Assembly (NCBI GenBank): GCA_032358255.1
Contig: JAULBX010013096.1
Location: 36,701 to 100,700, forward strand
Reading direction: 5' to 3'
Source of the DNA: Heterotrichella gracilis
Taxonomy: Eukaryota > Sar > Xanthophyceae > Tribonematales > Xanthonemataceae
Length of the DNA: 64,000 nt
The notes under the pieces were generated by a model. It searched no databases, had not been told where the DNA came from, and saw only the letters and a list, made by a program, of their open reading frames with translations. This document shows, one piece after another, positions 1-64,000 of this stretch. How positions within the stretch are numbered: the stretch's first letter is position 1; every line of letters begins with the position of its first letter. Position numbers and translations under genes: made by a program.

Positions 1-886
1 GGCGCAGGGGGGTAACGCCAGCAGCCTGTGTGTGGGGGAGGGCAGACGTGAAACGGGGGGAAGGGGGGCACCTGACAATGCATGGCAGGCATTGGCATTG
101 ACTTACATAATCCAAGCTTGATTAAGAAAACGATGATGACGCTACAGTATTTGCATGTTGCATGATACCCACATGCCCCTAGGTATGCTACATGCCTACA
201 TTATGTACAGAGCACAAGCACACTGCCCCAACACAAGAGACTTCAGAGTGCAAGAACCAACTTGCATTTGATGCATGGACCCGCTGCAAGGCCAGCACTC
301 CACCTGCATACCCTGACTCAGTTTAATGAACCAAGCCACCCCATGCATCAGAGATAAAGCCCCAAACATGCAAGCCCCACCCCTACGTCCCCTGACAGAG
401 ACCCCACATGCCTCGACCCCCAAGAACCATCACCCCCCCCCGTACCCACACCGTACCTGCACCACCGCCCCGAATGACTCCACCCCCAGGCTGTCCAGTG
501 AGCGCTGGCGCTGGCGAGCCTCCTGGCGGCTCAGGGCGGCCTGGCCCTGGCGAGAAACCCTAGCTAGGGTCTGCTGCAGCTCGGTGTCGGCGGCTAGGGT
601 CTCCAGAGTGTCCGGGATGAGGGAGGTGCGGGGGGAGGCGGAGGGAGCGGACCCACTGTGAGCGGATGGGGGGTGCAGGTGGTTTTGAGCGGACGCGGTG
701 TAACGCATACACTAGCGGGCAAGTAGCTGCTGCATGCCGGGCGAATAAGGTGAAGGGTTCAGCCTGGTATACAAAGTCCTACTTACTTGCTGGGTGAGAG
801 CACCGCTCTGGTTACCCCACCGCGCCTGCGGGTCTGCGGCCGTGGCAGTGGCGCAGCGTGCAGCGGCAGGGGCGGGCTGCGCACCC
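1..886 (-). CDS. 3' part of an unrecognised multi-exon gene, truncated by the window edge
   Basis: Three minus-strand exons are plausible: 886-787, 711-457 and 25-1 (continuing outside the window). The first ends in CAA before a GTAAGT donor. The second ends in CAG before GTACGG. The third follows a cacacacag acceptor. Phases agree (0/0) if the second exon starts at the ctag acceptor at 712-713; a stronger-looking acceptor just before 655 would break the frame with the upstream exon. The clearest coding stretch, within 457-655, reads as a charged helical segment rich in Gln, Arg, Ala and Leu (contains LETLAADTELQQTLARVSRQ) and ends near SLGVESFGAVVQ. I do not recognise the family. The 5' end was not found; an exon entering in phase 2 must lie above 886. 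The 431-base intron 26-456 holds nothing obvious. Confidence is moderate that this is coding and low on exact borders. Confidence 0.4.
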
Positions 887-2132
887 CTGTGTGGGAGGGG
901 AGGGGCATGGCGCCGGAGCCAGGAGGCTTTTGGGGTGTGGGCAACGTTGACAGTGGACCACGGGTGGAGGCGTTGGCAGTGTGAATGGGCCTGCGGAAGG
1001 GAGAGGCTCAGTGGCAGTGTGCGCCAGGTGGTGGCATATGCATGCATGTGCGGCATATGCATGTGGTTCCAAGGAAGGTTCCACGGTGCCTTGGAAGAAC
1101 ACTTTGAGAAGCAGTTAAGTATCCTTGGCAAATGCAAGCATGGGTGCAGCTATGCAGGCGAGGATACCACCCGGGTCGTGTGTTACTCACCTTAGCAATG
1201 TGTGGTGGGTATGGGTATGGTTGACGGCACCCAACCCCACGGCGCAGGGTGTTGGGAAAGGTGACCGTGCAGGCGGGACCCCAACCCTGAGTGACAAATA
1301 CAGGTAAGTGCACCGGTATGGCGGAGCAGTGGTGACGAGAAGTTGGTGGGTGACGCCGGCACGGCTATCGTCCACAGTGCAAGGCTGCGAGGAATTGAAC
1401 GGTGCAGGTTGTAGCTGTCAACCGCTGATAGTAACGCCGATACGGGACTGTAACCACGTACAAAAAGGTCGATAACCACGGTGAAATGGTCAGCGCTGGA
1501 CTATGTATTAGGGTTTTAGGGTCCTGGCAAGCGAACTCGAATGCCATACTCAGTATGGCATAGTATGGCATGCATGCAGCACCTTATTGTTAAAGGTGCT
1601 AGCTACTGCCTGCGTCGTCACGGACACCCTTTGTACCCGACCATTGCCCCGCAGGATCGCCAGTTTACGTTGGCTGCTTAAAATTTCCTTGGCATCTGCA
1701 CTGACAGACCAACGCCAAGGATCGACGTGTGTTGACACCACTTCTTCCTGGCAGCCGGTCAAGGAGGAGGGGCGGAATAAGGTGTTATATATTCGACTAC
1801 CTGTTGCAGACGTGCATGCACGCTAGCACTGTTCCTAATGAGACTCGTTAGGACGTGCATGCAAGCATATGCATGCACATGCTTTCTGCGTGCTAGACTG
1901 GCAGTAACTGGCAGTGGCAAACACCAGTATTAAGGTTTCCGGCAGTTTGCATATGGCCAAACCACTGAGAAACAACGCTATTTCAACCACACCTGCCTTC
2001 GCCCCATTCCAACTGCCAGCCCACCTTGATGGTCCCTCTGCTCCACAGAGAGACGACAAGGAAACCCTATTTTATCGCTGCAGGGTATGGCCCCACCACC
2101 CTTCTAGCTAAGGCACACCCGCCACCTTCACC
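887..2132. other. Intergenic or unresolved stretch
   Basis: No convincing exon was found. The DNA is less GC-rich than the genes and contains clusters of TGCATGC (around 1031-1064, 1566-1576 and 1855-1880) and a short TTTTAGGG-like tract near 1508-1521. The 5' exons of the leftmost minus-strand gene and the promoter of the SMIM8-like gene must lie here, but I cannot place them. Confidence 0.5.
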
Positions 2133-2668
2133 ATGTCGCAGCCTCCAACCCCGCCCCCCAAGGCCCCCACCAACATGCCACACCACACTGTGATGGAAGG
2201 GGGCACCAACGCTTTCAGGGTGCTCAACTACGAACTCTATGCGGTGAGGGCGGTCCCCACCCTTGCACCCCGACCGGTGGCCCTCTCTGTGCTCTCTTAA
2301 CTCAACCTGTTCAGCAGCACTGCCGCTCGACCACATGCAAAGTCACAACTGGGTGCTGTACCACTGCCTCTCTCCGCCATGGTTGGGTGCATACAACCCA
2401 GCGGTACATCTAGTCAGGACCCTTGCACCACCCTAATGGTCACGCATCTACCACCTCTTGTTGTGTGTTCCTTCTTTCGCCCTGGAGTTAGTACCATGCC
2501 TCCCCAGCCGCTTGCTGACCCCCAGGTGTGTGTCCCTCGCAGAAGCCCACTGGCAAGATGCGCTTGCTTGCCTACGCTGGCTCAGCCTTCTTTGCCGGTA
2601 CCATGGCATATATGCTGTACCTCAAGCACACGCAGCCACAGCCGCAGCCACAGGCACGCAGGAGGTGA
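2133..2668 (+). CDS. SMIM8-like small single-pass membrane protein
   Basis: Two exons, 2133-2243 and 2543-2668, joined in phase 0 by an intron with a GTGAGG donor and cgcag acceptor, give 78 residues. The N-terminal 25 residues are Pro-rich. Then comes the motif AFRVLNYELYAKP (about residues 27-39) and one hydrophobic helix (about 45-61, containing AYAGSAFFAGTMAYMLYL), followed by a short Gln/Pro/Arg tail ending in Arg-Arg-Arg. The order of a phenylalanine-rich RxxNxEL(F/Y)xKP motif directly before a single helix matches animal SMIM8 (DUF4500), a 97-residue protein of unknown function. The stop is a TGA at 2666-2668, which overlaps a possible donor (ag|gtgagg), so an alternative longer C-terminus cannot be excluded. 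The ATG is preceded by caccttcacc. Function in algae is unknown; a mitochondrial or endomembrane location would be a guess. Confidence 0.7.
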
Positions 2669-3064
2669 GGCGCGGGGTGGAGCCAGCTCTGTCAAGCGGC
2701 GCAGCAGCACAGCTATACGAGCACACAATGATTTAGCAACAGCAACTACTAGCAAATATACTAGCCACAGAGATTGCAGGAGGTGAGGCGGGGGTGCGGC
2801 CCAAAGACACCAGACACAGCAGCAAGTCCTCGTATTCTGCTTGAGGTGGAAGTTTGTGCATGGCGAGGCGATTGTATGCATGTCAGACTCTTGTAATTAC
2901 AATCACCACCCGGAGCTGCCTACATCCGGTTACTGCCCCAGCTGGGAGCGAGCCTTCCCACCGCCGCTGGTGGCTGGCTTGGTGTGGGTGCCAGACGGGC
3001 GAGGCGGCATCTTAGCACCAGCAGGGTGACAGGAATTCGTTGAGGAGAAAGACAGGAGTGCAGC

Positions 3065-7152
<4,088 letters not shown>

Positions 7153-8448
7153 AGCACGGGATGGGAGGGCGCAGGGGCATGGCGCTTCCTGGGATATGCC
7201 CAAAGCACTGGCGCTGGCACCCAAATCAGGAAAGAATCGAGGAAGGGGGCGCGCAATTTATATGCAGGGAACACAAGGCCATCGACTCACACCTGGTCAC
7301 CCGAATGTGTGCAGCCAGCTGGACTTGATATCAGCCACTTACCAGTTGTGATCGGTGCCAAGTTGTGCCCCTGGCAGTGCGCGGGTCACGCGAGGCGCGC
7401 AGCACTGGGTGGGGTCAGGATGGCAGGTGCTGCACAGTCGTGGAGCGGGTGGCGCACAGATAAATAGGGGAACAGGATATAGCACTGCCAGGGTTGAATT
7501 GCATCATTACTAAGCCCATCTGTCCATAGCATTGCCATCCACTGTGTGGAGCGTTTTGGATTCTTGTGGCGTTCCCTCGCTGCCAGCCACAGCGGCAACA
7601 GTACTGCAGTGAGTGATACCGATGTCGATCCACAGGACAGTGGATACATACTGCAAAAAGCGCAGCGTACAAACTGCAAGCACCCACCAGACAGCATCAC
7701 CAGCAGCACCAAAGTCTACTCAAGCTGAATGCAAGTCATTATTCTTTTTCTAATCCAAATCCAGTTGAAATTAAATTGTCTTTTATTTTTCGGTCTCCAG
7801 TGCCTGCTATCACCTTGCAGCAGAGCCACGCTGGGCATGCATGCATATGCACGAGTTCGAACGGTAAAACGTTGTTTCTTTGGCACAACAGAGAAGACTT
7901 CAACAAGTCTGCAACTTATATTCGCCTTCTTTAACCCCGGACCTAGGCTGCCCTAGGACTTCTTCCACTGTTCGCGGTACACACACTGTGTGACACAGTC
8001 AGGCACACCCACGGTTGTCACACGGACTGCGTGCAAGCCCCGCTTGCGCTCGTAACAACTCAGAGCTGGAATTGAAACCACAGCTACCTTGACAGGACAG
8101 CTTGACCTTGGGTCCTGTGAGTGGCACAGGCCCACTTGACACAGCCAGCCAGCCACCAACCAGCTTGCGAGTGGAGCACTGTCCCGGACGTCATCAGGCA
8201 CCAAAGAGCGGAAAGAAGGTGAGGGACAACGCACAATATGCTTCAGTGCTATCTCAAATAAAATGCGAAGGCTGTGCCTTGTGTATTGTTGACGCTGCAC
8301 GCAGTGTACCAGTGCACACCGCCCAGCACACCCTCCTGTGCACACCCCACAGGTGCAGCCGGGCCTGTGCCCCACCACTGAGACACCAGGCGGCAGCCAA
8401 AGCCAACCCCTCATACCCTGCCTCAGCACAACAGGCCAGTTTGAGGTC
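7153..8448. other. PTEN 3' flank and mTERF 5' flank
   Basis: No exon was recognised. The stretch changes from GC-rich (3' UTR-like) to an AT-rich patch at about 7735-7800, then a TGCATGCATGC cluster near 7837-7850. No clear TGTAA polyadenylation signal follows the PTEN stop. The mTERF promoter should lie in the right half. Confidence 0.5.
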
Positions 8449-10202
8449 ATGGCGCTGCCACTCCCAAGCTGGCGGTTACAACCACACGCCCTCTTCCGAC
8501 AAGTACGCAAGGTATTTTGCTCTCACCAACTGTTGCCAGCACCAATGTATGTGCCCTGGAGTCTCTATCCATCCATCATCTCCCGCCAAGGGTGCCAAAT
8601 TATTGCTCTGAAATCAAAACTTTACCCATCTCCGTGCGCCCCCACCACTTTCCCAGTCCCCTGCTGCCCTGCTTACATTCCTCATCCGTTCAGGTCCACC
8701 CATGTTACATTCGCCACGCAACCCCCCTGCAGATCCAGCATCCGGTTGTGGCACAAGCCAAGCGCTGGGGTACTTCTGATGACGTGCAGCGGGAGGGCCT
8801 GGCTGCACTGCTGGCACAGCGCCTGCATGTGGACCCCACCGCCAGCCGCAAGGTGTACAGCGGGATGCGGCGAGGGTCGGCAATGATGGCGGAAGAGCAA
8901 CGGGTGCAATCGGAGAATACGGTGGAGAACGCGCGGGCGGTGCTGGATTGGGTGCTGGTACCAGGGGGATACAGTGCAGAGGAGGCTGCTGCACTAGTGA
9001 CCAACAGCCCATCCATCTTGGCGCGCGACCCGGCGCGGCTGGAGCGCACTGCCAGGATTATAGAGGACTTCGGCTTCTCCGCCAGCGAGCGCCGTGTGGT
9101 GGCCAGTAGAGCCGCCAGCGCCTGCGACCGGGGGGAGGAGCTGCTGGCGGTGTGGGAGGACCTGATGGCCGTGGGGATCTCTCAGGCCGACCTGCGCACC
9201 CTGTTCCTCTCCCTCAAGGCGTCTGCCCTGGTCAGGGTATCGCCGGACACCGTGCGCGCCTCCCTCCAGCAGCTCCAGCAGGAGTATACCGCCCAGGAGC
9301 TGCCGCAAGCCATCCTGCGTGCACCCAACCTCCTGCTGGTGGCCCAGTCGGACTCCTACCAGCAGGTGTCGCAGTACCTGGCGGAGCGGGGGTGGCCCCA
9401 GGCGCAGGTTGACGCCCTCATGCAGCGCGCCAACTCGGGCTACAGCTCCAGCGCCTTTGCCAGGATCAAGGCGGGGGTGGAGTTCCTGGAGGGGAATGGG
9501 CTCACCCCCGCCCAGGTGCAGCGGGAGTACCTGCGCCACTGCAAGAACATGCCGGTGGCCAACTTTGAGCCCGCGATGGAGTGGCTGGAGCAGGACATGG
9601 GCCTGACCACGCGCCAGGTGACCACCTGCATGCAGTCGGGGGGGTGCAGGGTGGTGGGCGTGCCGGTGGACAAGCTGCGTGGGAAGGTGGAGGTGCTCCT
9701 GTCCGACTACCATGTCCCTGCCGACCGCTTGCCAGCGTTGCTGTCGCGCGCCCCCATCCTGTTCTCCCTCAGCCTGGATGACAACCTGAGGCCCAAGCAG
9801 CGGCTGTTTGAGGAGGAGTGGGGGTGGGGCCGGGACGAGTTTGGCAACCTGCTGGGCACTGCCAGCCCCGGGATCATGCGCAACCTTGACCAGCTGCGCC
9901 TGCGACTGGCGCTGCTCCACGGCGTCATGGAGCTCACCCCTGCCCAGGTGGTGAAGAACGCCACGGTGTGCCTGAACCACAGCCTCCAGCGGCTGCAGGC
10001 CCGGTGGTACCTTGTGAGGGAGAAGGGGGTGGAGGCGGCATTCGCGGTGCGCATGGGCAGCGGCACAGACAGCGGCGCGATGGGCATGAGCGTGAGGAAC
10101 CTGTTCAAGAGCAGCGAGGAGGAGTTCTGTGAACGGGCCGGGGTGGCGGTGGCGGAGTACCAGCTGTACTTGGCGAGGTTTGGTGGCTCTGGTGGGAAAT
10201 AA
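8449..10202 (+). CDS. mTERF-family organellar nucleic-acid-binding protein
   Basis: Two exons, 8449-8511 and 8694-10202, joined in phase 0 (aag|gtattt donor, ttcag acceptor), encode 523 residues. The first exon codes only for an Arg-containing, Asp/Glu-free presequence (MALPLPSWRLQPHALFRQVRK), typical of mitochondrial or chloroplast import. The long second exon contains successive helical repeats of the mTERF type. These show the alternating pattern of a loop with Gly or Val, then LxxLLxxxPxLL-like helices, for example YSAEEAAALVTNSPSILARD (near 160-180) and VPADRLPALLSRAPILFSLS (near 425-445). mTERF proteins bind organelle DNA or RNA and act in transcription termination, intron splicing or ribosome assembly; algal MOC1 is one example. 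Which organelle and target cannot be told from sequence. I prefer the upstream ATG to any in-frame start in the long exon because it adds a credible presequence through a normal intron. Confidence 0.88.
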
Positions 10203-11047
10203 AAGGCCGCATGCACGCCCATGTGGGCTTGGCTAGCTAAGTTATTCTAAGTAGCAAATACCTTTTCTCTTTTGACTTCTGATCACACGATCCAGCCTGG
10301 AAGCGCAGTGGACATCAATTATTTCATGACTTATCACACGGCATGGGCATACTTTGATTCTGTTATGAGTTGCCAATGCGGGCCGCAATCACAATTGTTA
10401 TAAATTATTCGACTGTCCTGGACCACTCATCGTCACAGATCTGACTCAGTGTGCCTTTAAGGGTACTACGGGGAGAATCATTAATTATATTACAGCATTA
10501 TTTATACAGTCAATGTCACTTCGAAATGTCACTGATCAGTCATGAGAGTTCTGAATCAAACTTCGAGGTTTAGCTTGAATTGCAGTGCGAGCTTGTATTG
10601 TCACATTTGCCAGCCTTGCCCTTAGCGCCCTGCCGGCATGCCGTATGCACAAATTATTGTGCCACACACAATAATAATAGACAATTCACTGCATACTAAC
10701 TTAAAAGTAGTCTTGAGAAGTCTTGAGAAAACCAAATGACAATTTGCACTCAGGCCTGCATGCTGACATGCGTACGCGAAGGTAAACACATTGTTTGCAG
10801 CAAACGCTTGGGCATGCAACAGTTGCCGCATGCGGTGCGGTGCGCACTGCAAGCTAAAACGGCTAGAGAGAAAGGAAGGAACATCACTGATCACCTAGCG
10901 CATCTGGTATATGCGCTAGGTACGTACGCGACATGACATGTTCATACGCGATACAGGCTCACCGCACTTGTGCCCAATGATTATAATATACATTAACCCC
11001 CTCTCCCACACCACATGGCCATGGGCGTCAACTCCGTGACGGCCGCC
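10203..11047. other. AT-rich intergenic region between convergent genes
   Basis: This lies between the ends of two convergent genes (mTERF plus, NmrA-like minus). It is AT-rich with no exon-like stretch. A short perfect hairpin at 10894-10920 has 10-base arms (cctagcgcat / atgcgctagg) and a 7-base loop. Confidence 0.6.
10894..10920. repeat. Short perfect inverted repeat
   Basis: Ten-base arms cctagcgcat and atgcgctagg are separated by ctggtat. It lies about 130 bases beyond the stop codon of the minus-strand NmrA-like gene, so it could be a 3'-UTR hairpin. It has no recognised protein-binding consensus. Confidence 0.6.
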
Positions 11048-12874
11048 TCACTTCCTGAACCCCCAGCCCCATGTGAAGTCGGGGTCTGCCGCCAGCTCCT
11101 CCAGGGTGACTGCCTTCCTCCCCTGGTTCCACGCAGGCTGGGGCAGGCCACCATTGCCGTTGGTGAAAATGTCCAGCAGCAGGTCGTTAAACACAGACCA
11201 GATGTCTTCGTTGGTGCGGTAGGCCCTGAGCTCCTCAGCCGTCACGTAGGTCACATCCAGGGGCTTGCCTGGGGGTGGGAGTGAGGGGGGGCGGGTGAGT
11301 GGGTGCGGAAGGAGGGCTGCAGCGTAGGTCAGTGGTGGACAGGGTGCGCGCAATAGTGGGCACGCATGGGTGTTGTACATGCGCTGGTGCTGTGGGGACG
11401 CCACACAAATATATCTGCATTGCCAATACATTCTGGGCCAGACATTGTCAATATATTATTGACTTTATGCACCCTCAACCGGCTGTGCCCAGCACCGCAC
11501 TTGCACCACCTGCACCCCCTGGTTCATATGTGGCATGTACCTGATGCCTTGATGATCTCCACCGCGCGGTTGAGGGTCAGCTCCTGGCCCTGCAGGGTCA
11601 CCTCGGCGTTCTTTGAGGCGGGGTCCAGCAGCACCTCAGGCAACCAGGCACCGATGTCGCTGAGGGCAGTGGCGGCAAAGGGCGCGTCGGGGTTGCCTTT
11701 GAGGGTTGCGGTGCCCTCGGGCACGTTGAAGTAGAAGAAGGGAGAGAAGGTGGTCTCCAGGAATGCGCCTGTGAGTGGGTAGGTCCACTCCAGGCCCGAT
11801 GCCTCGATTGCCTGGCGGATGCCCAGCTTGTAGCCAAAGGCCTTGGCGGCCAAGGGGTCCTCAGCAGTACTGCAGGAGAGGGGGGTAAACTCGGTTTAGT
11901 ATGAGGGAAGGTAGCATGCACTGCGACAATTCGGGAGAAATTATCCCCAGCACTTCTGCGACAAATGGATGCAGCAAGATAGGCTTCAAGGCTAGCTGCA
12001 GAAACAGGAAATTTTTCCTGCTGATGTGCTCTTGCTGCAGCATTGTTCCAACACGCAATGTGCCTACTCACGAGATTGCAGCATTGTATTGTTTGAATGG
12101 ACCGTTTGGTAACCCAACACCGTAAGACAGAAATGTCAGTGTGAAGTGCCGGTATTGATGCACGGGTGCAGACTTACACTTTTGCCACGTCCACGCCAAA
12201 CTCTGATGGCACAAAGCGCCTGACCCCCGCCGCCTTGGCCGCCTCCAGCAGCGGGAACTGGGCTGGCAGAGCAAAAGCGCCCACCGCGCTCACCACCACG
12301 TCAACGCCTTGCAGGGCAGAGGTGAGTGATGCGCTGTCCTCGTAGTCCACCTCCACCACTGCTGCCCCCTTGGAGGCAAACTCAGACAGCTTGGTGCTGT
12401 CGCCGCCCTGCAGAGAATGGGGGAAATCTATTCGGAATGGGGTACCCGGCGGGTGGTAAAGAGGGGAGCTTGCAGTGCGCGTCCTTGCTATGCCACTAAA
12501 TAAGGTCGTGCAATGCTAATAAATGCAGCCAGGTAAGCCAGGATGCAGACGAGGGGAGGGGAGGGGAGCATGTGCAACCAGGTGACCAGGTGCAGTCCCA
12601 ACCGGTGTATGCTGAGCTGCACAGCTTTCTTGTGAGTCCGCCAACGAGGTGCTTAACCAAGAGCAGAGGATGTGACAAGACATGAACATGTTTTCATGGG
12701 TTATGTGTGTCTTCAGGCGTGCAGCAATGGGTGCCAAGCCTGCAAGCGAGTGGTTTGGTTGGCCCCTACCTTGCGCGTGAGGAGCACCACCTCGTACTGC
12801 GGGTGCGCGAGGAAGCCGTCAGTGAGGTGGGCACCCAGGGTGCCACCGCCACCGACGACTGCTACTTTGACCAT
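11048..12874 (-). CDS. NmrA-like / isoflavone-reductase-like NAD(P)-binding protein
   Basis: Four minus-strand exons (12874-12770, 12407-12178, 11869-11541, 11268-11048) join in frame to 294 residues. The start MVKVAVVGGGGTLGAHL carries the Rossmann GxxGxxG dinucleotide-binding loop at about residues 8-14. GVDVVVSAVGA (about 80-90) and RRFVPSEFGVD (about 108-118) are hallmark strands of the NmrA/isoflavone reductase/phenylcoumaran benzylic ether reductase group. A Lys follows in EDPLAAKAF, near the position of the catalytic Lys of plant members. The remaining half (PLTGAFLETTFSPFFYFN and the WNQGRK tail) matches the length and order of fungal and algal NmrA-like proteins. Substrate is unknown; these proteins are either reductases or NADP-sensing regulators. 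The predicted protein has no obvious targeting peptide, so a cytosolic location is likely. Confidence 0.88.
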
Positions 12875-14590
12875 TGTGTGGTGCGGTGAAGCTGGGAGAG
12901 AGGAGAAGGGGCGAGGAAGAGGAGGTGCGAACTGCAGTCAAGGTGGGGGCAGGTGAGTGAGCATATGCAGGGAGCGACTAGGGCTGGAGAAAAGGCGTCG
13001 TGGGTTTCAAGTAGGATGTTGCTGGGACACAGTGCCGCTTCGTAAAGAGTGCATAACGACACATCCAGTGTCCGAGTCGCAATGTCTTGCATAACGTGCA
13101 TGCATGCAACACCACCCAACGTGTAGCACTTGCCACCGTCGTGCAAAGGCTTAATGCACCAGCGCATATAAAACGGTGAGATATGTTATAGCAGTGTTGA
13201 GTGTATGCGCATAGAAGCAATGGGAACAAGGGTCCTCTTGTCATAACCCTTGACGGTCCATGCATCGCATGCCACAGCGCAGATCCGGGGTCGGGAAGTG
13301 CACAGTGAAAGGGTGCCTTATGAACATGATCAGACTGACACACAAACAGCCTCCTAAATTAGCAGCTCGTTACGTGCTCCCTATGACCTGTGCAGTGAGC
13401 GTGTGCGTGCAAGTTACGCTGATCAGGTACACTAGTACCAGTCGCAAGGACTTACCAGCTGGGACGAGTTGTTTCGTGAACGGATGAGTTCAAACGTCTG
13501 TCGTTAGCGATGTTGGAGTATAGCCACTCTAGCACGTACACCAGGATATTTATACACTGCTGTCAAGCTCTAGAAACTTTCCAACAGCGCGATGGCGCGT
13601 GGGCTTACTCTTGCGATTTGTAGAGTGTGATTTAACAAGACTTGTAGAGTGATTATCTAATCATGATCACAGCGTTTGATGATCATTCCTGATGATCATT
13701 TTTTGATCAAAGCAACCACAGTGGCTGCAAATTGAGTGCACTGCCTTCCTCCTTTTCCACACAATGGCCGTATGCAGGGCCAACCTTATGTGGCTTACAG
13801 GTCTCATCACCCAAAAGAAGAAGAAAGACACAATCTTGAGGAACAAATCAGCAAGCCTGATCAGAAGCAACCCCAGTCAAACAAAACCGCTGCGGCAGGT
13901 CATTGGTCCATTATGGTCCTCACATCACATAATGGCATTTCGAAATATGCTGGCCCACCGCCCCCCTCCGGCACCGTTTCAGTGTAAACTTTTCGTGGGT
14001 CCTTGATGTCGTATGCCTTCCTGTGTAAACGTTTCTGCGCGGTTTAGGGTTTAGGGTTCCCCTGATCTGGATCTGAGGGGAAGAGCCGGGGGGGCAGGGG
14101 AAACGTACTCAAACACACCTGAAGATGACAAGGCACGTGACCCTGTCAGCAAGGGGGCAAGCAGCAGTGCCATTTTCATATAGCTATAGCCAGGGAAATA
14201 TCCATCATGATGAGGGCACATGCTGGACGTGAAGCTACTGCATGCACAGACTGAGTAGGGGATGCCAGGTGCTGTGGGTGGTATAAGTGGCCATGGCATG
14301 CCCAGGGGGCAGCTAAAGAAACTGCATGTCGCACCTAGCGTGTGCATTTGGCTTCTGAGCTAGCGTAGATTGGCATGTTGACTACCTGCAGGCCGTGCGC
14401 AGCGGCGCATGAGGAGGGCGGTCACAAGGGCATCGGGGCACAGCAGGGTTTGAGAGGTGATGGGCCAGGTGCATGGCAACGTGCAAACATGCCCAAGGAC
14501 GAGCTTGCACGGTAACCAATCAAATACATGGCACATGACAAACAATTCTGGTATTGGAGAAAATAAGAAATCATTTTTTTGTAGATCATG

Positions 14591-14665
14591 AAGCTTAATC
14601 AGAATGCAATCAAGAAGCTTAACCAGAATTTAATCAAGAAGCTTACCCAGAAGCTTACCCAGAAT
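14591..14665 (+). repeat. 24-bp tandem repeat beginning AAGCTTA
   Basis: Copies at 14591-14614 and 14615-14638 (aagcttaatcagaatgcaat and aagcttaaccagaatttaat, each ending caag) are followed by two shortened units with aagcttacccag at 14639-14650 and 14651-14665. The array is AT-rich and lies next to the near-palindrome. Confidence 0.85.
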
Positions 14666-14821
14666 GTCTCTGAGCTATTGTAGTGCACACCCATGAATCA
14701 TCCTGACTTACTATCTTCACTCGCTGCAAATTGACAAACACCATGGCACCGAATCTCGACCGTACGGCAGCTGCTCCTTTCCACGGCAGCGGTGCAGGCC
14801 CCTCCTGCTGCAGTGAGCGGC

Positions 14822-14966
14822 GCAGGCCCCTCATGTCCAGGAGACAGACTACATTCCAGGCGTTGCTGACAGTCTGCAAGGGGCCATTGCGCTGGCGCAT
14901 CCAGCCCCTTGCAGGCGTTGAACGGCGGATGGAACGTAGTCCGAGCCCTGCACATGAGGGGCCTGC
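14822..14966. repeat. Long near-palindrome (about 64-base arms, 18-base loop)
   Basis: The left arm 14822-14885 (starting gcaggcccctcatgt, ending ctgcaaggggcc) pairs with the reverse complement of 14904-14966 (starting gccccttgcagg, ending acatgaggggcctgc). The arm ends match almost perfectly and the middle is imperfect. Transcribed, it would fold into a single long imperfect hairpin of the kind that algal Dicer can process. Transcription is not shown by the sequence. Confidence 0.8.
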
Positions 14967-16563
14967 ACAGCAGTGCTGGTGCTTGGCGGACAGGCTTTTT
15001 CTAATTTCTTTTTGGTGTCTTTTCTTCTTTCTTTGGGCGATGAGACCTGTAAGCCACATGAGCTTGGGGTTACATGCTTGGCATGGCCTATGTGGATACA
15101 AGGGTCCGACACACACTATTCCTAATGCTTTAAGCAAGTTGCACACCACTGGCTGTGGTGCAAGTCGTGTGCCCGCACTTGCTCCCCGGAGCCCCGCAGC
15201 CATTCATCCCACCTTTGGTATCCTTGGGGTTCCTGAGCTGTAGGCATGGCGGCTGGTCATGGTTGTGGTTGGTGGGGAGGACAAAGGACAGGACACCTGA
15301 CGGCATGTACTGTCCCTTGACCTCACCACCACTCGCCAGCAGCGCAGGTGCCCACTTCACTACTGCCAGGTCCGCGCACAGGCGCCAGCCACAGCAGGTT
15401 GGGTGGTTGCCACAGCACCACAGGGGCAGTGGTGGGTGGGAGCTCCTGGTGGGTTGCCAGGGCAGGTGGGGCTGAGGCAAAGGCGTCGCGAAGGTGTAGT
15501 GCGGGAGGAGGGGGGGCGGGGGGGGGCATAGGGTTGTGGGTCAGCGGCGTGGAAGACAGGCACGTCAATGACTTGTGCATGAAGAGGTTGTGAGCTTCCC
15601 CTACCATGGTTGGTTGCCCCTGCAGCTGGCTGGGTACCTGGCGGTGATGTACAGGCTGGGCAAGTGGGCAGCAATATGGTACTGAGACTGAATAAAGTTG
15701 CAAACAGGCTTAAAATAACTGCAGCCAGCTCTGATTCAAGGACGTCTAGTCAGCAATATGGGTGTGGGGTTTGGTTCCCAATGCTCAAGCTAGCAACAGG
15801 GGGTGGTTCCCCTATGCTAGGGCTCCCAGGTGTACACGCACATCAGTGCTGCTTTGAAGGTGCTACTTGAACTAAGAGTGACCCAGCATTGTGGCGCAGC
15901 GTACAGGCATCAACGGCTCAGTGTCCCCCAAGGAGGGGATTTGATGAAACATGGGCATGCATGCATGGGCAACGATGCATGCATGCCGTTAGACGTGCGT
16001 GACCCACTGCTGGCCAAACGCTGCGTGACCCAATATTGACTACACGAACACTGCCTATTCTGCTTCTGTATGCTGGCGTGTAAGGCTGACCACCGGTATA
16101 GATAGGTATGGGAGCAGTGCCCAAGAGTTTTATCCAAGGAAAAGAATATATATGGGAAGGGGAACCCTCCGACTTGGTTCGGAGTTGCTCAACACTACAC
16201 GCCTGCTAATACTAACCGCCAACAACCCATCATCGTGAAAGCAGCTTACGATTCAGAGTGGTGATCTGCGGGCACTTTAAACTGCTGTTGCGTCTTTATG
16301 GCCAACACGCATGTGCATGCATCACATGTGGTTAGCCCTGGCTCGACACCACTTGCACTCCTTGGCTACCGCAAGGGCTTGTAGCAGGTACATAACACCC
16401 GTCTAGCACAAAACTACATCCACCTACCCACTCCACCCTGGTGCACCCACCCTGCACAGCCATCCCAGGCAGGTGCCACTCCCCCTGACCCACCACCCTC
16501 CGGCCCACCACGCCCTGACACCCCAAACCCCCAGATCCCCTGTACCTCCTGCTCCCATTCCCC

Positions 16564-19101
16564 ATGGACCCCCGTCAGCTTGACGCGCTCAAGGCAGCAG
16601 GCGCCAGGCTGCTGGTGCTGTCCTGGAACCTCACCAAGGGCTGGCTGGTGGGGCGCGCAACACTGTCCAGCTTTGAGCGCCTGTGTCAGAACCGACGGAT
16701 GGCGGTGATGCCCGCAGCCGAGTGGAGGGTGGGCGGTGGCGTGGGGCAGGGGGGAGCGGAGTTGAGGGGTGGTGGTGGGGAGGGGGTGGGTGAGGGTGCG
16801 TGGGACTTGGACCTGCCCCAGCCCCCACTGGGGTCACAGTGGGGGGTGCTGGTGGCTGGTGCGGTGTGGGGGGACCAGGAGGCGGAGGTGGAGGAGGTGG
16901 AGGCAGAGGAGGGGCACGTGTGCAGGATATGCTTCGACGGGCACAATGGCGAGATGGGGAGACTGGTGGCACCGTGCGCGTGTTCGGGAACCATGGTGCG
17001 GGCACCTTGTGTATGGGCAGGAGGCACGTCTGTTTCATGCTGTCGTAACCTGAGTTGCATGTAAACTTGCATGGTATGCGGGGAGGTACTGCCGTCGCAC
17101 ACCCACACCCTGCCAAACCACGCTGCCAGCCGCCTTGCTTGAAACTGCTTTGTGGGTGCCTCGTGCCATGCTTTCCTGGTACACACTGCAGATGAAAACC
17201 ACTTGATTCTTTTTCTTTGGATTGACCCCTCCCTCCCTTTGCCCCCGCAGGCCTACGTGCACCAGCTGTGCATGCAGAGGTGGCTGGTCAGGCAAGGGCT
17301 GCTGCCTGCGAGCCGATGGTGCGTTGTCACACCCTCCCCACACCCTCCACCACTTTCCCACACATAATGCACAGCCAACATGTCTGTTCCCCTTCCTAGC
17401 TCACGCCCGATCACGCCGTGCGGTGCAACTTGCTTTGCGTTCCCACGTGGCCCACCCATGTGCCCCTGTCCCCAGGTCCCCCACCTGCTGCAACGTGTGT
17501 CGCGCCCCCCTTGATGTGCCCCTGCTGGGCCCCCTGCACCCCTCCCTGCACCCCCGCTTCCGCACCATCATGCGCGCACTGGGCAGCAGCCTGGACTGGG
17601 ACGACGCAGCTGCCTACTGGGAGCACTCGGGGCTGCAGCGAAAGGGGATCGAGGTGCGCAGGGAGGGAAACCCTGTGCTAGGGTGTGGCGGGGTGGCATG
17701 CAGGGTGCATGAGCGAGGATGGCATGACAGAGCATGCCATCGGCTGTGCTGTGTTACAATGATTGCAGACGACTTTTGCATGCCCCCCCCCTACGCCCAC
17801 CTGGGTACACCCTCACCCGTCCACCTCCACCCGTGCACACTTCCACTAATGCGCACTACACCGCAACACACACATTGCTAGCCCATTGCCCCCCCGCTTG
17901 GTACCCGCCCAAACACTCATTCCCCCCCCCTCGCAGCTCCCCTGGCTTGCCCTATCTGCCTACACCATGTTCCATGCCATGGACAGCAGCGCGGAGGCGG
18001 GCCTGGCGGTGGTGAGGCTGCAGCACACACTCATGGCAAGGCTGTCAGAGACACCGCTGGTGGGTGGGGTTGGTGGGGTGGGAGGAGAGTAGATGTTTGC
18101 CTGTCATCACATGCCGCAGTGTCCCGTGTGGCAGCCGGCCGTCAAATGAGGCACGGGGGTGGTCCCATGTCCCAGTGCAATCCTAGACATGTTCTCTATC
18201 GCTGGCAGAGGATTGCGCATAGCTCCAGCCAACTCTGGGTCACATGCACATCTATCGCCATGCCTTCATGTCACCAGCATGCGGCGGTGGAGTTCAGGTC
18301 ATCTGGTGTTGCACGCCCTCGTCGTGCACTGCATAATCCGCCCGTTCCACACATACCCCTTTCCCTCCAATGCCAACGTGTACCCTTCCCCCCTCCTCAG
18401 AGCGGCTTCTTGACCTTCCTGGCCCTGCGCCTGTCCCCACTGTCACGAATCTGGACCACCGCGCTGGTGAATGCAGTGCTGGCAGCCATGGCGGGTGGGT
18501 TCTGTGTGGGCGCCACTGAGACGTCGTTCCAGGTGGCGTCAACTGCGGTGCATGGGGTGGAATGCGTGGCGGACACAGGTGGGGGGAGAGGGGTCTGTGG
18601 GATTGTGTGGGAAGGGGAGGGGCAGCGCATACATGGTGCCCTGCCCGCTGCATCGCATTGCCATATTCCTCCTCCTCCCCCCGTACTGCCCCTGCCCTGT
18701 ATCATCAATCTGGTGCAGTTCTTCTCTGGTGCCCTCCCTTCTTTTCTGTCTGCCCCTCCTCCACCACTCTCCAACCCTACGACAATCAACAAAGCCGCTT
18801 GTTGCTTGCACACCATGCCATACCTCCCTCCTCCTCCTGCACATATCCTCACTGCATTCTGCACGCCATGTGCACCACTACCCCCCCTGTCCCGCACCTT
18901 GCGCTCCATGCAAACCCCGCCAATATCCTCCCCTCCTGATCCCCCGCTCTCCCCCTTGCAGTTGTGCGCTCCATGCGCTCCGCTCGCGCCAGCTACCGCC
19001 ACGCGTACGCCACCGCAGACGCAGCCCTGCAGGACCCGCGCCTGTTGTCCAAGCTGCTGCACCTGGGTCAGGCGGAGGAGCTGGTGCAGGCGGTGCAGTG
19101 A
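16564..19101 (+). CDS. RING-variant (MARCH-type) E3 ubiquitin ligase-like protein
   Basis: Six exons (16564-16995, 17251-17318, 17476-17653, 17937-18059, 18401-18578, 18962-19101) give 372 residues in frame. The RINGv (C4HC3) finger spans about residues 119-180: CRIC, then CACSGTM, then AYVHQLCMQRWL across the first splice, then CCNVC after the second. This is the spacing used by membrane-associated MARCH/Doa10-type E3 ligases, which recruit E2 to ubiquitinate membrane proteins. N-terminal to the finger is a start with LLVLSWNL and an acidic linker rich in Gly/Glu/Val. C-terminal, a hydrophobic segment (TALVNAVLAAMAGGFCVGA, about 302-322) could span a membrane, and the protein ends in a helical tail. 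Only one clear membrane segment is visible, fewer than in animal MARCH proteins. Substrate is unknown. Confidence 0.85.
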
Positions 19102-20361
19102 AGCGGGGCGGGGCTGGAGATGGAGCGTGGGCAGTTTTCAATTCTCCATGCCATATAAAAAAATGGGTGGTGTAGCTTCCTTTGGAATTTTCAGAAAACT
19201 ACTGGAGTTTTCTGCAACTTCAGTGGTCCCAGGATGGCGACGGGACTGCGCGGGGGTTGCCAAGCATACTGGCACTTGTGGACAAGCATGCGGGGATGAC
19301 CAGAACAGGTCTCCAGTCACAGCCTTGTCATCAGCCGGGTGTGGTGCTCATCCGGCGCGCTTCAAGAAGGCCAGCTGTATTGTGCATGTGCGCCATAGAA
19401 CTTGATTCACTGACCTTCACTTAAATCGGCGTGGCTATTCAAGCCATGTCAGACACTCCGTCCATGATGTGGTGTTGTTCTTGGGGGTAGAGTAGTGTCA
19501 TAAAAGTAGGCTCTTGCAGCACCAGGTGTACTATGCCATCAATAGCTGAGGCATGTGTCATGGTGATGGGCGAGTGAAGTGCCGTGCGGTGTCAGGATGG
19601 TGTTTTGTGATGTTCTGGAGATATTCATGCTTAGTAGTGCCATCCCATTTTTTGTATTGATGTAGCTACCAGTGTGTCAGTGGCGTAGTAACCTTTTCTG
19701 AGCGAGGATAATTCAACAGTGTTTGCAATGGTGGAATATTTGCATTCCATTTAAGTGTTTTGTGAATTTACTCAACTAACAACCCTGTATTAAGAAGCTG
19801 CTTCGTACAAGATCCAACTGAAAAACAAGATGTTTTGTGAGTTCTGTGTGTAAAAGTGCTGCTTGCTATCCAAACCTCTAGTATCGTTTGTGGACACAGA
19901 GAATAAAGTCAGCTTGACCTCACTAGCCTAACTTACAGTTCTCTCTGTAACGCTTCGACACAAGGCAATAGCCAGCACACCTTAATACCAGGCGTGGCAC
20001 GTAAGGTGTGCCGTGTGTCCGTCAGGATTGTTGTCCCTATACGAGATGTGTTTATATGCATGCATGCATGCCATACAGGCATACCCGCGCTGACGTGTGC
20101 TGAGCTGATGCAGTATCACGCAGAGCAATAGATACAACTTTTCATATCAGTCCTCTATATTCTGGTTACGCAGAGCTATCAGCACATCCGCTCTACTCAG
20201 CCTGGCCGTGCAGCAGCTGTCGGCACACCCCTGTACACCCACTGCCTGTGCACCCGTCCTGCAAGCAATTCCGAAGTAGCACGTGCACCACCCAAGTGCA
20301 TCCACTGCAGCACCCATCCCACACCTTGGGCTAGGGCTGTGCGCACTACTTTCGCCCCAGC
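19102..20361. other. Intergenic region
   Basis: No exon was recognised. AT content rises after about 19430. A TGCATGCATGCATGCC run occurs near 20055-20071. The first part, with a tataaaaaaatggg stretch at 19154-19167, is probably 3' UTR of the RING-variant gene; a TGTAA lies only far downstream (about 19848). Confidence 0.5.
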
Positions 20362-22148
20362 ATGGACTCCCCCATCCCCCCTGCTCCCGCCAGCACCCCC
20401 TGCCGCTGCTTTTATGTGGCGGTGGCTGCGCCGGAAATGAAAAAGGTGCGTGGTGGTGGGGGTTGGAGGGGCGCGCACGCGCGTGTGTCTGTCACCTTGC
20501 TGCGGCATGTGTACCCCCCCTCCCTCACACACCCTGCACGGGCCTCAGCCTCCCCCCCCAACTGTTGTACCACTGCCCACCTCCGCTGCATCACCCTGCA
20601 GCTCACTGGTTGTGTTTGCCTCCCTTGTGCAGTCCACCCTGGCTGACCTTGTGCGTGCGCTGGCGGGGGGCGCGGGGGGCGGTGCGGTGGTGTGCGTCAG
20701 GTGGGTGGGTGGTAGAGGTGCTCTTTTAAGTGCAGGTGCATGTGGTGGATGAGCCCGTGCTGCTGTTACAAACTGGAGCATACTGCTGGGTGGGGCTGCA
20801 AGTTGGTCCATGTCATGCCTACCTGACCAATGCCAGGGCCCTGGGGGGCAACAGGGGGATGGGGGCCACATGGCGTGCATATGTCGCCAGGTGAAATTGG
20901 CATTCTAGGCAGGTTGGCAACGGGGCATTATTCCCTCCCCAGTGGTCTGCCATTCCATTCCCAATCCCCTTGCCCAGGTCCCGTGATGACCTTGACCACG
21001 TGGTGTGTGAGCTGGCGGGGGTGAGGGGGGTGGATACAAGCTACATGGTGAGGGAGGGGAGGGCAGGGGCGCACCCGGCATGCACACTGTTTGGCTTCCC
21101 CGTATTGAGTAGCTGGATCAGTACAAGCGGGTGAAGGGTGGTCAAATTGGGTGCTGCAGAGGTGCAATTACGTTGCACGCTAACTCTAACAGTGTACCTA
21201 ATCCCTACCCCCTCCTTCAGCACTCTGACATGGGCCAGGAGGAGCGTGAGGGGGTGGTGCGCGCTTTCACAGCAAAGAACGCAAGGGAGCAGGCGGGGGG
21301 AGGCAAGGAGGGGAAGGGAGAGGCACCGGTGAAAGGAGAGGCACAGCTGCGGGTGCGCACATGCATGCATGCCCTCCCCTACAATGCGCAATGTACAGGC
21401 CCCTTTGCATGTGATGCGCCAGCTGCTTGCCAGCCCCCCCTGCCCAACCCGCCTCCCTCCCTGTGCACCACCACTCTCTGTACTACCGCATGTCAAGTTG
21501 CACCAGGCGTCCCCAGCTCCCCTCAGGCCCCTCCTCCCCCTGTTGCGCAGGTCCTGGCCACCAGCGATGCCGCCCTTGCCTCACTGCGGGCTGATGTGCT
21601 CCCTTTGCGGGCCAAGGTAGTCATGCACTATGACCTGCCGGCAACAGAGGTGGGCGGTGGGAGGGAAAGGGCCCTGCCATGCTGCACCCGCTGCATGCGC
21701 CTCTAAGTTGGGGAACACACATCTATTCAATGTACATTCCATGTAATGGCATCCCATATTTTGCTAACCTTCCTACAACCATCATGCACCCTCTCAGCGC
21801 TATCGCGTACAGTGGCCAAGCACACAGGGCTAAAGTATCAACCTCCCACCAATTCCCACCCACCCCCACACACCCCACCCCTACCCCCACACACCCCACC
21901 CCTACCCCCACACGCACCCCACACCCACCCCACACCCTTTGCCCCAGGAGCTCTTCAACCGGCGGCTGTTGGCGTGCCTGCCCCGCCGCGCGCCCTCCCG
22001 TGGGCCCTCCTCCCCCCTGTCCATCTTCTTCACCAGCGCCTGTGAGTTTGATGCTGTGTGCCGCCTGGAGGGGTGGGCAGGGGAGGGCGTGATGTTTGAG
22101 GAGATGCCGGTGCAGGTGGCAGACATTTTCAAGGGGGGCAGCGGGTGA
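20362..22148 (+). CDS. Stand-alone eIF4A/DEAD-box helicase C-terminal (RecA2-like) domain protein
   Basis: Six exons (20362-20445, 20633-20700, 20978-21047, 21221-21352, 21551-21649, 21948-22148) join in frame to 217 residues. The order of landmarks follows the second RecA domain of eIF4A: FYVAVAAPEMKKSTLADLV (eIF4A: FFVAVEREEWKFDTLCDLY), AVVCVRSRDDLDHV (motif IV, normally VIFCNT), MHSDMGQEEREGVVRAF (motif near MHGDMPQKERE), VLATSDAALASL (motif V, normally LISTDVWARGLD), VMHYDLPATEELF (normally NYDLPxxxExY) and MPVQVADI near the end. The RecA1 domain with Walker A and DEAD is absent, because the gene starts only 15 residues before the homology. Motif VI HRIGRxGR is replaced by NRRLLACLPRR and the motif V Arg-Gly is lost, so ATP hydrolysis and unwinding are not expected. 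A 25-residue Gly/Glu/Lys-rich insert sits before motif V. A role as a regulatory or dominant-competing partner of translation factors is inference. Confidence 0.8.
21864..21912 (+). repeat. 21-bp C-rich tandem repeat in the helicase-like gene's last intron
   Basis: Two exact units (21864-21884 and 21885-21905, starting ccccacacaccccaccccta) and a partial third form part of the pyrimidine-rich tract just upstream of the last acceptor. They may simply extend the polypyrimidine tract. Confidence 0.8.
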
Positions 22149-22973
22149 AGGGGGCGTGTGGGGCGTGGGTGCATGGGCACAGGCACCCCTGAGCGAGGCG
22201 CTGGCGGGACCCTGCATGTGCGCTGTGAACTGTGGGGTTGTGCGGAAAATGCAATGGCACTTCCTGTCATGGGCTAGGAACTCTCTTCACCGCCCAGAGG
22301 ATTGGCCTAATATACCGGGTATGTTGTGGGGGAGGACGGGAGTGCCGGGGGTGAGCCCATTTGGCATGCTGATGGATGCATGACTCACTGAGTGAGAGTG
22401 CGTGAGTCTGCCTGAGTTGGAGTGAAGTCGCAGTCGGACTGCGTGGGTCATGAGCCATGTGGGATGCATTGGAACATATCCTGAGGAACAGGCAGTGCAC
22501 TGCAGCTATGCGGCACGGTGTTTGGCGCCATGGCATGACGCAAATAGACATGGCACAGGCCTGTGTAGAGGGCCTTAGGGGGAGTGTTATGGTTATTGTG
22601 GTTGTTACAGATATGAGTGTGCCATTGGCAACACTTGTCTACGGTTCAGAGTGTCTGCAAACTGAGATATGATTAAATGATGGAGTTTCTGAAACTATAC
22701 GTTTGCGTGTTCAAAGGTTTGTGTACTGAATGTGCTAGACTTGTCAAATTAGGAGGTTCGTGTGCCGCACAGTATCTTAGAAGTTATACTGCTATAAATC
22801 TGCTCAACAGATCTGGGAGGTGTCTCAACTATTCATGTTGCCAAGGTTCTAATAAAGTAGTCCTATGATTGTTCCATTGTTACCCTAACTAGAGTAACCC
22901 TAACTTAAAACCCTAACAGTGCGCTCTGTCACCTTGTTCCAAATACAACCCAGCCACCCCCTTTATCACCCTG
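22149..22973. other. Intergenic region between convergent genes
   Basis: No exon was found. It contains one copy (22497-22560) of a direct repeat whose second copy lies at 24280-24341, and a cluster of telomere-like CCCTAA units at about 22881-22918 (three ccctaac units). Confidence 0.55.
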
Positions 22974-24341
22974 CTATGACAGCTGTAGGTCTGCCGCAAA
23001 GTCTGCAGCTATTTGCCTTTCCAAGTACCACTTGCCCATGGGCGTGTTGGGGTTGAAGGTGGTCTGCATGCGGCACCCCCAGCCCCTCCAGTGCGCCTGA
23101 ATGGTGGCCGCAGCGCTGTGCACACTGTCCAAACCAAGGTCCCTTACCAGCATCTCTGAAAAGACTGCGCGGTCAGCTTCTGACAGCCCATAGTCGACAA
23201 ACAAGCTGAGGCTGCTGGCCACGATGCCATTAAACCAGGGTTGGCAGCAAAAGCCTGTGAAATCACAGCTGGCACTGTACCACACCCAAGCCCCGTTCTG
23301 GAGCCTCCCCACAAGCTGCCAAGCATCACCGTCGTTTTGTCCCGATACGCACCAGGCCACCTTCTCAAGGTTGTCGGGAAAGCCTGCTTGTATTTCTTCC
23401 AGCACCTTGGGGTCCAGCTGGTCCCCAATGATGCCGCGAATGTGCTCTCCCTCCAAAGGGCAGTCCAGGCCGTCTTCCTCCCATTGGGTGCTCGTTGCAG
23501 ACTTTAAGTATATAGCCGTCAATATTGAGTGAAGGTCCCCATTGCCCCATATGTGGCGGTCGGCAGTACTGGTGCTTGTCATGGCGCCACAGTCTCCGGC
23601 ACTCTCTCCATCACTCTCTCCGTCACTGTACACGTCTCCGTCACTGGCTCCGGCACTGGCACCGGGTTTGGCACCACCGAAAACGACAGCGTTATCATCA
23701 AACACAAAAAAGTTCTCGGGTAGGTCTAGTAAACGGAATCTGCGAGCAGGCTTGCGCCTGGATTGCTTGGATCGCGGTATGGGTATACCCACGGGTCCGT
23801 AAGACTAAAAAAACAACAGAACACCCCTAAGCTCTACGGTGTACTGTTCAACTATGCCCAAGCAAGTGCGTCTTCTAATAACTGAGAGTTGGCAAACGCT
23901 GCTCCGGAAAAACAAACTAAAGGCTGAAGGGCCAGGGGCCTGTGCGCGCGTCGCTGAGTTTGCAAACTGCACTACCGTGTTCACTGGAACGACCAGGCCT
24001 ACCTCTGATGTCGATGCTGTTAGCAATGTTGGTTATGTTCGCAGTCGCTAAACTACCTTTCCTAGCTCTTGCTGGACTCGGTGCCTTGTTCACGAAACGG
24101 CCGCGCGGGTGCTCAGCACAAACTGTTTGAATTCAAATTTGATATCCCTGGAACTATGTATGCAACCCTGGGACTGCCCATTGTCCTGCGCCCAATGCTT
24201 GTGCTTTGGGATGATAGCAGCGGTCACAAACCATGGCTTGTACATTGCAATGGAACCATTAAGTGGGAAACTAGGAATTGCACTGCAGCTACTTGGCATG
24301 ACGAATGGCGCCATGGCATGACGCAACAACATGCTACAGGC
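22497..24341 (+). repeat. Pair of about 63-bp direct repeats flanking the IQ-protein gene
   Basis: 22497-22560 and 24280-24341 share the start gcactgcagcta, an exact 20-base core tggcgccatggcatgacgca and the end acaggc, with diverged bases between. They bracket the exon at 22974-23804 and its 5' flank. They may be two copies of a dispersed element or a footprint of an insertion. Confidence 0.7.
22974..23804 (-). CDS. Unrecognised protein with a C-terminal IQ-motif region (5' end unresolved)
   Basis: A 273-codon open frame runs from about 23792 to a stop at 22974 with no intron signal inside, unlike the neighbours. No ATG begins it: the frame's first possible start is GTG at 23792, and the next Met is about 70 residues in. 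The bases just upstream (tctgttgtttttttag|tct, exon starting 23804) form an excellent splice acceptor, so an upstream exon is likely; I could not find it. The N-terminus is basic (RSKQSRRKPARRFR). Then comes an acidic Ser/Gly/Asp repeat region (about 45-70). The segment ASCDFTGFCCQPWF resembles a CxYTGFDCQ motif I associate with uncharacterised algal, protist and giant-virus proteins. AATIQAHWRGWGCRMQ (about 235-250) is an IQ-type calmodulin-binding motif, followed by FNPNTPMGKWYLERQIA. Function is unknown. Confidence 0.6.
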   Translation of the reverse strand, partial: SYGPVGIPIPRSKQSRRKPARRFRLLDLPENFFVFDDNAVVFGGAKPGASAGASDGDVYSDGESDGESAGDCGAMTSTSTADRHIWGNGDLHSILTAIYLKSATSTQWEEDGLDCPLEGEHIRGIIGDQLDPKVLEEIQAGFPDNLEKVAWCVSGQNDGDAWQLVGRLQNGAWVWYSASCDFTGFCCQPWFNGIVASSLSLFVDYGLSEADRAVFSEMLVRDLGLDSVHSAAATIQAHWRGWGCRMQTTFNPNTPMGKWYLERQIAADFAADLQLS

Positions 24342-24734
24342 ATGGCGCGCCGCACAGATTGAATATGCGCCAAAGGCCTGATTGGCACTGGTCAATGTCA
24401 ACCCGCTAATATGAACTACCCAAGGTTTCACTTTTGACAGTGGAGGTTACCACCATGGCTCTAGATCTCACTTGGTATAAGTTTGGACCCATTGCAATGG
24501 TGTAACCTACTACCCCTGCAACCCACTTGTCACCATATATACACACGTCCAAGCCTTGGCCCAAGGCTTGGGCCAGGACGCTGCCAGCGGTCTCAAACAG
24601 CCAGGCCTGGCACACGAGCAGCTATTTAATATCGAAAACCACGCCACAAGTATTGACACTGGGCTGCGTGTATACCCACCTGGTGCATAGGCCCTATGAC
24701 GCCGAGCTGAGTGCTCTAGGGGTGTGGTGCAGGT
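23805..24734. other. Region between divergent genes
   Basis: It should hold the missing 5' exon of the IQ protein and the promoter of the ABC transporter gene. The plus strand has a 65-codon open frame starting MPKQVRLLITESWQ (ATG near 23854, stop at 24051) and the minus strand overlaps it with a similar one; neither can be preferred. A perfect 10-base-arm palindrome lies at about 24549-24569 (caagccttgg/ccaaggcttg). Confidence 0.4.
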
Positions 24735-27700
24735 ATGGGCGAGGTAGGGGAAGCCAGGCGAGCCGGGGAGGAAGCCAAGGAGTTGGTGAAGGAGGACAGT
24801 GGCGACGATGGGGGGCGGGAGGGTCTGGTCGTGGCGTTTAAGGTGGGGGGATGGGGGCCATGCCGCGATGCCATACATGACGTAATTTGCTCAGCATGAT
24901 CCACACACCAAAATGACCATGTTTTCACAGGGTAGCACCCACTTTTCGAATCAAATATTGTACCGACGCTTGCCAGACTGTTACAACTTGGTTGGTTGTG
25001 TCCTTGGGAAGTGCTGTGCGCACTGCTGTGCACCTCCAGCGTGAAGCCACAAGTCCCCAGGGTGAGCAGTACCACAGGCCCCGGTGTATGGTGTGGACGT
25101 GGGTGCAGTCCAGGGGAAGGGTTTTCACATATGCATGCATGTCACCCTGGCCAGTGCCTAGAGCCTGTGCCCCCCCGCCCCTCGTCCCCACACCTAACCT
25201 CATGGCCCCTTCTCCCCTCCCCCCACCTCTCCAGGACCTCAGCTACACCGTGCCCCACCACTCCACCAGCAAGCCCGTGACCCTGCTGGAGGGGGCCTCG
25301 GGGTACCTGCGCCCAGGGGGGATGACAGCACTGGTGAGAGGGGAGGGTGGTGGGAGCGGAGACTGGCAGCACGGCCCCTGCCTTATGTTGGCAGCCTGCA
25401 TGCACTGTGCTGGGGTTGCAGACTGTTTTCATTATTTTTCAAGGCATAGCTCTCTATTTGTGTAAATCTATGTCTTTTTACAATTAATCCTAAATTGTGT
25501 TTATTTTTTGTCGTTTGAGATTTGATTTAGAATATTACCAGACAGATGCACAGTGTTGCGGAGTGAAGTGTCCCAATGGCGCCCTCAGTGCACGCATTGC
25601 CAGCAGTTCACGACCACATGCCGATCGTGCCTGGGTTGTGGTGCAGCCTTGTGTATGCGCTGACCTGTCCATGGCTGTGCCTGCAGATGGGGCCAAGCGG
25701 GTCGGGCAAGACAACGCTACTAGGTGAGGCGGTGGAACACACGCGGATAAACAATTCACCTCCATGCTACATGCCCGGCGCAACATGCATTGCCCAAATG
25801 ATTGCCATGTGCGTGTATGTTTGCCTCCGCCCTCCCTAAAATGCTCCCCCCCTTGCCCCTCAGATGTACTGGCTGGCCGCAAGACTGTTGGCACCAGCAC
25901 GGGCCAGGTGACCTTTGGCGGCAGCACCCCCTCGCCCAACTTCCTGCGCAGGTTCACGGCATACGTGGAGCAGTTTGGTGCGTCACCCCATTGGGGCCAA
26001 GCACGCACCACCCGCATGCACTGCCTCCAGTCATGGCCTCATGGTGCATCTTGGGTTAGTTGCACTGCATGGGCGTTGCCCAGCTCAACATGCACAGCGA
26101 CAGGGTGAAGGAGATGATGCCCATCGTCTGCATGCATCTGGCCACAATGTACCCAAACATTGCATGTGCAACCCAGCAGATGGGTGTGGCTTGCAATGTC
26201 AGTTCTATGCACCGTCCGAGCACCATGCGTTGATGTGCCGGACGTGCCGCCAGTGTCCACAAGCACCCCTGTACACATGCATGCCCAGCCTGATGCTCCA
26301 CCCACGCCCTCTTCCGCAGATGCCCTGGTGGATGTGCTGACAGTGCGTGAGATGCTGCTGTACACCGCACAGCTCAAGCGCCCGCAGGCGGAGGGGCGCA
26401 AGGCGCATGCAGCGCGCGTGGACCGCGTCATTGCGCAGCTGGCGCTGGATGGGTGCGCGGGGCTGCGCATAGGCAACGTGCTGGCGCGCGGCATATCTGG
26501 CGGCCAGTGCAAGCGCGTGAACGTGGGCATGGCGCTCCTGTCCGACCCACAGGTGCTGTTCCTGGATGAGCCAACCACGGGGCTGGATAGCTTCACTGCC
26601 AATGAGGTGGGGTGCTAGGGTTTGGTTGAGGGGTTTAAAAGCCATCTTGTGGTTGGTGGATGTGTTGCCCTGGTGGTGCCAGTCTCATGTGGGCATTGCT
26701 TGCACGATGTTAAGCCCTGCATGCGGTATGTGGGGAGGAATTATGGGTGCTGCCATGTGGCGCAAGTATAAGGATGCAGCGGGGCAGTGGTTTCCTTGGT
26801 TTCTAGTCTGGTGCTGGGTGTATACCGATGCACTGCGTCTGCATCCTCACATCCTTCATCTCCCAATTGGTCATATGTGTCATATATTGGACCCCCTTCC
26901 CCTCCCCTCCAGGTGATGACAACTGTGAAGGGGCTGGTGGCTGGGGGCATGACCATCTGCGCCACCGTGCACGCCCCCTCCCCCTACTGCTTCAACCTTT
27001 TCACCCACCTCCTCATGCTCATGGGGGGGAAGGTGATCTACTTTGGGGGGTGCGGGCAGCAGGCAGTGGAGTACTTTGCACAGGCGGAGTACGCCGCGCA
27101 GGTGGAGAGGGAGGGGAAGAGCGATGCGGAGTGGATCGTGGATATCACCTCGCGGGTGCGTGCTTGCCATGCCATCTAGGGGGGATTTTATTGGGGTTGG
27201 CTGGGGGCTGTATGACATGGGAGGGAAGGGGGGATATGTCTTGTCGATGGCGGGGTGCGCACAGGGGCTTAAATGCTATGCGGAGAAGGCTGCGAGTATT
27301 GCCTGCTTAGGTAGGGAAACGGGCAGCACATTTAGGAACATGTGCCCAGAAGAGCTGCTATGACCAGGAGGAGTGGCCAGCCTCATGTCCCCCATCCTGC
27401 CCTAAACCCTTCCCCTTGTGCAGGCTGAGCGCGACGGGTGCCATGAGCAGCTGCAGGGGGCGTACGCTGCGTCCAGCCAGCGGGTCGAGACCCTGTCTAG
27501 GGTTGACGCACACCTGGCGCAGCCTCCCTCGCCCGCCCTGGTGGCGGCGCAGCAGCTTGCCGGGCAGCGGGCAACTGAGACGTCATTCTGGTGGGGGCTG
27601 TGGGTGCTGCTGCGGGTGAGGAAACACTGCACTAGCCTAGGGCTGTGGCCAAGCACCAGCTTGTGTCCAGTCAGTGACGTGTAAGAGTCCAATGAAAAAC

Positions 27701-30222
27701 GAGAGATTTTGGAAACAGCAGCAAATTGTGGGTGGCACTGAATTGCATCATGCTCAGTGCCATCTAGTAATTTCACCCCGCACCCATGCTCCCTCCCCCA
27801 CCCCCGCAGTACCGCACCTGGCACAGCTACACCAGCGTGGAGTGGGTGCTCACGCGCATCAGCGACAAGCTGTGCACCACAGTCATGATCATGATCGCAT
27901 ACTGGGGCCAGGGCGCGGCCTACACGCCCTCCAACGCACGCAACATCTCCGCCATCCTGTTCCTGTTCCTGCTTGACCCGGTATACGGGGCGGCCATCTA
28001 CATGCCGGCGCTCATGATGGAGCGGCCGCTGTATGTAAGGTGGGTGGGTGGCAGTGGGGGGGTGCGCTGAGGGTAGCAGGCAGTAACATACAAGACAGAG
28101 CGGCTGCTGTCCGCAAGTCAGGCGCGTTAGGATTGTGGGGAGATTGTGGCCAGCAACCAGCGCCAAATTAAATTTTGATGACCACTCACTGTTCATTAAA
28201 ACTTATGAAATGTATCATTAAATTGTTATTAGTAGGACCCGAAAACTTTGCCAGGAAATGGTTTTTAATCAAGGAGTCTCGTAAATGTGCAACATTTCCG
28301 GGATGTTGACGGAGCAGAATCAGGTCCGTGACCCAACGCACCCATAACTTTAGCTTGTCCGACCGCAACACCCAAGTCGATGTATAGCGAACGACTTTCC
28401 CGCGCGCGCACTGCTGCCCTCTTGACTGAGGTTTATCCCCCTTGTCAAAACAAACGGTGAGGAACCACAGGCGGGCCATTAAAATACAATATTTTAATGT
28501 GCACGAAGAGGCAGTAGTAGGGGAAATTATTAGATTATTGAATGAATTATTAAATAATACATTATTATTCAATGGTTAGAAAATGTCATCTTTGGTAATA
28601 TGAGCGGCATAAGCAGCCACAGTGTTTTAACTTGGGACACATTGCTGCGGATGGGCTGTGTGTGAACAAACGGCGCCAATTGGGTATCTCTGTGTGCCCA
28701 CATGCCAGCCGCATGTGTCGGGGCAACATTGATTCGCCCTCACTCCTCTGATCCAGTCCCTTGGGGGCCCCTGTTCTCTCCACTTGCTCCCACACGTCCC
28801 GTCCCCTGTGCCCACCCCAGGGAACGCAGCGACGGCCTGTACCTGCCTCGCACCTTCTTTGCCTACCGCATGCTGGAGCAGTTTGGCATCGACGCATTCT
28901 GCGCGGTTGCCTTCAGCGCCATGGTGTGGGGCGCATGCAACCTGGGCTGCAGCCTGCCCTTCCTCATGCTCACCTACCTGGCAACGCTGTCATGTGGAAC
29001 AGGTGGGGTGGGCGGGGTGGTGGAGGGGGCAGTACCTTGTAGGTGTGTGTGACAGATGGTGTGGTGCAATTTCATCTTGCTCCTGTACCTAAGCTGAGGT
29101 CCCGTGTGATCCTGGATGAAATGGCAATATTCAACGACCTTGTGCCAGTTATACCTGCCATGTCATTGCACACTCACCACAGCTCTGGCTCCTCGCCGCA
29201 TGCACCCACCCCCTCCCTCCCCCCACAGCCTTCTCCTACCTGGTAGCCTTCCTGTCCCCCAACATGGAGGTTGCAAACGCCGTGGTGCCCACCTACTGTT
29301 CCACCCTCCTCTTCTTCTGCGGCTTCCTGCTGCAATGGAGCAGGATACCGGACTATTGGATATGGTGAGGAGTGTGCTCTACCTTACCTGTGATGTGATA
29401 ATGTGACTGTGTGGGCTTGGGGGATGATGTGGGTGAGTGCAGTTAGGGGGGCTGGGCTACTGTCCGGGAACCGCGTGGATTGACTGCGTCACACCATCTG
29501 CACACCATTGGTCAAAAGAACTATGCCACCACCTGCATGGCCCTCCACATGCTGTGGTGACAAATTTTGCATAAGGCATCTGGAGGAACTTGCATAGGCA
29601 GACCAGCTAGAACAAAATGGCACGCTTGTTCAATCTTTGCACCGGCCTTTGACCCATGCGGCGGAGCGCTGTCCCCTGTCACCTACCCCCACCCACCCCC
29701 CCTTTCTCCCAGGTACGGCTACGCCAACTTCCTGCGCTATGGGTGGGGGTGCGTCATGATAGATGAATTTTCGTCCAGTGCTGAGGCCAAAGCGGCCACA
29801 TTCCAGGGGTTGCCGGTGCGTGGACCGTGAGCACAGTATGGGGGAGGCGGGCGCCACCAATGGGGTGCACTGTGTTGAATACCCATGCATGCCGCAGTAT
29901 CTTACATGTCTTGCTTCTTTGAGATGTGTTGTACATTTATCGCTGCACTGTACATAAGTGCCCAGCTCTGTACAAGCTGACGTTGCACTGCAGTACACAC
30001 TTCGGGGTATAACCCAAAAGACTGATCATTGCCTGCACAACGTGTACGGGGAAGGCTTTCCCTTTCACCAGTTACCCTCCCTGCCTGCCGCAGGTGCTTG
30101 AGTACTACAGCCTTGACGGCACCTCCAAATGGCTGTTCCTGGGGGTGACGTACCTGTTCTACGTGGGATTTGCTGCAGCGGCATACCTGGCGCTCATCAC
30201 GTCAAAGATGGTCAAGCGGTGA
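24735..30222 (+). CDS. ABCG-type half-size ABC transporter
   Basis: Twelve exons (24735-24842, 25235-25333, 25687-25723, 25864-25977, 26320-26606, 26913-27155, 27424-27615, 27810-28039, 28821-29002, 29229-29364, 29713-29815, 30094-30222) give 619 residues in frame. Order is nucleotide-binding domain then membrane domain, the reverse arrangement typical of ABCG/White-Brown complex half transporters, which dimerise to export lipids, sterols or other hydrophobic compounds using ATP. Seen: VVAFKDLSYTV, Walker A GPSGSGKTT (about 71-79), ABC signature ISGGQCKR (about 178), Walker B VLFLDEPTTGLDS (about 198), H-loop region ATVHAPS (usually TIHQPS, so the Gln is replaced). The membrane half has about six hydrophobic segments, and YGWGCVMIDEF matches the conserved NEF region. 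The start ATG has an in-frame stop 18 bases upstream. Substrate is unknown. Confidence 0.93.
28150..28600. other. AT-rich island inside ABCG intron 8
   Basis: The intron 28040-28820 is unusually long for this gene, and its middle is strongly AT-rich compared with the exons. The minus strand is free of stops for 129 codons (28186-28572), but the translation is Asn/Leu-rich with no recognisable motif and no RNA-processing context. It is most likely an inserted repeat or relaxed intron sequence. Confidence 0.5.
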
Positions 30223-31699
30223 CAGCAGTGGGCTGGGAAGGAGGGGAAGGGCGTATCTGGGGCAGGGAGGGGGGAGGGGGGGGAAGTATGTGTATATCAG
30301 GGTGGAATTTTTTTTGTTCCAATCGCAAGGCAAGGATTGCAATTGGTATCATTTGATACCATCATACTAATTTTGGGGTTTGGGGTTTGGGATGTTACTG
30401 ACCCACTACAGTAATTACCCACTGGTGCAATCTTGTGCTGAATGCCCACGGGACATTAATAATGGAATATTACAAATGTATTGTAGCAATGTAGCCAGAA
30501 TAGCAGTCATCCTTCCAGCTCTATTCCTGGCCGCTAAGTGAACTTCAACCACCTGTTGAGTTGGATCCGGATCCGGATCCGACCCACCCAAGTTAGGTCC
30601 TGCGGTAGATTAACAAGCAGTCTAGCGTAGTATCGGGTGGTTCCTGGATGTACCGCACAAGGGTGCGTTATGCGGTGCAACTGGTTGGCCACCAGCACTA
30701 GTATTCTAAAGACCCGGTCCCTCCAGAGTCCTAAATGCTCTGGAGACTGGGATGTGGCATACCCAGACATGTAAACTGGCTTCCAAGCTGGAATTTCTAT
30801 TATAACCCATATTTTCTGTGACTAGTTGTCCCACGCTGATAGGTTTCCCAGGAAGCAACCACCACAAGGCAAGGGTTACCGTTTACGTCAACGGCAGGCA
30901 ATTGATATCCAGTCGACTCCAACTTGGTGTCGTGCCAGGTCTGTATAAAACTCTTGTGCAAGTCTACGTATGTTGCCGACAGACCGTTGTTTCACGACAC
31001 TGGCCATGTAATACAATTGTAAGTTACAGGGGCGACGGGTGCGCAGGCGCGACCCTACTCGACAGCGGCATGCATGCATGCGCATTCATAAAGGATGCCA
31101 TCCGGTTATCCGTGTGGGCACGCCTAGCAATATATACGACCTTCTATGCCTGGCGTGCAGTTTGAAACTCCTTACAAAACCCACAAGGACTTCTAAAATA
31201 TTGCTGGTAAGGACGTTAGAGGCGAGGTTAGACCCACAGCTAGCTGGCCTATAGGTCTGCTCAGTCCCTGTACAGTGCTAGCTTGCTAGCTGGCGAACAC
31301 CGACGCACACTGCAAGTGGAGCAGAGGTTGGTAAGGGAAAACAGGGCAAAGCCCGCAGTTCTCTGCCTGAAATCTGTCTGTATGTGAACATCATGCGTTT
31401 ACCCCCACTGCACGTTGTGCCAGTTAGTGTCCACACCAATGGGGGCCATTCAGTACTGCATGGCCCCCATGTGTGTTGCTACCTAAGTGCTAGCCCTGCC
31501 TCAAGCATCAACCAACAACCTGCAGGAACCATAGCCTATCCATATACCTAGACGCCCTGGAATAAATTTCGAGTGGTTCATGCGCATATTTATGCAGCCC
31601 CTTCACCCAGTGCCTTCCAGATCTGTAGCATATATGCACTCTGTCCCGTGTTATGTGCACCTTATGTGCTGAGTTTACCGTTTGCTGTTGCAGGGGAAA
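30223..31699. other. Intergenic region
   Basis: No exon was recognised. It holds two tggggtt repeats near 30375-30390, three tandem ggatcc hexamers at 30565-30582 and TGCATGCATGCG near 31070-31081. It is AT-richer than flanking genes. Confidence 0.5.
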
Positions 31700-32122
31700 A
31701 TGCCCAGCAAAAAAAAGAAGATGCAGGCCATACAGGAAGATGACCCACTGGGCGTGGAGTCCCTGACCAGTGCCTTTGGCGCCGGCATGTACCTGGGCAG
31801 CTGCAGTGGGTAGGACAGTGATGACTCGCGCTCTGTCAGCAGCTTTGCATCTGGTCTCAGCAGGGAGTTCCATGGCAAGGCCATTCCGCTGCCTGTGCTT
31901 GATGAGAAGCTGCGCATGCTGAAGGAAGTCCAGGGGCTGAGCATGAACAAGTTTAAAGAGGTGGTCAAAGACAAAGCCATCTGCCTGAGGAACTGCAAGG
32001 AGTATGGGTCCCAGCACGTGTTGCGCAACGCTCTGGTCCAGAATCCCAAGCTGATAGTAGGGAAGAAGGAGGCCAAGGAATACAAGTACGTGAAGCAGTG
32101 CCTCATCATGGTGTTTCGCTAG
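31700..32122 (+). pseudogene. Intronless ORF interrupted by a single in-frame TAG (probable pseudogene or retrocopy)
   Basis: From ATG 31700 the frame reads 37 codons (basic start MPSKKKKMQ, then DDPLGVESL), meets TAG at 31811-31813, then continues open for 102 codons to TAG at 32120-32122. The second half is Lys-rich and protein-like (SMNKFKEVVKDKAICLRNC, and a C-terminus rich in Lys/Tyr). The coding character is the same on both sides of the stop, so one substitution explains the break. The sequence just before the ATG (tttgctgttgcag) looks like a splice acceptor, so this could instead be the body of a gene whose first exon lies upstream. I do not recognise the family. Its codon use is less GC-biased than neighbouring genes, as expected for an element-derived or decaying copy. 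Confidence 0.5.
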
Positions 32123-33773
32123 GCCTGGTGTTTGCACATGATTTGGGTGCTGCCTGGGCCCAGGGAATAGACCCTGGTGAATGAGGCAGCAATCACAATA
32201 GATTCCAGGGGCGTGACTAGATGTATCATAAGCATTTTGTGCCGCACTTTGCGTACAAGCGGCATCAAGAGGCTACATATACACAATTTGCGCGCTTGGC
32301 AATACTGAACCTCACTGAGCTTGCCTTATGGTAGCCCATTGGCGTTCCATGCAGCTAGATCTTCACCTAGTACAGTGGACAAGAACCTGTTGCTGCCAGC
32401 CTCGTAGGTTGACATACTGAATGTTGCCGATACCTTGGCCAAAACAGCAACAGCCTGTTGAACAGGGCTAGCAGGAAGGGAAATTATCCGACAATTTATC
32501 CTGCATTATCCTTTTCAAAATTCAAAAACATATTCGAATTCCTTCCCGTTTGAAGGATCCAAGCCAACCACCGGAAAAACGCCTCAGCCAGCCAGTTATA
32601 ACCCAACAGTTGCAGCTACAGATCGTCGTTTGCATTCCCTTCTGAACAGCTACCGTCGTAGGCAGGGCAAGGTTGTGGCCCTGCAAGCTTTGTCGAGGCC
32701 GACATTGGCTTCATTTGAGAATAAACCGAGAGCACTAACGAGCAGCTAGACAGCAACTGTTTGTTGCCAGAACATCGCCCACAGGGGGCGCTGCTTTCTG
32801 AAAACACCGCACGGACCTCACCACTGAACTTTCCGCTGCCTTGGCTGTTTGAAGCTGAGAGCGGGAGCTGCTGCCAATGCGGACTGGTGAACCAGACCAT
32901 TAACCTGAAGGTGAGATCTTTCTGACGGTGCAACAGGTTGACCGACCTACCCACTAGCCTTGTTTTGAGAGTTTGCGAAGCATACCATGTGCGTTTTCCA
33001 CTGTTTGCCGTGGTGTTGTCCGCTGGGCAGTCTTGACAACCTGTTGACCAGTTTTGGGGTTGTGTTGGGCGTGACCTATCAGGCTGGTCACGCTGCCTAG
33101 TTTTCCTGGCCAGCATGGGTGGTTCCGGCCGTGCAAGGTGGTGTTTAAAGCGGTTTGTACAACAAGGTGCCCAGGACCCCTTTTGGGAACGGTCGGAGAT
33201 CGTGTGGGTGGGTTACATATCACGTTGACATGACTGGCCCGAAAATTTTAACTGTGTACGGTGTGTCCCCTGCCACTATTTGGGTATGGCTTGTGAATTT
33301 TGTCCACTGCCAATTTCGTCATTGTCCTTCTGGTTGGTGCGGCGTTGTGTGTACTGACAACCATGGGATGTATGCCTTGAGCTTGTCCAAGCGTCTAAGC
33401 ATATGACCCCTGTATGTCTTCTCCTCGTGGGTAATTTGGTGGCAGCGTTTGCTTGCAGTCCGCAAGCTGTACTCCGTTAGAAGTGCCTCACTGCTGGCCT
33501 TGCTTACACCACATAGCTGTCAACTGTTGTGAACATGGTTTCATCAGCATGGTATAGGGGACTGTCTTGCCCATTCTTTGGACAGGCTTGGTGTACTTTT
33601 GTACGCCTGTGAAGTGCAATGGATAGGTTCTCAGTACCAAAGGAATTTCCAAGCCTGCTTCACCCAGTCGTGGCATTGACCTGCATGTACCTGGTGTGTT
33701 GCAGGGTGTCAGCAGGGCTTTGTGCCCCCCTCCCCTCCCCTCCCCTCCCCCCCTCCCTCCCAACCCTACCTCC
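32123..33773. other. Intergenic region
   Basis: No credible exon. Overlapping open frames of 80-170 codons on both strands have no recognisable domain. A (cctcc)n pyrimidine tract at 33727-33763 immediately precedes the RING gene start. The 16-mer gttgaccagttttggg near 33042-33057 recurs near 58455. Confidence 0.5.
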
Positions 33774-35611
33774 ATGGAGCCCAGCCTCTCCTCCCTGTGC
33801 CTGGACGATGACTGGCCGCAGTCTGAGCAGGTGCACCAGGTGGCAGGCGCAGGCGCGGGGGACGAAGAGGGGGCCACGCAGTTTGCGTTTGAGGAGGAGG
33901 AGCAAGAGGTGGAGCAGGATAAGGGAGTGGGGCAGGAAGAGGAACTAGAGGGTGCTGACGGAAAGGTGAGGGCTCTCCCTGGCCCAAGATCTGGCGTTGG
34001 TGCTGGGCAAGTGTGCCTGGTTCATGCTGTGCTCGCGCCTGGCCTGACGCCACTGGTGGCTTCCTCTGTGCAGGATGGGGGCAGTGGTGCGCGTGACAGT
34101 GGCGGCGAGGCCGACGACCTCACCTGCGCCATCTGCTTGGATCAGATCAAGATGGAGGAGCTGGCGGTGGTGAAGGGCTGCGACCACTGCTACTGCGGTA
34201 AGTGAAGGGTGTGGGAAGTTGCATCTCACGTGCTGTTTGTCTCTTCTCTGCTTATGACACCTGCACATTGCTGCCAGCATGAGCGTGGCACAACAGGTGT
34301 GGGCGTGTGGGTTTTGCCGTTGAACCACCGCCACCTGACGCTGCCCCGCCCCCCGTGCAGCCAAGTGCATTCTTGTGTGGAGCGGTCGCCAGGAGTGGCC
34401 CGATGGCGCACCCTGCCCGCAGTGCAAGGTCCCCTTCACGCACCTGGTCACCTACCGGAGGCTGGACGGGGGCCTCAACGACTTCCCCGCAGAGGAGAGC
34501 GTGGTGCTTCTGAGGCGTGCCAGATGGTTCCAGGAAGAGCTCAGGGTGGGTGGCGGGGTGGAAGGACGGGTCCGTGCTTTTAGTCGCTGCAGAAGAATTG
34601 CATGCACCCCTGGGCTGCCCCCTACACTTGGAGGTTATTGAGTAGTGCCCTTGTAAAGGGTTATGCCCTGCACAGCAGAAACCCTAATATCTGGACTCTT
34701 GACGTGATGGGTGGGTGGTTGGGGGGGTATGAATGTGGGCGTGGGCGTGGGCACTTCACAGTTATGACTGTGCGCTGGGTCTCCCATGTCAGGTTAGCTC
34801 AGTCAGGTTAGCTCAGTACGGTTTCTAATAATTGGACTGGTGTTGGTGGCGGTGCCAGTGTTTCAGCATTGCTCCCTCCTGCAGGCCTTTGAGACCGGCA
34901 AAGCCCCCCTGTGCGATGCCGATTGGCGGTGGCAAGAGTACGAATATGCGCGCTACGAGGCGGAGTGGGAGGAGGATGAGGCGGTGGAGGACTACTACTT
35001 CTCGTCTGCAGCGGGCAGGGCACGCATTTTTGGGAACAGGCGGTGGGGGGAAGGGGGGTACGTCAGCGGGGGGAGACGCCAGGCCAGGCCCACACCCACA
35101 CCCAAGGTGAGTGCAGGCGCAGGCGCAGGCGGATTTGCGTAACAGGCACCATGTGGGTGAGCTTTTATGGTTGTGATACAGTATAGCAGCACTTGTTACA
35201 GATGATGGTGTGGGGTAGTTGCTTGCCAAAGCTGATGCCAAAATGTGGTAGTCACACACACACCCTCTCTCCTGCCAGGCTCCCGCCAAGACCAAGGCCA
35301 GCGCCAAGCAGGTGCCGGCAGGCAAGCGCGGCGCCAGCACCAGTGCCAGCACCAGCGGCAGCAACGCCGTCCCCGTGCCCCGCCCAGCATCCACCCCCGG
35401 GGCCAGCGGCAGCAACACGCGCCGCGGCACCCCCTCCCCGGTGGCCCACTCTCCCCTTGGCCGCTCCCCGCTTGCCGCCTCCCCGCAGCTTGGCTCCAGC
35501 TGGGGCAGCTGCGGTGAAGGGGCCAAGGGACAGGGGCGGCGGGCGGCCAGGCGGGCAAGGCGCGAGGCGGTGGACGTGGGTGAGGATGACGGATACGGGG
35601 ACTGGTACTGA
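33774..35611 (+). CDS. C3HC4 RING-finger protein (plant-type)
   Basis: Five exons (33774-33965, 34074-34197, 34361-34545, 34885-35106, 35279-35611) give 351 residues. The RING finger runs from about 82 to 125: CAIC, GCDHCYC, AKC and CPQC in C3HC4 order, followed by RRLDGG and EESVVLLRRARWF. The block EESVxLLxRAxWF after the finger is shared with a plant RING family, where it binds no known cofactor; E3 ubiquitin ligase activity is the expected function. The N-terminus is acidic (Glu/Gln-rich), and the middle exon has an acidic Trp/Tyr-rich stretch (EYEYARYEAEWEEDEAVEDY). The last exon is a low-complexity Ser/Ala/Pro/Lys tail ending in Gly-Asp-Trp-Tyr. The ATG follows a pure pyrimidine tract. 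Intron 34546-34884 holds a duplicated caggttagctcagt. Confidence 0.88.
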
Positions 35612-37031
35612 GGTGGGCTACTGACAGGGGAGTAGCCCACCTTTCCTCGGCCCATGCGATGACGCGTAGGGATTTGGGGCCATGGCTGGAGGGTTTGGGG
35701 GATGGCTTCATCATGTGGCTAGCGGCGCTGTAGGGTGCCAACCAAGGGATCCCTGCGGGTGGTGAAATAGTTTTGTAAAGTAGGTGGTAGGCGCTCGAGG
35801 TTGTGGGTTTTGATCTTTTTGGGCGTGTGCGAGCAGTCATCAATACAGCAGAACAAGACTTTTAGCCAGACGATCGGGGTGTGTTGCCCCTTTCCTGGCG
35901 CACACTCTTTTGTGTCTGTGCCTGCATGTACTGCCCGCCAGTGTGAGTTGTATATTAGGAACAAAAAGTATTGGTTCTGCATCGAGGGTTTTTTGGTGGG
36001 TTGCGATTGTCCACTGTGCATCATTTTTGGTTCTTTAAACAGCACTGACGACTGCTTTGCACCTCACTGTGGAATTTTCCGGTGGTTGGGGGGAGGTATT
36101 TTGGAATTGCATCATGTAGCAATGCCCACATCTCGTAGACCACTGCCTGGTGCAGCGTATGAGGAACACTGAGCGGTCAAACAAAGTCCGTGATTTTTTC
36201 GACCACTGTTTTGTCACCAGAACGTAGTGCACGGCAAGTCTTGCCTGGCACAGGAATTGGGCGTGAAATGGTGTTGATGTTGTAACAAGCACTGGATTAT
36301 CTGACCTTCAGCTTGCCTGTCTCAGTTCCACAAGTCTACAAGTACAACACTCTTGAGACTTGATTGCCACACTGTCTTCAGGTTGTGCGGCCCAGGCTGC
36401 CTCGTTCAGTGTCATGCAAGGACTTTTCTGACACGTCGTGGTGGCACCTTGCAATGTCGAGGCATGCTTTGCAAGGTCTGGCAGAATGAATTCAGCCTGG
36501 AAATCCAAAAACACAACAGGCCATTCAATTTTTTACAATTTGTTACAAAAGTGTACACAGTGAGGAATGACTGGGTGCAACTCACAACCTGGCCTCCCCT
36601 TGGCGGGCGCAAGGGGAATGAGCCAAAACGTTATAATGGGGAGGGCAGGTGTTGAGCTCGCAGCCGAGTAGGTCTTGCTATGTACCTTCAGACACCGGCA
36701 CAGAGGTGCATTAACAGCCAATACAGGTTGCTGTACCAAGTACCAGCTGTGACTGCTGTTGTCAATACGCAGCCTCTGTGTTGACGCACCTCCAGGAGCG
36801 CACCCATGCACCACTTGTGGCACTCCACCCACAGCGCCATCCACCTGCTGCCATCACCCTTCAAAGCACCAGTTGTTGTGTACACATATATCATGCTCCA
36901 CTCCAGCCAATAGCAGCCATAAGACCCTGCAAGTCTGGCTACAGTTTGCTTGGGTCACATGCACAGCGCCACAAACCACCAGCACCAGCCAGTGGGCATT
37001 CCCAGCCGTACCTGAAGGTCCCACTGCCGCC
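35612..37031. other. Intergenic region
   Basis: Apart from the 3' UTR of the RING gene I see nothing definite. Open frames around 35801-36172 and 36759-37205 lack domains; the latter overlaps the first exon of the next gene in another frame. Confidence 0.5.
35774..35778 (+). terminator. Candidate TGTAA polyadenylation signal of the RING gene
   Basis: TGTAA is the usual polyadenylation signal in chlorophycean algae, and this copy lies about 160 bases past the stop. A chance match cannot be excluded. Confidence 0.35.
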
Positions 37032-40000
37032 ATGGCCAGCCCCCCCGCGTCCCAGGCTTCCGCCTCCTCAGGGTCCACGGACCTGGAGGCGATGCTGGAG
37101 GCGGAGCTGGGTGGGGACAGCGACAGCGAGGGAGAGGGGGCGCAGGGAGCGGAGCAGGAGGATGGGGAGGAGTTGCAACGAGCCGATGAACGCAGCAATG
37201 GGTAGGTGTTGGTAGGAAATGGCCATGGTGTGATGGCGGTGTATGGCCAGTAGAATTGCAGCTGCATTGGGTACAGGCATGCTTGTGTAAACTCGTGTAT
37301 CCCTGCTTCGAAAGCCATGCCTGCTCTCTTCTACTTGAAAATTTATCGGAAACTCGCACCTTTGTACATTAGTTGTAGCCTGCCCCCAGTGTGAGCGTCG
37401 TTTTCTGTTCCGTAACATATGCATGCATTGCCCCCTCCAAATGCATGCACATGCCATACGCACATGGCAGCAGTCCCAGGTCAGCAACGTGGTGCAAGTG
37501 TACTGCATTTCTATCAGAAGAGCACTATCTCAAAGTCTGCCCATTTGCTAGCGTATGGCCACTGCTTGGTACTGGCACCTCGTGAATTGCCCTCTTGACA
37601 CCACCAGTACCCCCCCACAGACCCAGTGCGTCAACTTCCAGCCCACCCTCCAAGAAGCACAAACCAGGTGGGTGGCACAACTTACTCGTGCATGGCCTAC
37701 TTGCATTCAGCACTCCCCATCACCGGGCGCTCCTGCAGGGTCAGTCAGCCCCCGCCTGGTGTAGGACAATGCCCCACCGCTGGCCTTCCCACTCACACCT
37801 GGTTCTCAAACTTCACCTCAGGTGTCGCCGCAGAGCCCCTGTGCCCCCCGCACCCTGGCTACATGTTTGGCATGTGCATACGCTGCGGGCGGGCCAAACC
37901 GCAAGGGGAGGAAGAAACCAGTGCTGGGGTAGCGCTCAGGTGGGTGGCGGTGGTTGCAGCAGAATAGTGCCATACACGGGTACCTCCATGGCCCACAATT
38001 ATTTCCCTTCAAACATTGTGGGAACACCATTTTCCGCAACCACTCTCCCATCAACAGTTCTGATATCCGATATGACTTAGGGGTGGTAATAGAGGTAACA
38101 CCAGCCAGTGCCTGGCCCACATTTGCTACCTGCTGCAATGGCTGGTGGTGCATACTAGATCTGCCCATTTTGGGTATGCTCCCTGGCTTTACCGCATGCT
38201 GCAATGCCCGCAGCATGGGCCCCGCGCACCCCGTTGAAAGCCCCCCTGCCCCGCAGGTACATCCATCGAGGGCTGGAGATATCTGGGCAGGAGGCGGACA
38301 GGATACGGTGAGGGGCACGTCCACCTGCACACCTTGACAGCCATGACTGTGCGCTGAAACACCGCCCAGGAGCCTGTGTACCACTGGCCCAACATGGTGC
38401 CGCTCGCCTCTTCTGCGCCGCTGATGCACCTGCATGCATGATGTGGCAACATCACACATGACACCGCACGTGGTCGCGCACCCGCATCCACGTGGCAGCC
38501 CACACATGCACACATGCCATATGCGCCTGGCACCACACCCACACAGCGCACCAGCATGCAGCGCTGTGGCATGACGCATGAGCACGTGGTCATCCAGCTT
38601 GCATTCCCCTGCCAATGCACATCGCCCATCAACACCCCACCCACTCCCCCGCAGTGCCGGGTCCAAGGCGGCCCTTGCCTCCGCCCGCAAGCTGACCCTC
38701 ATCCTGGACCTTGACCACACGCTGCTCAACAGCACGCGCATGCACGAGGTGGGGGCCGAGCGGCTGCAGGCAATGCAGGACATGGTGCAGGCGGAGGAGG
38801 GGAGGGAGCACAAGCACCTGTTCCCGCTGCCACACATGAGGATGTGAGTGGGAAGGAGGGCGGGGTCAGCCACTGAGTACGCCCTGCCATTGCCTCACCA
38901 CTTGGCACCACGTGCCTTCCTGGCACTGCCACCTGTGGGTCACCCCCGGGGCCTAGCCTTGGTCCCGCCATACGCGGCACTACCTGGCCAGGAGCAGCAT
39001 GTACCCACAACCCACACCATCATTGTGTGGCACTTCCAAACCCCATCCTCACCCAAGTGCACATGCCCGTGCCACTCCTGGTATCACACACCCATCCCTA
39101 GTTGGTCGACTACTCCCTGCCACCTTCCACCCACGCACCCCCACCCCCACCCCCACCCCCATCCTCACCAGGTGGACCAAGCTGCGTCCCGGCGTGCACA
39201 CCTTCCTGTCCTCCGCCGCCTCCATGTTTGAGTGCTACATCTACACTAACGGGGACAGGGAGTATGCGCGGGAGATGGCCAAGCTGCTGGACCCGGGGGG
39301 CAAGCTGTTTGGGGACAGGATCATTGCGCAGGTGGGGGAAGGGGGGTAAAGGGGAGAGGGGCGGCTGGAGGGGGGGAGTATTACACTGGTGTGCAATGCG
39401 GGGTGTGGAACTGCAATGGGTTAGCGCCATGGAGTGCAGAGGCCATTGCATGGGAACCAGGGAAGGGCGGGTGGTGGGTGTACACAGCATCCAGCCTGGA
39501 GAGAAGGGGCAGTCATTGTCCGCTGGGCTTGGCCACATATTGCTGCATGCGTACCGCCCGCTGCCCAGTAGTGGCGCCATCAATATGCACATTGGCAATC
39601 AACACCATTGCATGCCCCCCCCCCCACATATCTCTCTTCTCAACCACAACCCCCTTCCCCTCAGTCCGACAGCACCACCCGCTATGTGAAAGACTTGGAC
39701 ATAGTGCTGGGCGGGGAGGCGCATGCGCTCATACTTGATGACACGGATGCGGTGTGGCCCAGGCACAGGGCAAACCTCATACAGGTGGGAGGGGGGAAGG
39801 GAGACTGGGGCACGGGTACTATATGATACATGTATGCAGAATGGAGGGGACTGGGGCGAGGCCTACCCGGTGCAGGTGGTGGGGTGGGGCATGTGGGCGG
39901 CACAAAGAAAACTAGATTCAAGGAGGGAGGCATGCTATTTGCTGCACCCTGGTGTGACCCCCAAGGACTCTGCGCACATCCTAGCACCAGGTTGCCGCAC

Positions 40001-41665
40001 ATGCCATTGCTGATCCCTTTCCTTCTCCTCCATAGATGCACCGCTACATCTTCTTCCCCGCATGCTCCATGCGGTTTGGCAGCGGTGAGCCGTGCTGGCT
40101 GGACAGGGGGGGCGACGAGGGGGAGGGGGAGGCGGAGGGGGGCCTGGGCACGGCGCTACACGTGCTCAAGCGGGTGGGTGGGAGGGAGCGGATGGGCCTC
40201 CCACTCTGCAATCACTTGGTTTTCTCCAGGCGCATTTTGTTTGCCCATAGCTTGACTTAAAAATCCCAGTAAAGAATTGCAATTGCAAAGAAAATTTGCA
40301 AATCTTCTTGGAGGTTGGTATCGTATTTCCATACCTCATTTTATCGCCTTAGCATCCCCACACCTTCAGGTGTACGCCTCCTACTTTGGTGAGGGTGAGT
40401 GCGACGTGCGGCCTGTGCTGGCTGCACTCAAGCGCAAGGTGCTGAGCGGCTGCCACCTGGCATTCAGCAGAGTGTTTGCAACTAACACAGACCCGTCGCA
40501 GTACTACGAGTGGGTGCTGGCCAAGGAGGTGGGTGGAGTGGGGGTTTGAGCGAAGAATGGGATTGTACAGGGGCGCATACGCATGTGCGGTGGTGCATGT
40601 GTGGTCCTGCATTGGCGGCTATAGGAGGCGCGGGGCGCAGGAAGTTTCAGATGGCGTGGGGCGCACCCCATTGGGAGCTGGGGCGCTCAGGGTGCATAAA
40701 TTTTTGTTTATTTTAACGTATATATTTACTTACTTCCATTGAATTCATGTAATTGGCATCCCGGTATTTTACCTGGGTTAATTTACTCTTTGTAACGTGG
40801 GATATAACTTCCCTTTACAAGGATTTCCACTCGTGCTTAGGGCACGTGTCTGCGCACCTGCACTCCTAGCGTTGCAGGGTACTAGTGCGAGTGTCCCACC
40901 TTGCACTGAGCAGCGGATGCGTCTAGCAGCAAGAGGGCAGGCAACCCCTTGCGCCGTTGCATCCCCCCCTCCATCTCCAGATGGCATCCGTCACCATGCC
41001 CATGCTGCCAACTTCACCTCTCGCTCCCCACCCACCACATCCTTGTGCTGCAGCTGGGTGCCGAGGTGAGCGCCGATGTGTCCTCCGCCACCACCCATGT
41101 GGTCACACGCAGCGACGGCACAGACAAGGCGCGGTGGGCCAAGGCACATGGGCGCCACGTGGTGTCACTGGAGTGGCTGTACGCATGTGCCTGGCGATGG
41201 AAGAGGGCAGCGGAGGAGGACTTCCCCGTGGCAGCGGGCCAGGGGGGAAAGGTTGGGCCAAGAGGGGCGGAAGACGACCTCAAGGTAAGGGGATATATTG
41301 TGGAATTGCATGTGTCCATGCAGCTGCAGCATGTGCATATCATGCGGCAATTGCAATTATGTGTGCGCGGTCGGACAGGTACTGCTAATGGTGAGGAACA
41401 CCCACCTCTGCCCATTGTGTGTGTGGCGTGCTAGTGCTGTGTAACAACCCCCATGGTGCTGGCGCAGGCAGCAATTGCTGCAGCTGGAGGTGGAGCGGAC
41501 GCTCCGCCGCACGCCACAAGCGCTGAGGTGGCCAATGGACATGGAGACCCTGCAGCAGCAGCAGTCGATGAGCCAGGGGCAGCAGCAGGCAGTGACGCGT
41601 CAGCGCCATCAGCAGTGCCAGCATCCCATGAGGTGCCAGCGCCAGCACCTGCACCCGCCAACTAG
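37032..41665 (+). CDS. FCP1/CPL-type RNA polymerase II CTD phosphatase with BRCT domain
   Basis: Eleven exons (37032-37201, 37621-37667, 37822-37939, 38257-38307, 38655-38843, 39172-39331, 39665-39784, 40036-40173, 40370-40528, 41054-41284, 41468-41665) join to 526 residues. The enzyme dephosphorylates Ser residues of the RNA polymerase II C-terminal domain in the nucleus. Seen in order: acidic N-terminus, CPPHPGYMFGMCIRCG (a Cys motif of plant FCP1-like proteins), YIHRGLEIS, catalytic DLDHT at 147-151 with the two nucleophile-set Asp residues, KLRPGVHTFL, YIYTNGDREYA, ILDDTDAVW (second catalytic Asp pair at about 270-271), then a BRCT domain (about 385-445: LGAEVSADVSSATTHVV ... VVSLEWLYACAWRW). 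The Ala/Pro-rich tail has no known motif. The architecture equals Arabidopsis CPL4/CPL3 C-terminal halves and yeast Fcp1. All phases agree. Confidence 0.93.
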
Positions 41666-43269
41666 GTGCCAGCTGCCAGCAACGCTGTGTTTGCCTTTCC
41701 CTTTGAGGATAGCCCGGTCACCCACCTTTGGCTGGTGACATAGCAGCGCAGTGCATGGACAGGCCATGGTAACGCAGTTGCGGCACGTGCATGCCGCCAC
41801 CATGCTGCTGCAGTGTGGTTAACACTGTGAACCGTATGTTAGGTTTAGGTTGTACACAGCAAGCAGGCCAGGGTGGGGGGTACGAGTTGCTGGGCAAATA
41901 GTGTTTGGACTTTATCCTGTAAGTTACAGATTGTCATGGTAGCTTGGCGCAATACTATCGTTGAGGCCAGGCGGGATGTATGGGTCATCGTATGGCTTTG
42001 AGATTCCACCATTGGAGTGGTTCCTGGTGTCATCGACTGTGGATGTTACAGTTGTTGTATTGGATAACAACGTAGTACAGATCTGTCGACAGGTCAAGGT
42101 ACAAATAGTTATGAAATATCCATATCATAACATCATTATCACCAAGTCACGGTGAGCTAATGCCTTTATTTCATAATCTGGCGCTAAATTGTTGCATGCC
42201 AGGTCCCACCATGGCACTTCCCAACATCAAAGTTTAAGTAAAACTGCATGCAACTGGGTGTTGAACAACGGAACCGGGGTTCCCACTTCCAAAAATTGCA
42301 GAACTGGAAGTGGGTGGCAAAAAAACAAGATCTCGTTGAGAGGAACTAAGCTTGGCTAGCAGCGTAGTATAGTATACGTAGATGATAACATGTTGCAGTT
42401 TAACTTATGCATGCTAATATCATGTTGTGCATGTTATGTCGCAGCATGCTGCAGTATACTACTACTACCTTGAAAACCTTTAAGGCATTTCCAGTGTAAA
42501 ATGCAGGGGAAACTTGAGTCACTATCGAGTTAGTTGAACTTTGGGCCCGGGGTCAAACCACCGCACCCAATGAGTGCATACAGCATACTCATGATTGCAT
42601 GCCGCAGGCGCCTGGCAGCCTGCCCTGAGGGGAAAATCAGGGGTAACCCGGGAAAAGGCCTATCACAGTATTACCGTAATACTTGAAGTGCTAGCAGCCA
42701 GGGTTTGCTGGGATATTCAACCTGGATATAATCAATGTTTCGTGACATTGTGTACAGTACTGCAGTAGATTGCCAACCAGGCTTGATTGTACACTGTCTG
42801 GTCTAAAGTGCATAGCATTGTGCAGTATTGGAGCACACGGCGTGGCACGTGCACTGCAGAACTTTTGACTCGAAAAAGTATTACTTTCATTGACAGAGGG
42901 TGCCCCTCAAAAACACACTGTCAGTACAGGGACGTGGTCCAGGATTACTATTACCTCAGCGAGCTTCAAAAAACCAAGGTGACATGTTCAACTAAAGCAA
43001 GCTCAGCCTGTTGGTGTCAAAATTCAGTTCGCATTGCAAGCATTGCTCTGTTGCAAAGCCCTCCCCCACCCCAGATGAGCAAATATCCACTCCCAACAGA
43101 CACACTCAATAGTTTAGCACTCGTAACATAAAAATGTACAGAGGTGCCTAGATTACCAGACATGACAAGACAGGCGTGTCCCCAGGGCCTGGGACCCCTG
43201 CGGCTGGTCCAGTCACATGCCTGGGACCCGCTCACAGTGATGGTGGTGCGCCGCAGCTGCTGCGGCCTT
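41666..43269. other. Intergenic region between convergent genes
   Basis: AT-rich, with no exon recognised. The plus-strand open frame at 42787-43131 has no domain and is poorly GC-biased. Confidence 0.5.
41918..41922 (+). terminator. Candidate TGTAA polyadenylation signal of the FCP1-like gene
   Basis: It lies about 250 bases beyond the stop codon, in the expected orientation for a chlorophyte gene. Evidence is the pentamer alone. Confidence 0.3.
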
Positions 43270-44363
43270 CTAGGGGGAGGCACCATCAGCTGCCTCCACG
43301 CGCATGGACCCAACACCACGCATGCTGCTACTGGCGCTGCTGCTTGTGCTTGTGCTTGTGCTGGCGCTTGTGGAGGTGGCAGGTGCGGCAGCAGGGGTGG
43401 GTGCGTTGCGCGTGGTGATAGCCTCCACTGCAATCTCCTCCACTGCCTGTGCAAAGGCTGCGCGCTTCCTGACGCATGTGACTGTGTCTATGAAGTTGCA
43501 CGCTGAGGGAGCGGAGGTGTTGGGGGGATTGGTGCCCACTGGGAGGTACTGGGTGGAGCCGGTGCACCACTCGCCTGCAAGGGGAGGAGATCAAGGGCAG
43601 TCAGGCACATGTCTCATTTGGTACAAAGCCACTGCACAGTCTCTGAGACTCTGAGTCAGACGTTATCATATTGTCACTGCAGTTCACATGTAATACTGAA
43701 ACATCCAAACATATAGTCATCAATAGCAAAAAACACATTCTTTTGCAATAAATTGTCTGTTTTATCACAGAAGGAAAACCCAACTTGTTTTCCATTCCAC
43801 ATACGTAACTAAACACCCCCATTACCTGGGCCCAAATTTAATCCATGGCACAGGAAATCCATGGGACGCGCACACTATAGTAGCTACAACACACCCTAAA
43901 TACAGATACCATTTAAATAGGCATGTGCCCCCCCCCCCCCCGCTCACCCACTTCAACATCCCTCACCTGTGATTGACCTGGTGCTCTCATTGGCTGGCCT
44001 GATGACGGTGTCAGGTGCATACGCAACATCATAGCCAAGGAACTTGCACAGCGCGCCAGCAGCGGGTGCCCCGCACTGCCTCCCGCTGTCTATGCACGCA
44101 TCCACCTTGTCGCCAAACACGTTGAGGTTGCCCTGGCAGTAGAACCACAGGTGAGAGTGCGGCCAGGCGCCCTCCACGCGGGGGGCCTCCGACACCCACA
44201 CCTCCCCATAGCTGTCGCACAGGGGCCAGGACAGGGCTTGCGTGGAGGGGGCAATGAGGAGCAGCAGCGCAGCAGCTGCGGCAAGGACCAGCGGAATACT
44301 GCGCTTGCAATGGGAGGAGGTGTCAGCATTCTCTATGTGTAATGCGTGTCTCACTGCCGGCAT
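43270..44363 (-). CDS. Secreted or membrane-anchored Cys-containing protein of unknown function
   Basis: Two exons on the minus strand (44363-43967, 43574-43270) joined in phase 1 give 233 residues. Residues about 22-43 (IPLVLAAAAALLLLIAPSTQALS) are a strong signal peptide or signal anchor after an unusually long 21-residue basic start. The mature part begins LCDSYGEVW and carries a spaced Cys pattern (WFYCQGNLNVFGDKVDACID, RQCGAPAAGALCKFLGYD). The CGxPAAxxxCxxxGY arrangement resembles a short motif in secreted plant proteins of unknown role. The second exon has more Cys (EWCTG, ACNF, VTC) and ends in a Ser/Thr/Ala-rich low-complexity tail, probably O-glycosylated, as in algal wall proteins. 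The only ATG in frame was used. A cell-wall or vacuolar lumen location is inferred. Confidence 0.7.
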
Positions 44364-47300
44364 GGATCCAAGCCATGTCCCATGTTGAATGTGCCATACT
44401 GATAGTGGTGTACTAAGTAGACCTGAATGCTAGGTATATTACTGCTGAGTATGGTTGCAGTTTATTGAACGAGCAGAGGCACTCATAAGTCAAATGGATG
44501 TATCTGACCCACTCAAGAGACCTCTCCCAGGCCAAGCCGGGAACTGTTGTATACATGCAATGCAAGAAAAAATACCTCCGCGTGTAGCTGATGGGGTAGT
44601 TCATGCAATTGACGCATGTTGGCAAGTTGGCAATGCCATGCAGTGTGCTGAAATACTTGTGGCAGCTCACATACATGGCTGCGCAGCGCACTGATGGCAG
44701 CGCAGTGTGCGCACTAGTGGCATACCTGTGCACTGTGCTCTTCATTGTGGCAATTGGGTCTGCACGCAGATCTAGCTTGAAGACTCCTTAAAAAATGGCG
44801 AAGGTGTTGATGTCTGATGTGGTGGCTGAGCTGCACAATGTAGAAGCAGGTGGGTGCACGCAGCGTAGTAGGTGGTTCAACTTGGAGTTGTCAACCTGTA
44901 GCGCAAAGAGGGTGAGGCTAAGCACTTGGTAGGGAGCAGGCAGGGGAAAGCAGCTGCTCCCCACTTAGTGTGAAGGGAAAGCAGTTGCTTCCCAGTGGGT
45001 GGCACCTAGCCTGGTGAATGCTGCACACGCACAGTTGTCAACTTGAAGTGGAGGATGTTCCTCACACACCACAAGCTCGTTCTATGCATATGGTAACAGC
45101 ACGACTCAGGCATGCCATGCCCTCATTGTGACAAGCAGGCTGGAGCCTCCAGTGAAGCCCCCCTAGGGGATGAGAGGTGTGGCACTGGCCTAGTGCTGAG
45201 CCTTGCGGCAACATCGCAATCAGATTCTCCATGTTGGTCACTGGAACTTAAGTGCATGGCGCCATACTAAGACGTTGAGTAGTGAAGTACATGGCGTCAC
45301 GCACTGCAGAACATACGGCACAGAGAAAACAATGCAAACGCTTCCCGGCAGCGGCCACAAATTTGCCCACTACCTCTCAGACTGACCCACACAGAGCCCC
45401 CGGCCATACCGTATGGGCTGGGTCGCTTGGTGCAACTTCAAGGCTGCAGTGGATGTTGGACGAGTACGGGTGCACAAATAGGGACAGTGGCGACACGGAA
45501 GGGCGTTCAACGTGGTTGGCGAGAGACAACCTACAGGGCTTTAACTTCAAGGCGGATTTGCAACAAGGGTGCACAACGTTCAACTCAACAAGCTCTGAGA
45601 GACTCCCAAAAGGAAAGGGCTATTGGAGCAAGGCGACGTAGTTTTTACCAGCTATGCGAGGTTCAGGGAGTCGATGTTGTTTGTGCAAGCACGAGCCAGC
45701 CACTCATGCTTATATACATCTTCCAAAGCAGCGCGCCTGGCCCATCATGGGTCATGATGCGAATCCATGTCGGAGATGGCCTTGGCATGGTGCCGGGATT
45801 CGGGGAAGCGTGTCATGATACTGCGCCAGGTGTGATGGGTCCCCATGGGGGCCACATGGGGACCAGTTCCCACTGAAGCCTCGCTGTGTGGGGGTGCACT
45901 TTGGCAGGTGCACGTGAAATGGTAGGTGCACGTGCACCGATTCTGAAGGATCCACCTGCGCCGGTACCAGGAAATCGTACTTGCATCATGAAGTGGTATC
46001 GCTGGAGCATCACCAGAGGACGCGTCTTGGGCCGCCACGTAGACGCTGTCCTGCGGGCATGTGACATCGTCCATCCCCAACAGCCACCCCATGCACTCAC
46101 CACAATCTTCCACTTGGCAGCTTCAAAGCAAGTGATGTACCCGAAACCGGCACTTTTGCAAAATGTCCATCGTTGGCGACGATTATGGGCACCAAAAGTG
46201 CAGGTCTTGAGGATACCGTACCCAAAAGTTTGGCATGGCGATGCATTGCATATCTTCTCATGACGCAGGTGACCTGCAGGTCGTTTTCCAAGTTGGCCTC
46301 AACCGTTGGCTTCCGGGAATCTCTCCAGTGATTCCCTCAGGCTGAGGACAGGTCCTAGGCATGCTGCCACCAAAACCAAACAGGGCAAAGCTCCATGCCA
46401 GTGACTGTGCTCAATCCCCCCAGGGCATTAACATGCAGCTTGAGGCCCTCAAGGATCCTTAACCTTGAGGGGCCTTAGGTTCAGCTATGAGTGGGGCGCC
46501 CGGCGCCGCGATGAGGCTCACCGAGTTGGCAACTAGTAATGGCTGGCCACTCAGTGTACACTCAGTGCATGCAATCACCCCCTTCCCTTAGGGAACACCC
46601 ACCACCCACTTGCCTCCTAGGGCCTGCTAGGCACCTGCTCGGCGGCGACGCATCACCTTCTCTCCATCCACCACCCAGACTGTGGCACCACCGGTGGCTC
46701 ACCCGGGATGCGCGCGCATCCATGGGACCCATGCAGGGGCTAATATTGACATCAGGAACGCACCTCAGACAGTGGTGATATGGAGAGTGACAGTACCACA
46801 TAGCCTAATAGTACTGAGTACTGCAGCCTGGGATCCGGGATGTTCAACACAGCTAGCTGTACATTGTAGGTGTGCAGTGCCACCCGATGATGGCAGATTG
46901 CAGTGGGTGCCGCAGTGGGCCACTAATGCTAAGCTTAAGAGTACGTCCGGCCAAGTGACATGGGTCCAGTCGGGTTCAAGCGGCTGACTCTATTAGTAAA
47001 TGGCTAGTAGTCCAGGGCGGAGCCTTTAGTAGCAAGTTTTCGGGCTCTTTTGCTGCCAAATTGGATGGCATATGCAATAACATGCACGTAGTATTACACG
47101 TGTATTGTACTGTACACTATGTACAACGGCATTGCAAATACTTCAGACTTTCTTTGTATAAAGAATTTGCCGAAATTCTTAGTGACAGCTGCTGCAGCAG
47201 CAGCACTCAGTGGCCCTATGGCACTCAAAACATGGCACTAAATACAGATACGTGCAGCATCATATGATGGGCCTCATATGTCCCTGACTACTTCGCCATG

Positions 47301-47943
47301 CATGGCTAAAATAAACAGCATTGCCTGAATTTAGCACTGCTGGCGCTGAATATGTGTCTTGCATCGTGGTGGCACATGTTAAGCTGCTGCTGTGAAGGGT
47401 TCATTCGTAATACACTGCTTTGGTCTCGTGGGTATAGGGCTGACGGGGGGAGGCCGGGGAGGCAGCAGGAGCAAGGAAGCATGGTCAAACATTTTTGTGG
47501 ACTAATTGCTCATCTGCACAGGCCACTGGCGGAAAAGGGGGAACATAAACACAAAATGGGAGCACTGCACTACTTTTATCTAGAGTGGATGTGCGCAATA
47601 TATGGGCTTGCTGGCATCCACTGCATGCTCCACCATGCCTGCGCGCCCCTCAGGTGCTGGAGGGCCATCACCTTCACTGGGGCGGATACTCTGGGCTGGA
47701 TGGCACAAGTAAGGGGGCTGCGGGCCGACTACGGGATAGGGCAGGCTCAAGGGCTGGGGTAATTGGTCATGATTGGTACAAAATTGTAACAGCTGTGCCT
47801 GGTTATATGCCATCTACTCTGTGCCAGGCTGCGTGGTACTTCAGCGGCATGGCTGTGCTGCGCTGGCTGGCAATGCCTATGTAGCTGCTGCTACGCGTGG
47901 GCAGGTCCGCCTTGTGGCGCTGGCTGGCGTGCGGCCATGTGCG
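44364..47943. other. Gene-poor region (3.6 kb)
   Basis: No full gene was resolved. One possible minus-strand exon is listed separately (46101-46273). A hairpin with about 12-base arms lies at 46442-46475 (aggccctcaagg/ccttgaggggcct). A plus-strand open frame at 45282-45641 has no known motif. Confidence 0.5.
46101..46273 (-). CDS. Possible coding exon of an unidentified Cys-rich product
   Basis: On the minus strand, between a ctgcag acceptor and a gtg|gtgagt donor, one frame is fully open and looks like protein, with regularly placed Cys (ICNASPCQTFGYG, LKTCTFGAHNRRQRWTFCKS, GYITCFEAAKWKIV). A following segment after a cccgcag (about 46058 downwards) starts DSVYVAAQDAS and contains CTCTYHFTCTC. 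No start, stop or family could be assigned. It could be part of a decayed mobile element with a zinc-binding domain, or chance. Confidence 0.25.
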
Positions 47944-50900
47944 TCAGTACTGCTGGTTGAGGACTGTGACGGGTATGTCCAGCAGGCCGAAGATTGAGTG
48001 CCAGATGCGCGGCCACTCCCAGGTCTGCGGCAGGTGGGAGGGTGGAGTCAGGGCACATGCACCACCAGGGGCCAAGCACATGCAGCGCCCACAGGCAACT
48101 TGTCACTGTGGACACATGTGTTTTGATTCATCAAGGCACATCAAAACCGTTCCCCACAGCGCTCATGCACTGGGACCCCCCTTCACCGCTCAACTCCCGC
48201 AACCTCTCGCCACCCACCACCCCAAGCACCCCTCCCCTCCCCCCTCCCTCCCGGTCCCCCTGCCCACTCACCAGGTGCTGCAGGTGCCACTTGATGTGCA
48301 GCTCATCCACACGCGTGAGCAGCCCCTCCTGCAGCAGCCGCGACAGCACAGCATGCTCCCTCCCCAGCAGGTCCAGCGTGAGCACCACGTAGTCATCGGG
48401 ACCAACCTGCTTGGACAGCCAGGCAGCCACATCCACCGACAGCATGCGCACGTCCTTGCCGTACTTGATCTGGTCGCGCACGCGGGTCACGGGCTGGGGC
48501 TGCTGCCGCCAGGGCCGCCAGGGCGCCCACAGGCCGTCAACCTGGGGGGTGGGAGGTGGGCGGTCAGGTGCCACTCGGGTTCCCCATTTGCTGGGGTGGT
48601 GCGGCTGAGTGCATGCATGTGTATGGAGTGGTGTGATGCGGGATGGTCACCAGCAAGAAGCAGCCGCATGGCACACAGCTATGCCTACCTTTGCCACCCC
48701 GTTTTCATCCAGCTTGTCTGTCTTGATGCCGTCATCAAAGAGTAGCAGCAGCAGGTCTTCAAGGGGGATGTCCTGCCTGAGAAAAACAAAGGAAGGAATC
48801 GCACATCAGCAAACCACTCCCCGACATATATATCAGTGAATGGCATCAATCTTGCTACATGTACAAATAGACATTTGACCCAAGGGACTGATCTTACATA
48901 ATAGACACATTGGCAAGATGCTGGCAGGCACAGCACTTCAACTAAGGCTGTGCACATACATGCAGGCCATGCACCCATCCACCCACCAAACGGATGGGTG
49001 GTATTACTTGGCCACCGCTGCGACTCCCATTGCATGCATCCCCTGCCCCCCCCCACCTGTTCACTCCCGCCGTGTTGACCACCACGCTCTCGGTTGCCCT
49101 CCCCGCCGCCTCGTTGTAGAACGTCACCTTGTGCTTCACCCCCCTCAGGCTGGCCAGTATCTTCTTGCGCATGCGCAGGTTGGCGCTGCCCGCCTCAAAT
49201 AAAAAGATGTGGTAGTCGGAGGCGTCCCAGTGGCTGTCCACAAAGGCACGCAGGTTGTCGCCAGAGCGCACCGCCAGGTCAGCGTACACCTTGCTGCAAG
49301 GGGGGAGGAGTGGGTGGGTGGGGCGGGGACAGGGGCACAGGGCATGTGTGAGGAGGTAGGGGCAGGCGGTGTGCATGCGGTGGGGCTGTGTGTGTGCTGG
49401 CCCTGGAGTTCATATATGTTGCCACAGCATCTGCTTGCACAAACCAGTGCAATGGCCTTGCCACCCATGATACCCTCACATTAACATGCTGGTCGATGCA
49501 GTTTCAACCCTGTCAAGGCCACGCAGGCTCACGCACACCACCCAGCCCCCTCACCACCACACTCACCGATCTACCTTCGCCCTGAAGCGCGGCTGTCGCC
49601 ACACCTGCAGGTGCTGCACACCCGCAATGAACATCTGCATGCCCGCGCCCCACGCGTGGGGGGAGTCAAACGCAACGTAGCGCCCTACGCAACGTGCAGA
49701 GGTGGGATAAGTGAGTGAGAGGCACTACGCCAGCCAGTACTCATCTATTCCAGAGCGGGTGACCCCTACTGGAAGTAGGTGCAACCACCCTGCACCCTTT
49801 GCCATGCACATGGCTTAAACCAAGCCAGTGCATGTGCTGCCCTCCCTGTTGCCCCTCGACCTGCACTGCACTGGCGCCCATTTCGTCCAAAGGCCGGCCA
49901 CGCAGGATGCAGGTCGCAGAGTGCAGGGGGTTGCATGCAGGGTCCCACTCTTTAGGCCCCAAACTGGGGCGCGGTAGTTTTTGATCCAGTTATTAACCAT
50001 TGCAATACAGCACAGTTTTTTGTAAATTAACTGTCAGGTACCCAACAGCATATGACCTTCTGAGTGACGACATACCTGGTACGTAATTACTCACAACGTT
50101 ATTCTGTGTTGTATACCTGGCAAACAAAGTACAAAAAACTGTGCTAATTGTCTTCATTTGCAAATAAGACAGGTTCGTTTATTTTCCATTAATGATTAAA
50201 CGCCAATACAATAAAGTTACTAAAGGCAATTGTAATATAACATTGATGGCCGTTTATTACAATACAACTTTGATGGCCTTGTCTGCAGCCCCTGTGCGGC
50301 CTGGGCCTGTGGTACGTTTCTGCAACCTTGCAGCATGCAGCTAGGGCACTCCATGTGAGGCGCACCTGTGGGGTCAAAGCGCGGCGCCGGCGTTGAGTGC
50401 GTGTAGCCTGGTCCCGGCCAGCCTGTCTGCGGGAACGCGCCCAGCAGCCACGTGGCGTTGTTGCGCATGTCCCACACGTACACGCGGCGCTCAGGGTGGT
50501 AGCTGTCCTGCAGCAGGTGATGGCGGCTGCCGCCCCACAGCTGGCACTTGCCGTCGCCTGCGGGGGGTGAAGGTGGGTGCGGGTGGGTGCGGGTGAGGAC
50601 ATGTGCGCAGTGGGGTTGGGTGAACAGTGGGACAACGGAATGGAGTGGACAGTGTTCACACTGCCTAAGAGGGGTCAACATATGCACAGAAAGTCGAAGC
50701 TCTACAAAAAGAAGGAAGTTACTTTTTAATTTACTTTTAATTATAATTTATTAAATAAGTTAAGAATTGCATGTTGTTCAGCCACTCACCCTCTCGCGCG
50801 ATGCTGTCTGGCTTGTACAGCTTGGTCACCCGCACCCTGTTCTCCACCATGTACACACCCAGCCCGTCGCATATGAGCAGCTGGCCGTCACTGAGGTAGT

Positions 50901-53900
50901 GGTGGTGGCTGCCCTCAGCCAGCGGCACGCGCCACAGCTTGCCCCCGCGCACATCCACCGTGAACACAAATGTGACAAAGCCCTCGATGTCTGCGCAGGC
51001 ACCCACGCGGTACAGGAACACCACGGAGTCGCTCTCCGCGTTGAACTGGGGGGGTGGGGGAAGAGGGGGGTTAGGGACAGCCAGGGTTGACCTGTGGGAG
51101 CGGGCGCACATGTGGATCATGACACCAAGGTCAGCACACCAAACATTATCTTCGTGTGGCAGGGCTGGGCAGTAACAAATCCATACCACCATGCAGGCGC
51201 GCCCTGTGCATGTGCGCACTCACACTTATGCCACCCATCCGTTCGCTTCCCGGTGTTAATTTCAATGCATGCAGCAGTTCCAACCCTGGTCCCCTACCTG
51301 CGGGTGGTTCACCCAGTGGCTGCAGCGCACCAGCAGGTCCTCCCTCAGCCTGTTGGGGAAGCGGTAGGGCAGGCCGGTGATGGGGTCGTGGGGCCCACTC
51401 ATGGGGCCGCTGGCAACCGCGGTGTACAGCTGGCGCAGGCTCACAAGCAGGCGGGCGGGGGGCGGGGGAGGGGGGGAGCCTGGCGCGGGTTCAGGCAGGG
51501 TTGTGTTTTGTGTCATGTCCACCAGCCACAGGCCGTCGTCCTCGGGGCATGTGCGGTTGATCTGCGCGTCTAGGAAGCCAGGGGTGGTGGTGTAGCCAAA
51601 GCCTGGGAGGGGAGGTGGACGCCGGGGTGAGGGCCAGTAGGGGCGGTAGGGATCAGCGTGGAGGTATGGCAGTGGGGACAGGGCATGGGGACTCGGGCAC
51701 ACTCAACCTGGCAGCAGTGCCGCATGTTGAACTACCATGCCAGCAGTGCATCATCAGGTGCTTGCTAGCTGCATTGTCACATTTCACGATTGGCTGTGCA
51801 TGCGCCTGGCCCTGCTGCAACCCGCACCTTTCCTGGCCAGCTCCAGGCGCCCAAAGTTGATGCTTGTTGCCAGTGCGCCGTCAGGCGACACCTGGTACAC
51901 AGGGCGCGGGTAGCGGTGCAGCTCTGTGCGTGTGAGTGGGTCAAGCAGCACGGCGCAGAAGTCGTCGGGACCCTCGCCACTGCCGCAGCCCCTGGTGGTG
52001 GTGGAGGTGGGAAGTGGAGGTGGTGGTGGGGGTGGTAGGGGTCATGGTGCGGGGTCAGGGGCAGGCGTGGTGCTCTTCACAGTATTCAGGCGCCCACTGT
52101 GTGTCCACTGCGTGCATGTGCACGCCGGCGCAGGTGGCGAGGTGCATGGCCGTATTGCATGCAGGTGTGGGCCGTAGGGAGCAGGCACAGGGGATGGCAG
52201 AGGTACTTGAATGCCTACCAGGCAGTGCTTCAGCACTTTTTGTGTTTGCATGTGACCCTAGTGAAGATGCCCGTGGCCTCACCTGTCATTGTAAACAATT
52301 GCCTGTCCGCTGGGCATCCACTGCGTGTGCGGTCCCATGTGGTAGTTCCAGGCGCGGGAGGTGGCCAGGGGGGTCCAGTCCCACACGGGCAGGCCGGTCT
52401 TGTCGCGGGTGGCTGGAAAGGGGAAGGGATGAGGTCAGATCTGTTCAGGTCAGGTGCAGAGGTGATGTTCAGTGTACCGTATACAGGCTACCATTGCTGG
52501 CGCTGCTGCACCATGTGGCTACAGCACCATGACAGCTGCCTATGACATGAACCCATACCATGATTGCAGTAAGACTTATTGGACATGACGAGGCATGTGT
52601 ATGCCCCGACCCCACCCCATGCCCCCCTCACCTGCCGCCACATTGATGACCCCAATCTCCACCTCATCACTGATGGACAGGTCCCTGGGAGTGAGCCGCG
52701 TGTGGTGGCCAAGCATGCGGGCACTGTCTGGGGACCAGGATGCTCGGTCGTGGAAGCCAAAGAAGTGGAAGCCACGCGTCCAGTTGGTCAGCATGTGGAC
52801 CTGGTGGAGGTTGGAGAGGAGGGGGGTTGATGCAGCCACATCAGCAACAGGCATGGCCTGGCTCACTAGTGCTGGCCACGGCATGCAATTCACGTCGCTG
52901 CGTGTGCATTTCGCGCATGTGCGTTCTTCACGCAAGCGCTTTTGTTTGTGCCCACCTGTGTTGCATTCACCACCGGCATGCGGTCCCCCCTTGCCTCCAC
53001 CTGGCGCCGCACAGTTGACCACAGCGCAGCCTCCTCGCCGCACTGCTGCAGCCGCTCGTGGATGTACCTGGGGGGCAAAGGGGCAGGAGGTGCTGAGGGA
53101 CGGTGCAGAGCCATCGGCGCAATGCACCCATCCACACCCACACATCGTTCCACAGCAACACACCCATGGCCAAACCTCACCCCTGGATGCGCAACCCCAT
53201 GGCAACATGTGTACTCTGGCCCCCCCCCCCCCCCCCCCCCCCCCGATGCGCCACCCCACGGCAACATGTGTACTCGCCCCCCCCCCCCCCGCACGCCCCA
53301 CACGCCTGCCACACATGTGGGTGCAGCGCCCATCCACCTCCCTTTCGCCCTACCTCATCTGGTCGGTAGTGTCCACCTTGTGCATGATGAGCCAGCCAGC
53401 GCACACGTCGTCCACCGCGCGCACAGTGAGCAGGTCCCAGGGGGAGTAGCCACCCGCGGGCATGACAGGGTGGTAGCAGCAGTGGCCCGCTGCAGTTTTC
53501 ATGCGTGGGTGGTCCACCCTCCTCAGGTTCATGCCCAGCACCCAGAACCCAAAGGTGGCGTCCTCGTTGGGCATGAACTTGAGGGGGGCGATGGCGTTGA
53601 TCTCAACCAGGGCGCGCGCAACGTCCATGGAGAAGATGTACCTGGGTAGGCGAGGTAAGGAGGTAGGTGGGGCGCACCGCAAGCAATGTTTCAATGGTTT
53701 GTTACCAGGGGGCATTACCATTATGTTCAGCCAAAGGCTAAGCCTTTACAGGCCACGGTTTCTTGAGTGGTTAAATATAATCTCCACTGTAGGTAGGAGC
53801 GTGTGCGCATGATTCTTCCCTTGCCAACATGCGGTGGTGGCAATGCGGTGCGTGCATGTGATGTTGTAACTATGCTTGACAGTACCATGCGCGAGCTAGC

Positions 53901-56900
53901 GCCTGCCCCCTTCATGCTCCCCCGACCACTCACCCCCCTCCAAACATGTATGGCGCATACTCCTTCAGCCCCGTCAGCCTGAAGTACTCGGTGTTGCTCC
54001 ACTTGTGGCCCTCCTCAACAATCACCTCCCCGTTGCGCTTCTCGTACCCCATGTACAGCCGCTCGTCGGAGCAGGAGGGGTCCTCGCACAGGGAGCGGAG
54101 CTCCTGCGGGGGTAACAAAGGGAAGTTGGGGTGCGTGCATGTGCATGTGAATGGTTTGCTCCTGCTGAGGGGTGAATCTGTGAACCAAAGCATGCTTGCG
54201 GAATGGTGATCCAGAAAGGGCTTGGGATGCCTGCTACTAGCTAAGAACCCACAGAGCACACACATGCACTGTTCCAGATCATGCTATTCATTGCCCCCAT
54301 CTCCCCATCCCCACAGCACCCCCCCCCCCTCACATTGACCAGCTTGAGGCAGTCCACATACGCGTCCTCATCAGTCTTGAGCACAAACTTGGGCGCCGCG
54401 TGTGCCACCAGCCACTCTATGAAGTAGAATATCTTATACACAATAGAGCGGTAGCCGCTGCCGCTGCCATTGCGCACAAACACTATGTCGCCAAACTGAG
54501 CGGCCTCCTGCGGGTGACAGGGAAGGAGTCAGAAGTGTGCAGGGCGCTGAAAAAGCAGAGGGGGGAAATTTACTTTTCAAGTTTTAGAGTAAATTAAAAG
54601 AAATGCATATTTTAGCAAATATGTATTTCTTTAGGATTCAACACTAAACACTAAATCCAATCCAAGCTGGCACATATCCAGTAATTAAGAAACAGTTTCA
54701 CTATTTACTGAATTGAATAAAAAAGATTTACATTTTATAGTTTACTTTTATAGTTTACATGTATAAACCCTACACGTCAGTGGACATGCACTGCCACCGT
54801 TGCCCAAACCCACAGCATGCCCTGTGTCCCCGCTGCCCCATCACTCGCGGCATGCACTGCATCTGAAGCCCCATCATCCCAGTCCAAAGCATGCTCTGCT
54901 GCCACCCTCCACCACCCCCAACCGCAACTGCGCTGCAGCCCCCTGCCCGCTTCCCACCCCCCTCCAGTTTCCCCACCTGGTCCGCCACCAGCGTGCGCTC
55001 CTCCTCCGCCAGTATGAACCTGGTCATCACCTCAGGGGGTGCGGCGCGCGCCCAGGTGTCACGCACAGACTGGCGCTGGGCACCAGAGCGGGGGGTGGAC
55101 AATACCTGGGGGGGAGCAGGAGGCGGGTTGGTGAGGCAGGGCAAGGGGCGGCGCACACGGGGGGCAACAGTGCAATGCCATGCTGCATGCTTGGACAAGG
55201 ACCTGCTGCCAGCTGGTAGATGTCCAGTGCAGCCATTACATATCCCTCAACATGGCTTGCTGTTTGAACACCATAAAACCACAATATGCCCCACCACATG
55301 CTATTGCCATCACCACATGCCCCACCGCATGCTGCTGCCGCCACCACATGCCCCCCGCCAGCCCCCCTGACCCACCGCAATGAACAGGAAGGGCTCCGGC
55401 AGCTGCCCCTCCATGCCCGGCAGCACCGCATAGCTGAACCCGCGCCCTGCCTCGGTCCAGTTTGCGTTTGCCAGCACCGTCTTCTGCTCCCTCAGCCTCG
55501 CAATGTCTGTGCGCAGGCCGCTGTACTCGTCTGCCAGCTCGCTCAGCCACTCAACACCGGCGGCGGAGGGGTCAACAGGGCAGGAGGTCTCACGGGAGAC
55601 CTGGGGGGGACAGGTAAGGGGGTAATTGAGAGGTGTGTGGACACACGGAGCATGGCGGCATCACATGGCATGCACAGCCTGTGATGCTACCCACCCGGCA
55701 CGGGGAAGCAGATTGACAGTGACTGACCATTGGGTTTTGGGAAGATGTACATGCCACATATGTATGGAGTGGTAATGGATGATGTTGCATTTCACTCGGT
55801 CGGCTGCCGGCAATCATGGGTCACCCTGCCCCCCCCCTTCCCACCTTGTAGTGCAGCACCAGCCCCGTGAGGAAGGTCCATGCCGTGATGCCGAGCGCCA
55901 GCAGCAGGAACAGGCGACGCGCGCCGCTGCTGCCGGCAAGCGCACCCAGCTGGTGCACAGAGCCTCTGCGGGGCAGGTAGCCGCCAGCGCCAGGGGTGTC
56001 GGGCAGGAGGCTGCCCTGTGAGGAGGTACGGCGCCAGGGACGGCCGCTGGTGTGAAGGGGGTCTGGGGACAGGGGAGGGAAAGGGGGTCAATATACTGGT
56101 AGGACGCAATGGTGTGCACAAGGCTGGCGTGCAGGCAGTGGCTGCACACATGAGGGGATGGGGGTCAACACACTGTCGGGCCGTTAGTGCGCACAGGACT
56201 CGCGCGCAATGCAGTGGGTGCATTCAGGAGGGTACCGAGGCTGTGTACCATTGACTAAGGATGCATGTAAGAGCGGGTGTGCACCGTACCATGGGTTGCC
56301 AGCGGCGCGTGCCCCAAGCTGTTGAAGCTGCCGTGGGAGGACTTGCGGGTCAAGCCCTTGCCCTCTGCAGGGGAACAAAACCCTAAGTTAGTGGGAACAA
56401 ACCCTAGACAATGGCAAGCAAGGGGAACGCCCATCTGGGAGAAGGCTGGATGCACATACTTGCAGGAGGAGTGGGATACCTCCCCACAAGGTATGTGCAG
56501 CACCGACCTGGTGTCCACCTGGGGTGGGTGGTATGCAGCAGTGCAGCATAGGCCATGGGGAGCAAGCAGACACTGTTCGGGTTCTGCTGTGCATTTAGCT
56601 GAGACTTTAAACAGGTACCAGCAGCACCAAACCAGCCCAACAGCCCAGTAACAGCACTTGTCCAGGTGTCTGTGCGCAGCGTAGTTGCCAGGGCAGGCAG
56701 TGGCTGTCATGCAGGGCTCGCACAAGGCACTAGCGACAAAGACAAACTGTAAACGCGCCAGACACCAAAGCATGGTTCTTTTGTTGGTTTAGCAGCAGCC
56801 TGCCACCTCATGCATATGAAGGGACACAGGGTGAGAAGGACAAGCATGGGAAGGAACCACCACCACAACACTTAGGTCTCCACACCAAAACCCTCCAAAC

Positions 56901-56991
56901 CCACGTCAATAAACGACCCGAAAACCTGTTTCTTGCCTACCCACAACCCATAGGTCACGAAGTTTCCAGGGCCACCCTCACCTTGCGACAT
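47944..56991 (-). CDS. Fusion protein: GT31 galactosyltransferase + TolB-like beta-propeller + FkbM-like methyltransferase
   Basis: Twenty minus-strand exons: 56991-56982, 56364-56290, 56062-55845, 55600-55376, 55105-54977, 54507-54334, 54103-53934, 53641-53354, 53067-52956, 52800-52632, 52412-52283, 51991-51828, 51602-51298, 51045-50790, 50557-50366, 49684-49567, 49293-49057, 48776-48689, 48541-48272, 48024-47944. They total 3411 bases, 1136 residues, all phases matching. Residues 79-98 (LFLLLALGITAWTFLTGLVL) form one signal anchor, as in Golgi type II enzymes. The GT31 domain (about 177-430) has STPRSGAQRQSVRDTWARA, acidic metal-binding TDED near 264-267, and YIFSMDVARAL then NEDATFGFWVLGM. 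The propeller (about 475-905) has FFGFHDRASWSPDS, AWNYHMGPHTQWMPSG, YNDRG, RPVYQVSPDGALA and GRYVAFDSPHAWGAGMQMF. The FkbM-like part (about 912-1136) has KVYADLAVRSGDNLRAF and VVLTLDLLGREHAVL. The 10-base first exon is inferred from phase and context; the rest is well supported. Confidence 0.85.
50009..50145. mobile_element. MITE-like element with 16-bp perfect terminal inverted repeats
   Basis: agcacagttttttgta at 50009-50024 is repeated exactly in reverse complement at 50130-50145, bounding a 137-bp AT-rich segment inside the intron 49685-50365 of the fusion gene. Size, AT content and perfect ends fit a miniature inverted-repeat element. I cannot define a clear target-site duplication, so excision or insertion is not proven. 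Confidence 0.55.
53186..53300 (+). repeat. Repeat units separated by long poly-C tracts in a fusion-gene intron
   Basis: A unit starting gatgcgcaaccccatggcaa (53186-53219) is followed by 25 consecutive C. A second copy (53245-53276, gatgcgccaccccacggcaa) is followed by 14 C and a short diverged piece. It is a minisatellite within the intron 53068-53353. The minus strand, which is transcribed, carries the G runs. Confidence 0.85.
54596..54633. repeat. Short hairpin in an AT-rich intron segment
   Basis: aaaagaaatgcatat pairs with atatgtatttctttag across an 8-base loop with one mismatch. It lies in the intron 54508-54976 of the fusion gene, within an AT-rich island (about 54560-54770) that contrasts with the GC-rich exons. 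Confidence 0.5.
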
Positions 56992-57577
56992 GGCTCCACC
57001 AACCCACTCAGCTCCCAACCCACTCACGGCACACCGTGGGTCACCATAACTGCGGCCAACCCATGGCACAGATAACCGTGCAAACAGACACGCCAGGGAA
57101 AAATGGGGAGAACGTAGCACACCACCTTTCAGACAGAGGTGGGTGGTGTCAGATCTCAACCAGGCACTCTTCCAGTTCGATCTACCGAGCTGTGCGTCAG
57201 GGGCCCAACACCAACAATACTACCTGGTAGCGCTGGCCTGTGCAGCCCAAGTATACACCAAGTTGCTGCTCACGGCTTTTTGGGCGCAGCGCACTGTACT
57301 TGAAGAGTACGTATGATACCCAGCCAGGGGCGGATACTGCAAGGGGGGGCGACAAGGGCGCTGAACTACAACAGAAGAGATATTCTATTTGATACTATCA
57401 ATGATAGGCGAGACACACCGTTTGCAAAAACCAACTGCAAGGAGGGTATTGCGTAAACCCTGACGAAAGATATCAACCCTTCTTGCTTATACTCCTCCAG
57501 CCCCCATCCCAATGTGCACCATGCACTAACACCGTGTGAGGGGAGCCTAGTTGGCGAAGTGGCCAAGGCTGGCAGCC
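56992..57577. promoter_or_regulatory. Bidirectional promoter interval between the fusion gene and the PPR-like gene
   Basis: The two genes diverge from this 586-base interval, so both promoters must fall in it or overlap the 5' UTRs. I see no clear TATA box in a defensible position. No open frame looks coding. Confidence 0.4.
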
Positions 57578-59078
57578 ATGTTGGCGCGGGTACTAAGAGG
57601 ATCAGGCCAGGGAAGGGTAACCGCACGCGCTTTTGCTGAGGCTGCCACCGTCAGCCCGACAAAAGGTGGGTGGCGTGCGCATGCAATGCATGCATATGCA
57701 CGACATTTGGTGTCGACTCAATAAGTTGCAAGGTAGGTAGCCACTTTGAGCTGTTGCATTGCTGCTTGCGCCTATTTTCATCAACGGCAACCGCATGTGC
57801 TGCAACGGCCACCTCTGCGTGCATGCCACCCTGCACACAGGAGGTGACGCACACTCAGCAAGCTGGAAGGTGTGCTGCAAAATAGGCGTGCAGTTTGTCA
57901 TGCAGCGCTTGTCTGATCCTGTGCATCCCCCTCTTCCTGCAGCCTGGTACGAGGAGGGGGATTTTGATGCCAAGCAGGCCTTCAAGGCTATCATGCGCCT
58001 CATACAGACGACAGGGCCAGTGCGTAAGTGAACAACTGGACACACTGGACAAACTCTAACCCCTAAACAACGGGACGCTGCTAGTGCAGTAGCCTGTGCT
58101 GCTTACGGCTCCGCTTTGAAATTTCATCCTTGGCATTGGTCTGTGCAGTGCCCCATGTCACAGCTTACTAAAGGTCATACCCTTGGCCGCCAAGTGTCAC
58201 AACCCAGCCCTTCACAACTTCCTCCCTCTCACGCCCTTTCCCAGGTGAGCGCCACTTTCAGGAGCTAGTGTCACGTTGTGGGGACAGCGTGCAGCTGCGC
58301 TTGGCGGTGCGGGCGGCGGAGGCACAGCGCAGGGCGCGGGTAGCGCAGCAGCAGTATACACCACTCAACCATCACACATCGCGGGTACTACTGAAGGTGA
58401 GGGCAGGGAGGCAGGCACCACCGTAGTCCTTAGTCCAGGCACTGCAAACTGTGTTGACCAGTTTTGGGAACGCGCCGCATGGCTGACGCTTTAGTGTGAC
58501 ACAGTTTGGCAGCATTTGCTGTGCCTGGGCTCCCCATGCCCTTGTAACTAGAGTGATGCGCCAGCAAGCGCACACTCATCAAGAACTGTGCTGATGCCTA
58601 TTGCCTGTGCTTGGTGTTGCCGCAGAAGCTTGAGGAGGTGGGCGATGGGGGTGTGGCTGTGGACCTGCTCACACGAGCAAAGCAGCTGGGGGTGCAGGCC
58701 ACGCGGGGGGACTACCACACGTGGATGATTGCCGCAAGCACGGAGGGGGACATGGCGCGCGTGCTGCGCCTGTACGCCGCCATGAAGGCCAACGGGGTGC
58801 GGCCGCGCGCGGAGACCAGCTTCATCCTGTCGCGTGCGTGCGCGCTGACGGGGCACATGGAGCTGCTGCCTGCCCTGGCCCAAGAGTTTGCGGCAAACAA
58901 AGTGCGCACGCGGCAGGGGGTGCCGGAGGGCACGCTTCAGGCTGAGCATGTTGAGCAGACAGAACAGGGGGAGCGGGAGGACGGGCAGGCAGATCATCAG
59001 GCGTTGGTAACAGGAGAGCATGCTGAGGAAGTAGAGCATGGGGAACAGGATGGCAGCAAGGCTGAGCCGTCCAGCTGA
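57578..59078 (+). CDS. PPR-like protein with organelle presequence
   Basis: Four exons (57578-57665, 57943-58023, 58245-58396, 58626-59078) give 257 residues in frame. The first exon encodes an Arg/Ala-rich, acid-poor start (MLARVLRGSGQGRVTARAFA), a typical mitochondrial or plastid presequence. The central part contains helix pairs of pentatricopeptide type, the clearest being YHTWMIAASTEGDMARVLRL then YAAMKANGVRPRAETSFILS (about 145-190), where the pattern of small residues and a terminal Val-x-Pro matches the PPR consensus. One to two further, weaker repeats may flank it. The C-terminal 60 residues are acidic and Glu/Gln/His-rich. PPR proteins bind organelle RNA; with so few repeats, this one is more likely a small accessory subunit of an organelle complex. 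The 257-residue length is short for a PPR protein. Confidence 0.7.
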
Positions 59079-59802
59079 CCTAGCACACACTTTTCAGGCA
59101 CCTAGGTGCCAGAAGCATGGCGTAATGTCTCCTACTGCATCTGATGCATCTGATGGCTTTCTGATTTCTTGTTGGGTGTAGGTTTTGTCATCCACCTTTG
59201 GGGGACCAAGTGGTGGACTCCCATCGGCTACGTGACTGTGGCATATACTATGTTGTGTGGAATATCTGTATGGAAAATCGCACAGTTTCAGTTTGGGTCA
59301 GTCCACTTCGCCTGCACTGTTCAACAAGTTCAACCGGGTTGGGCAGTGTTCTAGGGTTTAGAGGGTTTTTTCGGCAGCGCCTGCCCGGGGGCCCCGGTTC
59401 TGGCAGAACAACCAGCCTCGCACATGCCGAATGGCAGATAAATTACAGCACAGCAGCGCACCAGACACGCTGCTTTACTTTAAAAGCCGCAGGAGATGAT
59501 AGCCGCGCCTGGTTGCCTGTATCGAAACCCACACCACCCGTTGGTTTCACAGGCCTTGTCGCATGTCTCGAATTACTTGGGTATCTTTGTCATCTGCAGC
59601 CCTCTTGTATCCCTTGGGACCTGTCCCCTTGTGACACGTTGTAAGAACCCAAGTCATTGGAGTGGTTACAAGCAACCCGCCCCGTGTTGTGTTGTGTGGT
59701 GCCCTGTGTCTCGCGCGAAGGCCAGCTTCGTGTCGCCTCTACCTGCGTGGGGGTGTACCCTGTGTAGGCAAGCACCAGGCTGAGAGCAGTCCTTGGCCCA
59801 CC
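59079..59802. other. Intergenic region
   Basis: It separates two genes on the same strand. No exon-like stretch with domain content was seen. A tctagggtttagaggg telomere-like patch lies near 59350-59365. Confidence 0.5.
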
Positions 59803-62800
59803 ATGAACCTGCTGGGTGTATGGGACCAGCTGGTGGACTGTGTGTGCAGACCACCCAGGTAGGGCAGTCCACGCTTGGTTTTGGAGGGGGGGGGCTCACT
59901 GCTGGGTGGTAGCTGCAGGTGTCGAGATATGCCTGCTTACATTGCCACTTGCCCTTTTGACTTACCTTCACCCTTTTGTTGTGGTGCCAGGGACGTGTAC
60001 AGGCACAAGGACCTGGTTGGTGGTGAGGAGGGTGTGTTCACCATCAAGGGGAGGAAGTTCTACAGGGAGGACCTGTTCCTGGTAAGGCTGCAATACACAA
60101 CACATAACCTGGGAAGTACCCAGGGTGGCACTGTTGCTTGCTTGCCGCTCCTGTCTTGTTCTTGTGCCTGCGCCCAGTCCCTATGCATGCATATGCCCCT
60201 CCCAAGGGCAGTGGCATGCCTCCAGACCTAAGCCAGTGGCTATACAGCTTGGGTCACTCCATGGGCACCTGTGTGGGCCTGCGGGGTCCTACTTACTCTG
60301 TACACAGAACCATGAAGTTGGAATGAGCCACTGTCTGGCATGACCTTCCGCTGCAAAAAACGGTCTGCCCGTTCCAACCAGGAAACGGGAACCCTTCACA
60401 CCCCTGAACCGTCTGTTGCAGCACAACAACAAGGGCCAGAAGCTGTGCTGCAGCCACTACCGCCCCACCATCGTGCCTTCGCGTGATGGCAAGCTGCCCT
60501 GCGTGGTGTACTGCCACTGCAACAGCGGGTCTCGGCGGGACGCAGAGGAGGCGCTGTGGCTGCTGCTGCCGCACAACATATCAGTGTTCTGCTTGGACTT
60601 TGCGGTGCGCAGCTGGGCCATGCACACACACCACACATGCCACTGCTGCACCGCACTGCATGCTCCAAGCAGGCACTGTGGATTGACACACCAGGCAGAC
60701 AACTGACAGTGTTTCGCCAGATGGGCAGTTCACGCGTCATCTGATGTCCCTATGGGACCCTCCCCCCACCCAATGTGCTGCCCCCCATGGTGCGTGTCTA
60801 TCAGAGGTGCCTCACTGGCCCTGTGCCCACCGCCCCGCAGGGCTCCGGGTTGTCGGAGGGCGCCTGGGTGACCCTGGGTGCGCAGGAGGTTGAGGACCTG
60901 ACTGTGGCTGTGGCGCACCTGCGAGCCGACTCCACCACCAGCTTGATCGGGGTGTGGGGCAGGTCCATGGGGGCGGTGACTGCGCTCATGTACGCGCAGA
61001 GGGACCCGTCCATAGCCGGAGTGGTGCGTGTGGGAGGGTGGAGGACGGGGGGTGGTGGGGAGAATAACCAACCGTGTGTGGGGTGGCGCATGAGTGCTTG
61101 GTGGTGGGTCATGTGGAGAGATAGTTGCTAGGCAATATAAGTGTTGGTTGGGAAGCAGCAGGAATGGATTTAGCGAGGAGGGTGATGTCTGTATGGGGTT
61201 CTGGCTTATCAAGAGCATGGTACTGTGAGGCGTGGGGCACGCATGTCCTGTGGGGGTGGTAGCGAGTGCGGTGCTTCCCAATGCTGCACATCACTATTTC
61301 TTATCCATCACGAGATCATACCACCACTCTGCATGAGCCAAAGTAGCTTCACATAAAGTGCTGCATGTACACCCGTGGCCCATGCAGCTGGTGTGCATGC
61401 CTGCCCTCCGCCACCGCCCCCCACACCCACCCCGGCTGTAGGTATCTGACAGCGCTTTTTCCCGCCTGACTGACCTCATGATGGAGCTGGTTGTTGAGCA
61501 GCGCCTGCCCGTCCCCCGCCCCCTGATGAAGGTGGCGCTGAGCATGATGCGGCGGTCGGTGGCGCGCAGGGCGGGCTTCGCAATAGACAAGCTCGCGCCC
61601 CTGGATGTTGTGCCTCAGGCATTCATCCCTGTGCTGTTTGGTGAGTGCGCGGTGCAGGCAGTGATAGGCAGGAATGGGCATTGGGCTCCCTGCATTGGGA
61701 TTTGCAAGGCATTGGCCTCCCCGCATTGGCCTCCTCGCACAAGCATTGGGACTCTGTGAGGCCGTCAATTACCTACCCGCGTGGCCAAGGAGGAAGGGGT
61801 GTATGAGGCAAATGGGCTCTTTAGCTACACTAGGAATATAATCCATGATGCACACATGAAAGTTTCATGATGAAACAATCCTTTGCTCGTCTCGTCTCTG
61901 TCACCTTTTACCTCTCATTTGTTTGTCTTTTGCGCCCAACCCCCTAATGCTGTCCCACCCCCTGTGCAGGCCATGCCAAGGGCGACACGTTTGTGCCCCC
62001 AAGCCACAGCGAGGCACTGCACACCGCGTATGCCGGTGAGGACAAGAAGCTGGTGCGCTTTGACGGGGACCACAACAGCTTGCGGCCACAGTGGTTCTAC
62101 ACAGCTGTGCTCATATTCTTTCACAACGTGCTGCGCTGCGCGGAGCTGGACGCGGGGGGCCTGGGCCTGCCAAGGGAACTGCTCAATCCACCTATCAAGT
62201 GAGTCGTGTGTGTGGGTGTCATGCAAATGGAGGAGTTTGAGGGGCTGGCGAGGAGGGGCATTGCATCGTTGCTATGTTTATGGCACTTCAAATGAAGCGT
62301 CTAACCCGTGCATTAGCCTGCACATGGCACCCTTCGCTGGCACACCTGCCTGCCTGCTTACCGCCCGCCACGGCCTCGGGTCACTGGTCTCACCTGAGCC
62401 CTTGTGAATGCGGGTGTGCGCAGCGACCTGGCCTCTGCTGCCGCTGCTGATGCGCTGGGTGAGATGGAGGCATCGCATGCTGGGGGGTCCAGGGAGCCTG
62501 CATGGCGCACCGAGGAGCCGCTGGGGGCAATGGCGACACCGAGATCGCCACGCGGCAGCAGCGCAAGGTGTTGATTGGGGGGACCTGTGCATCATGTGTG
62601 GATCCACAGAGCAATGATGCTTAATTTGTGGAGCAGACCACCTATTGCATTATTTTTGCAGTTCTCACTGCCTCATGTTGAAGCACCTCAGACCATGCCA
62701 TTTCATCCATGCGGTTGCACATGCACCCCATACTTGGTACCATCTCAGTTGGAAATTCCTGCCTGTCTGATCTGGACTGCTGCGTGGATTCAGTCTCATG

Positions 62801-63750
62801 GAGTCCGGCACAGATGGCAGCAGTCACAGGCAGCTGGAGGGCGAGGCTGAGGAGGGGTACTCGGAGTGGGAGGCGCTGCAGCAGGCACTGGAGTTGTCGC
62901 TCATGGCTGACAGGGGTGGTGGGGAAGGGCACCAGGACGGGGAGGCGCTTGAGGCGGGAGGGGGCCTGGAGGAGGACGTCATGTGAGTTGTGGTGGTGCT
63001 GGTGCTGTGTGCAGGCTGCATGACTGCACCATCCTGCCTGTGCCTGCGTCTGGACATGTCTCATGTTCATGCCGGCAGCATGTCCTGGGCGTGCTGAGCT
63101 GATACCATGCGCAGTGCTGGCCACTGCTGGCCTGCTACCCACGTCATGCTCCTGGAGCTGGGGCACAGCCAGGTGCAGTGGGTGCTGCATGACTGTACCC
63201 CTGTGCATGTACCCCCTCTCCCCCACGCACAGCCCGTCTCTTTGTGCTTCCCCTTGTGCATCCTGCATCCCTCACTCCCCCCTACTACTCCCACCCCCGC
63301 AGGGACGAGGAGGTCATGCTGGCGCGCGCCATTGCCGAATCACTCAGGGAGGCGCAGGCAGTGGGGCGCAGTGGCGAGGAACAAGGCGGGACAGAGGGTC
63401 AGCCACAAGCGCTGCCCTCCACTGCCTCTCCTCTGGAAGTGTGTAGCACTGGACCCATTGACAGGGGGGACACGCCTGGCAGTGGCAGCTGTGTGGGGCA
63501 CTTAGTGGAGGGCAGTGGCAGCCGTATGCAGCACCTGGAGGCGCTGCGGGCGGATGCATGCGGAGGCCAGGCAGGGACAGGTGGTAGGGCATGGGATGGG
63601 AACCAGGTGCAGGGTTTCCATGGCGGGGTTGAGGCGGGTTGCGATGAACTGGGGGGTGCAGCAGGTGGTGAAGGCTCCAGGGGACAGGCTGAGGCTGACT
63701 TGCTGCAGCAGTTGCGGTTGGAGGCAGCACGCGCGGCCACTGGGGAGTAG
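59803..63750 (+). CDS. Alpha/beta hydrolase with C-terminal ubiquitin-interacting motifs
   Basis: Nine exons (59803-59858, 59991-60081, 60422-60604, 60841-61023, 61442-61640, 61970-62198, 62424-62567, 62794-62982, 63303-63750) give 573 residues. The N-terminal 340 residues match a protist and plant serine-hydrolase family: VCRPPRDVY, FTIKGRKFYREDL, LPCVVYCHCNSGSR, SVFCLDFAGSGLSEGAWVTLG, nucleophile elbow GRSMG with Ser152, VLF-GHAKGDTFVPPSHS carrying the acid Asp, and FDGDHNSLRP carrying the His. Residues 362-424 contain SEWEALQQALELSLM (about 385-398) and 426-442 contain DEEVMLARAIAESLREA. Both have the acidic cluster followed by AxxxS of ubiquitin-interacting motifs. The tail ends in Gly/Ala/Gln-rich low complexity. 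The exon start at 62794 was chosen because it is the only acceptor in that area that keeps the frame. Substrate is unknown. Confidence 0.9.
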
Positions 63751-64000
63751 CACTGGCTCCCCTTAAGGACCAGAAGAGAACCAGCAAAGGTGCATTTGAG
63801 TGAGCCTAGGCTAAACGTGGCTTCCATGTACTGTGCCACTGGGCGGTGCCTTACGCTCAACGCTAGATAGTACCCAACGTTACAACCCGTGATTTAAACG
63901 CTACAGTGGGAGCCACGTAACTGAGTAAGGTTTGTTTGGTGTTTATAAATTCCATATTGAGCTGAAACCACCTGCACCCGTCAGGGCCTGCTTACGTGGC
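63751..64000. other. 3' flank of the hydrolase gene
   Basis: Likely 3' UTR grading into AT-richer intergenic DNA; nothing further was recognised before the window ends. Confidence 0.5.

What the first reader, a model, noticed from the sequence alone, without database searches (positions are those of the whole stretch)
47944..56991. Three-part fusion: GT31 glycosyltransferase, TolB-like propeller and FkbM-like methyltransferase in one Golgi-type protein
The sequence shows 20 exons on one strand whose phases match at every junction and which total an exact codon number, with no stop or new start between the parts. Known families: GT31 enzymes transfer Gal or GlcNAc in the Golgi lumen, FkbM proteins O-methylate glycans or related substrates, and this propeller type is one I associate with free-standing bacterial proteins. 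I know of no described protein joining all three. Inference: one membrane-anchored polypeptide that extends a glycan, binds it through the propeller and caps it by O-methylation, in line with the methylated sugars of algal walls.
Basis: partly seen in the sequence, partly recalled or inferred. Interest (0 to 1): 0.88.

Follow-up and report, generated by a model that had tools for sequence, protein, structure and literature searches.

The report
Golgi sugar enzyme with two add-ons
A gene that is probably from a green alga appears to encode one membrane-anchored sugar-adding enzyme fused to a bacterial-type propeller and a methyltransferase-like domain; both add-ons have lost key conserved residues, so they more likely help the enzyme handle its sugar target than act as extra catalysts.

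Summary
The minus-strand model 56991-47944 rebuilds exactly: 20 exons, 19 of 19 GT-AG introns, 1136 aa, no internal stop. Exons 2-20 have leave-one-out coding support; the 10-nt exon 1 does not. The order is signal anchor, GT31 (PF01762, E 5e-23), propeller, FkbM-like domain.

The propeller belongs to a prokaryotic family that matched no Pfam or NCBIfam model above cut-off (523 relatives; best E 3e-37). A relative's predicted structure is closest to oligogalacturonate lyase, PL22 (E 1.5e-14), ahead of TolB. Five family histidines align with PL22 histidines; the window keeps two and loses three. The C-terminal domain is FkbM-related, chiefly in its second half, and lacks the motif-I glycine and the DxEGxE glutamate. 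GT31 motifs are intact.

So 'extend, bind, methylate' is only partly supported. Best reading: an active GT31 with two probably non-catalytic accessory modules. A bacterial protein from Palleronia joins a GT2-like domain to the same propeller, but keeps four of the five histidines. No transcript, eukaryotic homologue or structure of the window protein could be tested.

The parts
47944..56991 (-). whole gene model, 20 exons, 1136 aa
   Evidence: splice sites, frame; coding support for exons 2-20
56982..56991 (-). exon 1 (10 nt) with the proposed start codon; weakest part of the model
   Evidence: coding score -3.5, not the best frame
55845..56364 (-). exons 2-3: N-terminal tail and one hydrophobic signal-anchor segment (about residues 78-99)
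   Evidence: Kyte-Doolittle maximum 2.14; the only 19-residue windows above 1.6 start at 78-81
53354..55105 (-). exons 5-8: GT31 galactosyltransferase domain, residues 185-377; D265-E266-D267, E360-D361
   Evidence: PF01762 E 5.3e-23; B3GALT6 9sp7 E 1.4e-22 with aligned motifs; positions
52956..53067 (-). exon 9: linker between GT31 and propeller
   Evidence: in frame, score +15.6
49567..52800 (-). exons 10-16: PL22-like propeller domain, residues about 464-897; keeps H721 and H771, changed at Y735, K812, A866
   Evidence: 181 bits to the HMM of 78 prokaryotic relatives; residues
47944..49293 (-). exons 17-20: FkbM-like domain with altered motifs (D917-L-A-V-R-S-G; D1077-L-L-G-R-E)
   Evidence: tblastn E 3e-5 and 8e-5 to Sinorhizobium and Pelagibacterium loci, the latter annotated FkbM; DUF7870 E 5.7e-4, below cut-off; motif table

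Best explanation
One gene encodes a type II, Golgi-type membrane protein. Its GT31 domain transfers a sugar (most likely beta-1,3-galactose) to a secreted glycoprotein or wall glycan. Behind it, in the same chain, lie two modules derived from enzymes: a beta-propeller of a prokaryotic family related to PL22 oligogalacturonate lyases, and an FkbM-type methyltransferase fold. Both have changed residues that their relatives keep, so I infer that they no longer run the parent reactions and that they hold or orient the glycan acceptor, or stabilise or oligomerise the enzyme, much as the galectin domain is thought to do in plant GT31 enzymes. Shown: gene model, domain order, homologies, residue changes. 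Inferred: Golgi location, donor sugar, loss of catalysis, acceptor binding.
For: Single frame and splice phases, coding support in exons 2-20, one hydrophobic anchor. GT31: PF01762 E 5e-23; B3GALT6 E 1.4e-22 with DxD-type and ED motifs aligned. Propeller: 181 bits; 53 of 93 columns that are at least 93% conserved in 78 relatives are identical in the window. Relative's model (pLDDT 93.6) is nearest to oligogalacturonate lyase 3c5m and 3pe7; global profile alignment with three PF14583-positive proteins E 1.7e-13, five His-His matches. Window: two of the five kept, H234 to Y, H315 to K, H370 to A, and R-C-D of RCDxH also changed; the last two sites lie within one exon, so they are no splice artefact. 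FkbM: motif-I G to A and DxEGxE E to L, against 14 of 14 and 13 of 14 relatives. Long branch of the window propeller, 3.89 against a median of 0.37.
Against: Loss of residues is not proof of lost activity, and PL22 ligand roles are recalled, not tested. The Palleronia GT2-propeller fusion keeps four of the five histidines, so fusion to a GT does not by itself go with loss. The FkbM-like domain keeps the D, G and last E of DxEGxE and the FEA motif. The motif-I part of the FkbM alignment is weak (1.6 bits). No binding site was identified. Host and cell location are inferred.
Confidence: 0.5

Rival explanations
1. One reading: GT31 extends the glycan, the propeller binds it, and the FkbM-like domain O-methylates the product.
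For: Domain order. O-methylated N- and O-glycans are reported in green microalgae and their methyltransferases were uncharacterised in 2020 (PMC7773692, section 16 read). The FkbM-like domain keeps several motif residues.
Against: Motif-I glycine and DxEGxE glutamate changed; no Methyltransf_21 hit at E <= 10.
Confidence: 0.15
2. The propeller or the FkbM-like domain is still an enzyme, with altered chemistry or substrate.
For: Full-length propeller with H717, H721, H771, D and Y positions kept; FkbM-like domain keeps D1077 and E1082.
Against: Three of five PL22-aligned histidines and the RCD triplet are changed.
Confidence: 0.2
3. Two or three separate genes or transcripts lie in tandem and the single model is a false join.
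For: Unspliced intron 8 or 16 would give a stop at once; TGTAA occurs inside several introns; no cDNA.
Against: Phases match at each junction; exon 9 is coding and in frame; the FkbM-like domain has no start codon in its exons; no TGTAA in intron 8 or 16; coding segments run without a gap from exon 2 to exon 20.
Confidence: 0.1
4. The gene is decaying and the altered motifs are drift in a pseudogene.
For: Long propeller branch and motif losses.
Against: 20 exons open with all splice sites intact, strong codon bias in exons 2-20, intact GT31 motifs.
Confidence: 0.05

Closest known systems
Plant GT31 enzymes with a galectin domain (Arabidopsis GALT2-GALT6)
   Same: GT31 catalytic domain plus a sugar-binding-type domain in one ER/Golgi protein (passages of PMC7769824)
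   Different: The extra modules here are a PL22-like propeller and an FkbM-like domain, both C-terminal to GT31
Beta-1,3-galactosyltransferase 6 (B3GALT6; PDB 9sp7)
   Same: Best solved relative of the GT31 domain, E 1.4e-22, DxD-type and ED motifs aligned
   Different: The match covers chain residues 22-230 of 294; nothing in the chain matches the propeller or FkbM-like part
PL22 oligogalacturonate lyases (PDB 3c5m, 3pe7)
   Same: Nearest solved fold of the propeller family; five aligned histidines
   Different: The window has two of the five; no PF14583 hit at E <= 10; fused to GT31
Unnamed free-standing prokaryotic propeller family (L007-L086)
   Same: Full-length homology over residues about 464-897
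   Different: Relatives keep the five histidines; the window lost three and is part of a larger protein
Palleronia sp. LCG004 GT2-propeller protein (L004 6213-9110, 965 aa)
   Same: The same propeller family joined to a glycosyltransferase (annotated GT2; PF13704 E 5.7e-6, 27.2 bits, just under its 27.5 cut-off)
   Different: Different GT family, bacterial, no FkbM-like part, four of five histidines kept
FkbM methyltransferases (PF05050)
   Same: Colinear with the Sinorhizobium and Pelagibacterium proteins L087 and L088
   Different: No PF05050 hit; motif-I G and DxEGxE E changed

Membership tests
GT31 glycosyltransferase | Galactosyl_T (PF01762) match above the curated cut-off | tested here: met
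   82.3 bits against a cut-off of 23, profile 1-193 of 195
GT31 glycosyltransferase | DxD-type metal motif and downstream ED motif | tested here: met
   DED and NED aligned with DDD and SED of B3GALT6
GT31 glycosyltransferase | type II membrane topology | tested here: met
   one N-terminal hydrophobic peak, windows starting at 78-81; by hydropathy only
GT31 glycosyltransferase | sugar transfer activity | not testable with these tools
   needs enzyme assay
unnamed prokaryotic PL22-like propeller family | full-length sequence homology | tested here: met
   181 bits over two stretches 464-654 and 714-897; tblastn E 3e-37
unnamed prokaryotic PL22-like propeller family | invariant histidines H220, H234, H270, H315, H370 (L008 numbering) | tested here: not met
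   kept at H220 and H270; Y, K and A at the other three
PL22 oligogalacturonate lyase | PF14583 match | tested here: not met
   no PF14583 among Pfam hits at E <= 10 for the window propeller
PL22 oligogalacturonate lyase | metal-site and catalytic histidines | tested here: not met
   two of five aligned histidines kept; the roles of these residues in PL22 are recalled
TolB propeller | TolB nearest by fold or sequence | tested here: not met
   Foldseek rank 5, E 3.5e-9, behind PL22 at 1.5e-14; profile search E 0.032; both for relatives, not the window itself
FkbM methyltransferase | PF05050 match | tested here: not met
   none at E <= 10; DUF7870 20.5 bits under its 27 cut-off
FkbM methyltransferase | sequence homology to annotated members | tested here: met
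   tblastn E 8e-5 to an annotated FkbM protein; 38.4 bits over 1044-1108, 1.6 bits over 911-946
FkbM methyltransferase | motif-I glycine and DxEGxE | tested here: not met
   A and L in place of G and E
FkbM methyltransferase | SAM-dependent activity | not testable with these tools
   needs assay

The most novel reading that the evidence does not exclude
A one-polypeptide Golgi assembly line: GT31 adds the sugar, the lyase-derived propeller reads or positions the growing glycan, and a divergent FkbM-like domain with a remodelled active site still transfers a methyl cap, giving one of the so far unidentified glycan methyltransferases of green algae.
Probability: 0.12. Interest if true: 0.8.

Novelty: new variant of a known kind. 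Interest (0 to 1): 0.5.

Why it matters
GT31 enzymes with a sugar-binding-type domain are known in plants (PMC7769824, passages). This would be a different solution: a bacterial lyase-type propeller and a methyltransferase fold recruited as parts of a eukaryotic Golgi enzyme. A 2013 survey reported only fragments of GT31 in Volvox and Chlamydomonas (PMC3797821, passages), so a full GT31 gene of this kind in a green alga would fill a gap. If the FkbM-like domain is active after all, it would be a lead for glycan methylation in microalgae, whose enzymes a 2020 review calls uncharacterised (PMC7773692 section 16); if it is inactive, it is a case of two enzyme folds turned into accessory modules in one protein.

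Tried and rejected
Rejected: 'TolB-like' as the closest kin of the propeller (PL22 ranks first). Rejected as shown: an active methyl-capping domain (motif changes). Rejected: origin of the propeller by a placed transfer; the tree does not place the window (branch 3.89, no starred set holds it, bootstrap not settled, and the program warns that long branches meet).

Led nowhere: no genome held for the window; viral contigs gave no relative for the window propeller or the window C-terminus, and one for the bacterial profile (L090); phages gave no propeller match at E 0.01 and only an E of 10 for the C-terminus; NCBIfam no match and PHROGs only one at E 0.28; the C-terminal query found nothing in seven whole genomes (three, four); a search for more GT-fused propellers with the Palleronia piece found 15 plasmid records, of which Palleronia's own is the only one annotated as a glycosyltransferase. 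Paper searches for the architecture or its parts listed no paper whose title or abstract start describes this fusion; the library lacks most subscription papers and I opened four papers only. Neighbour genes of ten bacterial loci were listed and eight ORFs searched: a sulfatase beside the propeller in L010 and L086, a sugar kinase in L010, ThuA in L032; the others (SIS, histone deacetylase, pseudouridine synthase) say nothing on function.

Rows dropped: L057 and L019 left out of the family profile of 78; 35 of the 80 loci in A2; 2 of 16 FkbM sequences (L105, L111) not recovered and not counted; the first FkbM script read the wrong strand for the minus-strand loci, so its pattern table for those was discarded.

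Full report
Gene model. A leave-one-out codon test puts the model frame first and positive in exons 2-20, with the other two frames negative in 20 of 20 exons. Exon 1 is 10 nt and has no support, so the N-terminus is provisional. A hydropathy scan shows one clear hydrophobic segment at about 78-99, as expected of a type II Golgi enzyme; the Golgi location itself is inferred.

One gene or several. The FkbM-like domain begins a few residues after the last propeller strand with no methionine between them (translation). The GT31-propeller linker is an in-frame coding exon (exon 9, +15.6). TGTAA is absent from introns 8 and 16 but present in introns 4, 5, 7, 15 and 17 and 846 nt after the stop (its role as a poly-A signal is recalled). 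This favours one gene; a transcript is needed.

GT31. PF01762 matches residues 185-377 at E 5.3e-23. The best solved relative is B3GALT6, E 1.4e-22, with the DxD-type and ED motifs aligned. I expect an active beta-1,3-galactosyl- or N-acetylglucosaminyltransferase; donor and acceptor are inferred.

Propeller. No Pfam or NCBIfam model above cut-off covers it. Plasmid tblastn gave 13 records, best E 3e-18. A profile scan of prokaryote genomes gave 529 stretches, 523 confirmed, best 80 kept, best E 3e-37, many in Acidobacteriota, with Planctomycetota, Verrucomicrobiota, Bacteroidota and two archaeal contigs also present. In the 80 loci the open frames are mostly 383-483 aa, that is, free-standing; three start choices run longer (511, 528 and 712 aa) and were not examined for extra domains. 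An HMM of 78 of them scores the window protein at 181 bits over 464-654 and 714-897. The predicted structure of one relative (L008, 35-sequence alignment, pLDDT 93.6) is closest to oligogalacturonate lyases 3c5m and 3pe7 (E 1.5e-14 and 1.3e-13); TolB follows at 3.5e-9, and fungal rhamnose-glucuronate lyases are also listed. A global profile comparison with three PF14583-positive proteins from relatives' genomes gives E 1.7e-13 and puts five family histidines on PL22 histidines.

Of 93 columns conserved in at least 93% of 78 relatives, 53 are identical in the window. Of the five PL22-aligned histidines the window keeps H721 and H771 (the alignment around SHHH could shift by one) and has Y735, K812 and A866 at the others; RCDxH reads HSTPA. 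The five plasmid relatives keep all five, and the GT2-fused Palleronia protein keeps four. The parent reaction is therefore unlikely in the window protein. That the domain binds glycan is inference from fold and company: sulfatases beside relatives in L010 and L086 and a sugar kinase in L010 (eight ORFs picked from ten loci) fit sugar-related work, while other relatives sit by transporter and amino-acid metabolism genes, which do not point to glycans.

Palleronia fusion. L004 6213-9110 encodes 965 aa annotated as glycosyltransferase family 2, with PF13704 at 27.2 bits just below its cut-off and the propeller at its C-terminus, beside phosphomannomutase, mannose-1-phosphate guanylyltransferase, UDP-galactopyranose mutase and sulfotransferase genes. 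It shows that this propeller has joined a glycosyltransferase more than once, but it is one case in 15 plasmid records.

FkbM-like domain. Pfam gives only DUF7870 below cut-off (E 0.0034 for the whole protein, 5.7e-4 alone). Plasmid tblastn finds Sinorhizobium medicae (E 3e-5) and an annotated FkbM protein of Pelagibacterium (E 8e-5). The S. medicae protein itself hits PF05050 (8.3e-11) and DUF7870 (1.9e-4, below cut-off), which links the two. A two-sequence profile scores 38.4 bits over 1044-1108 but only 1.6 bits over the motif-I part. Against 14 recovered bacterial proteins of 16, motif I has A for a glycine kept in 14 of 14, DxEGxE has L for a glutamate kept in 13 of 14, and T for a lysine kept in 12 of 14; the D, G and last E remain. 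Methyl transfer is doubtful but not excluded.

Reading. An active GT31 with two enzyme-derived accessory modules is the best fit (0.5). The three-step enzyme stays possible (0.15). Literature seen: passages of PMC3797821, PMC7769824, PMC12507850 (the word methyltransferase does not occur in its main text) and PMC7773692, and section 16 of PMC7773692 in full; other papers were seen only as search listings. No search listed a paper on this architecture, which is weak evidence of novelty because eukaryotic protein databases were not available here.

Noticed in passing
L004 6213-9110 (Palleronia sp. LCG004 plasmid): Bacterial protein joining a GT2-like domain and the same propeller family, in a polysaccharide-type gene neighbourhood.
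   Followed up: partly
L090 106-1269 (IMG/VR contig, 47292 bases): A propeller-family gene, 53% identical to the bacterial query (611 bits to the family HMM), at the very end of a contig filed as viral. It may be host DNA.
   Followed up: no
L086 4490-5749 and 5857-7146: By eye, a second propeller-like gene (HHFFGYY, AWNLQQG) lies beside the first, with a sulfatase at 8073-9467.
   Followed up: no
window 50009-50145 (intron 15): A 137-base stretch that matches its own reverse complement at 71.5% (E 1e-14), within an AT-rich island: perhaps a small foldback element.
   Followed up: no
window 56075-56232 (intron 2): Two tandem copies of about 82 bases, 73% identical.
   Followed up: no
window 8706-10169 (+): Long open coding segment with an mTERF match, E 2e-16.
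   Followed up: no
window 11548-12413 (-), 26319-26609 (+), 39134-39334 (+): Segments matching NmrA, ABC transporter and NIF phosphatase families.
   Followed up: no
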